From assembly GCA_028289585.1 (NCBI GenBank), contig JANQPI010000026.1:62001-126000 (forward strand): DNA of 64,000 bases, written 5' to 3'. Positions 1-64,000 of this stretch are shown piece after piece. The notes below the pieces were generated by a model that saw nothing but the letters and a program-made list of their open reading frames with translations, was not told where the DNA came from and searched no databases. Position 1 is the first letter of the stretch, and each line of letters opens with the position of its first letter. Made by a program: the position numbers and the translations under genes. This stretch comes from Candidatus Zixiibacteriota bacterium (GTDB lineage: Bacteria > Zixibacteria > MSB-5A5 > GN15 > FEB-12).

Positions 1-84
1 ATAGATGAGCGAATAAAGATTCGCGCCATAAATGGCGAGGTAGAAAAGAAGAAAGAAATAGAGCCCCAGAAACAGTTCACGCAT
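1..84 (-). CDS. Membrane glycosyltransferase, N-terminal fragment (cut by window edge)
   Basis: Only the first 28 codons lie inside the window. They read as a short polar start (Met-Arg-Glu) followed at once by a long, strongly hydrophobic helix rich in Leu, Phe and Tyr. The ATG at 84 overlaps the stop of the upstream GT-C gene by 8 bases, which is the coupling used throughout this region. An N-terminal helix of this kind is typical of GT2 enzymes of the cellulose synthase-like type, and the two neighbours are also glycosyltransferases. The family call is therefore an inference from one helix plus context. Any multi-pass membrane protein would also fit. Confidence 0.55.
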   Translation of the reverse strand, partial: MRELFLGLYFFLLFYLAIYGANLYSLIY

Positions 85-1393
85 ACCGCGGAATTCCCCA
101 AGTGTGTGGCCAGCGTCGCATGAAAAGAAGAAGACCGAAGAACGGCAAGTAGACGAGAAGACGGATGTACCACAATTCCGTCCACTCACCGGTCGCGTAA
201 AGTACGACAAGAACATCGTAGGTTATCGGGAAGATGGCTGCCAGCCAGACGAACGGCGGCAAAGGGCGAGCGACCACGAGCGGAAGCGCCCAGATCAGGT
301 ACCACGGAAAGATCGTCGGTGACAACACGACAAACCCGGCAAACGTCCACAGGAGACGTTCGTACACATCGCCGCGTCGCACCGCATGCCAGGCCACCCA
401 TCCAATCAGCAGGACTGCTGACAGCCAGCGAGCGACCTCCTGGCCGAACAGATAGATGAACACGTACGCCAGGGAACCATTGGCATGCCACTGTGCCAAG
501 TAGGTCCCCAATGAGCCGAAGACGTCGAAGCCACCCAGTATCACAAGAGGAGCGTAGAGGGCAACCACAGTTGTTGCGGCGCCAACAATGAACGCCACTA
601 ACTCGCGCCGTCGCAACTCCCAGAGCAGCAAGGGGGCGAAGATCAACGCGAGGAACTTCACGAGTACCGCGACACCGAAGAGCATACCGGCGAGAAACGG
701 TCGACGCTGCGGTCCCGAAAAAAGAACGAGCCACGTCCCAATCAGAAAGGGTAGACCGATTACGTCAAGGTGAGTGGAAATCGTGAACTCAATAATCAGA
801 AGCGGGCAGAGAGCGAAAGCAACCCAGGCGGTTGGCTCAATCCCCGAGCGACGCATCCATATCCAGAGAATAGCGAGCGTCGCAATCTCAAAGACGGACA
901 GCACCAGTTTCATCGCCATCAGGTCTAGCCCAAAGAGGCTGTAAGTTCCCCAGAAGACAAGTTGTGCCGCGGGCGGATAGATAGTTGGCAGGTGCGGGTG
1001 GTTGATGAACGGCCAGACCACATTGTCACGAAGCGATTGGAGTTCCGAGGCAAGAGGGGGGAGAGCGAACGGATTGATGCCGTTTGCCAGCATCTTACCG
1101 TCCCAGAGATAACGATAGACATCATCAGACAGTGGAAACGAATCCCCGGCCAGAGCCAACAGCCCCCAGCGGAGCGTAACCGCTATTGCGGCAAACCCGA
1201 GAATATGGCCAGCATCGATCCGTTCGATCCGACTAGTCTGCCACCACATCGCCAGCCACAGGGCACCTGCCGAAGTCGCGGCAATAACGAAGCCGAGCGG
1301 CTTAAACGGCTCGAACCCCCAGCCGACCATCACCAGGAGCAGGGATGCCAGCATTCCCGCCAACACGAGCGACCGAGTCGCCGGTCCGATCAC
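77..1393 (-). CDS. GT-C fold integral membrane glycosyltransferase (GT87/DUF2029-like)
   Basis: About 438 residues, almost entirely hydrophobic, with roughly ten membrane helices. After the first helices comes an acidic periplasmic-loop motif, SDDVYRYLWDG (Asp-Asp near residues 90-91), which is the hallmark of polyprenyl-phosphate-sugar dependent GT-C enzymes such as mannosyltransferases. It would transfer a sugar from a lipid carrier to an envelope acceptor on the outer face of the inner membrane. The frame is open from a GTG at 1423. I prefer the GTG at 1393 because it has a GAGG ribosome site and forms a GTGA overlap with the stop of the upstream GT2 gene. Substrate and acceptor cannot be read from sequence. 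Confidence 0.8.
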   Translation of the reverse strand: MIGPATRSLVLAGMLASLLLVMVGWGFEPFKPLGFVIAATSAGALWLAMWWQTSRIERIDAGHILGFAAIAVTLRWGLLALAGDSFPLSDDVYRYLWDGKMLANGINPFALPPLASELQSLRDNVVWPFINHPHLPTIYPPAAQLVFWGTYSLFGLDLMAMKLVLSVFEIATLAILWIWMRRSGIEPTAWVAFALCPLLIIEFTISTHLDVIGLPFLIGTWLVLFSGPQRRPFLAGMLFGVAVLVKFLALIFAPLLLWELRRRELVAFIVGAATTVVALYAPLVILGGFDVFGSLGTYLAQWHANGSLAYVFIYLFGQEVARWLSAVLLIGWVAWHAVRRGDVYERLLWTFAGFVVLSPTIFPWYLIWALPLVVARPLPPFVWLAAIFPITYDVLVVLYATGEWTELWYIRLLVYLPFFGLLLFMRRWPHTWGIPRYA

Positions 1394-2085
1394 GGTGTAA
1401 CGGCCTCGCGACCGATGATCCACAGAAACTTGATGCCCGCCCGAACCGATCCACTCACCGTCCCGCTTATCTTAGAGACGCCAATGCGCGGTCGATAGTT
1501 GACCGCTACCTCCGTTGCGCGAATGCCTCGCTTCGCCGCTTTCGCCTGCATCTCGGTCGTCCATCCAAAGTTTCGATCGCGCATCTCCAGATCACGGTAC
1601 GTGTTCATACGAATCGCGCGAAAGGGTCCAATATCGGTGAAGCGTACCCCCCAGATGAATCTGATGAGATTGCTCGTCAGCCAGTTCCCGAATGCCGCGA
1701 CTGGTGGTAGTGCTTTGTGGTCACGGTACGTTAGCATGCGCGAGCCGATCACGAGGTCATATCTGCCTTCTAGGATGGGTGCCAGCACGTTAGTCGCTTC
1801 AGCCGGGTAATCGGAATAGTCACCATCGATAAACAGCAGGATGTCGGTGCGGGGATCTGCGTGGGCGATTGCTGTCAAACAGGCGATTCCGTATCCACGT
1901 TCCGACTCTGTGACCACACGCGCTCCGGCTGCCTCGGCCACTAATCGCGTGGAGTCGGTCGAGCCGTTGTCGCAGACAATGACTTCACTGACCGATTCTG
2001 GCAAGTCAGCAATGACCCGCCCGATTGATGCTTCTTCGTTAAGTGCGGGAATGATTGCCGTGATGAACGGATTGACGGTCGACAC
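1390..2085 (-). CDS. Family 2 glycosyltransferase (dolichyl-phosphate mannose synthase type)
   Basis: About 231 residues. The N-terminus shows the GT-A Rossmann start (ITAIIPALNEEASIGRVI). VCDNGSTDST follows near residues 37-46, and the metal-binding DGD sits at residues 87-89 within FIDGDYSD. No membrane helices are seen, so this is the short DPM1-like form that loads a nucleotide sugar onto polyprenyl phosphate. Such an enzyme would supply the donor used by the GT-C transferase encoded immediately downstream. The GTG start shares its first base with the TAG stop of the DUF547 gene, so translation is probably coupled. The sugar is unknown. Confidence 0.88.
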   Translation of the reverse strand: MSTVNPFITAIIPALNEEASIGRVIADLPESVSEVIVCDNGSTDSTRLVAEAAGARVVTESERGYGIACLTAIAHADPRTDILLFIDGDYSDYPAEATNVLAPILEGRYDLVIGSRMLTYRDHKALPPVAAFGNWLTSNLIRFIWGVRFTDIGPFRAIRMNTYRDLEMRDRNFGWTTEMQAKAAKRGIRATEVAVNYRPRIGVSKISGTVSGSVRAGIKFLWIIGREAVTP

Positions 2086-2891
2086 TACTGTTTATTTAGC
2101 CGCCAGTCGTAGTCGAGGTAGTCAATCTTCCAGCGGATTGCCCGAAGCTGTGCGGTCTCGGTCGGTTCTCGGAACGAGGTCACGAACGACATCACGGCAG
2201 CATCAGCCTCGTCGAGGTGAGGAAACTGTCCCTCGACAAAGTACCTGCTGACAAAATCATCACGAAACCAGTCAAACAGGCGTGAGAGTTCGGCGCGGCC
2301 GCGTTGTGGATCGAGTCGATTGCGCTCGGTGTTGTTTAGAAACGCGGCTGAAACGTGCTCCAGCTGACTGTCGAGTGAATCGCCGACGTACGCCCATCGC
2401 TGCAACGGGGGACAGGAGATTGCCGCACAGACGAGGGCAAAGTGGATGCGTGCCTCGTCGAAGCGGACACGGATCAACTCATGTTCGAGAAAGTCGAGCG
2501 TCATCCGCTGACCGGCTACCGGCCACGCTGTGCCATCCCATACCCCATCGATATCCCGAATCGAGCGGACCGGGTACTCGTCGATGATTGAACGGAGGGT
2601 GATGATGTTGTACGCGTTGATATAGAACGCCAGTTTGTCGTCCTCCGACCAACCGTTCAGGCTGGCCGATCCGATGATGGCGACCAGCGAATCGAGGGGG
2701 CCACGATCTTGCCGTAACGCCTGGTAATCGACCAGGCCATTCTCAACGAAGCGGTCGAGCAACTGGCTGTACGCGAGCCAATTCCGATCAAACGGTGTGG
2801 CGTCGGCCCCCCGCGGTCGTGACGCGTCGGCCGTCACGGCGCCCGCTAGGACCGCGAGTGTCAAGAAAAGTAAGATCCGGTGTCGTCGCAT
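2085..2891 (-). CDS. DUF547 family secreted protein
   Basis: About 268 residues. The ATG at 2891 is chosen over an upstream in-frame start because it follows a strong GAGGAG ribosome site and opens directly into a signal peptide (MRRHRILLFLTLAVLAGAV). The mature part has DUF547 landmarks: a KLAFYINAYNIITLRSI segment near residue 100, then a conserved HFALVCAAISCPPL block. The invariant N-A-Y-N and the Cys/His-containing HFALVCA stretch are what identify the family. No enzymatic activity is established for it. It is first in the minus-strand glycosyltransferase operon, so a role in exopolysaccharide or envelope assembly is a reasonable guess and no more. Confidence 0.85.
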   Translation of the reverse strand: MRRHRILLFLTLAVLAGAVTADASRPRGADATPFDRNWLAYSQLLDRFVENGLVDYQALRQDRGPLDSLVAIIGSASLNGWSEDDKLAFYINAYNIITLRSIIDEYPVRSIRDIDGVWDGTAWPVAGQRMTLDFLEHELIRVRFDEARIHFALVCAAISCPPLQRWAYVGDSLDSQLEHVSAAFLNNTERNRLDPQRGRAELSRLFDWFRDDFVSRYFVEGQFPHLDEADAAVMSFVTSFREPTETAQLRAIRWKIDYLDYDWRLNKQ

Positions 2892-3031
2892 GCTCTCCTC
2901 TTCAGTACGATTGCGAATGGGTCGATGGATGTCACGATTGCTTACGCCGTACACCAAGAAAAGCGGTGTCACCGGTCTGGCTAAACAGGTCGATCTTTGT
3001 AATCTTTTTCACAAAAACGAACCGCTGTCTA

Positions 3032-3059
3032 TTGACACGCCCCCGCCCCGCTTTATATT
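3032..3059 (+). promoter_or_regulatory. Sigma-70 type promoter of the atp operon
   Basis: A perfect TTGACA at 3032-3037 is followed, after a 16-base GC-rich spacer, by TATATT at 3054-3059. It lies in the divergent gap between the DUF547 gene and the first atp gene, pointing into the atp operon. The box pair is read directly; use in vivo is inferred. Confidence 0.7.
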
Positions 3060-3144
3060 CCCGCGCAATTGAAGACCGGAGTAAGGCCGGCTGCCGGACC
3101 CGAATCGTCCAGACAAACGCAAGCGCGACAACTACTTCGCCACC

Positions 3145-3348
3145 GTGGGACTGCTTGCCGCCGTCCCCGCGTTGCTCCTCGCCGGCCCCCTCATCGGTTT
3201 CTTCGGTGGACAATGGTTAGACACGAAGTTCGGTACTGACCCCTGGCTGATGACATTCGGAGTGATCTTCGGAATCGCAGCTGCCGGGAAGGAAATATGG
3301 CGACTCGTTAAGAAAGCCGAGTACCTGAACCGGGATGATAAAGAATGA
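3145..3348 (+). CDS. atpZ: AtpZ/AtpI-type small membrane protein of the ATP synthase operon
   Basis: About 67 residues from the GTG at 3145. It has two membrane helices joined by a short loop holding GFFGGQWLDTKFGTDPW, the conserved signature of the AtpZ (PF09527) family encoded at the head of many atp operons. Members are proposed to help ring assembly or Mg2+/Ca2+ supply. The GTG has no ribosome site, and the frame stays open upstream to a stop at 3082. An in-frame CTG at 3091, preceded by GGAG and AAGG, would add 18 residues including a basic stretch (RPDKRKRDNYF) that resembles the normal N-terminus. The annotated start is therefore probably too short. Confidence 0.75.
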   Translation: MGLLAAVPALLLAGPLIGFFGGQWLDTKFGTDPWLMTFGVIFGIAAAGKEIWRLVKKAEYLNRDDKE

Positions 3349-3380
3349 TAGCGCACGATGAGCGCTGTTAGCGGATGTAG

Positions 3381-3779
3381 ATGATGGGTATGGGGCTGGA
3401 GTTTATCTGGCGATCACTGCGGACCACCGGACTTGTGTTGCTGGTCTGGTTCGCCTTTGCTTCTTACTACTTCGGATGGGTCCCCGCTGTATCGGCCTTC
3501 GTCGGGGGGGTCTGGGGCATGCTCAATCTGATGTTCATCACCCAACTCGTGCGTGTGGCCCTTCGGCCAGAAGGTGCTGATGTACGCCGCACGATCGGAT
3601 TCGCGCTCATCAAGTTTCCGCTACTTTATGGCGCGGGAGCCGCGCTTTTGCTCACCGCCGTGTTCGACCCGCTCTGGCTGGTCGGAGGGTCGACCGCGCC
3701 ACTGGTGATTCTCGTGCTCAAGGCCGCCGGCCGACTCGTCTCCGAGTCGCTGACATCAGAAGCAAAGGCGGTCGCATGA
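3381..3779 (+). CDS. atpI: ATP synthase subunit I (AtpI)
   Basis: About 132 residues with four predicted membrane helices and short loops, the size and layout of the AtpI family (PF03899). AtpI is a non-essential assembly factor that helps form the c-ring. It sits directly upstream of atpB, and its TGA overlaps the atpB ATG as ATGA. Three possible starts occur within the first four codons (ATG at 3381, 3384 and 3390), none with a strong ribosome site. Identification rests on size, topology and position, because the family is poorly conserved. Confidence 0.75.
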   Translation: MMGMGLEFIWRSLRTTGLVLLVWFAFASYYFGWVPAVSAFVGGVWGMLNLMFITQLVRVALRPEGADVRRTIGFALIKFPLLYGAGAALLLTAVFDPLWLVGGSTAPLVILVLKAAGRLVSESLTSEAKAVA

Positions 3780-4621
3780 CCCGGTTGATCGCACGTCTTT
3801 CGCTCATCTCGTTGCCGCTTCTGCTGGCTGTGCCGGTCTTTGCAGCTGGTGATGGTGACGGCGGTGGTGTTCCGCATCTACCGTCCCTCGTCAAGTGGCT
3901 GTCACTTTGGTTCCATGCCAAAGGACTGTACGAGTGGATCAACGTAATCTACGCGTTCCTCACGTCGCTGATCTTCATCTTCGTCGCGATGCGTGTTTAT
4001 GCGAATCGCAAGATGATTCCCGGACCATTCCAGAACTTTATTGAAATGCTGGTCGAGGGCGTCTACAACTTCCTCTACTCGATCCTCGGTAAAGACACCA
4101 AGACGTATCTGCCCTGGCTAGGTACGCTCTTCTTCTACATCTTTGTGAATAACATGTGGGGCATCATTCCCCTCGGCCACTCACCGTCAACGTCGTTGAG
4201 CATCACTGGCTCGCTGGCGGTGATCACGTTTCTCTTTGTCCAGTACACGGGATTGCGACGACTTGGCTTCGTCGGTTACTGGCGACACATGGCCGGCTTA
4301 GAAGGTGACAATATTCGTAACCCTGTGATGTGGGTGCTGCTACCGTTGCAGCTACCGATGCACATCATTGGTGAATTCGCCAAGCCGTTCTCGCTGGCGT
4401 TACGTCTTTTCGGAAACATCACTGGTGAGGATGTGCTGGTCGCGGCGTTTGTCGTGCTCGGCATTTCGGCCCTGTCGTTCATGGGCTCGCCGGTTGGACT
4501 GCCGCTCAATATCCCGTTTGTTATGCTGGGGACGCTCCTGTCACTCATTCAGGCGCTTGTCTTCACGCTGCTCTCGACGATTTACATTTTGATGATGCTC
4601 CCGCACGAGGAGCACCACTAA
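3776..4621 (+). CDS. atpB: F1Fo ATP synthase subunit a
   Basis: About 281 residues. The protein begins with a cleavable-looking hydrophobic segment (LISLPLLLAVPVFAAG), then the multi-helix a-subunit fold. The essential stator arginine is visible in FSLALRLFGNITGED as Arg210. A conserved Gln259 lies in the last helix (LIQALVFTLLSTIYI). These form the half-channel face against the c-ring. The start overlaps the atpI stop. The soluble linker rich in Gly and Asp after the signal (residues 25-31) is unusual but harmless. This is the membrane ion channel of the operon's synthase. Confidence 0.96.
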   Translation: MTRLIARLSLISLPLLLAVPVFAAGDGDGGGVPHLPSLVKWLSLWFHAKGLYEWINVIYAFLTSLIFIFVAMRVYANRKMIPGPFQNFIEMLVEGVYNFLYSILGKDTKTYLPWLGTLFFYIFVNNMWGIIPLGHSPSTSLSITGSLAVITFLFVQYTGLRRLGFVGYWRHMAGLEGDNIRNPVMWVLLPLQLPMHIIGEFAKPFSLALRLFGNITGEDVLVAAFVVLGISALSFMGSPVGLPLNIPFVMLGTLLSLIQALVFTLLSTIYILMMLPHEEHH

Positions 4622-4671
4622 GAACAATGCCAACAGTTAACGCACGATATACAGGGTTCTAGGAGGACATC

Positions 4672-4908
4672 ATGGACTATCAGGCAATGCTCGCATGGGC
4701 GCTTCCGATCGGTGTTGGTCTCGCCGCGATTGGTTCCGGTCTCGGTCTTGGCCGCGCCGTTGGTCAGGCGATGGAGGCAATGGGTCGCCAGCCGGAAGCT
4801 GCCGGAAAGATTCAGACCGCGATGATCATCGGTGCGGCGCTTATCGAGGCGCTGACCATTTACGCGCTGGTCGTCTTCTTCATTCTCCAGGGTCGTATCG
4901 GCGGCTAA
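4672..4908 (+). CDS. atpE: F1Fo ATP synthase subunit c (proton type)
   Basis: About 78 residues forming the usual helical hairpin. Helix 1 carries the glycine-rich GSGLGLGRAVGQA, the loop is GRQPEAAGK, and helix 2 carries the ion-binding Glu59 in GAALIEALTIYALV. In Na+-binding c subunits a Gln in helix 1 and a Ser or Thr right after the Glu are required. Here those positions are Leu26 and Ala60, so the ring should carry protons. A textbook AGGAGG ribosome site (4661-4666) precedes the ATG, as expected for the subunit needed in the most copies. Confidence 0.97.
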   Translation: MDYQAMLAWALPIGVGLAAIGSGLGLGRAVGQAMEAMGRQPEAAGKIQTAMIIGAALIEALTIYALVVFFILQGRIGG

Positions 4909-4978
4909 TCGCATCGCGATTATCGCAGTACCAACCTCCGCACCACAACCACGGTGTTAGCTCGGAGAGTGATGTTGT

Positions 4979-5461
4979 ATGGAATTTAAATTTGATCAGG
5001 CAATAACCCACGCCATCGGGTTCATCATTACCTTTTGGCTGATTGGGAAGTTCGCGTGGAAACCGCTCTTGGCCCTCATGGAGGAGCGGCGGAATCGGAT
5101 CGAGTCTGAGTTCAAGACGATCGAGAACGAAAAGGCTGCCGTTGCTCAGCAGCAGGCTGAGTACGAGCAGCGGATGCGTCAGATCGAGGACGAACGTCGG
5201 GCTGAACTTGTCAAAGCCGTTGAGGAAGGCAAACGCGTCGCCGCGCAGCTCAAAGAGGATGCGCAACGCGAGGCCTCGGCGATTTCCGACAAGGCGAAAG
5301 CCGATGTCGAACGCGAAGTGCTTAAAGCTCGTGTGCAGCTCAAGGACGACGTTGTGGCAATGACCATGACCGCGACGGAGAAAGTCCTTGGCGAAACGCT
5401 CGACGACGTCAAGCACCGCGACATGATCAGTCGCTACATCGACGACATGGCGAAGGCGTAA
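4979..5461 (+). CDS. atpF: F1Fo ATP synthase subunit b
   Basis: About 160 residues. One N-terminal membrane helix (residues 8-25, ending GKFAWKPLLALMEERRNRI) is followed by a long charged, alanine-rich coiled coil that forms the peripheral stalk. The FAWKPL motif at the membrane exit is diagnostic. The C-terminus would dock on the delta subunit encoded 6 bases downstream. Only one b gene is present, so the stalk is probably a homodimer. A GGAG sits about 11 bases before the ATG. Confidence 0.95.
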   Translation: MEFKFDQAITHAIGFIITFWLIGKFAWKPLLALMEERRNRIESEFKTIENEKAAVAQQQAEYEQRMRQIEDERRAELVKAVEEGKRVAAQLKEDAQREASAISDKAKADVEREVLKARVQLKDDVVAMTMTATEKVLGETLDDVKHRDMISRYIDDMAKA

Positions 5462-5467
5462 CGAACC

Positions 5468-6016
5468 ATGATTGCTGCCGAAGTCGCCAAACGGTACGGC
5501 CGCGCGCTGTACGATTCCGCGCGGGAGCGGAACCTCACCATTCAGGGGCATGATCAACTCGCGCCGCTGATTGGCGTTTTCCGCGATGACCGTCGCCTCA
5601 TCGATTACCTTTCCGCACCGCATGTGCTGGAGGAGACGAAAGAGGAGTTGGTCAAGCGTATCTTTGGCGATCGGTTGGAAGCGCTCTTCGTCGAGTTCCT
5701 GTTGCTCTTGGTGCGCAAGCACCGCATCCGATTCCTCCCCGAGATTCTCGAGGAAGTCGAACGGTTGTTCCGTGACGACAAAGGAATCCTCCAGGTGACC
5801 GTCACTTCGGCGGTTATCCTGACCGCGGTCGAAGAGGAACGAATCCGAGAAGCTCTCGAACGCAAGACAGGGAAGACGATTGAGCTGATTGCCAAAGTCG
5901 ACCCGTCCTTGATCGCCGGACTGATCGTTAAGATTGGCGATGATGTCGTCGATGGCTCGGTGAAACACCAGTTGGCGAGTTTGAAAGACGAATTAGAGCG
6001 GGTGCGCGTTTACTGA
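5468..6016 (+). CDS. atpH: F1Fo ATP synthase subunit delta
   Basis: About 182 residues with the delta/OSCP pattern: an N-terminal helical bundle (AKRYGRALYDSARE) and the C-terminal signature VDPSLIAGLIVKIGDDVVDGSVKHQL. It joins the b-dimer to the top of the alpha/beta hexamer. It follows atpF by 6 bases and is followed by about 100 bases before atpA, in which I see no gene. Confidence 0.95.
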   Translation: MIAAEVAKRYGRALYDSARERNLTIQGHDQLAPLIGVFRDDRRLIDYLSAPHVLEETKEELVKRIFGDRLEALFVEFLLLLVRKHRIRFLPEILEEVERLFRDDKGILQVTVTSAVILTAVEEERIREALERKTGKTIELIAKVDPSLIAGLIVKIGDDVVDGSVKHQLASLKDELERVRVY

Positions 6017-6117
6017 CGCTGTCACACGCGATGAACAAACGGCCCGAACCGGGCCTATGACTAACACGGCCGCGTTCAACGACGCCGCCGACGGGGCGCG
6101 GCCCCAGGAGTGAGCTG

Positions 6118-7647
6118 ATGGCTCTCAATCCGGAAGAAGTATCCTCAGTCATTAAGGCTGAGCTGAACAAATTTGACACGCAACTCGAGTCCGAATCGGT
6201 CGGGACCATTCTCCAGGTTGGTGATGGTATTGCCCGTATCTGGGGTCTGCAGGACGCCCAGATGTCGGAACTTATCTCGTTCCCCGGTGACGTTACCGGC
6301 ATGGTCCTCAACCTGGAAGAGGACAACGTTGGTGCGGCGATTTTTGGGTCGGATACCGACATCAAAGAGGGCGACACTGTTCGGCGGACCGGAAAAGTTG
6401 CGCAGGTTCCGGTAGGCGATGCGCTCCTCGGACGGGTTGTCAATCCGCTTGGTCAGCCGCTCGACGGTAAGGGGCCAATCGTAACCGATCGGTTCCGCGT
6501 ACTCGAAGGTCGGGCACCATCGGTCGTCGAACGCCAGCCGGTCTCCGAGCCGGTGCAGACCGGTCTCAAGGCGATCGACTCGATGATTCCGATTGGGCGC
6601 GGACAGCGCGAGCTGATCATTGGCGATCGTCAGACCGGCAAGACCGCCATCGCGATCGATACGATTATCAATCAGAAGAACTCGGATATTATCTGCATCT
6701 ATGTCGCGATTGGACAGAAACAGTCGACGATTGCCCAGGTTGTCGAAACGCTTCGTCAGAATGGTGCTTTGGATCACACGATCGTCGTATCAGCGACCGC
6801 CGTTGATCCGGCGCCGTTGCAGTATATTGCGCCCTATGCCGGTTGTGCGATGGGTGAGGAGTTCATGCACCAGGGCAAGCATGTCCTCTGTGTCTACGAT
6901 GATCTCACCAAGCAGGCGCAGGCGTATCGTCAGCTGTCCCTCTTGCTGCGTCGTCCGCCGGGACGTGAGGCGTATCCGGGCGATATCTTCTACACCCACT
7001 CTCGTTTGCTGGAACGAGCGGCCAAGCTCTCCGATAAGCATGGCGGTGGTTCGTTGACCGCTCTACCGATTATTGAGACGCAGGCTGGCGACGTCTCCGC
7101 TTACATTCCGACCAACGTTATCTCGATTACCGACGGTCAGATCTTCCTCGAAGGTGAACTGTTCTTCTCCGGGATTCGCCCCGCCATTAACGTCGGTATC
7201 TCCGTTTCGCGTGTCGGTGGTTCGGCGCAGACGAAAATGATGCGGAAGATTGCTGGTTCACTCAAACTTGACCTTGCGCAGTATCGCGAACTGGCTGCCT
7301 TTGCCCAGTTCGGTTCCGACCTGGATGCCGCCACGCAGCGCCAGCTTGCTCGCGGTGAGCGTATGGTCGAGCTGCTGAAGCAGGGGCAGTACCAGCCCAT
7401 GCCTATTGCTCGCCAGGTGATTGTCATCTGGGCGGGTACCCAAGGCTTCATGGATACGGTTCCGGTCGACGATGTTGCCCGGTTTGAGACCGAGTTTCTG
7501 GCGTTTATCGATGAGAAGTATCCCGATCTCGAGCCGACGCTCGATAAGGAGAAAGCACTCTCCGATACAACGGTCGAGAAGTTGAAGAGTGCGATCGAGA
7601 CGTTCAAACGAGACGTCTTCCGCACCTCTGCCGGAGAGACCTGCTAA
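6118..7647 (+). CDS. atpA: F1Fo ATP synthase subunit alpha
   Basis: About 509 residues, full length. It shows the N-terminal barrel, the P-loop [11 protein letters not shown] (residues 169-179) and the arginine finger Arg365 in [11 protein letters not shown], which completes the catalytic site of the neighbouring beta subunit. Gln172 in the P-loop marks the non-catalytic alpha type. A GGAG lies about 8 bases ahead of the ATG. The gene ends only 16 bases before an unrelated outer-membrane barrel gene and not, as usual, before atpG. Confidence 0.98.
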
Positions 7648-7663
7648 CTAGGGGGTGGCTACT

Positions 7664-8341
7664 ATGCGAAAGATTTTAGCTTTCACAGTGGTCTTTGTGT
7701 TGACATCGCTGTCGGCTTCGGCGGTAGAGATTACGATCGGTGCCGTAGGTAGCTTTTCGTCATCTCGAATCGTGGGTCAGCCGATTGACGGGTTCTTTGG
7801 AAGTGATGCCCGCCGCGAGGCGCGTAGTACCTTCTCACCGGGTGGTTTTCTGAATGTCGCGCTATCTGAGACCATCAGCCTGAGGACGAGCATTCGCTAC
7901 GCTGAAAAGGGACAAGATGTTCTTCTTGCGATTAACGCCCAGAATGAACTAGGCGAGATGTTAGAAACGCCTGAGGTAGAGCGGCTCGATTACGAATTTG
8001 AGTACGTTGACGTCGTGACAGCGATTCGCTTCTTGCCATCGACGTTAGCGTTTAATGGTATCCAGCCGTATTTCAGCGGTGGGTTACTACTGTCGTTCTT
8101 CTCTTCGGGAATTGCCCGTCAGGATCCCTTTACCCCACTTACTGTTGAAGAGTCGGGCTCCAAACCCGAAGTTGGTTTTGCGCTGGGAACGGGTATCCAA
8201 GTCAATGTAGGTAAACTGCGACCCGAATTCGGTATCGAGTATCTCCGCTCGTTATCAGGTTGGGCTATCGATGCTGTCGAAGAGTTCCCAGATAAGCATG
8301 AGACGCTTCAAATCTATGGAGGCATTGGTCTCACATTGTAG
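7664..8341 (+). CDS. Outer-membrane beta-barrel protein inside the atp operon
   Basis: About 225 residues. A signal peptide (MRKILAFTVVFVLTSLSASA) is followed by alternating amphipathic strands such as GGFLNVALSETISLRTSIRYAEKG and LQIYGGIGLTL. The protein ends on an aromatic/hydrophobic strand, as in the OMP_b-brl_2 type porin-like families. I chose the ATG at 7664 over a GTG at 7655 because an AGGGGG ribosome site sits about 8 bases ahead and the signal peptide then starts correctly. It lies 16 bases after atpA and 13 bases before atpG, on the same strand, with no visible promoter or terminator, so it should be co-transcribed with the ATP synthase genes. No functional link to ATP synthesis is known to me. 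Confidence 0.75.
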   Translation: MRKILAFTVVFVLTSLSASAVEITIGAVGSFSSSRIVGQPIDGFFGSDARREARSTFSPGGFLNVALSETISLRTSIRYAEKGQDVLLAINAQNELGEMLETPEVERLDYEFEYVDVVTAIRFLPSTLAFNGIQPYFSGGLLLSFFSSGIARQDPFTPLTVEESGSKPEVGFALGTGIQVNVGKLRPEFGIEYLRSLSGWAIDAVEEFPDKHETLQIYGGIGLTL

Positions 8342-8354
8342 GGATCAATGAGTT

Positions 8355-9227
8355 ATGCCAACCCTTCGCGAAGTAAAGAATCGGATCCGCTCCGTCAAAT
8401 CGACCCGTCGCATCACCAAGGCGATGGAAATGGTCGCTGCGGCCAAACTTCGTCGCGCCCAGCAGCGCGTTGAGGAAGCGAAGCCGTACGCGCATAAGCT
8501 TGACGAAATGCTGTCACACCTCGCTGCTGGCTCATCGTCAGAGATCTCCCATCCCTACTTTGAGGAGCGTGAGGTTACCAAGCGAACCCTCGTCGTTATC
8601 GCTTCCGACCGCGGACTCTGTGGTTCGTTCAACGGCAATATCCTCCGCCGGGGTGACGAGTGGCTTGCCAACAACGCTCATCTCGACGCCGATCTTGTTA
8701 CGATTGGCAAGCGCGCTACTGATTACTATCGGAAGCGCCCGTGCAAGCTCAGTGCGAGTTTCAATGACTGGGGCGGCATTCTCGATTACGATCGCGTCCG
8801 TGAGATCGTGGCCTATCTGACCGACCGCTTTGTGACCGGTGATACCGATGCGATTGATCTGTTGTTTACGCGGTTTGAGTCGATGGTGCGCTACCGTCTG
8901 TCGATGGAGTCGTATCTGCCGGTTGCCCGACCGGAAGTCAGTGATGACGATAACGGTGGAACATCGCTGGAGTACATTTTCGAACCGTCTCCCGAACAGA
9001 TTTACTCGGCGCTGATGCCCGGCTACGCAACGACCAAAATGGTTACTGCGATTGTCGAGTCGCTGGCGTCGGAGCACGGTTCGCGGATGCAGGCGATGAG
9101 CAACGCAACGAAGAATGCTGGTGAAATGATTGACGACCTGACGCTCGATTACAACAAAGCACGTCAGGCGCAGATTACGAAAGAACTGCTGGAAGTGGTC
9201 GGCGGAGCCGATGCCCTGGCCGGGTAA
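8355..9227 (+). CDS. atpG: F1Fo ATP synthase subunit gamma
   Basis: About 290 residues. The N-terminus (LREVKNRIRSVKSTRRITKAMEMVAAAKLRRAQ) and C-terminus (MQAMSNATKNAGEMIDDLTLDYNKARQAQITKELLEVVGGADAL) form the paired helices of the rotor shaft, and both are well conserved. The central Rossmann-like domain includes SDRGLCGSFNGN. The gene follows the barrel gene by 13 bases and precedes atpD by 33 bases. Confidence 0.97.
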   Translation: MPTLREVKNRIRSVKSTRRITKAMEMVAAAKLRRAQQRVEEAKPYAHKLDEMLSHLAAGSSSEISHPYFEEREVTKRTLVVIASDRGLCGSFNGNILRRGDEWLANNAHLDADLVTIGKRATDYYRKRPCKLSASFNDWGGILDYDRVREIVAYLTDRFVTGDTDAIDLLFTRFESMVRYRLSMESYLPVARPEVSDDDNGGTSLEYIFEPSPEQIYSALMPGYATTKMVTAIVESLASEHGSRMQAMSNATKNAGEMIDDLTLDYNKARQAQITKELLEVVGGADALAG

Positions 9228-10667
<1,440 letters not shown>

Positions 10668-10670
10668 GCC

Positions 10671-11084
10671 GTGTTCACGCTGTCGATTGTTACACCGGAA
10701 AAAGTGCATTACGAAGGTGAGGTGAAAAGCCTCACCGTCCCGGGGACCGAGGGCTATCTCGGTATCCTCTCCAACCACGCCCCACTGATCTCAGCGCTCA
10801 AGCCGGGCAAGATTGAGTTCCGCGACGCCAATGATACCGTCCAAATCCTCGCCGTTTCGGGGGGATTTGTGGAAGTGTCTCAAAATGTGGCGACGATTCT
10901 GGCCGATGCTGTGGAGGCTGCCGACGACATTGACATCGAGCGAGCCCGTCGCAAGTACGAGGCGCTTCGCAACCGCATCTATAACGCCGGAGGCGATGTT
11001 TCTTCTGATATCGATCTCCCCTCGGCACGGTTGGAACTCGAGCAAGCCGCGAACCGCATCAAGGTCTACGAAGACACCCACTAG
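10671..11084 (+). CDS. atpC: F1Fo ATP synthase subunit epsilon
   Basis: About 137 residues from a GTG 3 bases after the atpD stop. The N-terminal beta-sandwich reads FTLSIVTPEKVHYEGEVKSL, then VPGTEGYLGILSNHAPLISALKPG, the family signature. A two-helix C-terminal domain is present (about residues 87-137), so the inhibitory arm that can block ATP hydrolysis appears to be kept. It closes the operon. I see no intrinsic terminator in the 48 bases before the next promoter. Confidence 0.95.
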   Translation: MFTLSIVTPEKVHYEGEVKSLTVPGTEGYLGILSNHAPLISALKPGKIEFRDANDTVQILAVSGGFVEVSQNVATILADAVEAADDIDIERARRKYEALRNRIYNAGGDVSSDIDLPSARLELEQAANRIKVYEDTH

Positions 11085-11132
11085 CGATCTCTAACTGACC
11101 ACCGATCAACAGCTTGACTCATGGGTTGCCGC

Positions 11133-11161
11133 TTGACTTCAGCCCCCCGAACGGGTATCAT
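11133..11161 (+). promoter_or_regulatory. Promoter of the yceD-rpmF-plsX-fab operon
   Basis: TTGACT at 11133-11138, a 17-base spacer and TATCAT at 11156-11161. Transcription would begin near 11168, only one or two bases before the ATG of the next gene at 11170, so the message may be leaderless. The same TATCAT box recurs upstream of etfB. Confidence 0.6.
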
Positions 11162-11169
11162 CGGCGGTC

Positions 11170-11685
11170 ATGATTGTGAACTTCGGGGAGTTCTCGGACT
11201 TCCCTTTAGAGACGACTATTGTCGCCCCACCGGGGGCGTTTTCGCATCTGCCGGAACCGATCAGCACCCTCGAGGCGTTGATGGTGACTCTCGCAATCCA
11301 GCAGACACCCGGTGAGTACTTTGTACAGGGGACGGTCGAGGCACGTGTCCAATTGGAGTGTCAGCGCTGTCTGGCATCGGTGACAGCCGACCTGACCGAG
11401 GCGCTCAACTTCATCGTCCCCCGTGAGGGTACAGTACCCGAGGGGCGCGACGATGACGGTGAGGAGTATCTTGAGTTTCGCGCCGGTACCGAGGAGTTAG
11501 ACCTCACGGCTCCGGTTGAGCAGGCACTGATACTCGCGCTGGGTGTTCGGCCGGATTGCCGGCTCGCCGGTGAGACCGAATTTGCCGAGTGCGATGAGCG
11601 AACCGAGGCATTGCTTGAAGACATTAACCCGGAGCGAGTTGATCCGCGGTGGGCCGCACTCAAAGAGCTGCGTGACCGTAAGTAA
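11170..11685 (+). CDS. yceD: YceD/DUF177 family protein (23S rRNA accumulation)
   Basis: About 171 residues. A conserved C-x-R-C motif sits in VQLECQRCLASVTADL, followed by an acidic middle and the family's C-terminal block DLTAPVEQALILALGVRPDCRLA, with a second Cys pair in the tail. DUF177 proteins are encoded just upstream of rpmF in most bacteria and are needed for normal 23S rRNA levels. The same order is seen here. The ATG lies 8 bases after a -10 box and has no ribosome site, consistent with leaderless translation. Confidence 0.88.
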   Translation: MIVNFGEFSDFPLETTIVAPPGAFSHLPEPISTLEALMVTLAIQQTPGEYFVQGTVEARVQLECQRCLASVTADLTEALNFIVPREGTVPEGRDDDGEEYLEFRAGTEELDLTAPVEQALILALGVRPDCRLAGETEFAECDERTEALLEDINPERVDPRWAALKELRDRK

Positions 11686-11729
11686 CGAGTGATTGAATTG
11701 ACATATCATCTGGAAACGAGGTAGCACCA

Positions 11730-11912
11730 ATGCCACTTCCCAAACGACGACATTCCCGGGCTCGCGGACGCAAACGCCGTACGCACTGGACGATCGCCCG
11801 CCCGACTGTCGTCACTTGCAGCAACTGCGGGGGATCCAAACTGGCGCACCACATCTGTCCGCACTGTGGATACTACAATGGTCGTCAGGTGATGGTGACT
11901 GAATCGGCATAG
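11730..11912 (+). CDS. rpmF: 50S ribosomal protein L32
   Basis: 60 residues. The start MPLPKRRHSRARGRKRRTHW is the conserved basic L32 N-terminus. A four-cysteine zinc ribbon follows as CSNC and CPHC, about residues 30-46. This is the zinc-binding (C+) paralogue type. No C-minus copy is in the window. It lies between yceD and plsX, the usual arrangement. Confidence 0.97.
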   Translation: MPLPKRRHSRARGRKRRTHWTIARPTVVTCSNCGGSKLAHHICPHCGYYNGRQVMVTESA

Positions 11913-11963
11913 TCCCCCGTTGCCTGTCGACCTTGACAGTCAACGGCAAACAAGGGTAGGGGA

Positions 11964-13061
11964 ATGGATCAGGAGCGGATCCCGATCGCCGTCGATGTCA
12001 TGGGTGCCGACCGCCCGCCCGGCGAGCTCATTCTCGGTGGGTTGGACGCCGCTCGCGCCCTCGGCGATCGCATTCAGATTGTGCTTGTCGGTAGTCCCGA
12101 CGCTATCGAGCCCGTTCTCGACCAGGTCAAGGACTGCCCGGCCAATGTCAGCGTCGAGGCGGCCAGCGAGGTTGTCGCCATGTCAACCGCACCGACCGAC
12201 GCGCTCCGTATGAAAGATAGCTCAATTGCTGTTGGCCTCCGTTTGCACAAAGAAGGTCGCGTCAAGGCGTTCGTTTCGCCTGGCAACACTGGTGCCGTGA
12301 TGGCGACGGCCCTTCTTACGGTCGGTAGGATCAAAGGCGTTCAACGGCCGGCTATCGCGCTCGTTATGCCGACCTCTAGTGGGCGACCAACACTGTTGCT
12401 TGACGTCGGTGCCAATGCTGATTGCAAACCCCAGCATCTCCTGCAGTTCGCCGTTATGGGCTCGCTCTATTCGCAAATCGTGTTCAATCACGAGGCACCC
12501 CGGGTCGGCTTGCTGTCAATTGGCGAGGAACGGTCCAAGGGCAACGAACTGATTACGACCGCTGCCCGTTTGCTGGAAGATGCTCCGGTTAACTTCATTG
12601 GCAATGTGGAGGGACGAGACATTCTGTCCGGAACCGTTGATATCGTTGTCACTGATGGTTTCACCGGTAACGCCCTTCTGAAATTCGGCGAATCGATCCA
12701 GCCGTTTCTTTTTAGCGCTATTCAACGGCAGATTCAGACGAATCTCTTCTCCCGCTTTGCGATCATGTTACTTGCACCGTTTCTCCGCCGTCTCAAGAAT
12801 CGTATGGATTATCGCGAACGCGGAGGGGCGCCGCTGCTCGGCGTGAACGGAAACGTCATCATCTGCCACGGCTCATCTAATGCGACCGCAATTGCCAACG
12901 CGGTCAAAATAGCCCACGAACTTGTGTCCCGAGAGATCAACCGTCAGATTGAATTGAAGTTGATAAACGGGACTGATCACCGCTTACAGGACGTTGATGG
13001 AAAGAGCACGAATAATCGGGACGGGGTCGTACGCGCCGCAGCGGCGACTGACCAACGCTGA
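11964..13061 (+). CDS. plsX: Phosphate acyltransferase PlsX
   Basis: About 365 residues. It shows IAVDVMGADRPPGELILGG at the start and the family blocks GNTGAVMATALL, VGANADCKPQHLLQFA, SIGEERSKGNELI and VTDGFTGNALLK. PlsX turns acyl-ACP into acyl phosphate, the first step of bacterial phospholipid synthesis. It is about 25-30 residues longer than typical members. The extra tail, rich in Asn, Asp and Arg, overlaps the first 65 bases of fabH in another frame. It sits first in the run of fatty acid genes. Confidence 0.95.
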   Translation: MDQERIPIAVDVMGADRPPGELILGGLDAARALGDRIQIVLVGSPDAIEPVLDQVKDCPANVSVEAASEVVAMSTAPTDALRMKDSSIAVGLRLHKEGRVKAFVSPGNTGAVMATALLTVGRIKGVQRPAIALVMPTSSGRPTLLLDVGANADCKPQHLLQFAVMGSLYSQIVFNHEAPRVGLLSIGEERSKGNELITTAARLLEDAPVNFIGNVEGRDILSGTVDIVVTDGFTGNALLKFGESIQPFLFSAIQRQIQTNLFSRFAIMLLAPFLRRLKNRMDYRERGGAPLLGVNGNVIICHGSSNATAIANAVKIAHELVSREINRQIELKLINGTDHRLQDVDGKSTNNRDGVVRAAAATDQR

Positions 13062-13977
13062 ACTTGAGCAACTTGTTGATACCAGTGACGAGTGGATTAC
13101 CACCCGCACTGGTATCAAGGAACGTCGAATCGCCGAAGACAGTGAATCGACCGGCGACATGGCGATTGCAGCCGGTAAAGCGGCAATGGAGAATGCGGGT
13201 GTCGACCCGGCGTCGGTAGATCTGCTCCTTATCGCGACCGTAACTCCTGACTATCGACTGCCGTCGCTTGCGTGTACGATTCAGGAGTCGCTCGGTATGA
13301 CCAATGCCGTTGCCTTCGATATCGTTTCCGCATGCACCGGCTTCATCAACGGGCTCTCCATCGCCAATGCCTACTTCGCCTCCGGTCAGCATCGACGCGC
13401 GTTGATAATCGGCGCCGAGAAACTCTCGACCATTGTGAATTATGAAGACCGCAATACGTGCGTGCTCTTTGGTGACGCGGCCGGTGCGGTGATCGTTGAA
13501 GCAACAGACAATGGATCAGGCGTTCTTGCATCGTTCATGAAATCGGACGGACAGTATCGCCCCTGGCTATGGACCGAGGTCGGTGGCTCGCGCCATCCCT
13601 ACAACGGGTCAGTCGATTATGAGGGCCGCGATAAGATTCTCATGAACGGTAAGGAAATCTTTAAGGTCGCCGTCCGTGAGATGTGGCACGCGACCGAACG
13701 TGTAATGGAAGGCGCGGCGATTACCAAAGAGGATATTGATCTCTTTATTCCTCATCAGGCAAACATCCGCATCATCGAAGCGATGCAGAAGCGCCTGGGC
13801 TTATCCGACGACAAAGTCTACCTTAACATTGATCGCTTCGGCAACACCTCGGCAGCCTCAATTCCACTCGCTCTCGATGAAGCCAATCGTGCCGGTCGCA
13901 TCTCAAGCGGGGACACGCTGGTCATGACGGCGTTTGGTGGTGGCCTTATCTGGGGTGCAACAGCGGTACGGTGGTAA
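12997..13977 (+). CDS. fabH: Beta-ketoacyl-ACP synthase III
   Basis: About 326 residues. The catalytic triad is visible as Cys113 (DIVSACTGF), His253 (FIPHQANIR) and Asn283 (DRFGNTSAAS). It condenses acetyl-CoA with malonyl-ACP to start each fatty acid. The ATG at 12997 (TTG three bases earlier is possible) lies inside the end of plsX, and the MERARIIGTGSYAPQ start matches the family exactly. So the overlap is real and not due to a wrong fabH start. Confidence 0.96.
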   Translation: MERARIIGTGSYAPQRRLTNAELEQLVDTSDEWITTRTGIKERRIAEDSESTGDMAIAAGKAAMENAGVDPASVDLLLIATVTPDYRLPSLACTIQESLGMTNAVAFDIVSACTGFINGLSIANAYFASGQHRRALIIGAEKLSTIVNYEDRNTCVLFGDAAGAVIVEATDNGSGVLASFMKSDGQYRPWLWTEVGGSRHPYNGSVDYEGRDKILMNGKEIFKVAVREMWHATERVMEGAAITKEDIDLFIPHQANIRIIEAMQKRLGLSDDKVYLNIDRFGNTSAASIPLALDEANRAGRISSGDTLVMTAFGGGLIWGATAVRW

Positions 13978-13981
13978 TGAT

Positions 13982-14920
13982 ATGAGCAAGACTGTTTTCC
14001 TCTTTCCCGGCCAGGCCTCACAGTACGTCGGAATGGGCCAGGATCTCTATGACGCTTCCGACGACGTAAAACGTCTGTATGAGATCGCCTCCGATGCGAT
14101 GGGTGAGGATCTCGCCGAGGTATCGTTTCGTGGTCCGGCCGAGAAGCTCAAAGAAACGCGGTACACCCAACCGGCTATCCTCGTCCACTCGTTGGCCATT
14201 CTCACGTTGCTTGGGGATCGCCAGCCGGAGTTCCATTACGCGGCCGGTCACTCGCTCGGTGAGTACGGTGCCTTGGCGGTCGCGGGAGCGCTGACGATTG
14301 AAGATGCGATCGCCGCAGTTGTGCGTCGGGCAGCGCTCATGGATGCCGCGTGCAAGGTTACACCATCGACGATGGCTGCGATTATCGGTCTCAGCGATGA
14401 AAGCGTTGAGGCGGTCTGCACGGAAGCGTCGTCGATCGGTGTCGTCGTTCCCGCAAACTTCAATTCGACCGGACAGATCGTGATTTCTGGTGAGGTTGCT
14501 GCGGTGGAACGGGCGTGTGAACTCGCCAAGTCCGCCGGCGCCAAACGAGCGATGGTCCTGGAGGTTGGTGGTGCGTTTCACTCGCCACTGATGGAGTCGG
14601 CTCGCACTGGTATGGCGGAGTATCTGGCATCGGTTGCGATACATGAGCCACACCGGCCGGTTATTGCCAACGTAACCGCCGAACCGGTTGCCGCTCCCGA
14701 CCAGATTCGCGAACTGCTCGTGACACAGATTACTGCTCCGGTGTGTTGGTCTCAGACCATTGCCTGGTTGAAAGCGAACGACGTTACCACGCAGTACGAA
14801 CTCGGTCCGGGCAAAGTGTTAACCGGTCTCGCGAAGCGCGAACTCCGCCCCACGACCGCAGTGACGCTGGATACGCTCACTGATCTCGAAGCCTTCTCGA
14901 CCGCTGGAGCGAGCTCGTGA
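13982..14920 (+). CDS. fabD: Malonyl-CoA:ACP transacylase
   Basis: About 312 residues from the ATG at 13982, 4 bases after fabH; a longer in-frame extension inside fabH is ignored. [12 protein letters not shown] opens the protein, the nucleophile Ser91 lies in [11 protein letters not shown], and the partner His200 is in [10 protein letters not shown]. It loads malonyl groups onto the ACP encoded downstream. The stop overlaps the fabG start as GTGA. Confidence 0.96.
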
Positions 14921-15645
14921 GTGAGCGCCCGGTTGCCATTGTTACCGGCTCCACCCGTGGTATTGGGCGGGCGATCGCGGAATCGCTTGCCGCAGACGGC
15001 TACCGCATCGTGGTGTGTGGAACCCGTGAAGAAAGCGCTACGACGGTGGCGGGAGAGCTTGGGTCGGATGCGATCGGTGTCGGTGTCGACGTCGCTTCGG
15101 CGGACTCGATCAAAAGCCTGGTCGACCAGGTACTGTCCGCGTGTGGACGGGTCGACGTCCTTGTCAATAATGCCGGCATTACGCGGGACAATCTGCTTGT
15201 GCGGCTCGATGAAGCCGACTGGCGGGCCGTTCTTGACATCAATTTGACCGGCGCATTTCTTGCCACGAAGGCGGTCGCGCGGCCAATGATGAAACAGCGG
15301 CACGGCCGCGTCATCAACATCACGTCGGTGATTGGTCTGACGGGAAATGCTGGTCAGGCGAACTACGCGGCGGCCAAAGCGGGGTTGATCGGACTGACAA
15401 AATCTTCAGCCAAGGAACTAGCTGCCCGGAACATCACGGTTAACGCGGTGGCCCCCGGTTTCATTGCGACCGATATGACGGCCGACCTGCCGGATGAGGC
15501 TCGCCAGGGCTTCCTTACTCAGGTACCAATTAAACGCGAAGGAACGCCGGGTGATGTTGCGGGAGTTGTTCGCTTCTTGGCGTCCCCCGCCGCATCCTAT
15601 ATAACGGGACAGGTATTCGCCGTCGACGGCGGCTTAACGATGTAA
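14917..15645 (+). CDS. fabG: 3-oxoacyl-ACP reductase
   Basis: About 242 residues, a classical short-chain dehydrogenase. NADP-binding [11 protein letters not shown] is at 10-20, NNAG at 84-87, and the catalytic residues are Ser137, Tyr150 and Lys154 (NYAAAKAG). The C-terminal [13 protein letters not shown] is typical of FabG. It starts with GTG overlapping the fabD stop. It reduces the beta-keto group in each elongation round. Confidence 0.96.
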
Positions 15646-15658
15646 GTAACTTGAATGA

Positions 15659-15675
15659 CGACCGACTGTCGGTCG
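15659..15675. repeat. Inverted repeat upstream of acpP
   Basis: Perfect 7-base arms (CGACCGA and TCGGTCG) around a 3-base centre, lying between fabG and acpP and about 6 bases before the acpP GAGGAG ribosome site. It could be a small mRNA hairpin protecting or processing the acpP message, or a repressor site. No T-run follows, so it is not a terminator. Confidence 0.45.
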
Positions 15676-15697
15676 ATACAGAGGAGTTGGAAGTATC

Positions 15698-15940
15698 ATG
15701 GCATCAGTAGAAGATCGCGTGAAAGAAATCATCGTCGAACAACTCGGCGTCGAGGCGGGGCAGGTTACCGAGACCGCCAAATTCGTGGATGACCTCGGTG
15801 CTGATTCGCTCGATACGGTCGAACTGGTGATGGCGCTTGAGGAAGAATTCAATCTAGAGATCCCCGACGAAGAGGCTGAGAAGATTCAGTCCGTCGGTGA
15901 CGCCATCAAGTACATTAATGAGAAGGCAGAGACGGCATAG
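15698..15940 (+). CDS. acpP: Acyl carrier protein
   Basis: 80 residues, strongly acidic. The phosphopantetheine attachment site is Ser37 in [28 protein letters not shown] ribosome site is about 11 bases upstream. It is the carrier for all the neighbouring Fab enzymes and for PlsX, lying between fabG and fabF as in many bacteria. Confidence 0.98.
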
Positions 15941-15978
15941 CCACTCTGCCCCCTCATGCTGCGAAAGGGCGATCTGCC

Positions 15979-17223
15979 ATGCATCGAGTCGTAGCCACCG
16001 GACTAGGCATTATCTCTCCGCTCGGTAACTCGGTCGAGAGTTTCTGGGACGGAATCAAATCAGGACGCTCGGGAGTTGGTCCGGTTACTCGCTTTCCTGT
16101 GGATGACTATTCCACGCGGATAGCGGCCGAAGTGAAAGACTTCGATCCGACAACCGTGATGGAAAAGAAAGAGGCCCGCAAGATGGACCTCGCCCAGCAG
16201 TATGCCATCGCCGCAGCACAGCAAGCGTTCGACGACGCCGGCCTGCCGGGAGCCGATATTGATCCCGATCGCGCCGGCGTTATCATTGGTTCGGGCATTG
16301 GCGGTCTCGGGACATTTGAGGAGCAACACCAGCGATTACTCAAGTCCGGTCCTGGCCGGGTATCACCGTTCTTCATTCCGATGATGATCATCGATATGTC
16401 TCCGGGTCTCGTCTCGATGCGTTTTGGCTGGCGAGGGCCGAACTACTCAACCGTATCGGCCTGCGCGTCATCAGGGCACGCGATTATCGATGCCTACCGC
16501 ATTATCCAGCGTGGGGAAGCGGATATCGTTATTGCCGGCGGATCCGAAGCGACGATCACACCGACCTCGCTGGCCGGATTCTGCTCCAATCGCGCCATGT
16601 CGACGCGCAACGATGAACCGGAACGTGCCTCCCGTCCGTACGACAAAGACCGTGATGGATTTGTCATGGGAGAGGGCTCCGCGATCGTGGTTCTTGAGTC
16701 GATAGAGCATGCAACCGCACGGGGTGCGCGAATCTATGGTGAGGTCAAAGGCGCCGGGATGACAGCCGATGCCTACCATATCACCGCGCCACACCCGGAA
16801 GGCATCGGAGCCAAACGGGCGATGATTAACGCGATGAACGATGCCGATCTTGAACCAACCGACATCGACTACATCAATACGCACGGAACGTCGACCGGCT
16901 TGGGTGATATTGCCGAAACCAAAGCGATCAAGGCAGTTTTGGGCGACCATGCGCACTCCGTTCCATGTAACTCGACCAAGTCGATGATCGGACATCTCCT
17001 CGGTTCGGCCGGTGCCATCGAAGTCGCGTCAGTGCTGCTGCAAATGCATCACAAGACGCTTCATCCGACAATCAATCTCGATGATCCCGATCCGGAGTGT
17101 GATCTCGATTACGTACCCAATCGTGCGCGCTCGGGCACCATTACCAACGCCCTTTCCAATTCGTTTGGCTTCGGAGGCCACAATACCTCGATTCTTGTCG
17201 GTAGCGTGAACGGCGCTCACTAA
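15979..17223 (+). CDS. fabF: Beta-ketoacyl-ACP synthase II
   Basis: About 414 residues. The Cys-His-His triad is Cys162 (VSACASSGHAI), His302 (NTHGTSTGLGD) and His339 (STKSMIGHLLGSAGA), with a C-terminal NSFGFGGHN. This is the decarboxylating elongation enzyme. It follows acpP by 38 bases and precedes rnc by 19. Confidence 0.97.
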   Translation: MHRVVATGLGIISPLGNSVESFWDGIKSGRSGVGPVTRFPVDDYSTRIAAEVKDFDPTTVMEKKEARKMDLAQQYAIAAAQQAFDDAGLPGADIDPDRAGVIIGSGIGGLGTFEEQHQRLLKSGPGRVSPFFIPMMIIDMSPGLVSMRFGWRGPNYSTVSACASSGHAIIDAYRIIQRGEADIVIAGGSEATITPTSLAGFCSNRAMSTRNDEPERASRPYDKDRDGFVMGEGSAIVVLESIEHATARGARIYGEVKGAGMTADAYHITAPHPEGIGAKRAMINAMNDADLEPTDIDYINTHGTSTGLGDIAETKAIKAVLGDHAHSVPCNSTKSMIGHLLGSAGAIEVASVLLQMHHKTLHPTINLDDPDPECDLDYVPNRARSGTITNALSNSFGFGGHNTSILVGSVNGAH

Positions 17224-17242
17224 CCCTCGGAAGGCTGTCCCC

Positions 17243-18013
17243 ATGGAAGGCTGGCGCAGATTCTTCCGTCGTTTTGTGCGATCGCGACCGCGGTCGTCCG
17301 ACATCTCCGATGTCGAACGTCTCATCAACTACCAGTTCACTCGGTTCGAGCTCCTGGAACTTGCGTTGACACATCGTTCTGTCGCGCGCGCGCAAACCGG
17401 CGATGGCCTTTCTAATGAGCGTTTGGAGTTTCTCGGTGACTCCGTACTTGGCCTCATTGTCGCGGAGCTCCTATATACCGACCGCCCGGATGAATCAGAA
17501 GGTGACCTGACCAAACGGAAATCGATGCTGGTTAACGAAACGTCGCTTGCCTATGTCGGCGTTGACGTTGGCCTCAATGAGTTTATTCGATTATCGCAGG
17601 AAGAGCGGCGCATGGGGGGACACGAGCGGGCGTCAATCGTTGCTGATGCTGTCGAGGCGGTGATCGGCGCTGTGTACCTCGACGGTGGGCATGCCCCTGC
17701 GCGCATTGTTGTGGAGCGTTTGGTCTATGCTCGGCGTGACGCAATTCTGCGCGATACCGTTCCGCGAAACTACAAAGGTGAGTTGCTCGAATTGGCTCAG
17801 GGACGTGGCGACGGATCACCGCGGTACGAAGTGATTTCGGAAGCCGGTCCCGATCATCACAAGGTGTTTCGTGTTTCGGTTGCCATCTCCGGTCGCGTCG
17901 TTGGTGAGGGAGAGGGACTTTCAAAAAAGGAAGCCGAGCAAAACGCGGCAGCCAAAGCGCTGCCTCGCTACGAACTTCACAGTATCACATCGGACAAACA
18001 CGGAGATCGCTGA
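17243..18013 (+). CDS. rnc: Ribonuclease III
   Basis: About 256 residues. The catalytic signature NERLEFLGDSVLGLIVAELL starts at residue 59 (Glu62, Asp66). The second acidic cluster is in VADAVEAVIGAVYLDGG, and a double-stranded RNA-binding domain fills the C-terminus (YKGELLELAQ to SKKEAEQNAAAKAL). About 20 basic residues precede the usual start. The acpP-fabF-rnc order is common in bacteria. It processes rRNA and structured mRNAs. Confidence 0.96.
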   Translation: MEGWRRFFRRFVRSRPRSSDISDVERLINYQFTRFELLELALTHRSVARAQTGDGLSNERLEFLGDSVLGLIVAELLYTDRPDESEGDLTKRKSMLVNETSLAYVGVDVGLNEFIRLSQEERRMGGHERASIVADAVEAVIGAVYLDGGHAPARIVVERLVYARRDAILRDTVPRNYKGELLELAQGRGDGSPRYEVISEAGPDHHKVFRVSVAISGRVVGEGEGLSKKEAEQNAAAKALPRYELHSITSDKHGDR

Positions 18014-18065
18014 CGCTATTCTCCGTTTCCGCACCCGTACGATTTTTCTCAAAACGCAATTTTTA

Positions 18066-18095
18066 TTGACAATAGTTTGAATTTCGGGCTATCAG
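18066..18095 (+). promoter_or_regulatory. Probable promoter of the H1-like gene
   Basis: Perfect TTGACA at 18066-18071 in a locally AT-rich patch, followed after 17-18 bases by CTATCA/TATCAG (18089-18095). The -10 is imperfect. It would give a 5' leader of about 110 bases before the ATG at 18214. Confidence 0.5.
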
Positions 18096-18213
18096 TTTCC
18101 GGTACTGAGAGAACTGGACCAGCCGGAAACAGGGAAGCTGTGCGGTGACATGTCGCATTGCGTCATCCGAAGGTCCTGCCGCAGCAACCGAAAGTTGAAA
18201 GGAGCATGCGGAC

Positions 18214-18648
18214 ATGGCAGTTGCCCGAAAACGTACGACGCGAAAGAAGGCGGCGAAGAAGACCACCGCTCGTAAGCGGACCGTCAAACGCGCCACCAAG
18301 ACAACCCGTCGCAAAACGGCGAAGAAAGCCGCCAAGAAGACGACTCGTCGCAAAACCGCTAAGAAAGCCGCGAAGAAGACCGCTCGGAAGACGACGCGGC
18401 GCAAAACGGCCAAGAAGGCAGTGAGGAAGACAACCCGTCGGAAGACCGCCAAGAAGGCAGCCAAGAAGACGGCGAAGAAGACGACCCGTCGGAAGACTGC
18501 GAAGAAGGCGGCGAAGAAGACGACTCGTCGGAAAACCGCGAAGAAAGCGGCCAAGAAGACGACCCGTCGCAAGACGACCAAAAAAGCGGCCAAGAAGACG
18601 ACTCGTCGGACGACCGCGAAGAAAACGACCCGTCGTCGCCGCTCGTAA
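18214..18648 (+). CDS. Histone H1-like lysine/arginine-rich DNA-binding protein
   Basis: 144 residues built only from Met, Ala, Val, Arg, Lys, Thr and Ser. There is no acidic, aromatic, Gly, Pro or Cys residue. From residue 30 on it is a run of TTRRKTAKKAAKK units. Such AKKT-type proteins resemble the C-terminal tail of eukaryotic H1 and bacterial H1-like proteins of the HctB/AlgP type, which bind DNA without sequence preference and help compact the nucleoid. There is no globular domain. A GGAG lies 9 bases ahead of the ATG. The gene has its own promoter and a strong terminator, so it is a single-gene unit. Confidence 0.85.
   Translation: MAVARKRTTRKKAAKKTTARKRTVKRATKTTRRKTAKKAAKKTTRRKTAKKAAKKTARKTTRRKTAKKAVRKTTRRKTAKKAAKKTAKKTTRRKTAKKAAKKTTRRKTAKKAAKKTTRRKTTKKAAKKTTRRTTAKKTTRRRRS
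18301..18645 (+). repeat. Tandem coding repeat, 39-base unit, in the H1-like gene
   Basis: About seven near-copies of a 13-residue unit TTRRKTAKKAAKK, two of them lengthened to 17 residues by an extra KTARK or KTAKK step, and two decayed copies at the end. Synonymous codon differences between copies (CGT/CGG, AAA/AAG, ACG/ACC) show the repeat is not a fresh duplication, although the length should still be prone to slippage. Confidence 0.85.
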
Positions 18649-18674
18649 GCCCCGATTTTCCCTCGACCAGTATG

Positions 18675-18707
18675 ACCCGCCGGATTACCTGTCCGGCGGG
18701 TTTCTTT
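18675..18707 (+). terminator. Rho-independent terminator after the H1-like gene
   Basis: A perfect 10-base stem (ACCCGCCGGA at 18675-18684 with its complement at 18692-18701), a 7-base loop, then TTCTTT. It ends 17 bases before the etfB -35 box and isolates the H1-like gene from the next operon. Confidence 0.88.
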
Positions 18708-18723
18708 CCGCCTGACCTCCCCC

Positions 18724-18752
18724 TTGACCGCTCGAACGCGGCTCCCTATCAT
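18724..18752 (+). promoter_or_regulatory. Promoter of etfB
   Basis: TTGACC at 18724-18729, 17-base spacer, TATCAT at 18747-18752, giving a leader of about 30 bases before the ATG at 18790. The box pair closely matches the one before yceD. Confidence 0.65.
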
Positions 18753-18789
18753 CGCCGGAGACGACTATTCTGACGGTGAGAGGGCGACC

Positions 18790-19575
18790 ATGCATATCGT
18801 AGTCTTGATTAAACAGGTACCCGAGATTGCGTTGATCAAAGTAAACGAAGCTGCTAATGAGGTGGAGACACCGCAGGGCCCGGGGGTTGTTAATCCGTTC
18901 GACGAGTATGCGGTTGAGGAAGCTCTGCGTTTGAAGGAGCGGATTGGAGGCACGGTTTCGGTCGTCACCGTCGGCGACAGCAAAGCCGAATCGGCCTTGC
19001 GAGAGTGCCTCGCCCTCGGAGTCGACAACGCGTACCTCATTAATGACGACATCTTCGTTGGCTCCGATTCCCAGGCGATAGGCCGTATTCTTGCCGCCGC
19101 CATTACCAAAATCGGCGACGTTGATATGGTGATCGGTGGCAAGCAGGCTGTTGACTCCGACAGCTCGCAGGTGCCCGCTGCTGTCGCGGCTCATCTTGAT
19201 CAGCCCCAGGTGCTGTTTGTGAAGAAGTTCGATAGCGTCGAAAATGGTGCCGTGGTCGCTCATCGCACTACCGAGGACGGTTACGATGTCGTGGAAACGG
19301 CACTACCGGCTGTTTTCTCGGTCGTTAAGGAAATCAACGAGCCTCGCTTGCCGTCGTTGAAAGGCAAAATGGCGGCCAAGAAGAAGCAGATTACAGCCTG
19401 GACCGGGGCTGACATAGGTATCGATGCTTCAGCCGTCGGCACCAATTCGCGATCGACAACGACCAAAGTGGCCCCGCCGCCCCCACGACCTCAGGGAGAG
19501 TTTATCGAGGGTGACTCACCTGAGGCGATTGTCGATGCACTCTTTCAGAAGCTGCGTGATGACCAGGTTATCTAG
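18790..19575 (+). CDS. etfB: Electron transfer flavoprotein subunit beta
   Basis: About 261 residues from the ATG at 18790 (GAGAGGG upstream). A longer in-frame reading would run through the promoter and is rejected. MHIVVLIKQVPE, NPFDEYAVEEALRLKE, the AMP/FAD-binding segment VIGGKQAVDSDSSQVPAAVAAHL and EINEPRLPSLKGKMAAKKK are the standard EtfB blocks. EtfB forms a heterodimer with EtfA, passing electrons from dehydrogenases to the quinone pool. No etfA follows: the next genes are a cupin and a secreted protein. The partner must be elsewhere. Confidence 0.94.
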   Translation: MHIVVLIKQVPEIALIKVNEAANEVETPQGPGVVNPFDEYAVEEALRLKERIGGTVSVVTVGDSKAESALRECLALGVDNAYLINDDIFVGSDSQAIGRILAAAITKIGDVDMVIGGKQAVDSDSSQVPAAVAAHLDQPQVLFVKKFDSVENGAVVAHRTTEDGYDVVETALPAVFSVVKEINEPRLPSLKGKMAAKKKQITAWTGADIGIDASAVGTNSRSTTTKVAPPPPRPQGEFIEGDSPEAIVDALFQKLRDDQVI

Positions 19576-19611
19576 GCTCTGGCTGATTCGATCTGCATCG
19601 CGCCGCCGATC

Positions 19612-19980
19612 GTGCTAATACGTCAACTTCTCGATTGCCCGGAATTCGTTGCGGGCGACGGAACCCGCTTGCGGGAGTTGCTTCACCCAGATCGCGGCTA
19701 CCCGTTCTCGGGTCGCTATTCCTTGGCCCACGCGATCGTCGCCCCCGGTGAAACAACGCTCCGTCATCGGCTAACGACGCTCGAAATCTACTACATCATC
19801 TCCGGAACCGGGCGCGTGCATCTCGACGAAACGTCTCGCGATGTCGAGTCCGGTGACTCGATAGTGATTCCGCCTCATACGATCCAATCGATCACCGCAA
19901 CAGGGCACGAACCGCTGGTGTTCTTATGTATCGTCGATCCGGCGTGGCGAGCTGAAGATGAGGACGTGCTCGAGAGCTAG
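19612..19980 (+). CDS. Small cupin-domain protein
   Basis: About 122 residues from a GTG; a ribosome site is not evident. It is one conserved cupin barrel. The first motif contains a metal-ligand-like His and acidic residue in TTLRHRLTTLEIYYIISGTG, and the second is GDSIVIPPHTIQSI. The YYIISGTGR strand is typical of mannose-6-phosphate isomerase-like or dioxygenase-like cupins, but the substrate is unknown. It is 36 bases after etfB on the same strand, so probably co-transcribed. Confidence 0.8.
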   Translation: MLIRQLLDCPEFVAGDGTRLRELLHPDRGYPFSGRYSLAHAIVAPGETTLRHRLTTLEIYYIISGTGRVHLDETSRDVESGDSIVIPPHTIQSITATGHEPLVFLCIVDPAWRAEDEDVLES

Positions 19981-20032
19981 CGAGTCGAAGTTTTGGGTGA
20001 CGGGCCGAGACAAACGGCCGATCCATATCGAC

Positions 20033-22252
20033 ATGATACGCTGTACGCTCTCACTTTTTGGGGCCCTTGTTCTCGTTCTCGCCAGTCTTTCATCTGCCCG
20101 AGCCAATCCGGCGCTGCCGTATGCTGGCAGCGATCTGGCGATCGGCTACTGCTTTGACGACGTAACGGCTATCGACTGGCCGACCCTCATTTACCTGAAC
20201 AATGTCCACGGCGCCCGAATCGAACTGATTGGTATTCGCGAGGGGGCACTCTTTCGCATCGATGAAACGAGGCTCGACGAACGAGAAATGCGGTTGCGGT
20301 GGATTACGCTCGATGCGCGAACGCCGTCCGACCTGAGCGATCTTCGCCGAGAGCTTCACGATCCACGACCCCTCGACATTGTTTTACTGGGCACTTTTCG
20401 TGAGCCGTCACTGCGGGATCGTGTTCTCGGTCTGCTCCGCGACGATCTCGATACGTCGGGTGTCTTCTTTGGCCTCAGGCGCATCTTTGAGGTCGCAGAT
20501 TCCCTGGTCGGCAACCAACCAATCGTCACGCTCAATCGGCCGGAACTGGCCGGCCGCTGGGCGGATCGGATGGCGCTGGATATCCCGCGCTTGGTTAACT
20601 GGCTTGAGCCGACACCGGCGGACTGGGAACGACTGGCTCGTTACGTCCTGCTTGCCTCGACGAATACGTCCATCGGGCCGCTGACTGATTTCATCGGGGA
20701 TCTTGGCCGTTGCCGTTTACTGGACCACATCGAAACTGCTGTGCCCTCCGGAGAGATAGCGGAGTCGTTGCTCCGCCGCGCTCGCAATTACCTGACGTTC
20801 GTCTCGCTCGCCGAGTCGACGCGGGGTGTCACCCGGGTCGAAGCTGTGTTGAATGCACAGGCAGTGATGTCGGAGCTTGTCGAAGCCGCTGCGGTTCAGC
20901 CGGCGTTGCGCGCCAATCCCGCTGCCGGCGCGTACTTTGCGGAACTCCAACGACGAATAGATCGAGCCGCGATTGTCGAACTCGGTCTGTCAATCGCCGA
21001 TCAGGTGATCGTGCGGGAGGCATCTGACGGACCGGTGGTGAAGTATCGGACGAATATGTCGGTCAACGGTTCGCAACCGGTGACCGTTAGCGCGCTGGAG
21101 TTTATGCCTTCCCCTGACTCCGCCGCCGTGCCGATGTTGCGCGAACCGATTGTCATTGCTCCCCACCAGGCGTTCATTCGCGAGTACCGGGTCGATTTCC
21201 CTTCCGAACAATTGACAACCCAAGCTCCGGAGTCACTTCTCTTCGTGACACGTCTGGAATACGCTGGCCGAACAACTGAATTGATCCTGTCAAAGCCGCT
21301 CTACGAAGAGCCGGAGCTTTCGATCACTTTTGTTCCTTCGTTTCGATTTCTCCCTCGCCCACCGGAGGTTGAGGTCGACCGTACGGTTGCATCGTATGCC
21401 TGGACAGTCGTCATCGAAAAACCGCGGTATTGGTCGGGACAGGCGCGCCTCAACCTTGTTACCCCGCGGGGTGTGTTCGCCGGCGCGTACCGTCAAGAAG
21501 TCGACCTGGTCGCCGACCGGAGCTTCGAAGTCGTTCGCATTCCGTACTCGATCTCGAACCTCTTCGAGCTTGGTGTTCAACGACCGGTTGTTTCACTACT
21601 TGTCGACAACCGACCGGTCGCTGTCGATACCGCCCTGATGCGTATCGCGGAGTTTGCCGTCGACGATCGCCGCGATATCGGACTCCTTCCCGACTCAACG
21701 GGAAAGCTGGAGGATATCCTTCGAATGTCCGGAATGCCCTTCCGGCCGTTGACGGAACGGTCGCTCATGGTCGGTGATTTGACGGCATACGATGCGATCG
21801 TCGTTGGATCGGGAGCCGCGCGCAGCTATCCGTCGCTTCCCGATCTTGCCGGTCAGCTCGCCGACTATGTCCGCAGCGGCGGATCCCTGGTACTCCTTGG
21901 CCAACCAAGTGACTGGCCCCGCGACGTCTTGCCATTCCGCTTTGAGCCTCTCTTTGAGTTAGTCGCGCGCGATCAGATTGAGAACCGTATTCCCAAGGCA
22001 CGCATTCTGTCCGATCCGTATCCGATCTCGGATCGCGGACTCCTGGCTTCACTTGTCCGCCAGGACCGCGTCGCGGCCGCCATTGTGGCACCGTCGGAAG
22101 TCGTCTATGCAACACCGCGTGGTGGTACGCTGCTATCGGTTTCAAGGCTGGGAGACGGTCAGCTGATCTACTGTGGGCTCCCCTTGGTGGAGCTGATCAG
22201 CGAGCTTAATATCGAAGCGATACATCTCCTCGCAAATATCCTGAACTATTGA
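20033..22252 (+). CDS. Large secreted protein of unknown function with a C-terminal GATase-like fold
   Basis: About 739 residues from the ATG at 20033, chosen because it starts a clear signal peptide (LFGALVLVLASLSSARA). I do not recognise a named family. The middle, around residues 340-500, reads like beta-sandwich material with a Pro-rich linker (FVPSFRFLPRPPEVEV). The last 170 residues contain DAIVVGSGAARSYPSL and YVRSGGSLVLLGQPSDWP, which resemble the class I glutamine amidotransferase/ThuA-like flavodoxin fold seen at the end of several secreted proteins. No catalytic Cys is obvious there. It follows the cupin by 52 bases. Periplasmic location is likely; function is open. Confidence 0.7.
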   Translation: MIRCTLSLFGALVLVLASLSSARANPALPYAGSDLAIGYCFDDVTAIDWPTLIYLNNVHGARIELIGIREGALFRIDETRLDEREMRLRWITLDARTPSDLSDLRRELHDPRPLDIVLLGTFREPSLRDRVLGLLRDDLDTSGVFFGLRRIFEVADSLVGNQPIVTLNRPELAGRWADRMALDIPRLVNWLEPTPADWERLARYVLLASTNTSIGPLTDFIGDLGRCRLLDHIETAVPSGEIAESLLRRARNYLTFVSLAESTRGVTRVEAVLNAQAVMSELVEAAAVQPALRANPAAGAYFAELQRRIDRAAIVELGLSIADQVIVREASDGPVVKYRTNMSVNGSQPVTVSALEFMPSPDSAAVPMLREPIVIAPHQAFIREYRVDFPSEQLTTQAPESLLFVTRLEYAGRTTELILSKPLYEEPELSITFVPSFRFLPRPPEVEVDRTVASYAWTVVIEKPRYWSGQARLNLVTPRGVFAGAYRQEVDLVADRSFEVVRIPYSISNLFELGVQRPVVSLLVDNRPVAVDTALMRIAEFAVDDRRDIGLLPDSTGKLEDILRMSGMPFRPLTERSLMVGDLTAYDAIVVGSGAARSYPSLPDLAGQLADYVRSGGSLVLLGQPSDWPRDVLPFRFEPLFELVARDQIENRIPKARILSDPYPISDRGLLASLVRQDRVAAAIVAPSEVVYATPRGGTLLSVSRLGDGQLIYCGLPLVELISELNIEAIHLLANILNY

Positions 22253-22265
22253 TCTGACAATCTGT

Positions 22266-22300
22266 TATACTGCCTGGCGACCAAGCGAAACCTTGGTCGC
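22266..22300 (+). promoter_or_regulatory. -10 box and 24-base palindrome at the start of the ABC exporter operon
   Basis: TATACT at 22266-22271 (no good -35; CTGAAC at 22241 with a 19-base spacer is the best) is followed at once by GCGACCAAG (22277-22285), six bases, and its perfect complement CTTGGTCGC (22292-22300). The palindrome covers the expected start of transcription and ends 9 bases before the ATG. It may be an operator for an unlinked repressor, or a 5'-end mRNA hairpin. The gene has no recognisable ribosome site. Confidence 0.5.
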
Positions 22301-22309
22301 TTCGCATCT

Positions 22310-24085
22310 ATGGCAGTACCCTCAGACGAGTCCACAACGGATCCCATTGGCCTGTCGACGGTCACCCGTTACCTGCGTAAGTACCGCGGCTACCTGATTG
22401 TCGGAGCAATCGTCACGATTCTCTCCAACGGTCTTCTGCTCTACAATCCGCTGCTGATCGGCCAGATTTTTGATAAGCTCGAGTCGGCGGCACCAATGAG
22501 TGACGTCGCGGGATTGCTCTGGTTGATGGTTGGTATTTCGATCATTGCCGGTGTCTTCCGTTTCCTGATGCGCCGCTCGATTATCTGGATGTCACGAAAG
22601 ATTGAATATCATCTGCGGGGTGACATCGTCTCTCACCTGCTGTCGTTACCATCCTCATGGTATGATCGTCATCGGACCGGCGATGTTATCGCTCGTCTCA
22701 CCAACGATCTCGAAGCGGTGCGACAGATGTCCGGCCCGGCCATTATGCAGGTCGGAAACACGATTGTGACGGTGATCGTATCGCTCGCTTTCATGATCTC
22801 CTTATCACCGATTCTCACGCTCTACGCGCTCGTGCCGGCCATTGTACTGCCGTTCGTCGTCAATCGATTGAGCACGTTGTCGCACCAGCGCTACCAGCGT
22901 ATCCAGGAGTTCTTCGGGACCCTCACCAACACGGCCCAGGAAAATCTCGCGGGTGTTCGGGTCGTTAAGGCCTATGGGCAGGAAAGCGCTGAGTTTGATC
23001 ACTTTGCCGGTATGTCCAAACGTTACTTCGATCTCAACATGGACATGGGCAAGCTCCAGGCGATGTTCTGGCCGCTGATCGCTGCCGTTTCCGGGGGCCT
23101 CACGCTCTCGGTTTTGTACCTGGGAGGGCTGCGGGTCATGGACGGCGAGGTATCACTCGGTACCCTCATTGCCTTCTTCGTCTATCTCAACCTCCTGCTC
23201 TGGCCCGTGATGGCTCTCGGCTGGGTCGTTTCTCTCTACCAACGGGGACGTGTCTCGCTTGCTCGAATCAACCGTGTCCTGGCCGCGAAGTCCGACCTTG
23301 AGCTCTCGAATGGTCCGGGTGTACAGCAGCCAGTCAATGGTACCATCGAGTTTCGTAATCTCCACTTCGCGTACGAAACGGGACCGGAAGTGCTGTCTGG
23401 AATCGATCTCTCGATTCCTGCCGGTTCAACACTCGGCATCATCGGGTTGACCGGTTCTGGAAAGACGACACTGATTTCGCTAATCGCACGGCAGTATCCT
23501 GTTGCTCCTGGCCAGTTGTTCGTTGACGGTATCGATGTCAATGATTGGGACATCGACTACTTACGATCGCAGATCGGCGTCGCCACGCAGGAGCCGTTCC
23601 TCTTTTCGGAGACGCTTCGCGAGAATCTCCGCTTCGGACGAGACGGTGCAACCGACGAGCAGATTGCGGAGGCTGCCGACACGGCGGCACTGCGCAAAGA
23701 TATCGATAGCTTTGCCGACGGTTTCGATACCATTGTGGGTGAACGGGGCATCACGCTTTCAGGTGGACAGAAACAGCGTACCGCCATTGCCCGGGCTCTC
23801 CTTGTCAACCCGCGCATCTTGATCCTGGATGACGCCACCTCTGCCGTCGATACCGAGACTGACCACGAAATCAACGAGCGGATTCATCGACGAGCGAATC
23901 GCTCGACAACACTGATTATCTCCCACCGTGTGTCGTCTGTAAAAGAATCAGATCGCATCATCTATCTTGAAGACGGACGAATTGTCGAATCAGGATCACA
24001 CGACGAATTGGTAGCTCTCAACGGTCGCTACGCTGAACTCTACCGCACTCAGGTGATGGCCAGCGAAATCGAGGCCCTGACGTGA
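22310..24085 (+). CDS. ABC exporter half-transporter A (degenerate ATPase site)
   Basis: About 591 residues: six membrane helices (about 30-320) then one nucleotide-binding domain. Walker A is GLTGSGKTT (379-387), the Q-loop is ATQEPFLFSE, the signature is LSGGQKQRTAIARALL, and the switch His is in IISHRVSSV. The residue after the Walker B Asp is Asp508 (LILDDATSAVD) where an active ATPase has Glu, so this half should hydrolyse poorly. Its TGA overlaps the GTG of the next gene, so the pair forms a heterodimer of the TM287/288 or BmrCD type, exporting drugs, lipids or peptides. Confidence 0.93.
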   Translation: MAVPSDESTTDPIGLSTVTRYLRKYRGYLIVGAIVTILSNGLLLYNPLLIGQIFDKLESAAPMSDVAGLLWLMVGISIIAGVFRFLMRRSIIWMSRKIEYHLRGDIVSHLLSLPSSWYDRHRTGDVIARLTNDLEAVRQMSGPAIMQVGNTIVTVIVSLAFMISLSPILTLYALVPAIVLPFVVNRLSTLSHQRYQRIQEFFGTLTNTAQENLAGVRVVKAYGQESAEFDHFAGMSKRYFDLNMDMGKLQAMFWPLIAAVSGGLTLSVLYLGGLRVMDGEVSLGTLIAFFVYLNLLLWPVMALGWVVSLYQRGRVSLARINRVLAAKSDLELSNGPGVQQPVNGTIEFRNLHFAYETGPEVLSGIDLSIPAGSTLGIIGLTGSGKTTLISLIARQYPVAPGQLFVDGIDVNDWDIDYLRSQIGVATQEPFLFSETLRENLRFGRDGATDEQIAEAADTAALRKDIDSFADGFDTIVGERGITLSGGQKQRTAIARALLVNPRILILDDATSAVDTETDHEINERIHRRANRSTTLIISHRVSSVKESDRIIYLEDGRIVESGSHDELVALNGRYAELYRTQVMASEIEALT

Positions 24086-25896
24086 GCGGCGCAGAATCGT
24101 ATCACGAAGAGGAAGCCCTCGGGAAGGCCTATGACAGCCGACTGATGAAACGGCTGCTCGCCTACCTGCGTCCGTATCGCTGGTGGGTGATCCTTGCTGT
24201 CGTCTGCCTGGTGACCGCCACTGCGTCACAACTGTACCTGACCGTCATGCTGCAGCAGGGCATCGACAACTACATCATTCCCGGCGATCGCGATGGACTG
24301 GCTGGCCATGCCCTTCTCTTTCTTGGGGTGATGGCGGTTCTCTTTATCTTCCGCTACGCCGAGACGATGGTCACGATGTTCCTTGGCCAGTCGGTCCAGC
24401 ATGATATCCGCCGACAAATCTTCAATCATCTCCAGAAGCTGCACCTTGGTTATTTCGATAAAAACCCGGTCGGCCGGCTTCTAACTCGCGTTACCTCTGA
24501 TGTCAACGTGCTCAACGAAATGTTCTCTTCCGGGGTCGTGACGATCATCGGCGATATTCTGCTGTTGCTGCTTATCGTCGGTCTGATGCTCTTTTACAAT
24601 GCCGAGCTTGCCCTCTGGTCGTTTGTGGCCCTGCCAGTGCTCTTTCTTGGAACGATGTATTTCCGGTCGAAGGTTCGCGATGTCTATCGCAACGTTCGTT
24701 TGAAACTCGCCCGTCTCAATGCGTTCATGCAGGAACATATCACCGGCATGCGCATCGTTCAGTTGTTCACGCGTGAGAAACGCACCTTCTCGAGTTTCGA
24801 CGGAATCAACGCCGACCTCCGCAACCAGCATTTCAAATCGATCTATTACTACGCGACGTTCTTTCCCTTCGTCGAAATCATCGGATCGCTAGCGGTGGTT
24901 CTCATTATGTACAAGGGGGGCGTCCGCATTCAGGAGGACGTGCTCACCTGGGGGGAATTGGCCGCCTTTATCAGACTTGTTCAGCAGTTCTATCGACCGA
25001 TCATGGACCTGACCGACAAGTACAACATCCTGCAGAACTCGATGGCATCGTCGGAACGTATCTTCGCTCTGCTCGACACCGAGCCTCAGATCACGTCACC
25101 CGTCAAAGCCCCGGTATTGGAGCGTGTTGATGGCCGGATTGCCTTTGAGAATGTCTGGTTTGCATACAAGGACGACGACTACGTCCTGCGTGATATCAGC
25201 TTCACCGTTGAACCGGGAGAAACCGTTGCCGTCGTCGGCGCGACCGGGGCGGGCAAGACATCCTTGATCTCTCTGTTGTATCGTTTCTACGATTATCAGA
25301 AAGGGACGATTCGTCTCGACGGTCACCCGCTTCCGGAAATCGACCTAACGAACCTTCGCTCGCATCTCGGCCTCGTGCTCCAGGATGTCTTTCTTTTCAC
25401 GGGAACGATTGCCGACAATGTCCGCCTCCGGGAGCAGTCAATTTCCGATGATGCTGTTCGGGAGGCGTTAGGGCGCGTTGGGTACGATCGTTTTCTCAAT
25501 GGCAACGGTGATGGTCTAGCGACCGAGATTCGTGAGCGGGGAACGACGCTGTCGACAGGGCAGAAGCAATTGCTCTCCTTTGCCCGAGCGTTGGCGTTTG
25601 ATCCCGCCGTGTTAATTCTCGATGAGGCAACATCATCGGTCGATACCGAAACGGAAAAACTGATTCAAACCGCACTTCAAACCTTGCTCGCTGGTCGGAC
25701 CTCGATCATCATTGCGCACCGGTTATCAACCATCGAGCAGGCCGACAAGATTATCGTTTTGCATCGCGGACAATTGCGAGAGATCGGACGCCATGAGGAA
25801 CTCCTGGCGCACGGTGGGTTGTACCACAAACTGTATCAACTTCAGTACAAGAAGGCCGTCAGCGAAGCCGCGTTGTCAGCCCCTGCCAATCGCTAA
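24082..25896 (+). CDS. ABC exporter half-transporter B (catalytic half)
   Basis: About 604 residues with the same layout: six helices and a C-terminal ATPase. Walker A is GATGAGKTS, the catalytic Glu515 sits in LILDEATSSVD, and the switch is IIAHRLSTI. The signature is altered to LSTGQKQLLSFARAL (Thr492 for Gly). In the dimer this changed signature faces the Walker motifs of half A, which also lack the catalytic Glu. So one composite site is degenerate and the other, LSGGQ of A with Glu515 of B, is intact. That is the established pattern of asymmetric heterodimeric exporters. Confidence 0.93.
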   Translation: MSGAESYHEEEALGKAYDSRLMKRLLAYLRPYRWWVILAVVCLVTATASQLYLTVMLQQGIDNYIIPGDRDGLAGHALLFLGVMAVLFIFRYAETMVTMFLGQSVQHDIRRQIFNHLQKLHLGYFDKNPVGRLLTRVTSDVNVLNEMFSSGVVTIIGDILLLLLIVGLMLFYNAELALWSFVALPVLFLGTMYFRSKVRDVYRNVRLKLARLNAFMQEHITGMRIVQLFTREKRTFSSFDGINADLRNQHFKSIYYYATFFPFVEIIGSLAVVLIMYKGGVRIQEDVLTWGELAAFIRLVQQFYRPIMDLTDKYNILQNSMASSERIFALLDTEPQITSPVKAPVLERVDGRIAFENVWFAYKDDDYVLRDISFTVEPGETVAVVGATGAGKTSLISLLYRFYDYQKGTIRLDGHPLPEIDLTNLRSHLGLVLQDVFLFTGTIADNVRLREQSISDDAVREALGRVGYDRFLNGNGDGLATEIRERGTTLSTGQKQLLSFARALAFDPAVLILDEATSSVDTETEKLIQTALQTLLAGRTSIIIAHRLSTIEQADKIIVLHRGQLREIGRHEELLAHGGLYHKLYQLQYKKAVSEAALSAPANR

Positions 25897-25908
25897 CGTC
25901 TGTCGACT

Positions 25909-26703
25909 ATGAAGCTGTCCCGCCGCCACCTCAGTGATCTGGTGGCGTTCGCGGCTGCTACCGCCCGATCGGCCGGTCAAATTCTCAAGGCCGGGTTCGA
26001 TTCATCGATGCGAGTCGATTACAAGGGTCGCATCGACCCTGTCACCGAGTACGATCTCAGAGCCGAGCGTCATATCGTTGGTGCGATTGCCAAGGCGTAT
26101 CCCGACCATGCTGTCCTGACCGAGGAGGGCAACAACCGCGAATCGCCATCGGAGTTTCGATGGGTGATCGATCCGCTCGACGGTACCGTTAACTACGCGC
26201 ATCGATTTCCTGTCTACTGTACATCAATCGGACTGGAGCACAACGGCAGGGTCGTCGCCGGTGCTGTGTACGATCCGGAGCGTGACGAGATGTTCACCGC
26301 GACTCTTGGTGGTGGCGCGAAGCTCAATGGCCAACGGTTTCGCGTTTCCACCACCAGCCGTATGGATCGCGCGCTCATCGCAACCGGATTTGCCTACGAT
26401 GTCGCCACTGCTCGGCGGAACAATCTTGGCTATTTTGCGCGAGTTGCTCGCAAAGCCCAGGGGGTTCGGCGGCCCGGCGCCGCCGCCTTGGATATCGTCT
26501 GGACGGCCTGTGGTCGCTTTGATGCCTTCTGGGAACTCAAACTGCATCCCTGGGATGTTGCCGCTGCCTCGCTGTGCGTATTGGAAGCAGGGGGGAAGGT
26601 GACACGATGCAATGGTAAGCCATGGGATATCTTCGCGGATGATTGTCTCGCTTCGAACGGCAAGCTGCATCGACCGATGTTGGCAACCCTGACCGGCCGC
26701 TAG
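25909..26703 (+). CDS. Inositol monophosphatase family protein
   Basis: About 264 residues. Metal ligands are visible as Glu72-Glu73 (LTEEGN), Asp88 and Asp91 in WVIDPLDGTVNYAH, and the late Asp in HPWDVAAASLCVLEAGG. This is the Mg2+-dependent, Li+-sensitive phosphatase fold shared by SuhB, CysQ and histidinol phosphatases. It is 12 bases after the ABC pair and could act on inositol phosphate or another sugar phosphate. The last four bases overlap the convergent gene on the other strand. Confidence 0.9.
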   Translation: MKLSRRHLSDLVAFAAATARSAGQILKAGFDSSMRVDYKGRIDPVTEYDLRAERHIVGAIAKAYPDHAVLTEEGNNRESPSEFRWVIDPLDGTVNYAHRFPVYCTSIGLEHNGRVVAGAVYDPERDEMFTATLGGGAKLNGQRFRVSTTSRMDRALIATGFAYDVATARRNNLGYFARVARKAQGVRRPGAAALDIVWTACGRFDAFWELKLHPWDVAAASLCVLEAGGKVTRCNGKPWDIFADDCLASNGKLHRPMLATLTGR

Positions 26704-27179
26704 CGGCCGTCGTCGACTTCTTCGACCTGCAAATAGTCCATCAGCATTTCGGTGTTGCCGCGCAGCTCTATCCGCGGACGTTCGATGACCAGATCGGTGA
26801 GCCAGTCGCGGAGGAGCTGACTGCGCAATGCATAGGGGGGGAGATCGACCCGAGCTCCCGCACCGTCGAACAGCGTCAGCCGCCCAATCGCCAGCTGAAG
26901 GGCGGCGATTTTCCCGCGTTCCATGTCTATCGTCACGATGCCCCGACGGCGAATCCCGTTCGGACTGACATCAACCCGCTGCCGGAATGCCAACCAGATG
27001 ATCAGTACGCCGACGAGGAGTGCCGGAAGGCTGATCAGTGCCACTCGAACCGCGTCTCCCGTCGTCATGAAATTCGCGAGCGACAGACTGCCTAGTGCGA
27101 TGAGCCCGATCCCGATCGCAACAAAGGCGACCTGTCCCGGCCACGGGAGGCGTAACGTAAAGTGAGTCGGTGGTGTCAT
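26700..27179 (-). CDS. Two-helix membrane protein with a PH-like cytoplasmic part
   Basis: About 159 residues. Two adjacent membrane helices (about 15-38 and 44-64) are followed by a beta-rich domain with VDVSPNGIRRRGIVTIDMERGKIAALQL, which looks like the bacterial PH-like fold of YdbT-type proteins. AGGAA sits 8 bases before the ATG. It is a stand-alone minus-strand gene convergent with the phosphatase. Function is not known. The upstream region up to 27252 is shared with the glmM promoter on the other strand. Confidence 0.65.
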   Translation of the reverse strand: MTPPTHFTLRLPWPGQVAFVAIGIGLIALGSLSLANFMTTGDAVRVALISLPALLVGVLIIWLAFRQRVDVSPNGIRRRGIVTIDMERGKIAALQLAIGRLTLFDGAGARVDLPPYALRSQLLRDWLTDLVIERPRIELRGNTEMLMDYLQVEEVDDGR

Positions 27180-27251
27180 ACCATTCGTTCCTCTCGGTCA
27201 AGAGTAGCGTTTCCGGTCGAGCTTCGCCAGTCTCCTCAGTCGACCCATTAG

Positions 27252-27280
27252 TTGAACGTTGGCTCGGGATCGGGTATACT
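27252..27280 (+). promoter_or_regulatory. Promoter of glmM-glmS
   Basis: TTGAAC at 27252-27257, 17-base spacer, TATACT at 27275-27280. The leader to the GTG at 27354 is about 66 bases and includes an AGGAG at 27339-27343. It contains no glmS ribozyme-like element that I can see. Confidence 0.7.
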
Positions 27281-27353
27281 CCGGCCCGAGTCGGGTGGAC
27301 GTCGCCCGATAACAGCCCCTGCAGGATCCCCGCCGTTTAGGAGTAACCGCACT

Positions 27354-28724
27354 GTGAAACGGACCAACGCCCCTCAGCTTGTGGCATCGACCTCCGGTGT
27401 CCGCGGCATTGTCGGCAACGGACTCGACCCGATTCTTGTTACTCGTTACGCCGCAGCGTTCGGTACGTATCTCAAGCGGGGACGGATTGTACTCGGACGG
27501 GATAGTCGCACCACAGGACCGATGGTGGCGCGCGCCGCCATCGCCGGTCTAACCGCCGTTGGTATCGATGTTATTGATATCGGCATGGTACCGACTCCCA
27601 CCGTCGAGATTGCCATCAAGGAGCTTGGGGCTCAGGGCGGTATCTGTGTCACCGCGTCGCACAATCCGGCTCCGTGGAACGCCCTGAAGTTCTTCAACGC
27701 CCGCGGAGAATTCGTGACACCCGACCAGTACGCGTCGCTCGACGCCATCTTTCAGAGCGGCGACTTTGCCTGGAAAGATCACCGTCGCGTCGGCACCGTA
27801 ACCGAGCAGCCAGAGTTTGTTGAGCTGCATATCAAGCGGACGCTCCAGCAGAAAGCCGTCGCCAAACGTTACATCACCAAACAGCGCTACAAAGTAGTCA
27901 TCGATGCTATTAACGGGGCCGGGTCGTATGCGCTCCCCGAGCTCTGTCGACGTCTCGGCTGCCGGGTGTGGACGATGAACACCGACGGTGATGGCAACTT
28001 TGTCCATGAGCCCGAACCGATTCCCAAGAATCTCAAGGCGCTCGGAGCGGAGGTACAACGCCGCAAGGCTGATATCGGCCTGGCGTGTGACCCGGATGCC
28101 GATCGGTTGGTCCTCGTTGATGAGACCGGCACGGTCATCTCCGAGGAACTGACGCTGACGATCGCTGTGATGGAAATCCTTCGCCAGCAGCGCGGTCCGG
28201 TGGTCATCAACCTGTCCACGTCGCGAGTCACAGCCGATGTGGCGAAAGCACACGGCAGTCGCGTTCATTACGCCAAGGTTGGTGAAGCGAATGTTGTCGC
28301 GATGATGAACAAGGTGAAGGCGGTAATCGGCGGCGAGGGGAACGGCGGAGTCATCTATCCCCAGTTCCATGCCGGACGCGATGCCCTCATAGGTGCCGGA
28401 TTGGTGCTTTCGGCGCTGGCGATGTCCGGTCGATCCTTGTCGGAGATTGTCGCTGGATTCCCAGTCTATCATGCGGTCAAGACCAAGGCCCCGCTCCCAG
28501 CAGATTTCGAGCGCCGCCTCGTCCAATTTGAGCGAGAAGCCGATCAACGGCTGGGCGAGTTCTCCCTTGACCGACGGGACGGTCTCCGTTTTGATTTTAG
28601 TGATGGTTGGCTCCAACTGAGGAAATCGAACACGGAACCGATCTATAGATTGATCATAGAAACCAACCAGCGGGCGCGAACCCGCGATTTGCTTGCGGCG
28701 ACGCGAGCCTTTTTTGACGCGTAA
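27354..28724 (+). CDS. glmM: Phosphoglucosamine mutase, phosphohexomutase superfamily
   Basis: About 456 residues from the GTG at 27354; a longer in-frame start would begin inside the promoter. The phosphoserine is Ser102 in CVTASHNPAPWNALKF. The metal loop is DPDADR (246-251), the sugar-binding loop GEGNGGVI (327-334), and the phosphate-binding C-terminus RKSNTEPIYRLI. Bacterial GlmM normally has SGTEP and a DGDADR loop. The SNTEP form here is closer to archaeal-type GlmM and phosphomannomutases. The call as GlmM rests mainly on glmS 15 bases downstream. It would convert glucosamine-6-phosphate to glucosamine-1-phosphate for peptidoglycan and lipopolysaccharide. Confidence 0.82.
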   Translation: MKRTNAPQLVASTSGVRGIVGNGLDPILVTRYAAAFGTYLKRGRIVLGRDSRTTGPMVARAAIAGLTAVGIDVIDIGMVPTPTVEIAIKELGAQGGICVTASHNPAPWNALKFFNARGEFVTPDQYASLDAIFQSGDFAWKDHRRVGTVTEQPEFVELHIKRTLQQKAVAKRYITKQRYKVVIDAINGAGSYALPELCRRLGCRVWTMNTDGDGNFVHEPEPIPKNLKALGAEVQRRKADIGLACDPDADRLVLVDETGTVISEELTLTIAVMEILRQQRGPVVINLSTSRVTADVAKAHGSRVHYAKVGEANVVAMMNKVKAVIGGEGNGGVIYPQFHAGRDALIGAGLVLSALAMSGRSLSEIVAGFPVYHAVKTKAPLPADFERRLVQFEREADQRLGEFSLDRRDGLRFDFSDGWLQLRKSNTEPIYRLIIETNQRARTRDLLAATRAFFDA

Positions 28725-28739
28725 ACGAAGGATCACCCC

Positions 28740-30569
28740 ATGTGCGGTATCGTTGGCTATGTCGGCTCACGGAAAGCCCTTCCGATTCTCATCAACGGTC
28801 TCAAACGCCTCGAATACCGTGGCTATGATTCGGCGGGACTGGCGCTCCTTCAGGACGATGGCCTCCTGATCTCGAAGTCGGTCGGGAAGATCAAACATCT
28901 CGAAGATGCTCTGGGTGATCGCTCAAACTCTCAGGCCAGCCACGGCATTGCCCATACCCGCTGGGCTACACACGGTGAACCGAACTACGTTAATGCCCAT
29001 CCGCATACCGATAACAATTGCGAGATTGCCCTCGTTCACAACGGTATCATCGAGAACTATCGGACCCTGCGCGAGTATCTGGTGCGCCAGGGCTATATCA
29101 TCAAGACCGATACCGATACTGAAATTCTCGCCCACCTGATTCACTTCAGCTATCAGGGGGATCTCGTCGAGGCCGTGCGTGGTGCGTTAACACAGGTTGA
29201 GGGGGCATACGGCATTGCGGTTGTTTCGTCATTACATCCCGACCTGATTGTCGCCGCCCGTAAAGGCTCACCGCTCGTGATCGGTCAAGGAGTCGACGAG
29301 AACTTCGTGGCATCTGATGTCTCCGCTATGCTCGAGCACACCAATCGAGTCGTCTATCTCGATGACGACGAAATCGCGGCGGTAACACCGAACACCTTTG
29401 AGATTACCCACATCGATCGTACGCGTCGCGATCCGCAGGTCGAAGAAATCTCCTGGACGCTCGATATGATCGAGAAAGAGGGTTTCGACCACTTCATGCT
29501 CAAAGAGATCCACGAACAGCCGACGACGATCCGCAATGCGATTCGCGGGCGTCTCAACTTTGAAGAGGGGATAGCGCGGCTCAATGGACTCAACCTCCAG
29601 TACGACGAACTGCGGACAATCAGCCGTATCATCATTACCGCCTGTGGTACCTCGTGGCACTCAGCGCTTATTGGCAAATACCTGATCGAGGAGATTGCTC
29701 GAGTACCGGTCGAAGTCGAGTATGCGTCTGAATTCCGCTACCGCTCGCCGATCGTTGACAGTCAGACAGTCCTGTTCGCTATCTCTCAGTCGGGGGAGAC
29801 GGCCGATACACTCGCGGCGATGCGTGAAGCGAAGAAGCACGGCGCTACCGTTCTCGGCATCGTCAACGCCGTTGGCTCAACGATCGCCCGGGAATCGCAC
29901 GGGGGCGTGTACATTCACGCCGGTCCGGAAATCGGCGTTGCCTCAACGAAAGCGTTTACCTCGCAGGTGATGGTCCTCACCTTGATCGCCAATTTGCTCG
30001 GTCGCATGCGTAACTGGTCGGTCGCCCAGGGCCGGGAGATGATCGAAGCGGTCGAAGCGATTCCAGCGCAGATTGAATCGATCCTGGCGAACGAGGACGC
30101 GATTAAGGCGATTGCCGATGCCTACCATCAGGCTACCAATTTCCTCTATCTCGGCCGTGGTATCAACTTCCCGGTAGCTCTTGAGGGAGCGCTCAAGCTC
30201 AAGGAAATCTCCTATATCCATGCTGAGGGGTATCCTGCTGCCGAGATGAAACACGGGCCGATCGCGCTCATTGATGAAAATATGCCTGTTGTGGTGATTG
30301 CGCTGAAAGATCCTGTCTACGACAAGGTAATGTCAAACATCGCTGAGGTTCGGGCGCGCAATGGTCGAGTGATTGCGATCGCAACCGAGGGGGATACCGA
30401 GATTGCCGATCGCGTCAACGAGGTGATCTATATCCCGCACACCCACCGACTCCTGACACCATGTCTCGCGGTAATTCCTCTCCAACTGCTGTCGTATCAC
30501 ATTGCCGTGATGCGTGATTGTTCGGTGGATCAGCCGCGGAATCTGGCAAAGTCGGTAACGGTCGAGTAG
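28740..30569 (+). CDS. glmS: Glutamine-fructose-6-phosphate aminotransferase
   Basis: About 609 residues, full length. The N-terminal nucleophile is Cys2 (MCGIVGYVGSRKALP), with the glutaminase blocks RGYDSAG, HTRWATHG and HPHTDN. Two SIS sugar-isomerase domains follow (from about 285 and 455), with ITACGTSWHSAL, SQSGETADT and EGYPAAEMKHGPIALID. The C-terminus NLAKSVTVE is the conserved lid. It makes glucosamine-6-phosphate, the substrate of the upstream mutase. AAGGA sits about 8 bases ahead of the ATG. Confidence 0.98.
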   Translation: MCGIVGYVGSRKALPILINGLKRLEYRGYDSAGLALLQDDGLLISKSVGKIKHLEDALGDRSNSQASHGIAHTRWATHGEPNYVNAHPHTDNNCEIALVHNGIIENYRTLREYLVRQGYIIKTDTDTEILAHLIHFSYQGDLVEAVRGALTQVEGAYGIAVVSSLHPDLIVAARKGSPLVIGQGVDENFVASDVSAMLEHTNRVVYLDDDEIAAVTPNTFEITHIDRTRRDPQVEEISWTLDMIEKEGFDHFMLKEIHEQPTTIRNAIRGRLNFEEGIARLNGLNLQYDELRTISRIIITACGTSWHSALIGKYLIEEIARVPVEVEYASEFRYRSPIVDSQTVLFAISQSGETADTLAAMREAKKHGATVLGIVNAVGSTIARESHGGVYIHAGPEIGVASTKAFTSQVMVLTLIANLLGRMRNWSVAQGREMIEAVEAIPAQIESILANEDAIKAIADAYHQATNFLYLGRGINFPVALEGALKLKEISYIHAEGYPAAEMKHGPIALIDENMPVVVIALKDPVYDKVMSNIAEVRARNGRVIAIATEGDTEIADRVNEVIYIPHTHRLLTPCLAVIPLQLLSYHIAVMRDCSVDQPRNLAKSVTVE

Positions 30570-30576
30570 CGGTCGT

Positions 30577-31014
30577 CTACGTCGCCTGATCATCAAAGAG
30601 ATTCGTGTCGGCGGGGGCGAGCGAATCGACCGCCATCAGAATAATCCGCCATGGTGTATCTTCAACTCGATCGGTGTCCGGCGCCACGTGCACGAGCATC
30701 TGACCTTCAAACGCTACTCGCACAGGGGAGCGCCAGTTGGTGACCTCGCACGGTCCACCAACCGCAATGCGCATCGGCCAAACGTTGAGAGAATCATCCC
30801 AGGGAAGCCGCTCAACGAGACGAATATTATTGGGCCGACCCTTCTTCGGATCGTTGATGATCTCACCTAAGACCAGCCACTCCGGAACGGTATCCCAAAG
30901 AGCGATCTGAAGTTCTTCGACAATCTCCTCGTAGGTCGGCTCGGCCGGTGTGCTGCTGCATGCAGCCCAGAGGAGAACGACGAGTGGTAGCAGTGTAGTC
31001 AGTCGGTAAAGCAT
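30577..31014 (-). CDS. Putative lipoprotein of unknown function
   Basis: About 145 residues from the ATG at 31014, which starts directly at a lipoprotein signal (MLYRLTTLLPLVVLLWAACSS). The lipobox is Trp-Ala-Ala-Cys. The mature part is acidic with no motif I can name. It is convergent with glmS and divergent from the CaCA exchanger. No ribosome site stronger than GAGA is seen, so the start is judged from the signal peptide alone. Confidence 0.65.
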   Translation of the reverse strand: MLYRLTTLLPLVVLLWAACSSTPAEPTYEEIVEELQIALWDTVPEWLVLGEIINDPKKGRPNNIRLVERLPWDDSLNVWPMRIAVGGPCEVTNWRSPVRVAFEGQMLVHVAPDTDRVEDTPWRIILMAVDSLAPADTNLFDDQAT

Positions 31015-31118
31015 AGCGATTCTCGGCCGGCGACGATGCTGACCCACTGTTAGAAAAGTGTGAGCCGCGATCCGTTCTCGCTTGTTTTTGCAATCAGGCG
31101 CGACGATCATCGCCCCCG

Positions 31119-32345
31119 ATGTCAGATTCGTCGACCGAGTCGCAATTCAATCTCGCCAGTCCCCAGCTCATTGCTGCTCACGTCATGGCAGCCATTGGCG
31201 CCTTTGCCGTGATTATCTGGCTAGCCCCGGCGAGTCCCTGGGTCTACCTCTGGCAGATCGTTCTGCTTGTCGCCGTTATCTATCTTATTTCGATTGGCGC
31301 CGACTGGTTTGTCGATGCCGCCAGCCGACTTGCCGAGGCTCTCGGTGTTTCCCACTTGGTCATCGGTCTCACCGTTGTTGCTTTCGGTACGTCGGCTCCC
31401 GAAGTCGCCGCGTCGGTGGCTGCTGGTATTGGTGGCAACGGTGATATCACCATCGCTAACGTTATTGGATCGAATATTTTCAATCTCTGTTTCATCCTCG
31501 GCGGTGTCGCAGCGATTGTCAAAGGTGGGATCTCGATCGACCGACCGTTGGTCGTACGGGATGGTCCGGTCATGCTCGTTGGCACCGTGCTGCTCTTCGC
31601 CGCGATCGGTGGCTCACTGATCACGTTTCAGGCGGTCGCTCCCGAGAGTTGGTTAGGATCAATCGGTCTCCTTGACCTAACTCTGCAGCGTTGGGAAGGT
31701 GCCGTCCTGTTGCTTGTCCTGTTCACCTATCTGGGATGGGTCTATCGTCAGTCTCGCAATCTCCCTCCGGAACAACTGGTTGAGGAGCTTGGAATCGATG
31801 CCGACGAAGATACCCCGTCGCAGTCAGTCGCGATCGCACCGCAGATCGTGCCGTTGCTGGTCGGTCTGGTCATGGTCGCGGGGGGCTGTCAGGTTTTGGT
31901 CGGAACGGTTGCTGCCGATCCATCCGGAGGCCTGCCTGCCGGTTACGGTGCGGTCTGGTTTGCCAATATCATGGGCATTCCCGATTACGTTGTGGGCGTG
32001 ACGATTGTCGCTGCCGGAACCTCGGCGCCCGAGGCGGTCGTGTCGCTCTTTGCAGCCGTCAAGGGCGCTCATGGGATTTCGACAGGCAATCTCCTCGGTT
32101 CGGTGATTTTCAATGTTCTTGCGGTTACGGGTGTTGTCGGACTACTCATCCAGCCCCCGATTGGCGACACCGTGGTCGTCAACGCTCAGGTCATCGGCAG
32201 CTTTGTTGCCGTTACGGCGATTATCGTGACGGCGGTGATCTTCATGCGAACAGGGTGGCGGATTCGGCGCTGGGAGGGGGTTGTTCTGCTTGCGCTGGGC
32301 CTGGCCCAGTGGCTCTTTGACTTCTCCACGCGCGGTGTGATTTAG
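31119..32345 (+). CDS. CaCA family calcium/sodium exchanger (YrbG-like)
   Basis: About 408 residues, roughly 11 membrane helices. The two alpha repeats that form the ion path are both intact: GLTVVAFGTSAPEVAASV with GSNIFNLC, and GVTIVAAGTSAPEAVVSL with GSVIFNVL. The two Glu of the GTSAPE motifs are the calcium ligands in the family. A hydrophilic loop (LPPEQLVEELGIDADEDTP) separates the halves. There is an extra N-terminal helix compared with short members. It stands directly before the Mrp operon, on the same strand, with a gap of about 70 bases. Confidence 0.92.
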   Translation: MSDSSTESQFNLASPQLIAAHVMAAIGAFAVIIWLAPASPWVYLWQIVLLVAVIYLISIGADWFVDAASRLAEALGVSHLVIGLTVVAFGTSAPEVAASVAAGIGGNGDITIANVIGSNIFNLCFILGGVAAIVKGGISIDRPLVVRDGPVMLVGTVLLFAAIGGSLITFQAVAPESWLGSIGLLDLTLQRWEGAVLLLVLFTYLGWVYRQSRNLPPEQLVEELGIDADEDTPSQSVAIAPQIVPLLVGLVMVAGGCQVLVGTVAADPSGGLPAGYGAVWFANIMGIPDYVVGVTIVAAGTSAPEAVVSLFAAVKGAHGISTGNLLGSVIFNVLAVTGVVGLLIQPPIGDTVVVNAQVIGSFVAVTAIIVTAVIFMRTGWRIRRWEGVVLLALGLAQWLFDFSTRGVI

Positions 32346-32417
32346 GGCGGCGGGGAATCGGACGACTCGCTACCGATTTCGCTTCACCCTGCTTTATCCG
32401 AGCCTACATTGTCGCCC

Positions 32418-34724
32418 ATGTCGTTGTTCTGGATCGCATTAGGCGCCCTGGCAACCGCTCTTGTCGCCCCGTGGGTGCGACGGTTCGCCGGGGGTGCCGC
32501 CGGCTGGCTGCTTGCTATTGTCCCAGTCAGCTTTGTCGTCGGGCTGTTCGGCCACCTGCCGGTGGTCTCGACGGGGGAAACGGTTCGACACGCCATCGCC
32601 TGGATTCCCACGTTCGGTCTTACCCTCGGTTTTACCCTCGACGGTCTCGGGTTGCTCTTCGCCCTTATCATCAGTGGTATCGGAGCGATCATCGCGATCT
32701 ACGCCGGTGCTTATCTGCGGAACGATCCTAACAGCGGACGATTCTATACCTGGCTCTTCTTTTTCATGGGGGCCATGCTCGGTCTGGTCCTGAGCGACAA
32801 TCTGCTGACGCTCTTCGTTTTCTGGGAACTGACCTCGATCAGCTCGTTCCTGCTGATTGGCTACAAGCATGAGTACACCGAATCACGAAAGGCAGCGCTT
32901 CAGGCCCTTCTCGTTACCGCTGGCGGTGGTTTGGCGATGCTCGCTGGCTTTGTCCTCCTCGGTCAGATTGCCGGTACCTATGAAATCGCCGGTCTTCTTG
33001 AGCACGCCGCGGCGATTGCCGGACACCCGCTTTATCTGCCAACGACGATTCTGATTCTGATTGGGGCGTTCACCAAATCAGCGCAGTTTCCGTTTCACTT
33101 CTGGCTACCGAATGCCATGGCTGCTCCGACACCAGTCTCAGCGTATCTCCATTCGGCGACGATGGTGAAGGCCGGTGTATTTCTGATCGCCAAAATGACA
33201 CCGATCCTTGGAGGAACGAGCGAGTGGCAGGCGATTGTCGTTCCGGTCGGGGCCGTGACGATGCTCCTCGGTGCGATCATGGCGTTACCACAGACCGACC
33301 TGAAGCGGATCCTTGCCTATACGACCGTCTCCGCTCTCGGGACACTGACGATGATGCTCGGGGTCGGCACCGAGTACGCGATCAAAGCCGCCTTGGTCTT
33401 CCTGCTCGTCCACGCGCTCTACAAAGGGGCTCTCTTTCTCGTGGCGGGGTCGATCGACATTAACTCTGGAACGCGTGATATCAACCGGCTGGGGAAACTT
33501 GCCCGTCTGATGCCGATTACAGCGGTTGCCGCGGTATTGTCATCGTTGTCGATGGCGGGCATTCCACCGCTCTTTGGATTCATCGGCAAGGAACTTCTGT
33601 ACGAAGCATCGTTGACATCGGGTGGTTCACTGCTCTGGCTTGTCATGGGTGTTGCCACCAACGCGATCATGGTCTGGCTGGCTGTTGTTCTCGGATGGAA
33701 ACTCTGGTTCGGTCGCGCGGATGTGAACGCCGCTGAACCGTCGACCGAAGGAACGCTCGGTCTATGGGGTGGACCGGTATTACTGGCGATGCTCGGACTA
33801 ACGCTCGGGTTGGTGCCGGGGCTGCTTTCGGACAGCCTTATCGGACCGGCAGCGACCGCCGTGCTTGGTACGCCGCAGTCAGTCAAGCTGGCGATCTGGC
33901 ATGGTGTCAACACAGCGCTGTTGCTGTCGATTGCGACGATCGCTCTGGGTGTGCTCGGGTATGCCGCTCGTGGCTTTGTTGATCGTCCGACAGCCGTCTT
34001 CCGTCGGCTCCTCGCCATTGGTCCCGAATCGATTTGGGAACGGGGATTTGCCGGTCTGCTTACTTTTGGAAAAGCGCAGGCGCGATTCTGGCAGAACGGT
34101 TACCTGCGTTACTATTTGATCACGATTTTGCTCACCGCCACCGCTCTCATCATTTGGACATTTGTGCGCGATGGTGGCGCGCCGATTACCTGGGATATCT
34201 CGACCGCCCCGTTCTACGCGATCGCCGTTGGGGTGGTCGTTCTCGTTGCGGCTGGATTCGCTGTGTTTGCTAACACGCGACTCGCCGCGGTTGCCGCCGT
34301 TGGCGTGGTCGGGTATGGTGTCGCGCTCTACTATGTGCTCTTTTCGGCGCCCGATCTCGCGATCACGCAGATTCTGATTGAAACCCTCACGGTCATTCTG
34401 ATCGTGCTGGTTGTCTATCGACTCCCGCGATTCAGAACGAAAGCCTCACTTACGGTCCGCTGGCGGGATGGTCTCATCGCGCTGGTCGCGGGAGGTACAA
34501 TGACCGCCCTCGTTCTCCAGGCCCGAGCCGTGCAGCTTCAGCCGACGATCTCATCGTTCTTTGGGGAGAGCGCCTGGACCGAAGCGTTTGGTCGAAATGT
34601 GGTTAACGTTATCCTCGTTGACTTCCGAGCGCTCGACACGTTTGGCGAGATCGTCGTTCTGGCGGTCGCTGCTCTCGGGGTCGTCGCCCTGCTTCGCTTT
34701 GCCAGCGCGGAGCCGAGCCCATGA
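32418..34724 (+). CDS. mrpA: Mrp Na+/H+ antiporter subunit A
   Basis: About 768 residues. The N-terminal two thirds is a NuoL-like antiporter module with the conserved Glu137 (LFVFWELTSISSFLLIG) and the proton-path Lys in LIGAFTKSAQFPFHFWLP. The C-terminal part holds the extra MbhD/MbhE-type helices and ends in VNVILVDFRALDTFGEIVVLAVAALG, typical of full-length MrpA. I start at the ATG 32418; an in-frame TTG is 9 bases earlier and neither has a good ribosome site. First gene of a complete seven-gene Mrp complex. Its stop overlaps mrpB. Confidence 0.95.
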   Translation: MSLFWIALGALATALVAPWVRRFAGGAAGWLLAIVPVSFVVGLFGHLPVVSTGETVRHAIAWIPTFGLTLGFTLDGLGLLFALIISGIGAIIAIYAGAYLRNDPNSGRFYTWLFFFMGAMLGLVLSDNLLTLFVFWELTSISSFLLIGYKHEYTESRKAALQALLVTAGGGLAMLAGFVLLGQIAGTYEIAGLLEHAAAIAGHPLYLPTTILILIGAFTKSAQFPFHFWLPNAMAAPTPVSAYLHSATMVKAGVFLIAKMTPILGGTSEWQAIVVPVGAVTMLLGAIMALPQTDLKRILAYTTVSALGTLTMMLGVGTEYAIKAALVFLLVHALYKGALFLVAGSIDINSGTRDINRLGKLARLMPITAVAAVLSSLSMAGIPPLFGFIGKELLYEASLTSGGSLLWLVMGVATNAIMVWLAVVLGWKLWFGRADVNAAEPSTEGTLGLWGGPVLLAMLGLTLGLVPGLLSDSLIGPAATAVLGTPQSVKLAIWHGVNTALLLSIATIALGVLGYAARGFVDRPTAVFRRLLAIGPESIWERGFAGLLTFGKAQARFWQNGYLRYYLITILLTATALIIWTFVRDGGAPITWDISTAPFYAIAVGVVVLVAAGFAVFANTRLAAVAAVGVVGYGVALYYVLFSAPDLAITQILIETLTVILIVLVVYRLPRFRTKASLTVRWRDGLIALVAGGTMTALVLQARAVQLQPTISSFFGESAWTEAFGRNVVNVILVDFRALDTFGEIVVLAVAALGVVALLRFASAEPSP

Positions 34725-35140
34725 TGGATTCGGTGATCTTGCGTGTTGCCGCGCGATGGCTGTCGCCCATTCTGCTCATCTTGGCCCTGGTGGTTCTCTA
34801 TCGCGGCCACAACCAGCCGGGGGGCGGATTTATCGGAGGTCTCATGGCCGCTGGCGGGTTAGTGCTGTATTCGATCGCCTTTGGGACCTACGCCGCCCGT
34901 AAGTATCTCCGGATCGATCCGCAAACGTTGCTGGTCATCGGCCTGCTGCTCGCGTTCTCGTCGGCGTTGCCGGCACTCATTGTCGGAGAACCATTGATGA
35001 CCGGACTCTGGCACAAGCCCACCATACCGGTCCTCGGTACGCTTCCTCTTGGTACACCCCTCCTGTTTGATATTGGCGTCTTTCTGACGGTGATTTCGAT
35101 CTCGCTTTTGATTATCTGGTCGCTGCAGGAGGACGACTGA
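34721..35140 (+). CDS. mrpB: Mrp Na+/H+ antiporter subunit B
   Basis: About 139 residues, four membrane helices. The first loop carries LYRGHNQPGGGFIGGLMAA, the MnhB signature. It is essential for assembly of the antiporter with MrpA. Its ATG overlaps the mrpA stop and its own stop overlaps the mrpC start, so the three proteins are probably made in a coupled way. Confidence 0.95.
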   Translation: MMDSVILRVAARWLSPILLILALVVLYRGHNQPGGGFIGGLMAAGGLVLYSIAFGTYAARKYLRIDPQTLLVIGLLLAFSSALPALIVGEPLMTGLWHKPTIPVLGTLPLGTPLLFDIGVFLTVISISLLIIWSLQEDD

Positions 35141-35487
35141 TGGAAGTCGTTCTCGCCATTGTCGCCGGCGGACTGTTTGCCGGTGGATTCTATTGCCTGA
35201 TGCGACGGTCAATCGTACGGCTCGTGATCGGTGTCTTGCTGATGAGTCAGGCGGTGAACCTGCTCATTCTCACCTCGGCCGGATTGACTCCCGGGCAGCC
35301 CCCGTTAATCGGTCCGACGATGACGGTCCTCCCCACCGAGGCGGCCGACCCGTTGCCACAGGCCCTGATCTTAACCGCCATCGTGATTGCCTTTGGTGTT
35401 ACCGCATTCCTGCTCGTCCTCGTTCGCAAGGCGTATCAGCGAATTCAGGACGATGACTTTGACGCCTTTATCTCGACGGAAGACTAG
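35140..35487 (+). CDS. mrpC: Mrp Na+/H+ antiporter subunit C
   Basis: About 115 residues, three membrane helices, homologous to NuoK. The third helix holds DPLPQALILTAIVIAFGVTAFLL, where Pro-Gln-Ala-Leu-x-Leu-Thr-Ala-Ile is the family signature. The start overlaps the mrpB stop as TGATG. The following mrpD starts 6 bases after the stop. Confidence 0.95.
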   Translation: MEVVLAIVAGGLFAGGFYCLMRRSIVRLVIGVLLMSQAVNLLILTSAGLTPGQPPLIGPTMTVLPTEAADPLPQALILTAIVIAFGVTAFLLVLVRKAYQRIQDDDFDAFISTED

Positions 35488-35493
35488 CCTGTG

Positions 35494-36978
35494 ATGTCAC
35501 CGATGCTCTGGCCCATTGTCATTCCGTTTATCGCCGCGCTTGCGGCGCTTGCCGGCTATCGGTCACTCCGTTGGCAACGGCTGATGCTCATTGTGGGGAC
35601 GGGCGCGGCTCTGACTATGTCGATTCAATTGCTGCTGTCAGTCATCGATATCGGACCACTGGCCGTCCAGCTCGGTGACTGGCGAGCCCCGTTTGGGATT
35701 ACTCTCGTCGCCGATCGCCTCAGCGCGATCATGGTTGTTCTCACGCATCTGATGGGGCTGGCGGTCGGTATCTACTCTCTCGGTGGTATTGACAACGATC
35801 GACTGCGATTTTTCTACGTCCCGATCTATCTGGTGCTACTGATGGGGGTATCCGGCGCGTTCCTGACCGGCGATCTCTTCAACCTGTATGTTTGGTTTGA
35901 AGTGATGTTGATCGCGTCGTTCGTCCTGCTGGCGCTGGGAGGAACCAAGGCACAGCTGGAGGGGGCGGTGAAGTATGTCGCGATCAACCTGCTTTCGTCG
36001 ATCTTCTTCCTTGCTGGCATTGGAATTCTCTACGGTAAAGCTGGCACACTGAATATGGCCGACCTGGCCGTTATTATCGCCGCCAATCCGGATGCGATCG
36101 TCACAACCTCAACCGCTATGCTCTTTCTGGTCGCGTTTGGTGTCAAAGCGGCACTCTTTCCGCTCTTCTTCTGGCTACCGGCGTCGTACCATACACCGCC
36201 ACCGGCAATCTCTGCACTGTTTGCGGGATTGCTCACCAAAGTTGGTGTGTATGCACTGATTCGTGTCTTCAGTCTGATTTTTGTGTCAGCGATTCCGTTT
36301 ACGCACACAGTCATCCTGATTATCTCTGGGGTAACCATGGTCGTTGGCGTCCTCGGTGCCGCGGTACAGACGGATATGCGTAAGATTCTCTCCTGGCACA
36401 TCATTTCGCAGATTGGGTACATGACGATGGGCTTAGGTCTCTTCTCGCCACTCGCCCTTGCCGGGTCGATCTTCTATCTGATGCACCACATTGTGGTCAA
36501 AACGAATCTCTTCCTCGTCGCCGGTGTTGTGCGGCAACGGACCGGAACGGAAGACCTCGCTCAGCTCGGTGGCTATTACAAATCGCTTCCATGGCTGGCG
36601 ATCCTGTTCATGATCCCTGCTATGTCTCTCGGTGGCATTCCACCGCTCTCTGGATTTTTTGCCAAACTCGCGCTCGTCCAGGCGGGACTTGACCTGACGT
36701 CGTGGGCGATTGTCGCAACTGCTCTCGCCGTGTCACTGATGACCATCTTTTCTATGATCAAAATCTGGGGAGAGGTCTTCTGGAAAGCATCACCCGCCAC
36801 TGATCGTACCGATCGACGTACTCCAGTCTCTATGATTCTGCCGATCGTTGGGCTGGCTGTCGTTACGATCATCATCGGCCTCTATGCGGAACCGTTTGCG
36901 GCCCTGGCATCAGAAGCGGCCAACGACCTTATCGATCCATCAGCATACATCGCAGCCGTACTGGCGGGGGGGAACTAG
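35494..36978 (+). CDS. mrpD: Mrp Na+/H+ antiporter subunit D
   Basis: About 494 residues, 14 helices, homologous to NuoM/N. The conserved Glu136 lies in NLYVWFEVMLIASF. The channel Lys residues are in GVKAALFPLFFWLP and LLTKVGVYALIR, and later HHIVVKTNLFLVAG. With MrpA it forms the ion-translocating pair. The ATG at 35494 is preferred to a GTG three bases before. Confidence 0.95.
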   Translation: MSPMLWPIVIPFIAALAALAGYRSLRWQRLMLIVGTGAALTMSIQLLLSVIDIGPLAVQLGDWRAPFGITLVADRLSAIMVVLTHLMGLAVGIYSLGGIDNDRLRFFYVPIYLVLLMGVSGAFLTGDLFNLYVWFEVMLIASFVLLALGGTKAQLEGAVKYVAINLLSSIFFLAGIGILYGKAGTLNMADLAVIIAANPDAIVTTSTAMLFLVAFGVKAALFPLFFWLPASYHTPPPAISALFAGLLTKVGVYALIRVFSLIFVSAIPFTHTVILIISGVTMVVGVLGAAVQTDMRKILSWHIISQIGYMTMGLGLFSPLALAGSIFYLMHHIVVKTNLFLVAGVVRQRTGTEDLAQLGGYYKSLPWLAILFMIPAMSLGGIPPLSGFFAKLALVQAGLDLTSWAIVATALAVSLMTIFSMIKIWGEVFWKASPATDRTDRRTPVSMILPIVGLAVVTIIIGLYAEPFAALASEAANDLIDPSAYIAAVLAGGN

Positions 36979-36979
36979 G

Positions 36980-37321
36980 ATGCTTTCAATCCTTCGTCGC
37001 GCCTGGTCACTCCTGACCTTCGTGCTCTTCTATCTCTGGGAGCTGCTGCTCTCAAACATTCGTGTGGCGATCGATGTCATGACACCCAGGCATCTGATGA
37101 AACCCGGCGTGTTGGCTATCCCGCTCGGTGAACTTGACGATATCGAACTGACGACCCTGGCCAACTTGCTTACCATGACACCCGGCACAATCTCTCTCGA
37201 TATCTCTCGCGATCGTCGGACACTGTTCATTCATGTCATGTATCTTGATGATGCCGCTGCGATTAAGGACGAGATCATAGAGGTTTACGAGCGCAAGGTG
37301 AAGGAGATCTTTCGATCATGA
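36980..37321 (+). CDS. mrpE: Mrp Na+/H+ antiporter subunit E
   Basis: About 113 residues from the ATG one base after the mrpD stop. An N-terminal hydrophobic pair of helices (SLLTFVLFYLWELLLSNIRVAIDV) precedes a small soluble domain with the family motif LTTLANLLTMTPGTISLDIS. The frame is open further upstream inside mrpD but that part is a shadow. The TGA overlaps the mrpF ATG. Confidence 0.93.
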   Translation: MLSILRRAWSLLTFVLFYLWELLLSNIRVAIDVMTPRHLMKPGVLAIPLGELDDIELTTLANLLTMTPGTISLDISRDRRTLFIHVMYLDDAAAIKDEIIEVYERKVKEIFRS

Positions 37322-37605
37322 TCGATTCGAACTCACCGGTTATTGCTGTGGCAGTAACGCTTGCCATCGGTATGCTGGTCGTATCGCTTGTCCTTGCGCT
37401 CTGGCGGGTGATGCGAGGACCGAGCCTTCCCGATCGGGTTATTGCGCTTGATTTGGTCGGGGCGATTGTGATGGGTCTCATCGCGACCTACTGTGTGATG
37501 ACCGGTAAAGAGGTATTTCTCAATGCCAACTTCGTGATCGCACTGATCGTCTTCCTCGGCACGGTTGCCTTTGCCCGCTATCTTGAACGTTCGGGGTCTC
37601 AATGA
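37318..37605 (+). CDS. mrpF: Mrp Na+/H+ antiporter subunit F
   Basis: About 95 residues, three helices. The first loop has WRVMRGPSLPDRVIALDLVGA, the hallmark of MnhF. The conserved Asp in this motif has been tied to ion or bile-salt transport in related proteins. Both ends overlap neighbouring genes by 4 bases. Confidence 0.95.
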   Translation: MIDSNSPVIAVAVTLAIGMLVVSLVLALWRVMRGPSLPDRVIALDLVGAIVMGLIATYCVMTGKEVFLNANFVIALIVFLGTVAFARYLERSGSQ

Positions 37606-37991
37606 TGGTTGAATGGATTGTTGCGCTGTTTCTGGTGGCCGGGTCTTTCTTCATTCTGCTGGCCGCCGTCGGCACCGTGCGATTTCCTGATCTTTTTGCG
37701 CGGATGCATGCCGCTACTAAGGCCGCATCGTTCGGGGCATTTCTCATGCTGATCGCCGTTGCTGTCTTTTTCCAGACCGGCTGGGTCATCTTTGAAGTTA
37801 TCCTCATCATCTTCTTCATCTTCGCTACCGCACCGGTGGCAAGCCACATGATCGCCCGGGCAGCGTATTTCCTCAATTGTCCGATGTGGGAGGGGACAGT
37901 GGTCGATGAGTTGCGAGCACGATTCCGGGACGAACACCCGGATTCCGACGCACTTCCTCATCGACCGAAAGGTCGCGATTCTCAGGAATAG
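37602..37991 (+). CDS. mrpG: Mrp Na+/H+ antiporter subunit G
   Basis: About 129 residues, three helices. VRFPDLFARMHAATKAASFGAFLML and the C-terminal TAPVASHMIARAAY are the MnhG signatures. The polar tail after residue 95 is longer than usual. It ends the mrpABCDEFG run, whose seven genes are all present in canonical order, and lies 25 bases from the end of the convergent acyltransferase gene. Confidence 0.94.
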   Translation: MMVEWIVALFLVAGSFFILLAAVGTVRFPDLFARMHAATKAASFGAFLMLIAVAVFFQTGWVIFEVILIIFFIFATAPVASHMIARAAYFLNCPMWEGTVVDELRARFRDEHPDSDALPHRPKGRDSQE

Positions 37992-38016
37992 CCGGCGATG
38001 GAGTTGTCTGGCGGTA

Positions 38017-39804
38017 TCAGGCGGCGGTGGTGGCTACCGTCCGCATGTGGTGGTCGAGATAGCGTGCCGTTCCCTCACGGCCCATGTAGCGGTCGAGAAT
38101 CCGCCGTTCGGTCAGGGTGACATCGACCAGGAGCAGGCTGTCGAGAACTCCGGAGAACTGACGATCGACATTGAACGCCAGAACGCGGGCTCCGAGTTTG
38201 AGGTATTGACGGAGAAGCACCGGAATCCCTTTGGCGTCCGGTTCTAATTCAGCGATCAACCGCGAAAGACGAGCCTCCGAGCCTGCGAGTTCGACGATGC
38301 GCTCCAGTTCAGTATCGGGCTGATCTAATCGAGCGGGCAGAAAACGGGGGTGAACCTCACGCGAGAGCTCGGTGTCGAGGTGATTAGCCCGCAGAAATGC
38401 AAGCATCAGGCGCATCGATGTTGTCTGATAGCGGGCGGACATACTCGCCGGTCCTAAGAGGTAGCGATAGCGCGGCTGACGTATGAGAACATTGCCAATT
38501 CCCTGCCAGAGCATATGAAGGGAAAGGTAATCGCGCTGATAATCGGGGTGAACCCACGAGCGGCCCAGCTCCAGCGCGGGGTGAATACGCGGCCACAGAT
38601 CTTTGCGAATTTTGAAAAGACGATTGACGAACAGGCCCGGTACGCCGCGCTCTTCGATAATTCGATCTGTCTGGCCGATGCGGTACGCTCCGGCTATGCG
38701 ACGCTTGCTTTCGTCCCATAGAAATAGATGACGATAATAGTCATCATAGTTCATGATGTCGATTGCTTTACCGGTTCCCTCACCAACGTGGCGGAACGTC
38801 TCCTCGCGGAGCCGCCCAATCTCGGGCATGATCTCAGGTAGTTCGGCTGCCTCGGCGAACCAGACAGAGTACTGCTTCTGCTGCACCAGCATAGCGTCAT
38901 CCGGCAGCGCTGCCAGATTCTGCTGAAGCCGTTCCGCTTCCATCCGACGTCGGCTGACCGATACAAGGGGCTTGCGCCGATTCGTCTCTGCTTCGGTTGC
39001 TGCCCCGGTTCCCGAGGCCTTGCCCAACAGCAATGTGCGCAGACGCAGATACTCGATCAGCCGCTGGTCATCGTCGAGATGCTCCAGGCTCTGCCAGGAG
39101 ATCGCATGGCCGATTCGCGCGTGAATCGGGTCGCCCATCCGGTGCAGTAACTCCCGGGGGAGTAGGGCCGTGCGCAGACGAGGGTGGATCATTCCGGCGA
39201 GATGAAAGCGCCAGCGATTTTGCCCATCGAAGAAGACTGGGATGACGGTGGCGCGAGATCGTCGAATAAGGCGAGCTATTGACGGCGCCCAGTCCGGCTC
39301 GGCAACCCGGCGTTGCTCCGGACGCCAGTGGGCGACCATCCCGGCCGGAAAGATGGCCAGAGCTTTGCCCTCATTGAGCCACCGTCGTGCCGCCTTCAGG
39401 GGACCCAGATTACGGCTTGCCGCCGTCCGGCCACCGAACGGATCGACCGCAATCATATTGGCCGCCATCTCTGGAATCCGCGTCAGAAGATAGTTGGCCA
39501 TAACTTTCGCATCCGGGCGGGCCCGCTGCACCAGGTCGAGAATGGCGAGCCCTTCGATAGCTCCAAACGGATGGTTGGCGACAACGATCACAGGACCGCT
39601 TGCCGGAATCCGCTCGCTGGGCTCGGCGTCGACAACGAGTGGCGCGTTCATGTAGTCGAGCGCCTCTCGGCAGAAATTGGCGGGGGAGACACCCTCGATG
39701 GCATTGATGGCACGGTAGACGGCATCAAGCGTCGACAGACCGGCCGGGACTGATATCCACGGTGCGACGTTGGTGGAAAACGGGGCGGGATGCTGCCGTT
39801 TCAT
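38017..39804 (-). CDS. Two-domain acyltransferase: LPLAT plus GNAT (OlsF-like)
   Basis: About 595 residues. The N-terminal part is a lysophospholipid acyltransferase with ANHPFGAIEGLAIL (His78, Glu84), AVDPFGGR and FPAGMVAHWRP. This is the ACT14924/hemolysin-like branch of PlsC proteins. The C-terminal part, from about residue 310, is a GNAT of the OlsB type (LPEIMPEIGRLREETFRHVGEG, then ELGRSWVHPDYQRDY and LLGPASMSARYQ). In Serratia OlsF such a fusion makes ornithine lipid, the C-terminal domain N-acylating ornithine and the N-terminal domain O-acylating the product. The same job is plausible but not proven. It is convergent with mrpG. Confidence 0.8.
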   Translation of the reverse strand: MKRQHPAPFSTNVAPWISVPAGLSTLDAVYRAINAIEGVSPANFCREALDYMNAPLVVDAEPSERIPASGPVIVVANHPFGAIEGLAILDLVQRARPDAKVMANYLLTRIPEMAANMIAVDPFGGRTAASRNLGPLKAARRWLNEGKALAIFPAGMVAHWRPEQRRVAEPDWAPSIARLIRRSRATVIPVFFDGQNRWRFHLAGMIHPRLRTALLPRELLHRMGDPIHARIGHAISWQSLEHLDDDQRLIEYLRLRTLLLGKASGTGAATEAETNRRKPLVSVSRRRMEAERLQQNLAALPDDAMLVQQKQYSVWFAEAAELPEIMPEIGRLREETFRHVGEGTGKAIDIMNYDDYYRHLFLWDESKRRIAGAYRIGQTDRIIEERGVPGLFVNRLFKIRKDLWPRIHPALELGRSWVHPDYQRDYLSLHMLWQGIGNVLIRQPRYRYLLGPASMSARYQTTSMRLMLAFLRANHLDTELSREVHPRFLPARLDQPDTELERIVELAGSEARLSRLIAELEPDAKGIPVLLRQYLKLGARVLAFNVDRQFSGVLDSLLLVDVTLTERRILDRYMGREGTARYLDHHMRTVATTAA

Positions 39805-39958
39805 ACAGGCTAGAGTGTCATCAGGAAACGCCCGTCACGCAACAATAAGTATCCTCGACGGCGTTAGGCTTCAGTTAGCTTTATCTGTGCCGGTCATCTG
39901 ACCCGCCCACAATCTCAATCTTGCTACCAAGTCCCATGGTCCATTCTCTCCAACTATC

Positions 39959-40849
39959 ATGATCAACTGGCAAGATATCCTCGACGTCACGATCGCTTGG
40001 TTACAGACGACCGGTCTTCGTATCGGCCTCATCCTGGTCGGTGGCTTTATCGTTATGCGGATCGTTCGATGGATCATCATCGGTCTTTTCCGTCGCATTG
40101 ATCATGACGATTCGGAAGGGAGAAAGCGGGCCGAGACGCTCTCTGGGCTCGCGCGAACGGCAGCCTCCGTCGCCATTCTCATTGTGCTGTTCGTCACGAT
40201 CCTGGGTGAATTAGGCGTGGCGATCGGACCCGTGTTGGCCACCGCCGGTGTGGCTGGTCTGGCGATTGGTTTTGGTGCCCAGCAACTGGTCGCCGATGTC
40301 ATTTCAGGATTCTTCATCCTCCTTGAAGATCAGGTACGGGTCGGCGATGTCGTGAACGTTGCCGGTAAAGGCGGACTGGTTGAAAAGGTTGGTCTACGCT
40401 CGGTCGTTCTGCGGGATCTCGCCGGAAACGTGCATTACGTTCGCAACTCGCAGATCGACGTCGTCACCAATATGACGAAAGATTATTCCCGATTCGTCTT
40501 CGATATCGGCGTCTCGTATCGGGAAGATGTCGACCAGGTGATGGCGGTCGCAAAAGAGGTGCACGATGCGCTCCGGCAGGATCCCGAGTTCTCTGCCGAC
40601 ATCATCGACGACCTTGAGGTGCTTGGTGTCGATCAGTTTGCTAACTCGGCGGTCATTATCAAAGCACGTACCAAAACCAAACCAATCCAGCAATGGCGCG
40701 TAGCCCGCGAATTTAATCGGCGCCTCAAGTACAGGTTTGACGAACTCGGTATTGAAATCCCGTTCCCCCACCAGACGATCTACTTCGGCCAGGATAAAGA
40801 CGGCAGCGCCCCACCAGTCCGGGTCCAGCGGAACGACCCTGGCGAGTGA
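39959..40849 (+). CDS. MscS family mechanosensitive channel
   Basis: About 296 residues. Two N-terminal helices precede the pore helix VLATAGVAGLAIGFGAQQLVADVISGFFILLEDQ. DQVRVGDVV and the beta domain with VVLRDLAGNVHYVRNSQI then follow. The C-terminal alpha/beta vestibule has GVSYREDVDQVM. This is the compact YnaI/MscS size class. It releases solutes on hypoosmotic shock, in keeping with the neighbouring ion transporters. No ribosome site is evident before the ATG. Confidence 0.94.
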   Translation: MINWQDILDVTIAWLQTTGLRIGLILVGGFIVMRIVRWIIIGLFRRIDHDDSEGRKRAETLSGLARTAASVAILIVLFVTILGELGVAIGPVLATAGVAGLAIGFGAQQLVADVISGFFILLEDQVRVGDVVNVAGKGGLVEKVGLRSVVLRDLAGNVHYVRNSQIDVVTNMTKDYSRFVFDIGVSYREDVDQVMAVAKEVHDALRQDPEFSADIIDDLEVLGVDQFANSAVIIKARTKTKPIQQWRVAREFNRRLKYRFDELGIEIPFPHQTIYFGQDKDGSAPPVRVQRNDPGE

Positions 40850-40984
40850 CCGGTAGTCGTGCCGAGGCACCGGCAGTACGATCAAAAAACGCACATCGGT
40901 ACATCTTAACTACCTCCTGATATTGCCGATACCTGACATACGGTAGCCACGCCTCTGGTGACGATCAGCGGTCAGGAGTTGACA

Positions 40985-42433
40985 ATGCGTACCTTTACTA
41001 TTTCCGCCGTCCTTGTCTTCACGTTAACGATGAACCTCTCCGCCTGGGACAATCCCAACTGCCCGCATCTTGATTATCCTGATGCGTTCGATGAATCTGA
41101 TTCCCTGATGTATCGTGGGAAGTTTGCAGCCGCCGATGAGTCGGTGCAGGCGTTCTTGACATCCGAAGCCGCTTCGCTCGACGATTCTGTTAATGCGTAC
41201 TCCCAGCTGGGATGGATTTGGTTCATGGCCGAGGAGTTTGCCATTTCGTGGCAGTATACCGAGCGGGCTCACAATCTTGCTCAGACGAGTGATGATCTGT
41301 CACTTCGGTTCCTGCCCAGCGTGGGGCTTGGTCTCCTTGCTTTCGAGTTCTTCCGTTATGACGAGGCAGTAACAACGCTGCGCAATGCGTTTGAGCAGGC
41401 TCGGTCAATCGACGATAACTGCAGCGCCGCGAAGATGGCATACGCCCTTGGTCACGTCCTTCAGCGATACGAGAAAACCGATTCATCACGACATTATCTC
41501 GAAGTTGCGTTGTCGACTGCAGAAACTGTTGCAGACTCTCAAACAATGGTGATGGCGGCGTCGGTGATTGCGGTCAGCGATGGTGTCCGAGGTGATATCA
41601 TTCAGGGTCGTGCCCGCCTCGGCTGGGCGGAACTCCGCGTTGAGCAGCTGGATGACCTGACCGCGACCAGTGAGCACATGGTGGCGATGTCGCTATGGGA
41701 GACGATTCTCGGTCGGCCTCGGGAAGCGCGGCGCATCATCGACAACCTCATTGTCAAACTGGAAACCGCCGGACGCCTCGTGTCGCTACCGACCTTGTAT
41801 TACCACGCGGCGATGGTTACCGCCCCGGGGGGAGCGTATCTGGCTGATCGCGCCATGCTCCACAAGGGCTACAAGCTTGGCAAGACCGGGATCAAACGCT
41901 CGGTCGCGGCCGACTGCGCCGAGAGTCTGGCGATGCTGGCCGAAGCTGAAGGCGATCTTACGACGGCGTCCTACTATCTCGCCGAAGCGCAGCGGCTGTA
42001 CGCAGAAGTTGGTGATACGCTCGCTCTAGCCTGGACCAAGTCAATCGAGGCGGCGATTGCCATGGCTGAGGAGCGATACGCTGATGCGTTGGCCAGTTGC
42101 GATGAGGCCGTGCCGATTGTTCAACGCCTTTCTGTCGGCAGCATGGACCAGATAGCGATTCTACTAACGAAAGCGCTCGCCCAGAACAAGCTTGGTCAGC
42201 CCGAGCAGTTCGAGGTGACAATCGAGACGATCTACACGCTGATCGAGGCATCCGGATTGCACGAGCAACGACTCTATGTCTTGCTCGCCGTTGCCGGTAT
42301 TCATACCGAGAATGGCGATCGCAGCGAGGCGATCGTAGCTCTCCGTGAAGCGAGAGACCTGGCCGCCGATCTCGGCTACGGCCGGCGTGTCCAGGAGATC
42401 GATCTCTGGCTGGCGGATATCGAAGGGACCTGA
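40985..42433 (+). CDS. Secreted TPR-repeat protein
   Basis: About 482 residues from the ATG at 40985, which has a CAGGAG ribosome site and opens a signal peptide (MRTFTISAVLVFTLTMNLSA). The rest is helical hairpins in register with the 34-residue TPR pattern, for example YSQLGWIWFMAEEFAISWQYTERAHNLA, FEFFRYDEAVTTLRNAFEQA, and a last repeat ending the protein. No enzymatic domain is attached. It is likely a periplasmic scaffold; the partner is unknown. Confidence 0.75.
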   Translation: MRTFTISAVLVFTLTMNLSAWDNPNCPHLDYPDAFDESDSLMYRGKFAAADESVQAFLTSEAASLDDSVNAYSQLGWIWFMAEEFAISWQYTERAHNLAQTSDDLSLRFLPSVGLGLLAFEFFRYDEAVTTLRNAFEQARSIDDNCSAAKMAYALGHVLQRYEKTDSSRHYLEVALSTAETVADSQTMVMAASVIAVSDGVRGDIIQGRARLGWAELRVEQLDDLTATSEHMVAMSLWETILGRPREARRIIDNLIVKLETAGRLVSLPTLYYHAAMVTAPGGAYLADRAMLHKGYKLGKTGIKRSVAADCAESLAMLAEAEGDLTTASYYLAEAQRLYAEVGDTLALAWTKSIEAAIAMAEERYADALASCDEAVPIVQRLSVGSMDQIAILLTKALAQNKLGQPEQFEVTIETIYTLIEASGLHEQRLYVLLAVAGIHTENGDRSEAIVALREARDLAADLGYGRRVQEIDLWLADIEGT

Positions 42434-42578
42434 CTCGGCCAAATCGACAACGCTATCGTCCTGCTACACGATCCAGCAGATTTCCAATCGCTGGTGCTAC
42501 GACAGCACAGGAGTTAGGTGTTTCCAGCTTTGCGAACGCTACCTATCCTGGTCAGTCTCACACGACCAGGAACGCCCC

Positions 42579-43613
42579 GTGACTACTTCGGATTCGCTAA
42601 CAATAACTATCACTGGTATCTCCGGGTGGCTTGCCTCGCACATCGCCATCAAACTGCTGGCCGCTGGCCATACGGTTCAAGGGACGGTGCGCGATTGCGG
42701 GAGAATCGATGCTGTTGCTCGAGCGATCGAGGTTCATGCATCAACCGATCGTCTATCCATCGTCGACGCCGAACTCACCTCTGATCGCAACTGGGACGAC
42801 GCTATTTCCGGTACCGACTACGTCATGCACGTGGCATCGCCAATCGCTACCCGTATGCCCGCGAATCCATCTGACATGATCGGACCCGCGACCGAGGGTA
42901 CGCGCCGTGTCATGTATGCCGCAGCTCGCGCGGGGGTGCAGCGTGTTGTGATGACGTCGTCCACAGCGGCCGTCTGTTATGGACACGCTCCGCCGGTAGG
43001 AACGGCCGCTCAGCCATACTCGGAATCCGAATGGACTGATCCGGATCATCCGGAATGTACCGCTTATGTTGTCAGCAAGACTCTTGCGGAACGGACCGCC
43101 TGGGAGATTGCGAATGAGGCAGGAGTCGAACTGACGACCATCAATCCCTGCGTAATTTTAGGTCCCGTGCTCGATGCCGACTACGGCGTCAGCAATGAGA
43201 TCGTCAAGCGGATGCTCGATGGATCGCTTCCGGGCATTGCGAATATTGGATTTCCGATAGTCGATGTCCGCGACGTCTCTGCCGCCCATGTGAGCGCGAT
43301 GACTGAGACGAGTGCCGGCGGGCAGCGCTATCTTGTCGCCGGGCGATTCATGTGGTGTTGGGAGGTTGCCGACATTCTGCGCGAAGCGTTTCCGAGGTAC
43401 CGACGGAAGATTCCCTTACGGCGCCTGCCGAACTGGCTGGTACGGGTCGGGAGTGTCTTTGATCCCGCCGTCCGTTCCGTTATCCGAGAGCTTGATCGGG
43501 AACGGCATATTGATGCCAGCAAAGCGCGTCAGCAGCTGGCGTGGAAACCTCGACCCGAAGCCGACACGATTCGGGACACGGCCCGCAGTCTGATCGACCA
43601 CGGCATCGCGTAG
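42579..43613 (+). CDS. Extended SDR, dihydroflavonol reductase/epimerase type
   Basis: About 344 residues from the GTG at 42579 (AGGAA about 7 bases ahead). The frame is open through a further 78 codons upstream, partly inside the TPR gene, and that part has no homology-like signal. NAD(P) binding is ITGISGWLASHIAIKLLAAGH. The active site shows VVMTSSTAAV and a Tyr-x-x-x-Lys in TAYVVSKTLAER. NPCVILGP and VDVRDVSAAHV follow. This is the aldehyde/dihydroflavonol 4-reductase-like branch of atypical SDRs. The substrate is unknown. Confidence 0.88.
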   Translation: MTTSDSLTITITGISGWLASHIAIKLLAAGHTVQGTVRDCGRIDAVARAIEVHASTDRLSIVDAELTSDRNWDDAISGTDYVMHVASPIATRMPANPSDMIGPATEGTRRVMYAAARAGVQRVVMTSSTAAVCYGHAPPVGTAAQPYSESEWTDPDHPECTAYVVSKTLAERTAWEIANEAGVELTTINPCVILGPVLDADYGVSNEIVKRMLDGSLPGIANIGFPIVDVRDVSAAHVSAMTETSAGGQRYLVAGRFMWCWEVADILREAFPRYRRKIPLRRLPNWLVRVGSVFDPAVRSVIRELDRERHIDASKARQQLAWKPRPEADTIRDTARSLIDHGIA

Positions 43614-43624
43614 CCCAACGGACG

Positions 43625-45256
43625 TTACTGGACGCTGAAGCCGACGTCGTGCTGGCGCCAACCGTTGCGTTCGAAAGAAATCACGGATGGAGTCGAGGGC
43701 GGCAGGTTTGCCGGGTCGGCAAAGTCAGGATCAAATCCCCAGTCGCGGGTTGGTGCCGTGTAATACGGGTCAGGCCAGGAGTAGCGCCACTCTCCAGTTG
43801 ACTGCTGAGCTCGCCAGAGCGCGATCAGTGAACCACGATAGCGGAACGTGGTCGATCCCCAGTCTTCGAGGAAGCGGGGAAGATTCTCCAGACCGCCGCC
43901 GTAGTTGGTCGGTTGGGCTTCAGTATCTCCCGTGATCAGAGCGACATTAGCCGAGGTCGTCGAAGCATTGCGGTGCGTCATCGACCACGTCGACTTGCTG
44001 TCGGTCCAGGCGTTGGAGAGAAACGTCACTGCGTCCGCTACGATTGCCGCTGGCTGTTTATCGACCGTGTTATAGTCACCCTGCACATAGACCGGATTGT
44101 GACTGAAGACTGAGAGCGGATAGCTGATATCGGAACCGTTGGTCAGCCGCAATCCGCGGTACCCCGAGCGCGTATCGGAAGCATAGAGGACGCCGTTGCC
44201 GGGGAAATAGCCACTTGTGGCCAGTTTGTCCATGTCGATCGTCGTGGCGGACACAGTCGTTCGCTCACGACCATCGTAGAAGCTGTTGCTGACAATCGTT
44301 CCCGACGGCAGCGATGCTGTTACGTCCTGCCAGATCGAACCGATTTTCGCAAACGCAGTACCGTCGATGATTTTGAACTCTGACTTCGACTCGTATGAAT
44401 CCGGATTGCCGGTCGACGGTTCGATAATCTTGTGCGGATCGCCGGCGGTATTTGATAGCGGGAGGCTCAGCACCTCCTGACCGAATGCGACATCTTGAAC
44501 GCGCCCATCCCACCGCGCCGCCGCACCGCTATACCAGTTGGCGTTGTTATGGTCAAGCCAGGAGCCACCCTGGTACATCGCTCGATACAAGCCGGAATTG
44601 TCTTTGAAGTAGATGTTACCGCTGGCGGAGGAATGCATCCCGGCAGGGAAGCCGTGCAGGATGCGACCGGCCGAGGTAACATCATCCGTGAAACGAAGGG
44701 TTGCGTACGTTTGCATCCGCATATCCCCGTTGATGTGCACGCGGCCATCGATAGTCATGTTATAGAGTGGTGTCATATAGAGATCGTGATCGTAGAAGAC
44801 CGCGAACTGGAAGATCGGCACGAGCGAAATGGAGAAGTCTTGGCTGAGCGTTGTCGAGCTGTTGTCAATTGACGTTAGCGCCGTCGACGCGACCGTGTAT
44901 GTCTTGACCGAACCGTAGAGTCCCGCCAGTGACCCCGACGTCAGCATCGTGTTCACGGCGGCACCGTTGTCGGTGGCTGAGTAGGTGACCAGGCTGCTGT
45001 TGAGCGTGATCGAACCGGTCGGCAGTGAGGTCGGGTACCCCCCGGTTGAGTCGATGGCTTGCTGGAACCGGGCGGCGACCATCTCAAGCCCGGATTCTGC
45101 GGCGTAGAACGAACGTGTCACCTCGAGGCTATTGGAGGCGATCGTCATTTCGTCATCTGACGTGGATATCGAAGCCAACCCGATGAGAGTTAGCATCCCA
45201 ACCATGATCAAGGCGATAATCGCCGCGATTCCGCGTTCCGAGGTGATCTTCTGCAT
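43625..45256 (-). CDS. PilX-like type IV pilus-associated protein
   Basis: About 543 residues from the ATG at 45256 (GGGAG upstream). The start reads SERGIAAIIALIMVGMLTLIG with conserved Ser-Arg-Gly before a hydrophobic stretch, as in PilX N-terminal domains (PF14341) and prepilin-peptidase substrates. ASNSLEVTRSFYAAESGLE is the next conserved segment. The rest is a large Ser/Thr/Gly-rich extracellular part with repeated YW and DNSG-type motifs. In these proteins the hydrophobic helix packs into a pilus or pseudopilus and the large part is displayed. No other pilus gene is nearby, which is unusual. Confidence 0.8.
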   Translation of the reverse strand: MQKITSERGIAAIIALIMVGMLTLIGLASISTSDDEMTIASNSLEVTRSFYAAESGLEMVAARFQQAIDSTGGYPTSLPTGSITLNSSLVTYSATDNGAAVNTMLTSGSLAGLYGSVKTYTVASTALTSIDNSSTTLSQDFSISLVPIFQFAVFYDHDLYMTPLYNMTIDGRVHINGDMRMQTYATLRFTDDVTSAGRILHGFPAGMHSSASGNIYFKDNSGLYRAMYQGGSWLDHNNANWYSGAAARWDGRVQDVAFGQEVLSLPLSNTAGDPHKIIEPSTGNPDSYESKSEFKIIDGTAFAKIGSIWQDVTASLPSGTIVSNSFYDGRERTTVSATTIDMDKLATSGYFPGNGVLYASDTRSGYRGLRLTNGSDISYPLSVFSHNPVYVQGDYNTVDKQPAAIVADAVTFLSNAWTDSKSTWSMTHRNASTTSANVALITGDTEAQPTNYGGGLENLPRFLEDWGSTTFRYRGSLIALWRAQQSTGEWRYSWPDPYYTAPTRDWGFDPDFADPANLPPSTPSVISFERNGWRQHDVGFSVQ

Positions 45257-45352
45257 GTTCGGCTCCCTCAGGTGGGCTGAATGGTCACGTCGGGCAAATC
45301 CCGTCCGTTTACTGTCGCTATCGGAATCGGGAGTGGCTGACTCCACCCTTGG

Positions 45353-45367
45353 CGCCAGATTCTGGCG
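45353..45367. repeat. 15-base palindrome in a divergent promoter region
   Basis: CGCCAGA, one central T, TCTGGCG: perfect 7-base arms. It lies between the pilX-like gene (minus, start 45256) and the squalene/phytoene synthase gene (plus, start 45423). A weak promoter for the latter, TTGCCG at 45381, 17 bases, TAGACT at 45404, follows it. The position would suit an operator. Confidence 0.4.
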
Positions 45368-45422
45368 GATCTCTTTCGGGTTGCCGATTCCGGCGGCTCA
45401 GGATAGACTTGGAACACTAGCT

Positions 45423-46220
45423 ATGCCGTTGTCAGAACTCGCCTTTGATCAGCTTCGCCAAACCAGCCGGACGTTTGTCCTGCCGATCATGGCGCTCCCC
45501 GAACCGCTTCAGGCGGCTGTCGGGGCTGCCTATCTTGCTTTCCGAGCTATCGATGAGATCGAGGATCACCCCAATCTGCCGGCTTCGGCCAAGAGTGAGC
45601 TCCTTCGACAGATCGGCCTGATCGGGCAATCATCCGGCGATGTCAGTTCCGAGCAGCTGACGACTTTGCTAGATCGTGATGACCTTCCACTGGTGACGCG
45701 GGAGTTGCCGCGCTGGCTCGACGAGGTCCCGGGAGAGATCCGAACCCGGGTTGCCGACGCCGTCGCAACCATGGCCGATCGGATGGCGCACTGGGTTGAA
45801 GTCGATTTTCGGATTGAGTCGAAAGACGATCTGGACCGCTATACGTTCGCGGTCGCCGGTGGCGTTGGTTTACTGCTGGCCGAACTCTGGGACTGGCACG
45901 CGGGGGAGAAGACCGATCGGCATTTGGCGGTTCAATTCGGCCGTGGTCTGCAATCGGTGAATATCGTTCTGAATGTCGACGACGATGCTACCCGGGGGTG
46001 CTCATTTACGCCAACCGGGTGGGAGCAGGCGGATCTCATTCGCTATGCTGAGCGTTGTCTGGGCGATGCCGAGGAATATACACGCCGGATTCAGCATCCG
46101 GCGATTAAGCGCTTCTGTCAGTTGCCGCTCAGTCTGGCGACGGCGTCGCTTCAGGTCGCTGCGGCGGAGAATCGTAAACTGACCCGTTCCGAGGTCGAAG
46201 CGATCTACTCTGAGACGTAG
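45423..46220 (+). CDS. Squalene/phytoene synthase family protein
   Basis: About 265 residues, a little shorter than CrtB or HpnD. The first aspartate-rich motif is AFRAIDEIEDHP. The second is LQSVNIVLNVDDDATRG, where the normal pattern is N-x-x-R-D-x-x-E-D, so it is changed. The fold pattern SRTFVLPIMALP and the later IKRFCQLPLSLA still fit the all-helical prenyl synthase fold. Normal members join two prenyl diphosphates head to head for carotenoids or hopanoids. Such genes usually sit with crt or hpn genes, and none is seen here. Activity is uncertain because of the altered motif. Confidence 0.75.
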   Translation: MPLSELAFDQLRQTSRTFVLPIMALPEPLQAAVGAAYLAFRAIDEIEDHPNLPASAKSELLRQIGLIGQSSGDVSSEQLTTLLDRDDLPLVTRELPRWLDEVPGEIRTRVADAVATMADRMAHWVEVDFRIESKDDLDRYTFAVAGGVGLLLAELWDWHAGEKTDRHLAVQFGRGLQSVNIVLNVDDDATRGCSFTPTGWEQADLIRYAERCLGDAEEYTRRIQHPAIKRFCQLPLSLATASLQVAAAENRKLTRSEVEAIYSET

Positions 46221-46226
46221 ATCTCC

Positions 46227-47198
46227 TTACGATTCTACCTCATCAGTCGACAACTTCCAGTCCGGACGCACAAAGTGACAGGTGTAGCCACCGGGGTTTT
46301 TCTGCAAATAATCCTGATGGTAGTCCTCGGCCGGATAGAACGTCCGTGCTCGCACGATCTCAGTTACAATCGGTCCGGGCCACTTGCCGGACTCACTGAT
46401 TGCGTTGATCACCTTATTGGCAACATCGGCCTGCTCCTGGTCGTGGACAAAGATCGCCGAGCGATACTGCGAACCGATATCGTTCCCCTGGCGATTCCGC
46501 GTCGTCGGGTCATGGATCTGGAAGAAGAAATGCAGGATTGCTTCGTAGGTCGTCTGCGACGGATCGTAGACGATCTCGATCGCCTCGGCGTGACCGGTCG
46601 TGCCCGTCTTAACATCCTCATAGCGGGGGTTGTCGGTCTCGCCGCCGGTGTAGCCGACACAGGTCGATACAACACCCGGCTGCTGGCGAATCAGTTCTTC
46701 GACGCCCCAGAAACATCCGCCCGCGAGCAGGGCCACTTTGTGGCCATCGGTACGGGATACTGACATCTGTCTTAATCCTTTGTCTGGTATCAGTCGTGTG
46801 TAGAGACCGAGCCCCTTGGCCTCAAGATCGTCACGGTGGATAAATCGTAACGATGCAGAGTTGATACAATAGCGAAGTCCCGTCGGTGCCGGACCGTCGT
46901 GAAAAAGATGGCCCAGATGCGAGTTGGCCGCCGTGGAGCGAACCTCAATTCGAGTCATACCATGCGATCGGTCGATGCGCTCGACGATTGCGACCGGATT
47001 GATCGGGCGGGAGAAACTCGGCCAGCCCGATTTACCGTCAAACTTGTCGATCGACGCAAAGAGTGGCTCCCCCGAGACAACATCGACATAGATACCCGGT
47101 TCGTAGTGGTCCCAGAACGCGTTGCGGTAGGCGCGTTCGGTCGAGCTGTCCTGCGTAACCGCCCGCTGCTCGTCGGTGAGGTGAGTGAGATCTTTCAT
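46227..47198 (-). CDS. msrBA: Fused methionine sulfoxide reductase, MsrB then MsrA
   Basis: About 323 residues. The N-terminal MsrB domain shows [11 protein letters not shown] and the catalytic Cys111 in [13 protein letters not shown]. The four Cys that bind zinc in most MsrB are absent. The C-terminal MsrA domain has the catalytic Cys162 in [14 protein letters not shown], then [16 protein letters not shown] and IYDP-type blocks through YTCHFVRP. The order B-A is the reverse of the PilB-type A-B fusion. There is no signal peptide, so it repairs cytoplasmic methionine sulfoxide in both epimers. No clear ribosome site precedes the ATG. Confidence 0.94.
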
Positions 47199-47245
47199 CG
47201 TTTGTTGGTATGCGCTAAGGGCAGTGGCTTACATCGAGACCCGAG

Positions 47246-47761
47246 CTAGGGCTGTGAGATCCGCTCGAAGCTGAAGACGATCGATTGCACGGTACCGTCA
47301 TCCGACGGTCCGTAGATCGTCGTGATCATCGAGTCGGGGGCGATAAATCGCAGGTCGATTCGAGTTGGAAAGTCATGCTCCGGGTTCTCGAATGATGCCG
47401 AAAGAGAGTCCCCGGAAGTCATTGTGAATCGGGTCGGCTGGTCGTTCTGACGCGGGTGAGCGACATAGTGGATGCCCGCCGAATCAGCGACGATCCACAG
47501 CCGCTCGGTGACCACGGTATCAGCCTCGCGGACACGATATGCCTCGCCGCTCCATCCGCTGTCACTATGCGACCAGTGTTCGAACGAGACGCCCCGTGAG
47601 GTTGTCCGCTGCCACGTCCCCGCCAGCCACACCCATTCCATTGGTGCGTGTGGGAACTCGGTTGAAGCTGCCGTCTGCTGATCGCTGGTTGATTTGTTCG
47701 ACTCATTCGTGCTGCAGCCAACAATCCCGATGCATCCGATAAGCAGAAGTACTGTCTTCAT
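47246..47761 (-). CDS. DUF6265-like lipoprotein
   Basis: About 171 residues from the ATG at 47761. AGGA sits 6 bases ahead; an ATG two codons earlier lies too close to it. A lipoprotein signal (MKTVLLLIGCIGIVGCS) is followed by WVWLAGTWQRTT and a lipocalin-like run of strands ending in IVFSFERI. This resembles the DUF6265 family, which is widespread in Bacteroidetes and has no known role. It lies between msrBA and the DNA glycosylase gene on the same strand. Confidence 0.7.
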   Translation of the reverse strand: MKTVLLLIGCIGIVGCSTNESNKSTSDQQTAASTEFPHAPMEWVWLAGTWQRTTSRGVSFEHWSHSDSGWSGEAYRVREADTVVTERLWIVADSAGIHYVAHPRQNDQPTRFTMTSGDSLSASFENPEHDFPTRIDLRFIAPDSMITTIYGPSDDGTVQSIVFSFERISQP

Positions 47762-47775
47762 ATTCATTCCTACGA

Positions 47776-48357
47776 TTAACCGATCACCGCTGCGACACGC
47801 GCGCGCAATTCTGGCAGCAGATCTCGCTCAAACCACGGATTTTTCTTCAACCACAATTGATTACGCGGGCTCGGGTGGGGGAGCGGGAAGATTTCCGGAG
47901 CAAACTCGCGCCATTTGTCGACTGTCGCCGTGACGGTCTTCTCCCGTCGGTTGCCGAGATGATAGTCCTGGGCATACTGTCCAATTACGATACTCAACCG
48001 AACATTCGTCAGCGAGGCGATCAACCGATCGTGCCAGGTAGCGCGACATTCCGGTCGGGGAGGATTGTCGCCGGATTTACCGGTACCCGGGTAGCAGAAG
48101 CCCATCGGGATAAGCGCAACCGCAGATTCGTCGTAGAAGACATCCTTGTCGATATTCAGCCAGTCACGAAGCCGGACGCCGCTTGGGTCATCCCACGGTA
48201 CACCGGATTCATGGACCCGCCGTCCGGGGGCCTGCCCGGCGATCAGGATCTTTGATGTCTGAGACGCTGCCAACACCGGCCGTGGTCCGAACGGCAAATG
48301 CTCAGAGCAGATCGTACAGGCGCGGATCTCGGAGAGCAGCGTCGATAGCTTGGTCAT
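47776..48357 (-). CDS. Uracil-DNA glycosylase superfamily protein
   Basis: About 193 residues from the ATG at 48357 (a TTG 12 bases upstream is also possible). The family's uracil-binding loop is ILIAGQAPGRRVHESGVPW (GQAPG 41-45). The second motif is PLPHPSPRNQLWL near the C-terminus, with HPSPRN as the His-containing DNA-intercalation loop. Two Cys occur at CTIC (14 and 17), without the other ligands for the iron-sulfur cluster of family 4. It is probably an excision-repair enzyme; exact lesion specificity is unknown. Confidence 0.78.
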   Translation of the reverse strand: MTKLSTLLSEIRACTICSEHLPFGPRPVLAASQTSKILIAGQAPGRRVHESGVPWDDPSGVRLRDWLNIDKDVFYDESAVALIPMGFCYPGTGKSGDNPPRPECRATWHDRLIASLTNVRLSIVIGQYAQDYHLGNRREKTVTATVDKWREFAPEIFPLPHPSPRNQLWLKKNPWFERDLLPELRARVAAVIG

Positions 48358-48404
48358 ATCGATAAACAAGGGACGGTGAACCGTTTAGCGAGGGGGATGC
48401 TTCT

Positions 48405-48481
<77 letters not shown>

Positions 48482-48494
48482 ATCAGGAACTTGG

Positions 48495-48523
48495 TATCTA
48501 ATGCTTCCCTAACAGCTTGTCAA
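48495..48523 (-). promoter_or_regulatory. Promoter of tRNA-fMet
   Basis: On the minus strand TTGACA (48523-48518) is followed after 17 bases by TAGATA (48500-48495), ending 14 bases before the tRNA 5' end. It fits a stand-alone stable RNA unit. Confidence 0.6.
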
Positions 48524-48535
48524 GCGACCCACCGG

Positions 48536-49912
48536 CTAGTCGGTCCGGGGTTTCGGCGGCCGCAGCATTACCGCCCGCAGCAGCGGCGGTGTCACCAGGG
48601 TCGTGATAATCACCATGATCACCACCGCCGAATAGGTCGACGTGTTGATCACCGGCTCGCCATTGAGCATCAGGCTCGCCCCAATCCCGGCGAAGATCAG
48701 CCCGACCTCCCCTCGGGGGATCATCCCTAATCCGACCGATAGCTTGCTGATCCCGCTCTGGAACACCCCCAGCGAACAGGCCTGCTTGCCGACAATCGCG
48801 GCCAGGGTGAGCACCGCCGCAAATCCGAGAATCTCGACCTGGGCGAACGTCGTCAAATCGACCAACATCCCCATCCGAACAAAGAAAATAGGAACCAGGA
48901 AGACCGCTATTGGTTCGATCAGCTCCTCGATTTCGTGCTCGTCGCGGCGCATGAAATCTTTGTAATGGACATCCTCGAGAATCAACCCCGCGGCAAAGGC
49001 TCCGACAATCGGTGCCAGGCCGACGAGCTGGGCAAGATAGGCGAGCAGGAAGCAGATCAGCAGACAGAGCGTCAGAAAAACGCCAGTCGACCGCAGCACA
49101 AACGCCGCCTTAAAGATTATTGGCAGCAAAACGATCCCGGCGACGACAGCCCCGATTACGAAGCCAATCGCCTTACCGATGATCAGGAAAATCTGCACCG
49201 AGCTGAGCCCGTCGTTGCCGGTGTTCACTGCCGTAATGATCCCCGTGACCGTCGCGAGAATAACCAGGCCGAGGATATCATCGATGACCGCCGCCCCGAG
49301 GATGATCTTCGCCTCCTGCGATTGCGAGCGTCCGATATCTTTCAAAACGCGGGCGGTGATGCCGACCGATGTCGCACAGAGTGTCGCGCCAATGAAGAGG
49401 TGAACAAAGAGCGAAGCCTCAGGCAGGAAAAATGCCGCGACCCCCCAGCCGAGGAAAAATGGAGTAACGACTCCAAGTATCGCGACAAGGAGCGCAACTC
49501 CGCCAACCCGAAGCATTTCGCGAACAGTGGATTCGAGTCCAACCTGGAAGAGGAGAATGATGACCCCGATTTCGGCGAGAATCTCGAGTGTGATGTCGTG
49601 TTTGAATGGTTCGAAAACATCGAATCCAACGAGGTGGAGATTGCCGATCAGCATGCCGATGATCAGCTCGCCGAGGACCGCCGGTTGATTGATCCGTTCG
49701 AAGAGATCGCCACCCAGTTTAGCGGCAAGTAGAACGATAATCAGTTCCAGCAGGACGTAGGTAACCGGGCTGCTGTGTCCTCCAGCCCCGTTGTCATGCC
49801 CGCCGGTTGGATCATCGGAGCCGAACGCCAGGCGAACGGCCCAGACCGAGATCACGGCGGCAAAAATCATTAGCGTCCGGCGGTCGCTATTGAACAGGCG
49901 CGGCAGGCGCAT
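48536..49912 (-). CDS. CPA2 family cation/proton antiporter
   Basis: About 458 residues with 12-13 helices. The double Asp of the ion site is in LGAAVIDDILGLVILATV, and the helix-5-type motif VLGELIIGMLIGNLHLVG is present, with IPRGEVGLIFAGIG near the end. KefB/KefC-type proteins with a TrkA-N domain are longer; here there is no cytoplasmic regulatory domain. A His/Gly-rich loop (GGHDNGAGGHSS) follows the first helix. I chose the ATG at 49912, 5 bases after GGAGG. Substrate is probably Na+ or K+ against H+. Confidence 0.92.
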   Translation of the reverse strand: MRLPRLFNSDRRTLMIFAAVISVWAVRLAFGSDDPTGGHDNGAGGHSSPVTYVLLELIIVLLAAKLGGDLFERINQPAVLGELIIGMLIGNLHLVGFDVFEPFKHDITLEILAEIGVIILLFQVGLESTVREMLRVGGVALLVAILGVVTPFFLGWGVAAFFLPEASLFVHLFIGATLCATSVGITARVLKDIGRSQSQEAKIILGAAVIDDILGLVILATVTGIITAVNTGNDGLSSVQIFLIIGKAIGFVIGAVVAGIVLLPIIFKAAFVLRSTGVFLTLCLLICFLLAYLAQLVGLAPIVGAFAAGLILEDVHYKDFMRRDEHEIEELIEPIAVFLVPIFFVRMGMLVDLTTFAQVEILGFAAVLTLAAIVGKQACSLGVFQSGISKLSVGLGMIPRGEVGLIFAGIGASLMLNGEPVINTSTYSAVVIMVIITTLVTPPLLRAVMLRPPKPRTD

Positions 49913-50083
49913 CACTCCTCCTTGTCTCCCCGATTCGCCCCGCCAGACTAGGCGGGATTGCGCCGTTGTTCAAGTGCAAATCGAGTTCGATTTACTCCCG
50001 GGCTCATGAGTGGCGGCGTGGTGCCGATACCCAAGACTAAGCGGTCTACGCCGAAATCCTCAAGCGAGTGGGAAAGCTCAGCC

Positions 50084-50941
50084 ATGCTCATCATTCTAGG
50101 CGCGCTCATCGTTGTCGGCTCAGTCTTCGGTGGCTTCATGATGCACGGAGGCCACCTGATGGCCCTCTGGCAACCCTCGGAGGTCATCATCATCTGTGGT
50201 GCCGCTCTCGGAGGGATGGTGACAGCGACCCCGCTGCCGACCCTTAAAGGCGTCGTCCAGCAGGCAATCGGCGTCCTCGGGTCGTCCTACAACCGTAAGG
50301 ACTACCTCGATCTCCTGGTGATGATGTACGAGATTTTCAACGTTGCGCGTCGTGACGGTCTGGTTGGTCTCGAAAACCACATCGAGCACCCGAAAGACTC
50401 GGACATCTTCAAGCGCTACCCGAAGTTTCTGAAGAACCACCACGCCGTCGACTTTTTCTCCGACACGATGCGCGTGATTATCTCCGGATCGGTCCAGCCA
50501 CATGATCTGGAAGATTTAATGGATGCCGACCTTGAGAAGCACCATCACGAGCAGTTGGAACCGGCTGGTAAGCTCTCGTTTGTCGCCGATTCGCTGCCCG
50601 GACTCGGCATTGTTGCGGCGGTTCTCGGTATCGTCATCACCATGGGCTACGTCAACGAGTCTCCCGAGGTGATCGGTCACAAAGTCGCCGCGGCCCTCTG
50701 CGGTACGTTTCTTGGTCTCTTCCTCGCGTACGGATTCATCTCACCACTGGCGAGTTCGATGATGGCTCGGGTCAACGCCGATGCTCAGTATTTCGCCAGC
50801 ATGAAGCACGCTCTGCTCTCGTTCCATAAGGGTGTTGCTGGTGTGATTGCAGTCGAATTCGCTCGCCGCTCTCTGGCATCGGACGTTCGTCCGACGTTCA
50901 TTGAGCTCGAAAACGCCTGTAACGAGGCGAAGCGGAGATAA
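50084..50941 (+). CDS. motA: Flagellar stator protein MotA
   Basis: About 285 residues from the ATG at 50084; longer in-frame codons upstream read as non-coding. Four helices and the large cytoplasmic loop are present, with SFVADSLPGLGIVAAVLGIVITMG (the conserved Pro of the stator) and ending GVIAVEFARRSL. GALIVVGSVFGGF at the N-terminus is typical. With MotB it forms the ion channel that turns the flagellum. No other flagellar gene lies in the window, but motB follows 4 bases after the stop. Confidence 0.95.
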   Translation: MLIILGALIVVGSVFGGFMMHGGHLMALWQPSEVIIICGAALGGMVTATPLPTLKGVVQQAIGVLGSSYNRKDYLDLLVMMYEIFNVARRDGLVGLENHIEHPKDSDIFKRYPKFLKNHHAVDFFSDTMRVIISGSVQPHDLEDLMDADLEKHHHEQLEPAGKLSFVADSLPGLGIVAAVLGIVITMGYVNESPEVIGHKVAAALCGTFLGLFLAYGFISPLASSMMARVNADAQYFASMKHALLSFHKGVAGVIAVEFARRSLASDVRPTFIELENACNEAKRR

Positions 50942-50945
50942 GACG

Positions 50946-51830
50946 GTGTCAGGCGAATCGAACGATCAGCCCATCATCATTAGGAAGAGGAAGAAGAGTG
51001 GCCACGAGCATGGTCACTCGACGGCGTGGAAAGTCGCCATGGCCGACTTCATGACAGCCATGATGGCGTTCTTCCTCGTTATGTGGCTGGTCAATCAATC
51101 GGACGAGGTCAAGCACGCCGTTCAGGGGTATTTCCGCGATCCGGTCGGTTATCGTGCCGATGCCGGCGCGGGGGTTCTTGACGGCAGTTCGTCGATCATC
51201 AACTCCGAGAGCCCCAATCTCGCTGCCGTTCGTCCCGATCGGGACAACAACTATCTGCCGTCGGAATCGGAAGTTCGTCGCTTTGAGCTGATGGCCCAGC
51301 GAATTCAGAAAGAACTCGCCAAGACCGAGGTCTTCAAGCGCCTCCGCGAAAACATCAAACTCGAAATCACTCCGGAGGGGTTGCGCATCATTCTCAACGA
51401 GGGGGATCGCGCACCGTCGTTCTTCGAACCAGGATCGGCGAAACTGCTGCAGAAGAGCGCGGTCATCCTGATGACAATTGCCCGCGAGCTCGGCAAGCTT
51501 GAGAATCGCCTCGTCATCGAAGGACACACGTCGGCCGACGCTGTCGGCGGACGCGATTACACGAACTGGGAGCTGTCCAGCGATCGCGCCAATTCGGCCC
51601 GCGCCCTGCTTGAAGTATCCGGTCTGCGGCGCGACCAGATTCGGGAGGTCCGGGGATTTGCCGACCAGTTTCCGATGATTGCGTCCAATCCCGACGACGC
51701 CCGGAATCGGCGGATTACGTTGCTGGTCCTGTTCCGGGGCGCCGAGGCTCGCTACAACGATATCCGTGTCCGCGCTGAAGCCGGCGATATCCGTACCTCC
51801 GAACAGGCGGCTGCGGAAGCTGATTCCTGA
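50946..51830 (+). CDS. motB: Flagellar stator protein MotB
   Basis: About 294 residues from the GTG at 50946 (GGAGA ahead). A basic cytoplasmic start precedes the single helix WKVAMADFMTAMMAFFLVMWLV, where Asp34 is the ion-carrying residue. From about residue 150 an OmpA/MotB peptidoglycan-binding domain follows (NRLVIEGHTSADAVGGRDYTNWELSSDRANSA). Ion type (H+ or Na+) cannot be decided from this. It anchors the stator to the cell wall. Confidence 0.96.
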   Translation: MSGESNDQPIIIRKRKKSGHEHGHSTAWKVAMADFMTAMMAFFLVMWLVNQSDEVKHAVQGYFRDPVGYRADAGAGVLDGSSSIINSESPNLAAVRPDRDNNYLPSESEVRRFELMAQRIQKELAKTEVFKRLRENIKLEITPEGLRIILNEGDRAPSFFEPGSAKLLQKSAVILMTIARELGKLENRLVIEGHTSADAVGGRDYTNWELSSDRANSARALLEVSGLRRDQIREVRGFADQFPMIASNPDDARNRRITLLVLFRGAEARYNDIRVRAEAGDIRTSEQAAAEADS

Positions 51831-51880
51831 TTTCACTCGCTTGACCCGAGCCGTCAAAACGTCGACCTTCCGCTCGCCAA

Positions 51881-51907
51881 CCCCCCTCCGAAATCGGAGC
51901 GGGGCTT
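51881..51907 (+). terminator. Terminator after motAB
   Basis: CCCCCCTCCGA pairs with TCGGAGCGGGG (one C-C mismatch) around a small loop and is followed by CTTT. The U-run is short, so termination may be partial. It lies 50 bases after motB and 25 before mfd. Confidence 0.6.
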
Positions 51908-51931
51908 TCGCTGTTGTGCCATGGAGCAGGA

Positions 51932-55363
<3,432 letters not shown>

Positions 55364-55441
55364 TTGACGTTTTCCGCTTGTCCCGCCGTGTACCATGACT
55401 AGGTTAGCCCCATGGATTACCTGCGGAAAGGGAGATAGCCC

Positions 55442-56533
55442 GTGAAACGAGTCTTTACCGGAGTGTTGTTTGTTGGAGCAGCAATCGCAACTGTCAGTTG
55501 TGGTCAGCATCAGGAACGTGCATCTGCCGATGCGACCGAAGTGTCCGCACCGGAGATGCCGCAACCGACTGTCTTTGAAGGCGAAAAGCATTTAGCCAAC
55601 CTCCGTATGTTGACTAACGGTGGTCAGAATGCAGAGGCCTATTGGAACTACGCCGGCACCGAACTCATCTTTCAGTCGACTCGTGACAGCCTTAACTGTG
55701 ATCAAATCTTTCGGATGAATGGCGATGGCTCGAATGTCCGCATGGTCTCGAACGGCAACGGTGCCACGACGTGTTCGTTCATTGCGCCCGACGGTTCGCA
55801 CATCATCTACTCATCGACGCATGAGGCGGGTGAGGAATGCCCACCCAAAGCCGACATGTCACGTGGCTATACGTGGCCACTGTATGACGGATACGAAATC
55901 TATCGCGCCGATCCTGACGGTAGCAACATCGTAAACATCTCTAACTCACCGCGCTATGATGCCGAAGCTGTTTATTCACCCAAAGGTGACAAGATCGTGT
56001 TTACGTCGCTCCGAACCGGAGACCTCGAACTCTTCCTGATGGATCCCGACGGATCAAACGTTGAGCAGCTAACCGACGACGTTGGCTACGATGGGGGAGC
56101 GTTCTTCTCCTACGATGGCGAGTGGATTGTCTGGCGCGCCTCCCGTCCTGAAGGAGAAGTGCTCGCTGACTATCAGGCTCTTCTGGCCGACGACCTGATC
56201 CGCCCCAATCGCCTGAACATCTACATCATGAATCTAACCGATCGGGAACCGATTCAGCTGACAGACAACGAAGCGGCGAATTTTGGTCCGTACTGGCACC
56301 CCGACGGCCAGCGGATAATCTTTGTCTCAAACCTCCACGAAGAGGGTGGTCGCAATTTCGATCTCTTCTTGATCGACAAGGACAGTCGCGAGATTACGCA
56401 AGTTACGCACAACGAGACATTCGACGGGTTCCCCATGTTCTCGCACGATGGCACCAAGCTAGTCTTCGCTTCGAACCGAAACAACGCGGTACAGGGGGAG
56501 ACCAACATCTTTGTCGCGGACTGGGTTGACTAA
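55442..56533 (+). CDS. PD40/TolB-like beta-propeller lipoprotein
   Basis: About 363 residues from a GTG with AGGGAG ahead. A lipoprotein signal (MKRVFTGVLFVGAAIATVSC) is followed by at least five WD40-like PD40 repeats, each with YSPKGDKIVFTSLRTGDLELFLMDPDGSN-type strands. The family relates to the propeller of TolB but here lacks the TolB N-terminal domain. It probably stays on the inner face of the outer membrane. No partner is evident in the neighbourhood. Confidence 0.82.
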   Translation: MKRVFTGVLFVGAAIATVSCGQHQERASADATEVSAPEMPQPTVFEGEKHLANLRMLTNGGQNAEAYWNYAGTELIFQSTRDSLNCDQIFRMNGDGSNVRMVSNGNGATTCSFIAPDGSHIIYSSTHEAGEECPPKADMSRGYTWPLYDGYEIYRADPDGSNIVNISNSPRYDAEAVYSPKGDKIVFTSLRTGDLELFLMDPDGSNVEQLTDDVGYDGGAFFSYDGEWIVWRASRPEGEVLADYQALLADDLIRPNRLNIYIMNLTDREPIQLTDNEAANFGPYWHPDGQRIIFVSNLHEEGGRNFDLFLIDKDSREITQVTHNETFDGFPMFSHDGTKLVFASNRNNAVQGETNIFVADWVD

Positions 56534-56579
56534 GCCGGACGCGCAATCACGATCGACGTCGACATCGACCGGCCGGGGC

Positions 56580-57500
56580 ATGCGCCGCGGCCGGTTTCTT
56601 GTCCGTCTACGTCATTTCGGACGTGTCCTCGGATACTACCTTGGTGGGCTGTATCGTCGCTCGGCGGAACACAACCTCTTTCTCTTGAGCGGTGGCCTGG
56701 CGTTCTCGCTGTCGCTCTGTTTCATTCCCCTTCTGTTCATCGGCTTCGCCATTCTTGGGCGACTGAGCGGACTTCCGGGACTGGAAGATCGCGTTGTGAG
56801 CCTCCTTCTGGCGGTCATTCCCTACGAAGATGCCGCAACTTTTGTCGCGGAAACTGTCATGACTCGACTGGCGGAGTTCGAACGGTTCAAGGGCGTATTC
56901 GGATTCATCGGTGTTGTCGGAACAATTCTCGCCGCGTCGGCTCTGTTCGGCGCCATCCGGGCTGCGCTCAATACGATTTTTCGCGTTCCGCATCGCTCGC
57001 TGCTGATCGGCAAACTCAAGGACCTCGGTCTGATCGTTATCGTCCTCGTCTATCTGATCGCCGCTCCGTTGTTGCTCCCTGCTCTCGGAGTTGTCGAAGA
57101 GTTCTTCGGTGAACTCATTCGTCAGCCGGAGTGGGTGGCCACGGTGCTCCATGATGCAACGATCACCATCGGATCCATTGTGCTCGTCTTTGGGATGTTC
57201 TATGGGTTGTTCGCGTATGTTCCGCAGCGTCGATTGGGATCGCGAACCATTCTCGTTTCTGCAATCGCGTCAACGGTTCTCTGGGAACTTGCGCGCCAGG
57301 GCTTCACGTTCTACGTGACCAATGCAGCCACCTTGCGAACGATCTACGGGACGTCGTTACTTCTCGCCGTCGTCGGCCTCTGGTTCTACTACAGTGGATT
57401 GACCCTGATTCTGGGTGCTGAAATCGGACAGCTCTATCAAGAACGGCGCGCCAAGCTTCGAGAGTCGGTCAGAAACCACCACTCTGAGAACGGGCCGTAA
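56580..57500 (+). CDS. YihY/BrkB family inner membrane protein
   Basis: About 306 residues from the ATG at 56580. A TTG at 56526, inside the previous gene's end, is also open. Six helices are seen, with LSGGLAFSLSLCFIPLLF and IRAALNTIF, then ELARQGFTFYVTNAATLRTIYGTSLLLAVVGLWFYYSG, the conserved C-terminal part of the UPF0761/YihY family. The family was once called ribonuclease BN in error and is now of uncertain function. Its 3' end overlaps the convergent lipoprotein by 32 bases. Confidence 0.88.
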   Translation: MRRGRFLVRLRHFGRVLGYYLGGLYRRSAEHNLFLLSGGLAFSLSLCFIPLLFIGFAILGRLSGLPGLEDRVVSLLLAVIPYEDAATFVAETVMTRLAEFERFKGVFGFIGVVGTILAASALFGAIRAALNTIFRVPHRSLLIGKLKDLGLIVIVLVYLIAAPLLLPALGVVEEFFGELIRQPEWVATVLHDATITIGSIVLVFGMFYGLFAYVPQRRLGSRTILVSAIASTVLWELARQGFTFYVTNAATLRTIYGTSLLLAVVGLWFYYSGLTLILGAEIGQLYQERRAKLRESVRNHHSENGP

Positions 57501-59079
57501 CACCATTTTCACCCACAGTCCAGACGAGATTGGTCGAGCGGGCAAAGACACCTGCCAGCAGACTGGTGGCATCGAGGACCTGCGGAACCCACGTCCCGCC
57601 ACCGTCATCCGTTCGGTAAATCGTGCCGTTGTTACCAACCAACCAGCCGGTTTGCGGAGATGCGAAAACGAGATCCTGAAGCAACACGTCGGTCCCCATG
57701 TCGACCACTGTCCACGTCGCACCGTCGGTTTGTGAAAACTGCACGCGGCCGTCCGACCCGAGAACAACGATCCCGGAATCCGAAGCCGCAATTCCCCAAA
57801 AGTCATCAGTTGTCCCGCTCGGTCGGGGCTGCCAGCTGCTACCACCATTGAGCGTTCGAGAAACTACGCCACCGAGTCCGCAGGCCCAGACTTCGGTCGC
57901 CGAGATGATATGCAAGTCGGTGATGATTCGATTGGTACCGGATGCTTGTGGGGTCCATGATGCTCCACCGTCGGTCGTGGCGATAACTGTCCCGTCCGAC
58001 CCGGCAGCCCAACCGACCAAAGCGTTGGCAAAGGCGACGGCGAAGAAGTTAATCGTTGAGTCGACACCTAGCGTAGCGCGATCGACCGGTACCCAGGTTG
58101 CACCGCGATCGACGGTCGTGTACATCGACCCCGAATCCCCCACGATCCAGCCGACCTGGAGGCCGGAGAAGGCAATTGATTCAAATCCTCCCGGCACAAC
58201 CGACTGCGCCGTCGTCCAGGTCGCGCCACCATCCGTTGTTTCGATGATGATTCCCGCCGAACTCTGACCGATGCCACCGACCGCAATGCCGACTGCATAG
58301 CCGGTATCAGCACTGACAAACCACAAGTCCGCGAGATCAAATGAAACGAGGACCGAGGATGTCTGCCAGGACGAGACGCCCAGAATGACCGGAAACTCAG
58401 TTGCCGACGAATCCAGTCCGGTGCTCACGATGCGGACTGTATCACGATATTCACCACTCGCCAGGCCGCTTACGGATGCGCTCAGACTTAACTCCAGTGG
58501 AACGACACCCGACGTAGGCGCGATGTTCAACCAGCCCGCGTTGTTGGTGACCCCTACCGCACCAATGCCACCACCGGGAGCGATGACGCTGAGTGTCTCA
58601 GCCGGCGGATCACCCCCCCCGGCGAGTGCATTGAACCGAACGCTCGAGCGCGACGTCGTTAAACTTGGTGTCACGATAAGTCGCACCTCGATCGCGACCG
58701 GAGAGTTGACGGTTCGCTGCACCTCCACCAGCACGGTATCGACATACTCGCCGACTGGAAGTCCGGCGATAGAAACGGATACGAACAGGGTATCCGGATT
58801 GAGGTTGCTGGAAACGATTAGGCTGACCCAGCTCTGTCCTCGGCTGACACGGGGCGGATCATAGGGTGATGCATCTTGGGCGATTGTTAGCTTCTGCTGC
58901 GGCGGATTCGATCCCCCTGCCGGGGCGGTGAAGATAAGCTGGGTGGTGGAAACGGTGATTCGAGACTGCGGTCCGGTGATCTCCTCTTCGTCGCATCCAC
59001 CGATGACAACCGCGCTGAAGAGAACAAGCGCGAGGAGCATACGGGCGGGGATGGATAATGGTCCCTCCTTGGCTACCAT
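57469..59079 (-). CDS. Lipoprotein with BACON-like domains and a Ycf48-like propeller
   Basis: About 536 residues from the ATG at 59079; the start is set by the lipoprotein signal MLLALVLFSAVVIGGCDEE, with an ATG at 59040 as alternative and no ribosome site for either. Two beta-sandwich BACON-type repeats follow (SQ.W.SLI-like: VSRGQSWVSLIVSSNLNPDT and VTNNAGWLNIAPTSGVVP), then a seven-bladed propeller with repeated GWIVGDSGSMYTTVDRGATW-type motifs. That pattern is found in Ycf48/HCF136 and in secreted Bacteroidetes proteins. Export to the outer membrane is likely. The substrate or partner is not known. Confidence 0.8.
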   Translation of the reverse strand: MVAKEGPLSIPARMLLALVLFSAVVIGGCDEEEITGPQSRITVSTTQLIFTAPAGGSNPPQQKLTIAQDASPYDPPRVSRGQSWVSLIVSSNLNPDTLFVSVSIAGLPVGEYVDTVLVEVQRTVNSPVAIEVRLIVTPSLTTSRSSVRFNALAGGGDPPAETLSVIAPGGGIGAVGVTNNAGWLNIAPTSGVVPLELSLSASVSGLASGEYRDTVRIVSTGLDSSATEFPVILGVSSWQTSSVLVSFDLADLWFVSADTGYAVGIAVGGIGQSSAGIIIETTDGGATWTTAQSVVPGGFESIAFSGLQVGWIVGDSGSMYTTVDRGATWVPVDRATLGVDSTINFFAVAFANALVGWAAGSDGTVIATTDGGASWTPQASGTNRIITDLHIISATEVWACGLGGVVSRTLNGGSSWQPRPSGTTDDFWGIAASDSGIVVLGSDGRVQFSQTDGATWTVVDMGTDVLLQDLVFASPQTGWLVGNNGTIYRTDDGGGTWVPQVLDATSLLAGVFARSTNLVWTVGENGVTARSQSGGF

Positions 59080-59112
59080 ATTAGAATCAACGTAGCCGAC
59101 AGTTGGTCTGTC

Positions 59113-59154
59113 AAAAGAAAACGGGTGAATCAGCCGTATTGGCCGATGCACCCG
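59113..59154 (-). terminator. Rho-independent terminator on the minus strand
   Basis: Read on the minus strand, a hairpin (arms at 59154-59144 and 59135-59122, with two mismatches) is followed directly by TTTTCTTTT (59121-59113). It lies downstream of the small gene at 59201-59422 and upstream of the lipoprotein gene on the same strand, so it separates the two. Confidence 0.7.
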
Positions 59155-59200
59155 TTGGTCCTTGGTTCATCAGGACTCTTTGCAACTTGAGATCGCGACG

Positions 59201-59422
59201 TTATCCCGTATAGACGTCGATTTCGAGATCGAATTCATGGCAAGCATCGACCGACAGGTTACGAAGCATCGTCTTACGCGATCGCCATTCTTTGTCCCAG
59301 TGGCGCTTTGATCGCCGTCGACGATCCGTCGGCGCCGATGAGCGGTCTGCTGACATCGATCGAGATCCAACACGGCGAAAGCGGCGTCCGGGTTCGTTGT
59401 CTGTCGGGTGAGATTCTGCCAT
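59201..59422 (-). CDS. Small arginine-rich protein, 73 residues
   Basis: The reading frame starts at an ATG 9 bases after AAGGAGG, the full anti-Shine-Dalgarno complement, and ends with TAA 47 bases before a rho-independent terminator. The protein begins MAESHPTDNEP, has an Arg-rich core (DRRRRSKRHWDKEWRSRK), and ends in an acidic segment (EFDLEIDVYTG). There is no membrane segment. I do not recognise it. The combination of signals makes it likely to be real in spite of its size, although competing frames overlap it. Confidence 0.55.
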   Translation of the reverse strand: MAESHPTDNEPGRRFRRVGSRSMSADRSSAPTDRRRRSKRHWDKEWRSRKTMLRNLSVDACHEFDLEIDVYTG

Positions 59423-59467
59423 ACCGGTAGCCCTCCTTTGGTAGGCACGATGGTGAGTAGCGGAGTG

Positions 59468-59492
59468 GACATGTGATGAGCCCCCACATGTC
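59468..59492. repeat. Inverted repeat in a 332-base gap (59423-59754)
   Basis: Perfect 8-base arms, GACATGTG (59468-59475) and CACATGTC (59485-59492), around a 9-base centre, about 45 bases upstream of the small minus-strand gene. The remainder of the gap to 59754 has no gene I can support. A 78-codon plus-strand frame that starts inside the repeat is discussed among the rejected items. Confidence 0.4.
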
Positions 59493-59754
59493 GCGTCGTC
59501 GCGAATCTTACTCCCGATTTCGGCGGCGTCGCGGCGACGCTTTAGTCCAATTCCCACGCAACCAACGTGACCGAGAAAGCGGGCCTATTCATCCGTGTCT
59601 GCATCTGCACGGACTGCGCGCGATTGCATATCGGCGACCTCGACCACACCTTGTCCGAAACCACGCAAGGAACGTCAAGTCGCTTCTAGACAATGATTTA
59701 CGAGAGCGTTGATCGGCTCAGGTAAGTCTGGCACAGCACCTGCAGAGAGGGGCA

Positions 59755-60399
59755 GTGCACCCTAAACGGCGAAGTGATATGCTGGAAAACAAATTCAAAC
59801 GGGGCTTCTCTGAGGAACGCCTGGAGGCGATCCCGGAGCCAAAAGTGCGGCGGGATGCGCGCGGCTTTTTCATTCTGACCCTGTCCGAGAACGCCAAAGT
59901 CTACTTTGAAGACTACTACCGCTTCCTGGAGCGGACCTACGATCGGGCTCTCGTCGAGCGGGATCGGATGATCGCCCTGATCGAAGCCGCCGACCCCACG
60001 GCAACGGAAACCCTCGCGTACTATCGAGCACAGGCGGTGATCTGCGACCTGTTGTTGCGGACGGTTCGGCGGTTCTACACCGACGGATCGAACTTCGGTG
60101 TCGTCATGACGCCCTGGTGCTTTGGTACCGTGGTTCTGGAGAAAGTTGAAGTCTATCGTGATCGCCTGGCCAAGGGCGAGGTACACGATCCGCTGATCAG
60201 TGAGTATCCGTTCTTCGTGATCCGGTACATCGACGAGATCTACAAGAAAAGCCTGCTCGACCTCTTTGATTTTCCCGAGAAAGCGTTCCAAATGCGCTGG
60301 CAGTACGCCGAGCTCCTGAAACGCTATTCCGGCATGCTTTCCGATATTACCACCCGCCTCCAGGCGGTGCTAACTCAGGTCAAGCAGTTCGGCACCTAG
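59755..60399 (+). CDS. Hypothetical protein, 214 residues
   Basis: Start GTG, 4 bases after GAGAGGGG. Mixed alpha/beta character with repeated aromatic segments: YYRFLERTYDRALVERDRM, then TVRRFYTDGSNFGVVMTPWCFG and YPFFVIRYIDEIYKK, ending in a helix LLKRYSGMLSDITTRLQAVL. No signal peptide or membrane helix. The protein does not match any family I recognise. A strong terminator follows, so it forms a single-gene unit. Genes downstream begin with an HD-GYP signalling protein, but the terminator argues against co-transcription. Confidence 0.6.
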   Translation: MHPKRRSDMLENKFKRGFSEERLEAIPEPKVRRDARGFFILTLSENAKVYFEDYYRFLERTYDRALVERDRMIALIEAADPTATETLAYYRAQAVICDLLLRTVRRFYTDGSNFGVVMTPWCFGTVVLEKVEVYRDRLAKGEVHDPLISEYPFFVIRYIDEIYKKSLLDLFDFPEKAFQMRWQYAELLKRYSGMLSDITTRLQAVLTQVKQFGT

Positions 60400-60430
60400 C
60401 TGCCTGCCATCAATTCTTAATACCGATCCC

Positions 60431-60465
60431 CGGCCTGCCGATACAACTACGGCGGGCCGTTTTTT
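60431..60465 (+). terminator. Rho-independent terminator
   Basis: CGGCCTGCCG (60431-60440) pairs with CGGCGGGCCG (60450-60459) with one G-U pair, around a 9-base loop, followed by six T. It lies 32 bases after the 214-residue gene and 22 before the HD-GYP gene. Confidence 0.9.
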
Positions 60466-60487
60466 ATGTATCCGGCCGCGGAAAACT

Positions 60488-61474
60488 ATGGCTGTTGTCA
60501 CCACGCAAAACGACCTGCACTATCTGCCGATCTTCCTCGATTCACTGCGACTCGATTCGGTGCTTGAGTTCGATCTTTATATTCAGGTCAACCAGCAGCT
60601 CGTTCTCTACCGCTCGGCCAACCTTCCGTTCACCGATCGTACCCGCCAGAAACTGCTCGATAATCGGATTGACCGGCTGTATGTCTCGACGCTCGACAAG
60701 GACCATTACCAACGCTATATCGAGCAGAATCTTGACAAGGTTCTCACCGATACGGCTATCCCGGAGAAGAAGAAGGCGAAGATCCTCTACGAGACATCCG
60801 CCGGTCTCGTACGTGATGTCTTTGCCAACCCGACTTATGGCGAGAGTATCGGGCGCTCCCATGATCTGGTCGAATCAACGATTGGGTTCATCCTGAAAGG
60901 TCGCAGTGCCTTTCATTCGCTGCTCAAGATCTCGTCATTCGACTATCAGACCTATACCCATTCGGTCAACGTCTGCACGTTCGCACTCGCGTTGGCCCAG
61001 CAGCTCGGCTACCGCGAAGGGCAGTTCCTCCGGGAATTGGGCATAGGTGCACTGCTTCACGACATTGGAAAGTCACGTGTTTCCGAGCGCATTCTCAACA
61101 AGCGGTCGGCGCTGACGCCGATTGAGTTTGAGATCATGAAGAAGCATCCGCAGTGGGGTGTTGAGATCCTCCGCGAACATGATTCCATCCCCGAAGCCGC
61201 TTTGTTGCCGGTGCTACAGCATCATGAACGCGGCGATCGGCGGGGGTACCCGGAGGGGTTGTCGCTCGACGAGATGCACCTCTATTCGCGGATTGTCGCG
61301 ATCGTGGACTCGTTCGATGCAATGACAACCGAACGGGTCTATCAGCGCGCGATGGATACGTTTCCGGCGCTCCGCATCATGCTGCAACTTGAGGGAGCCT
61401 ACGATGCCGAAGCGCTGAATGCGTTTGTGCACCTGATGGGACCGAAGGGGCTCGATCGGTCTCCGGCACGTTAG
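60488..61474 (+). CDS. HD-GYP domain phosphodiesterase
   Basis: About 328 residues. An N-terminal domain of about 150 residues (LDSVLEFDLYIQVNQQLVLYRSANLPFT) resembles the DUF3391-type N-terminus seen in front of HD-GYP domains. The catalytic HD domain follows with THSVNVCTFALALA, LLHDIGKSRV (His191-Asp192), QHHERGDRRGYPEGL (His245, His246, GYP 253-255) and IVAIVDSFDAMT. All metal ligands and the GYP are present, so cyclic-di-GMP hydrolysis is likely. The protein has no membrane helix. It may act on flagellar or envelope functions. Confidence 0.92.
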   Translation: MAVVTTQNDLHYLPIFLDSLRLDSVLEFDLYIQVNQQLVLYRSANLPFTDRTRQKLLDNRIDRLYVSTLDKDHYQRYIEQNLDKVLTDTAIPEKKKAKILYETSAGLVRDVFANPTYGESIGRSHDLVESTIGFILKGRSAFHSLLKISSFDYQTYTHSVNVCTFALALAQQLGYREGQFLRELGIGALLHDIGKSRVSERILNKRSALTPIEFEIMKKHPQWGVEILREHDSIPEAALLPVLQHHERGDRRGYPEGLSLDEMHLYSRIVAIVDSFDAMTTERVYQRAMDTFPALRIMLQLEGAYDAEALNAFVHLMGPKGLDRSPAR

Positions 61475-61546
61475 CTCATAGCAAATTCATTTTCGTCTCC
61501 CCGATCGTCGGCCTATCTTCGACGCCTCAGACCAAGGAGGCTGTGC

Positions 61547-61930
61547 ATGCACGAGCGTATTCATACCGCGGCCGCGCCGGAGGCTGTCGGCCCGTATTCC
61601 CAGGCAATCAAGACGACTGCGACGACGATGATCTTTTGTTCGGGCCAGGTACCGCTCGATCCGAAAACTCAGGAACTCGTGACTGGCGATATCGAAACCC
61701 AAGCGCGGCGCGTGATGGACAACCTCAAGGCGGTGCTGGCGGAGGCGGGTGCCGACTTCTCTCATGTTGTGAAGACGACGATCCTGCTGGTCGACCTCAA
61801 TGACTTCGCGACGGTCAACGCTGTCTACGGCAGCTATTTCGGTGATCCCAAGCCAGCGCGAGCGACGTTCGAGGTGAGTCGATTGCCCAAAGATGCCCGG
61901 GTCGAGATTGAAGCGATTGCCGTACTGTAG
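61547..61930 (+). CDS. ridA: RidA family enamine/imine deaminase
   Basis: About 127 residues with an AAGGAGG ribosome site. The signature GPYSQAI at the N-terminus and SRLPKDARVEIEAIAVL at the C-terminus (the catalytic Arg in DARVEIEA) are conserved. The trimeric enzyme removes reactive 2-aminoacrylate made by PLP enzymes. It is preceded by a gap of 72 bases after the HD-GYP gene and followed by 111 bases before DUF502. Confidence 0.96.
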   Translation: MHERIHTAAAPEAVGPYSQAIKTTATTMIFCSGQVPLDPKTQELVTGDIETQARRVMDNLKAVLAEAGADFSHVVKTTILLVDLNDFATVNAVYGSYFGDPKPARATFEVSRLPKDARVEIEAIAVL

Positions 61931-62041
61931 GGACAGCGGACTCCGGCCGATAGCATCGGTGAGGAGGAGGCAACGCCGCCCGGTGTTGCCGGAACCGCTA
62001 TTCGCACGGAACCAACAGCGATGAGCCGGGGTGAAACCGGC

Positions 62042-62692
62042 ATGTTGACCACTCTGAAACGCTACTTCATCAGCGGCGTGTTGGTCGTCGTGCCACTCAT
62101 CGCGACCTTTCTTGTTCTTCGCTTCCTCTTCGATGCCGTCGATTCGGTGATGCAACCAGTCGCCACCTGGCTGGTTGGACAGACCGTCCCCGGGTTGGGG
62201 ATCGTAACGTCGCTGCTGGTGATCCTGATCGCCGGCATTCTCTCGCGAAACGTCCTTGGCCACGCCGCGCATCGGTTCGTGGATCGAATTCTCTCGCGCG
62301 TACCCCTTGTCCGGCCAATCTACATCGCGGCTAAGCAGCTCTTGGAGGCGTTCACGATCTCGCCCAACAAGACATTTCAGGAAGTCGTGATCGTCGAATA
62401 TCCCCGCCGCGGGCTCTGGCAGCTCGGCTTTGTCACCCGGCGGTTCAGTGTGGCCAACCCCGAGCCGGAAACTCGGGTCGCCGTATTTATTCCCTCGACA
62501 CCAACGCCTGTATCCGGCATGATTATCCTCGTTCCGGATACGGAATGCAAAGTGCTGGCGATGACGGTGGAGGAGGGGATCAAGTTCATTGTCTCGGGCG
62601 GGGTTGCCGCGCCGGATACTCTGGCAACCCGTGAGGCTCTTAAGGACATCCCCCCCCTCCCGCAACACGAACTGCAGGATGAAGCTCGCTAA
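62042..62692 (+). CDS. DUF502 family membrane protein
   Basis: About 216 residues from the ATG at 62042, giving a start (MLTTLKRYFISGVLVVVPLIATF) that fits the family; an ATG seven codons upstream is the alternative. Two N-terminal helices precede a soluble part containing VPLVRPIYIAAKQLLEAF and VAVFIPSTPTPVSGMIILV. The last is the DUF502 hallmark, with PTTPNPTSG in the consensus. Its function is unknown, and related plant proteins are called COV1. The stop overlaps the start of the PTS gene by 14 bases, which suggests a coupled pair. Confidence 0.88.
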   Translation: MLTTLKRYFISGVLVVVPLIATFLVLRFLFDAVDSVMQPVATWLVGQTVPGLGIVTSLLVILIAGILSRNVLGHAAHRFVDRILSRVPLVRPIYIAAKQLLEAFTISPNKTFQEVVIVEYPRRGLWQLGFVTRRFSVANPEPETRVAVFIPSTPTPVSGMIILVPDTECKVLAMTVEEGIKFIVSGGVAAPDTLATREALKDIPPLPQHELQDEAR

Positions 62693-63578
62693 TCTGCTCC
62701 TGGAACGTCGAATCACCCTTGACCTCAAGGCGACAACCAAAGACGGTGCGATCGAGGAATTGCTCGGTCTGATCTCTCGGGAAGGGATCGAAATCGACTA
62801 CGCCCGGGTCGCCGCCTCAATTCGCGAACGTGAATCGATTGAGGATACGTCCTACGGCTATGGTTGGGCGTTTCCGCATGCCCGGACCGACGCCGTCGGT
62901 GAAATGTTCTGCCTGATCGGCGTCTCGCGCGCCGGGTTAACGGAGATCTGCAAAGACGGTCGACGGTTGCACGTTGTCTGCCTGCTGCTGACACCGTCGA
63001 TGATCGCCAAGCTCTACCTGCAGACCCTGTCCGGCTTGGCTCGATTTGCGCGCCGTGACGGGACTCTCGATGACATCTTTGCCTGCGAGACTCCTGCTGA
63101 CCTGATCAAGCTCGTCGCGAACGCCGGAATCACCATCGACAAGGAACTCCTGGTCAAAGATATCATGCGCCATGACGTCGCAACGATCGGTCTCGATGAT
63201 TCTCTGCGTGAGGTTGGTCGCCGGATGTTTCGCCACCGCCTTTCTGCGCTGGCGGTGGTTGAGGAGGGCAAACTACTGGGCATCATCAACGATCGTGATA
63301 TTATCAAGGCCGCTCTGCCTGATTATCGCTCGCTGATCGACAATTTGAATTACTCGATCGAGATCGAACCGTTCGAGGAGTTGCTCAAACAGCAAGATAT
63401 CGTCAAAGTCAGCCAGCTCTACGAGCAGGAATTCGAGGTGACGACCCCGGAGACCCGGATTGTCGAGGTCGCTGCGATGATGATTTTCAAGGACGTTCGC
63501 CGCGTTTTCGTGGTTGAGAACGACAAGTTGGTCGGCATCTTGCTCCGTAAGGACATTGTGAACATGGTGCTGCGCTAA
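62679..63578 (+). CDS. PTS EIIA-type (PtsN-like) domain fused to two CBS domains
   Basis: About 299 residues from the ATG at 62679, overlapping the DUF502 stop. Residues 1-150 form an EIIA fructose/nitrogen-type domain with the phosphorylatable His67 in GYGWAFPHARTDAVG. Residues 160-215 are a first CBS motif (VKDIMRHDVATIGL to GIINDRDIIKAAL) and about 240-299 a second (VSQLYEQEFEVTT to GILLRKDIVNMVL). The fusion suggests regulation by an adenine nucleotide through the CBS pair and by the PTS phosphorelay through the His. No other PTS gene is in the window. A role in transport or potassium control is a guess. Confidence 0.86.
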   Translation: MKLANLLLERRITLDLKATTKDGAIEELLGLISREGIEIDYARVAASIRERESIEDTSYGYGWAFPHARTDAVGEMFCLIGVSRAGLTEICKDGRRLHVVCLLLTPSMIAKLYLQTLSGLARFARRDGTLDDIFACETPADLIKLVANAGITIDKELLVKDIMRHDVATIGLDDSLREVGRRMFRHRLSALAVVEEGKLLGIINDRDIIKAALPDYRSLIDNLNYSIEIEPFEELLKQQDIVKVSQLYEQEFEVTTPETRIVEVAAMMIFKDVRRVFVVENDKLVGILLRKDIVNMVLR

Positions 63579-63615
63579 GGGGAGACCACCCAGCCAGTAT
63601 CCGATCTGGCGGCCG

Positions 63616-63643
63616 TTGACACCGCTGCGGCAACCATTATCTT
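63616..63643 (+). promoter_or_regulatory. Putative promoter before the last gene
   Basis: TTGACA at 63616-63621, 16 bases, TATCTT at 63638-63643, a layout close to the atp promoter. It lies in the gap between the PTS-CBS gene and the ATG at 63654, so the leader would be only a few bases long. Confidence 0.5.
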
Positions 63644-63653
63644 CCGCCCCGCT

Positions 63654-64000
63654 ATGCCCAAACGACTCGGACAACGAACGCACCCGATCCTCGCGCCCCT
63701 GACGGCCATTTTGCTGTTTGGTTGGAGCCTCATTGGTGTCGCCACCGAGCCTCTGGCGCTGGGGGCCCTCTCCTCGCAGCCGGTTGTTGTTACAAACGAA
63801 ATCACCGGTCCGATTCTCGATTCGGATCCCCGGGAGCGGGAAGAGGACGAGGGCGTCGCCCCGAGTCCGACGCTTCCGACGGGAGAGATTGTCCTCACCC
63901 TGACCGCCGTGACCACGCCCGGCGTCGACTCGCCCGCCCGTGGAACCGGCGATATCGCCCCGCCCAGCAAGCTGACCGATGAGCTAACCTCTGGCGAAAC
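63654..64000 (+). CDS. Unknown gene, N-terminal part (cut by window edge)
   Basis: An open frame from ATG 63654 runs without a stop to the window end (115 codons seen). It begins with a basic stretch and one hydrophobic helix (LAPLTAILLFGWSLIGVA), then a Pro/Thr/Asp-rich acidic region (SDPREREEDEGVAPSPTLP, later DIAPPSKLTDELTSGE). The shape suggests a secreted or membrane-anchored protein with an extended linker. No ribosome site is clear. I do not recognise it. Confidence 0.55.
   Translation, partial: MPKRLGQRTHPILAPLTAILLFGWSLIGVATEPLALGALSSQPVVVTNEITGPILDSDPREREEDEGVAPSPTLPTGEIVLTLTAVTTPGVDSPARGTGDIAPPSKLTDELTSGE

Follow-up and report, generated by a model that had tools for sequence, protein, structure and literature searches.

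A predicted outer-membrane beta-barrel gene between atpA and atpG occupies a family-specific, dynamic slot in Candidatus Zixiibacteriota

The window analysed here is a stretch of 64,000 nucleotides from a Candidatus Zixiibacteriota bacterium (NCBI GenBank assembly GCA_028289585.1, contig JANQPI010000026.1, positions 62,001 to 126,000 of the forward strand), and its plus strand carries an ATP synthase cluster in the order atpB-E-F-H-A-(barrel)-G-D-C. In this cluster, atpB, atpE, atpF and atpH (3776..6016), atpD (F1 beta; 9261..10667) and atpC (F1 epsilon; 10671..11084) were identified from their translated sequences. Both atpA (F1 alpha; 6118..7647, 509 aa) and atpG (F1 gamma; 8355..9227, 290 aa) were intact and yielded strong Pfam matches (i.e., PF00006, PF00306 and PF02874 for atpA, and PF00231 over 285/285 positions for atpG). 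Between the latter two genes, at the junction referred to below as the slot, lies a plus-strand ORF of 225 aa (7664..8341) predicted to encode an eight-stranded outer-membrane beta-barrel. It is separated from the atpA stop codon by a 16 bp spacer (7648..7663, plus strand) containing a Shine-Dalgarno-like AGGGGG, and from the atpG start codon by a 13 bp spacer without hairpin (8342..8354, plus strand). No sigma-70-like promoter was found in the region 7400-8500, and the terminator-like matches in this region all fell within the barrel ORF. The first-pass annotation, which had described a signal-peptide-bearing barrel gene with no visible promoter between intact atp genes, was therefore borne out by the organisation of this locus.

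The start codon of the barrel ORF was assigned to the ATG at 7664, as the spacing of AGGGGG suits this codon and not the in-frame GTG at 7655. Starting from the latter (GTG GCT ACT; 7655..7663, plus strand) would lengthen the window barrel by three residues (MAT), and the resulting MATMR corresponds at four of five residues to the atpG tip (MATLR or MPTLR), i.e., the first codons of atpG that turned out to be copied in relatives. This likeness ends after five residues, and a 4/5 match was reached by 0/49 non-slot barrels. While these codons might be a hint, and a hint only, of an eroded atpG tip, the window barrel has no clear tip fusion, and the window genome itself demonstrates only a single-copy insertion.

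The N-terminus of the window barrel, MRKILAFTVVFVLTSLSASA followed by VEI, was judged by eye from the translation to be a putative signal peptide (7664..7723, plus strand; model helix at residues 2-15) with a presumed cleavage site just ahead of VEI. An AlphaFold model, for which the input included eight homologous slot proteins, showed eight strands (residues 22-37, 50-66, 71-90, 104-123, 133-154, 169-180, 185-196 and 211-224) at a mean pLDDT of 81.6, in agreement with the barrel of eight or more strands anticipated in the first-pass annotation. The closest solved folds included NspA, OmpA, OmpW and OprF (Z of 17-18 over ca. 130-175 aligned residues, via Foldseek and VIA-align). Taken together, the signal peptide judged by eye and the closed barrel in the model place the predicted protein in the class of eight-stranded outer-membrane beta-barrels. 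Since identity to solved eight-stranded barrels is 7-15%, the fold is fixed but the function is not, and the fold shared with the OmpA transmembrane domain, NspA, OmpW and OprF proves no common function. Membership of the OmpA family itself was rejected, as the ORF stops with strand 8 and Pfam returned no match to a C-terminal peptidoglycan-binding domain.

At the sequence level, a Pfam search with the window barrel gave no match at E<=1, so that it also stayed below the PF13568 cut-off (27 bits), unlike most slot barrels of relatives, which scored above the Pfam cut-offs of PF13568 (OMP_b-brl_2) or PF13505 (OMP_b-brl). Neither of these two known families is linked to the atp operon, in contrast to the slot barrels. 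The window barrel did align with a profile built from the remaining slot barrels (single-sequence E of 5e-18), and a profile from paralogues found via PF13568 matched it as well. A weak match to NCBIfam NF049866 (TDE1717; residues 1-86, E 1.2e-6) remained below the cut-off (28.6 vs. 135 bits), and assignment to TDE1717 was rejected. Searches of PDB sequences and of PHROGs with the window protein returned no match.

The slot was subsequently read in 48 genomes of the window's family, i.e., 47 genomes and the record JADFPZ010000227.1 (hereafter JADFPZ, assigned to genus g13 by sequence), in which the atpA-atpG junction, or failing this the sequence preceding atpG, was readable. Barrels filled the slot in 21 of the 48 (13 genera), i.e., in G000 (the window genome), G004, G008, G011, G012, G018, G019, G023, G026, G028, G032, G034, G062, G063, G064, G066, G068, G070, G073, G077 and JADFPZ, with G023 and G063 counted as filled though their contig stops before atpA. 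The remaining 27 slots were empty, with atpA-atpG gaps of 0.01-0.15 kb. One further genome (L042/G027) was excluded, the region upstream of its atpG being other than atp sequence and containing an N-run. As the same slot is barrel-filled in 20 further family genomes, the window insertion is more than chance, and comparison with relatives upheld the insertion that the first-pass annotation had singled out. The inserted ORFs, one to five in tandem, were barrel-like in 35/35 cases, and each of the 35 has kept its signal peptide, its ribosome site and a full-length frame. Barrels were not found elsewhere in the atp loci that were read, nor did any of 56 genomes from 17 further families in the phylum have a slot barrel. 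Several loci of other families (L235, L239, L241, L242, L243, L245 and L247) have atpA-atpG gaps of 183-255 bp without an ORF of at least 90 aa.

On the tree of atpA and atpG, occupancy requires 10 changes between filled and empty, with at least 9 of these changes forced by well-supported branches, and close pairs of filled versus empty slots occurred within genera (G011 vs. G061, G073 vs. G036, and G028/G077 vs. G076). Since occupancy changes within genera, the barrel must be dispensable for the atp operon. Where a filled site has an empty sister site, comparison of the flanks revealed neither a target-site duplication nor an insertion-sequence trace.

These occupancy data bear on both explanations offered in the first-pass annotation. 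The first, in which the amount of barrel would follow ATP-synthase expression and the outer membrane would thereby track the energy state of the cell, draws on position, i.e., the shared strand, the spacing of 16 and 13 bp and the lack of a detectable promoter. However, occupancy is patchy within genera, unrelated barrel types occur at this one place, some relatives have strong hairpins in the spacer ahead of atpG that may uncouple the barrel from atpG, and no regulatory feature pointing to energy coupling was seen at the slot, all of which renders such coupling highly improbable. The second explanation holds that the gap simply tolerates inserts and that the barrel is a neutral hitchhiker with no selected role there, as might be suggested by the relatives (27/48) that live without a slot barrel and by the fact that no regulatory element was seen. 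Nevertheless, slot barrels are under purifying selection, with dN/dS values of 0.10-0.22 (seven pairs) vs. about 0.08-0.10 for atpG. Moreover, the slot contains exclusively barrel genes, their signal peptides, ribosome sites and frames are maintained throughout, and gain or exchange recurred at the same place, so that neutrality appears very unlikely.

With regard to the spacers of relatives, the one between barrel and atpG in loci L152 and L153 forms a perfect 10-bp hairpin (CCGCGTGCGG/CCGCACGCGG) that changes to CCGCATGCGG/CCGCATGCGG in the sister genome of the two, which is a compensatory change. Since no T run follows this hairpin, it is unlikely to be a terminator. Strong hairpins were also present in the corresponding spacers of L008 and L009.

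Tandem barrels were counted in G011 (two), G012 (three), JADFPZ (three), G066 (four) and G034 (five). In two genera, a number of these ORFs proved to be fused to a copy of the atpG tip, i.e., barrels 3-5 of G034, barrel 3 of G012, barrel 3 of JADFPZ and barrel 4 of G066, together with a further G066 barrel that precedes a second atpG. Such tip-fused ORFs open with in-frame atpG codons 1-16 or 1-26 (MATLREVKKRIRTVVS or MPTLREVKKRIRTLESTRRIAKTVGM), followed by a hydrophobic stretch and then the barrel, and the atpG start is repeated as 72-79 nt copies in the slot. In the tip-fused barrel of G012, residues 3-26 were independently recognised by Pfam as PF00231, and across 54 genomes no tip was seen outside atpG and the slot. 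One tip-fused barrel was modelled, giving a single helix at residues 4-30, comprising the tip and the hydrophobic stretch, ahead of an eight-stranded barrel. The tip contains the basic residues that a signal peptide requires at its start, and probably supplies this part of the export signal. Tips of the g30 genome scored 37-43/48 against g30 atpG vs. 32-39 against g13 atpG, and this likeness to their own atpG fits either separate origins or local homogenisation.

The G034 and G012 arrays lie on long contigs with no N in the array, while the G064 and G066 arrays stem from MAGs with N-joins. In G066, a one-contig MAG, tip-fused barrels stand ahead of each of two atpG loci (L143 and L144), with a 100-N join in the upstream part of L143 and a second one within L144. 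These loci may represent a strain mix rather than two operons, and the second atpG locus, located after a 100-N join, was not counted as a second operon. In G064, a 'chromosome' MAG, locus L140 (C1:1385729-1387180) appears to join atpG to the start of dnaK over an N-run, which is a scaffold artefact.

Alignment of related arrays further delineated the modules. Between JADFPZ (L073) and G034 (L043), the alignment began just before barrel 3 and extended across this barrel, its spacer and the first 51 nt of the next ORF (atpG in JADFPZ, but barrel 4 in G034), then parted and returned at the intact atpG. From these edges it follows that two modules, set precisely at the atpG tip, were either added in G034 or lost from JADFPZ. 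Likewise, the alignment of G034 and G012 (L038) started with the tip of their last barrel and continued into atpG, whereas the preceding sequence differed. With the homology blocks of related arrays ending at tip copies, the atpG start marks the point of addition or exchange of barrel modules.

SXT/R391 elements integrate at the 5′ end of prfC, and a specific recombinase or mobile element might similarly use the atpG start as its attachment site. In both situations the insert enters at a gene start and the gene behind it stays whole, and the tip-fused inserts indeed have a directly repeated atpG start on their upstream side, with a whole atpG downstream. In contrast to SXT/R391, however, the slot shows no integrase or element and carries as cargo a single barrel gene fused in frame to the copied start. 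The arrays contain barrel ORFs only and no recombinase gene, most filled slots (including that of the window) lack a recognisable tip copy, and tip lengths differ (48 vs. 78 nt). We consequently give an attachment site of this kind very little credence.

The barrels themselves also differ between arrays. At least two barrel types occur in the slot (PF13568-like and PF13505-like, next to a third that is weakly matched), and the type at position 2 differs among JADFPZ, G034 and G012, even though the same ribosome-site leader (AAAGGAGGAACAAATG) stands ahead of it. In addition, dS amounted to 1.0-1.3 for barrel 1 and 0.19 for the last barrel, vs. 0.34-0.39 for atpG, and values both above and below that of atpG fit exchange rather than plain descent.

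A contrasting scenario would have a single ancient insertion in the ancestor of the family, inherited vertically by a fast-evolving gene with many losses, and arrays as simple tandem duplicates. It is compatible with the starred branches of the barrel tree, which force just one slot-label change (a result bearing on the main barrel type), with several slot barrels of a single genus being sisters, and with barrel 3 of L038 possibly being a duplicate of barrel 2 (44% identity). Nevertheless, this scenario seems unlikely in view of the multiple barrel types in the slot, the three types behind one shared leader at position 2 of three close genomes, and barrel dS values that lie far above and far below those of atpG in the same genome pairs.

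Among slot barrels of the main type, that of the window is the most diverged (26% identity to its first slot relative). Its best single matches were G066 slot barrels; its profile scores were similar for slot and non-slot barrels, with the latter slightly higher, and the barrel tree was poorly resolved. The GC3 of the window barrel (0.52) is the lowest of the 53 window genes (mean 0.66), and GC3 was below that of atpA and atpG in 29/29 slot barrels. A recent foreign origin on the basis of base composition was nevertheless dropped, since non-slot barrels of the same genomes have equally low GC3 (paired p 0.9). Within family f1, barrel genes as a class, slot and non-slot alike, have lower GC3 than the atp genes of the same genome.

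Across slot barrels, strands and turns were nearly constant in length, whereas the loops varied (L1, 5-15; L2, 0-13; L3, 10-25; L4, 12-36 residues). All four variable loops are located on one face of the barrel, which by analogy with OmpA is taken to be external.

On balance, we consider it fairly probable that the window gene is one of the occupants of a lineage-specific slot that barrel genes enter, leave and swap, with atp transcription and recombination together as a working model. In this model, the slot would lend a surface protein the steady and strong transcription of the atp operon, as transcription of the atp genes probably continues across the barrel gene, and the product would be exported and folded as a small barrel at the cell surface. 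Recombination at or near the slot, which two genera show visibly within the opening 48-78 bp of atpG, would add, delete and swap modules, by which exposed loops would change while atpG remains whole; phages, predators or habitat might be the selective agents. A more specific version, put forward only tentatively, is that the atpA-atpG junction could be a surface-variation locus in which the first 48-78 bp of atpG serve both as recombination handle and as signal-peptide start, with the window gene representing an old single-copy state.

Cassette-type surface-protein variation loci include neisserial opa and the variable lipoproteins of mycoplasmas. Like these, the slot has tandem modules for putative surface proteins with common 5′ ends and exchanged bodies, but it differs in lying inside a core metabolic operon and in having a shared 5′ end derived from atpG. 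Our survey of mainly freely accessible literature retrieved nothing relevant on a barrel or other insert in an atp operon or on Zixibacteria porins.

Few bacterial gene orders are as stable as that of F1. While the fold of the slot barrels is ordinary, their address is extraordinary, i.e., a real, family-specific and dynamic slot, and the middle of this stable gene order is here a hot spot for fast-turning putative surface genes. If the working model holds, a core operon would serve as the platform from which variable envelope proteins are expressed, and the first codons of a housekeeping gene would be reused as a signal-peptide start. The filled, empty and stacked sites moreover provide a natural series for studying how an operon accepts new genes.

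Finally, non-slot PF13568 barrels often occur as tandem pairs elsewhere in the genomes (L169, L172, L178, L184, L187, L193 and L200).
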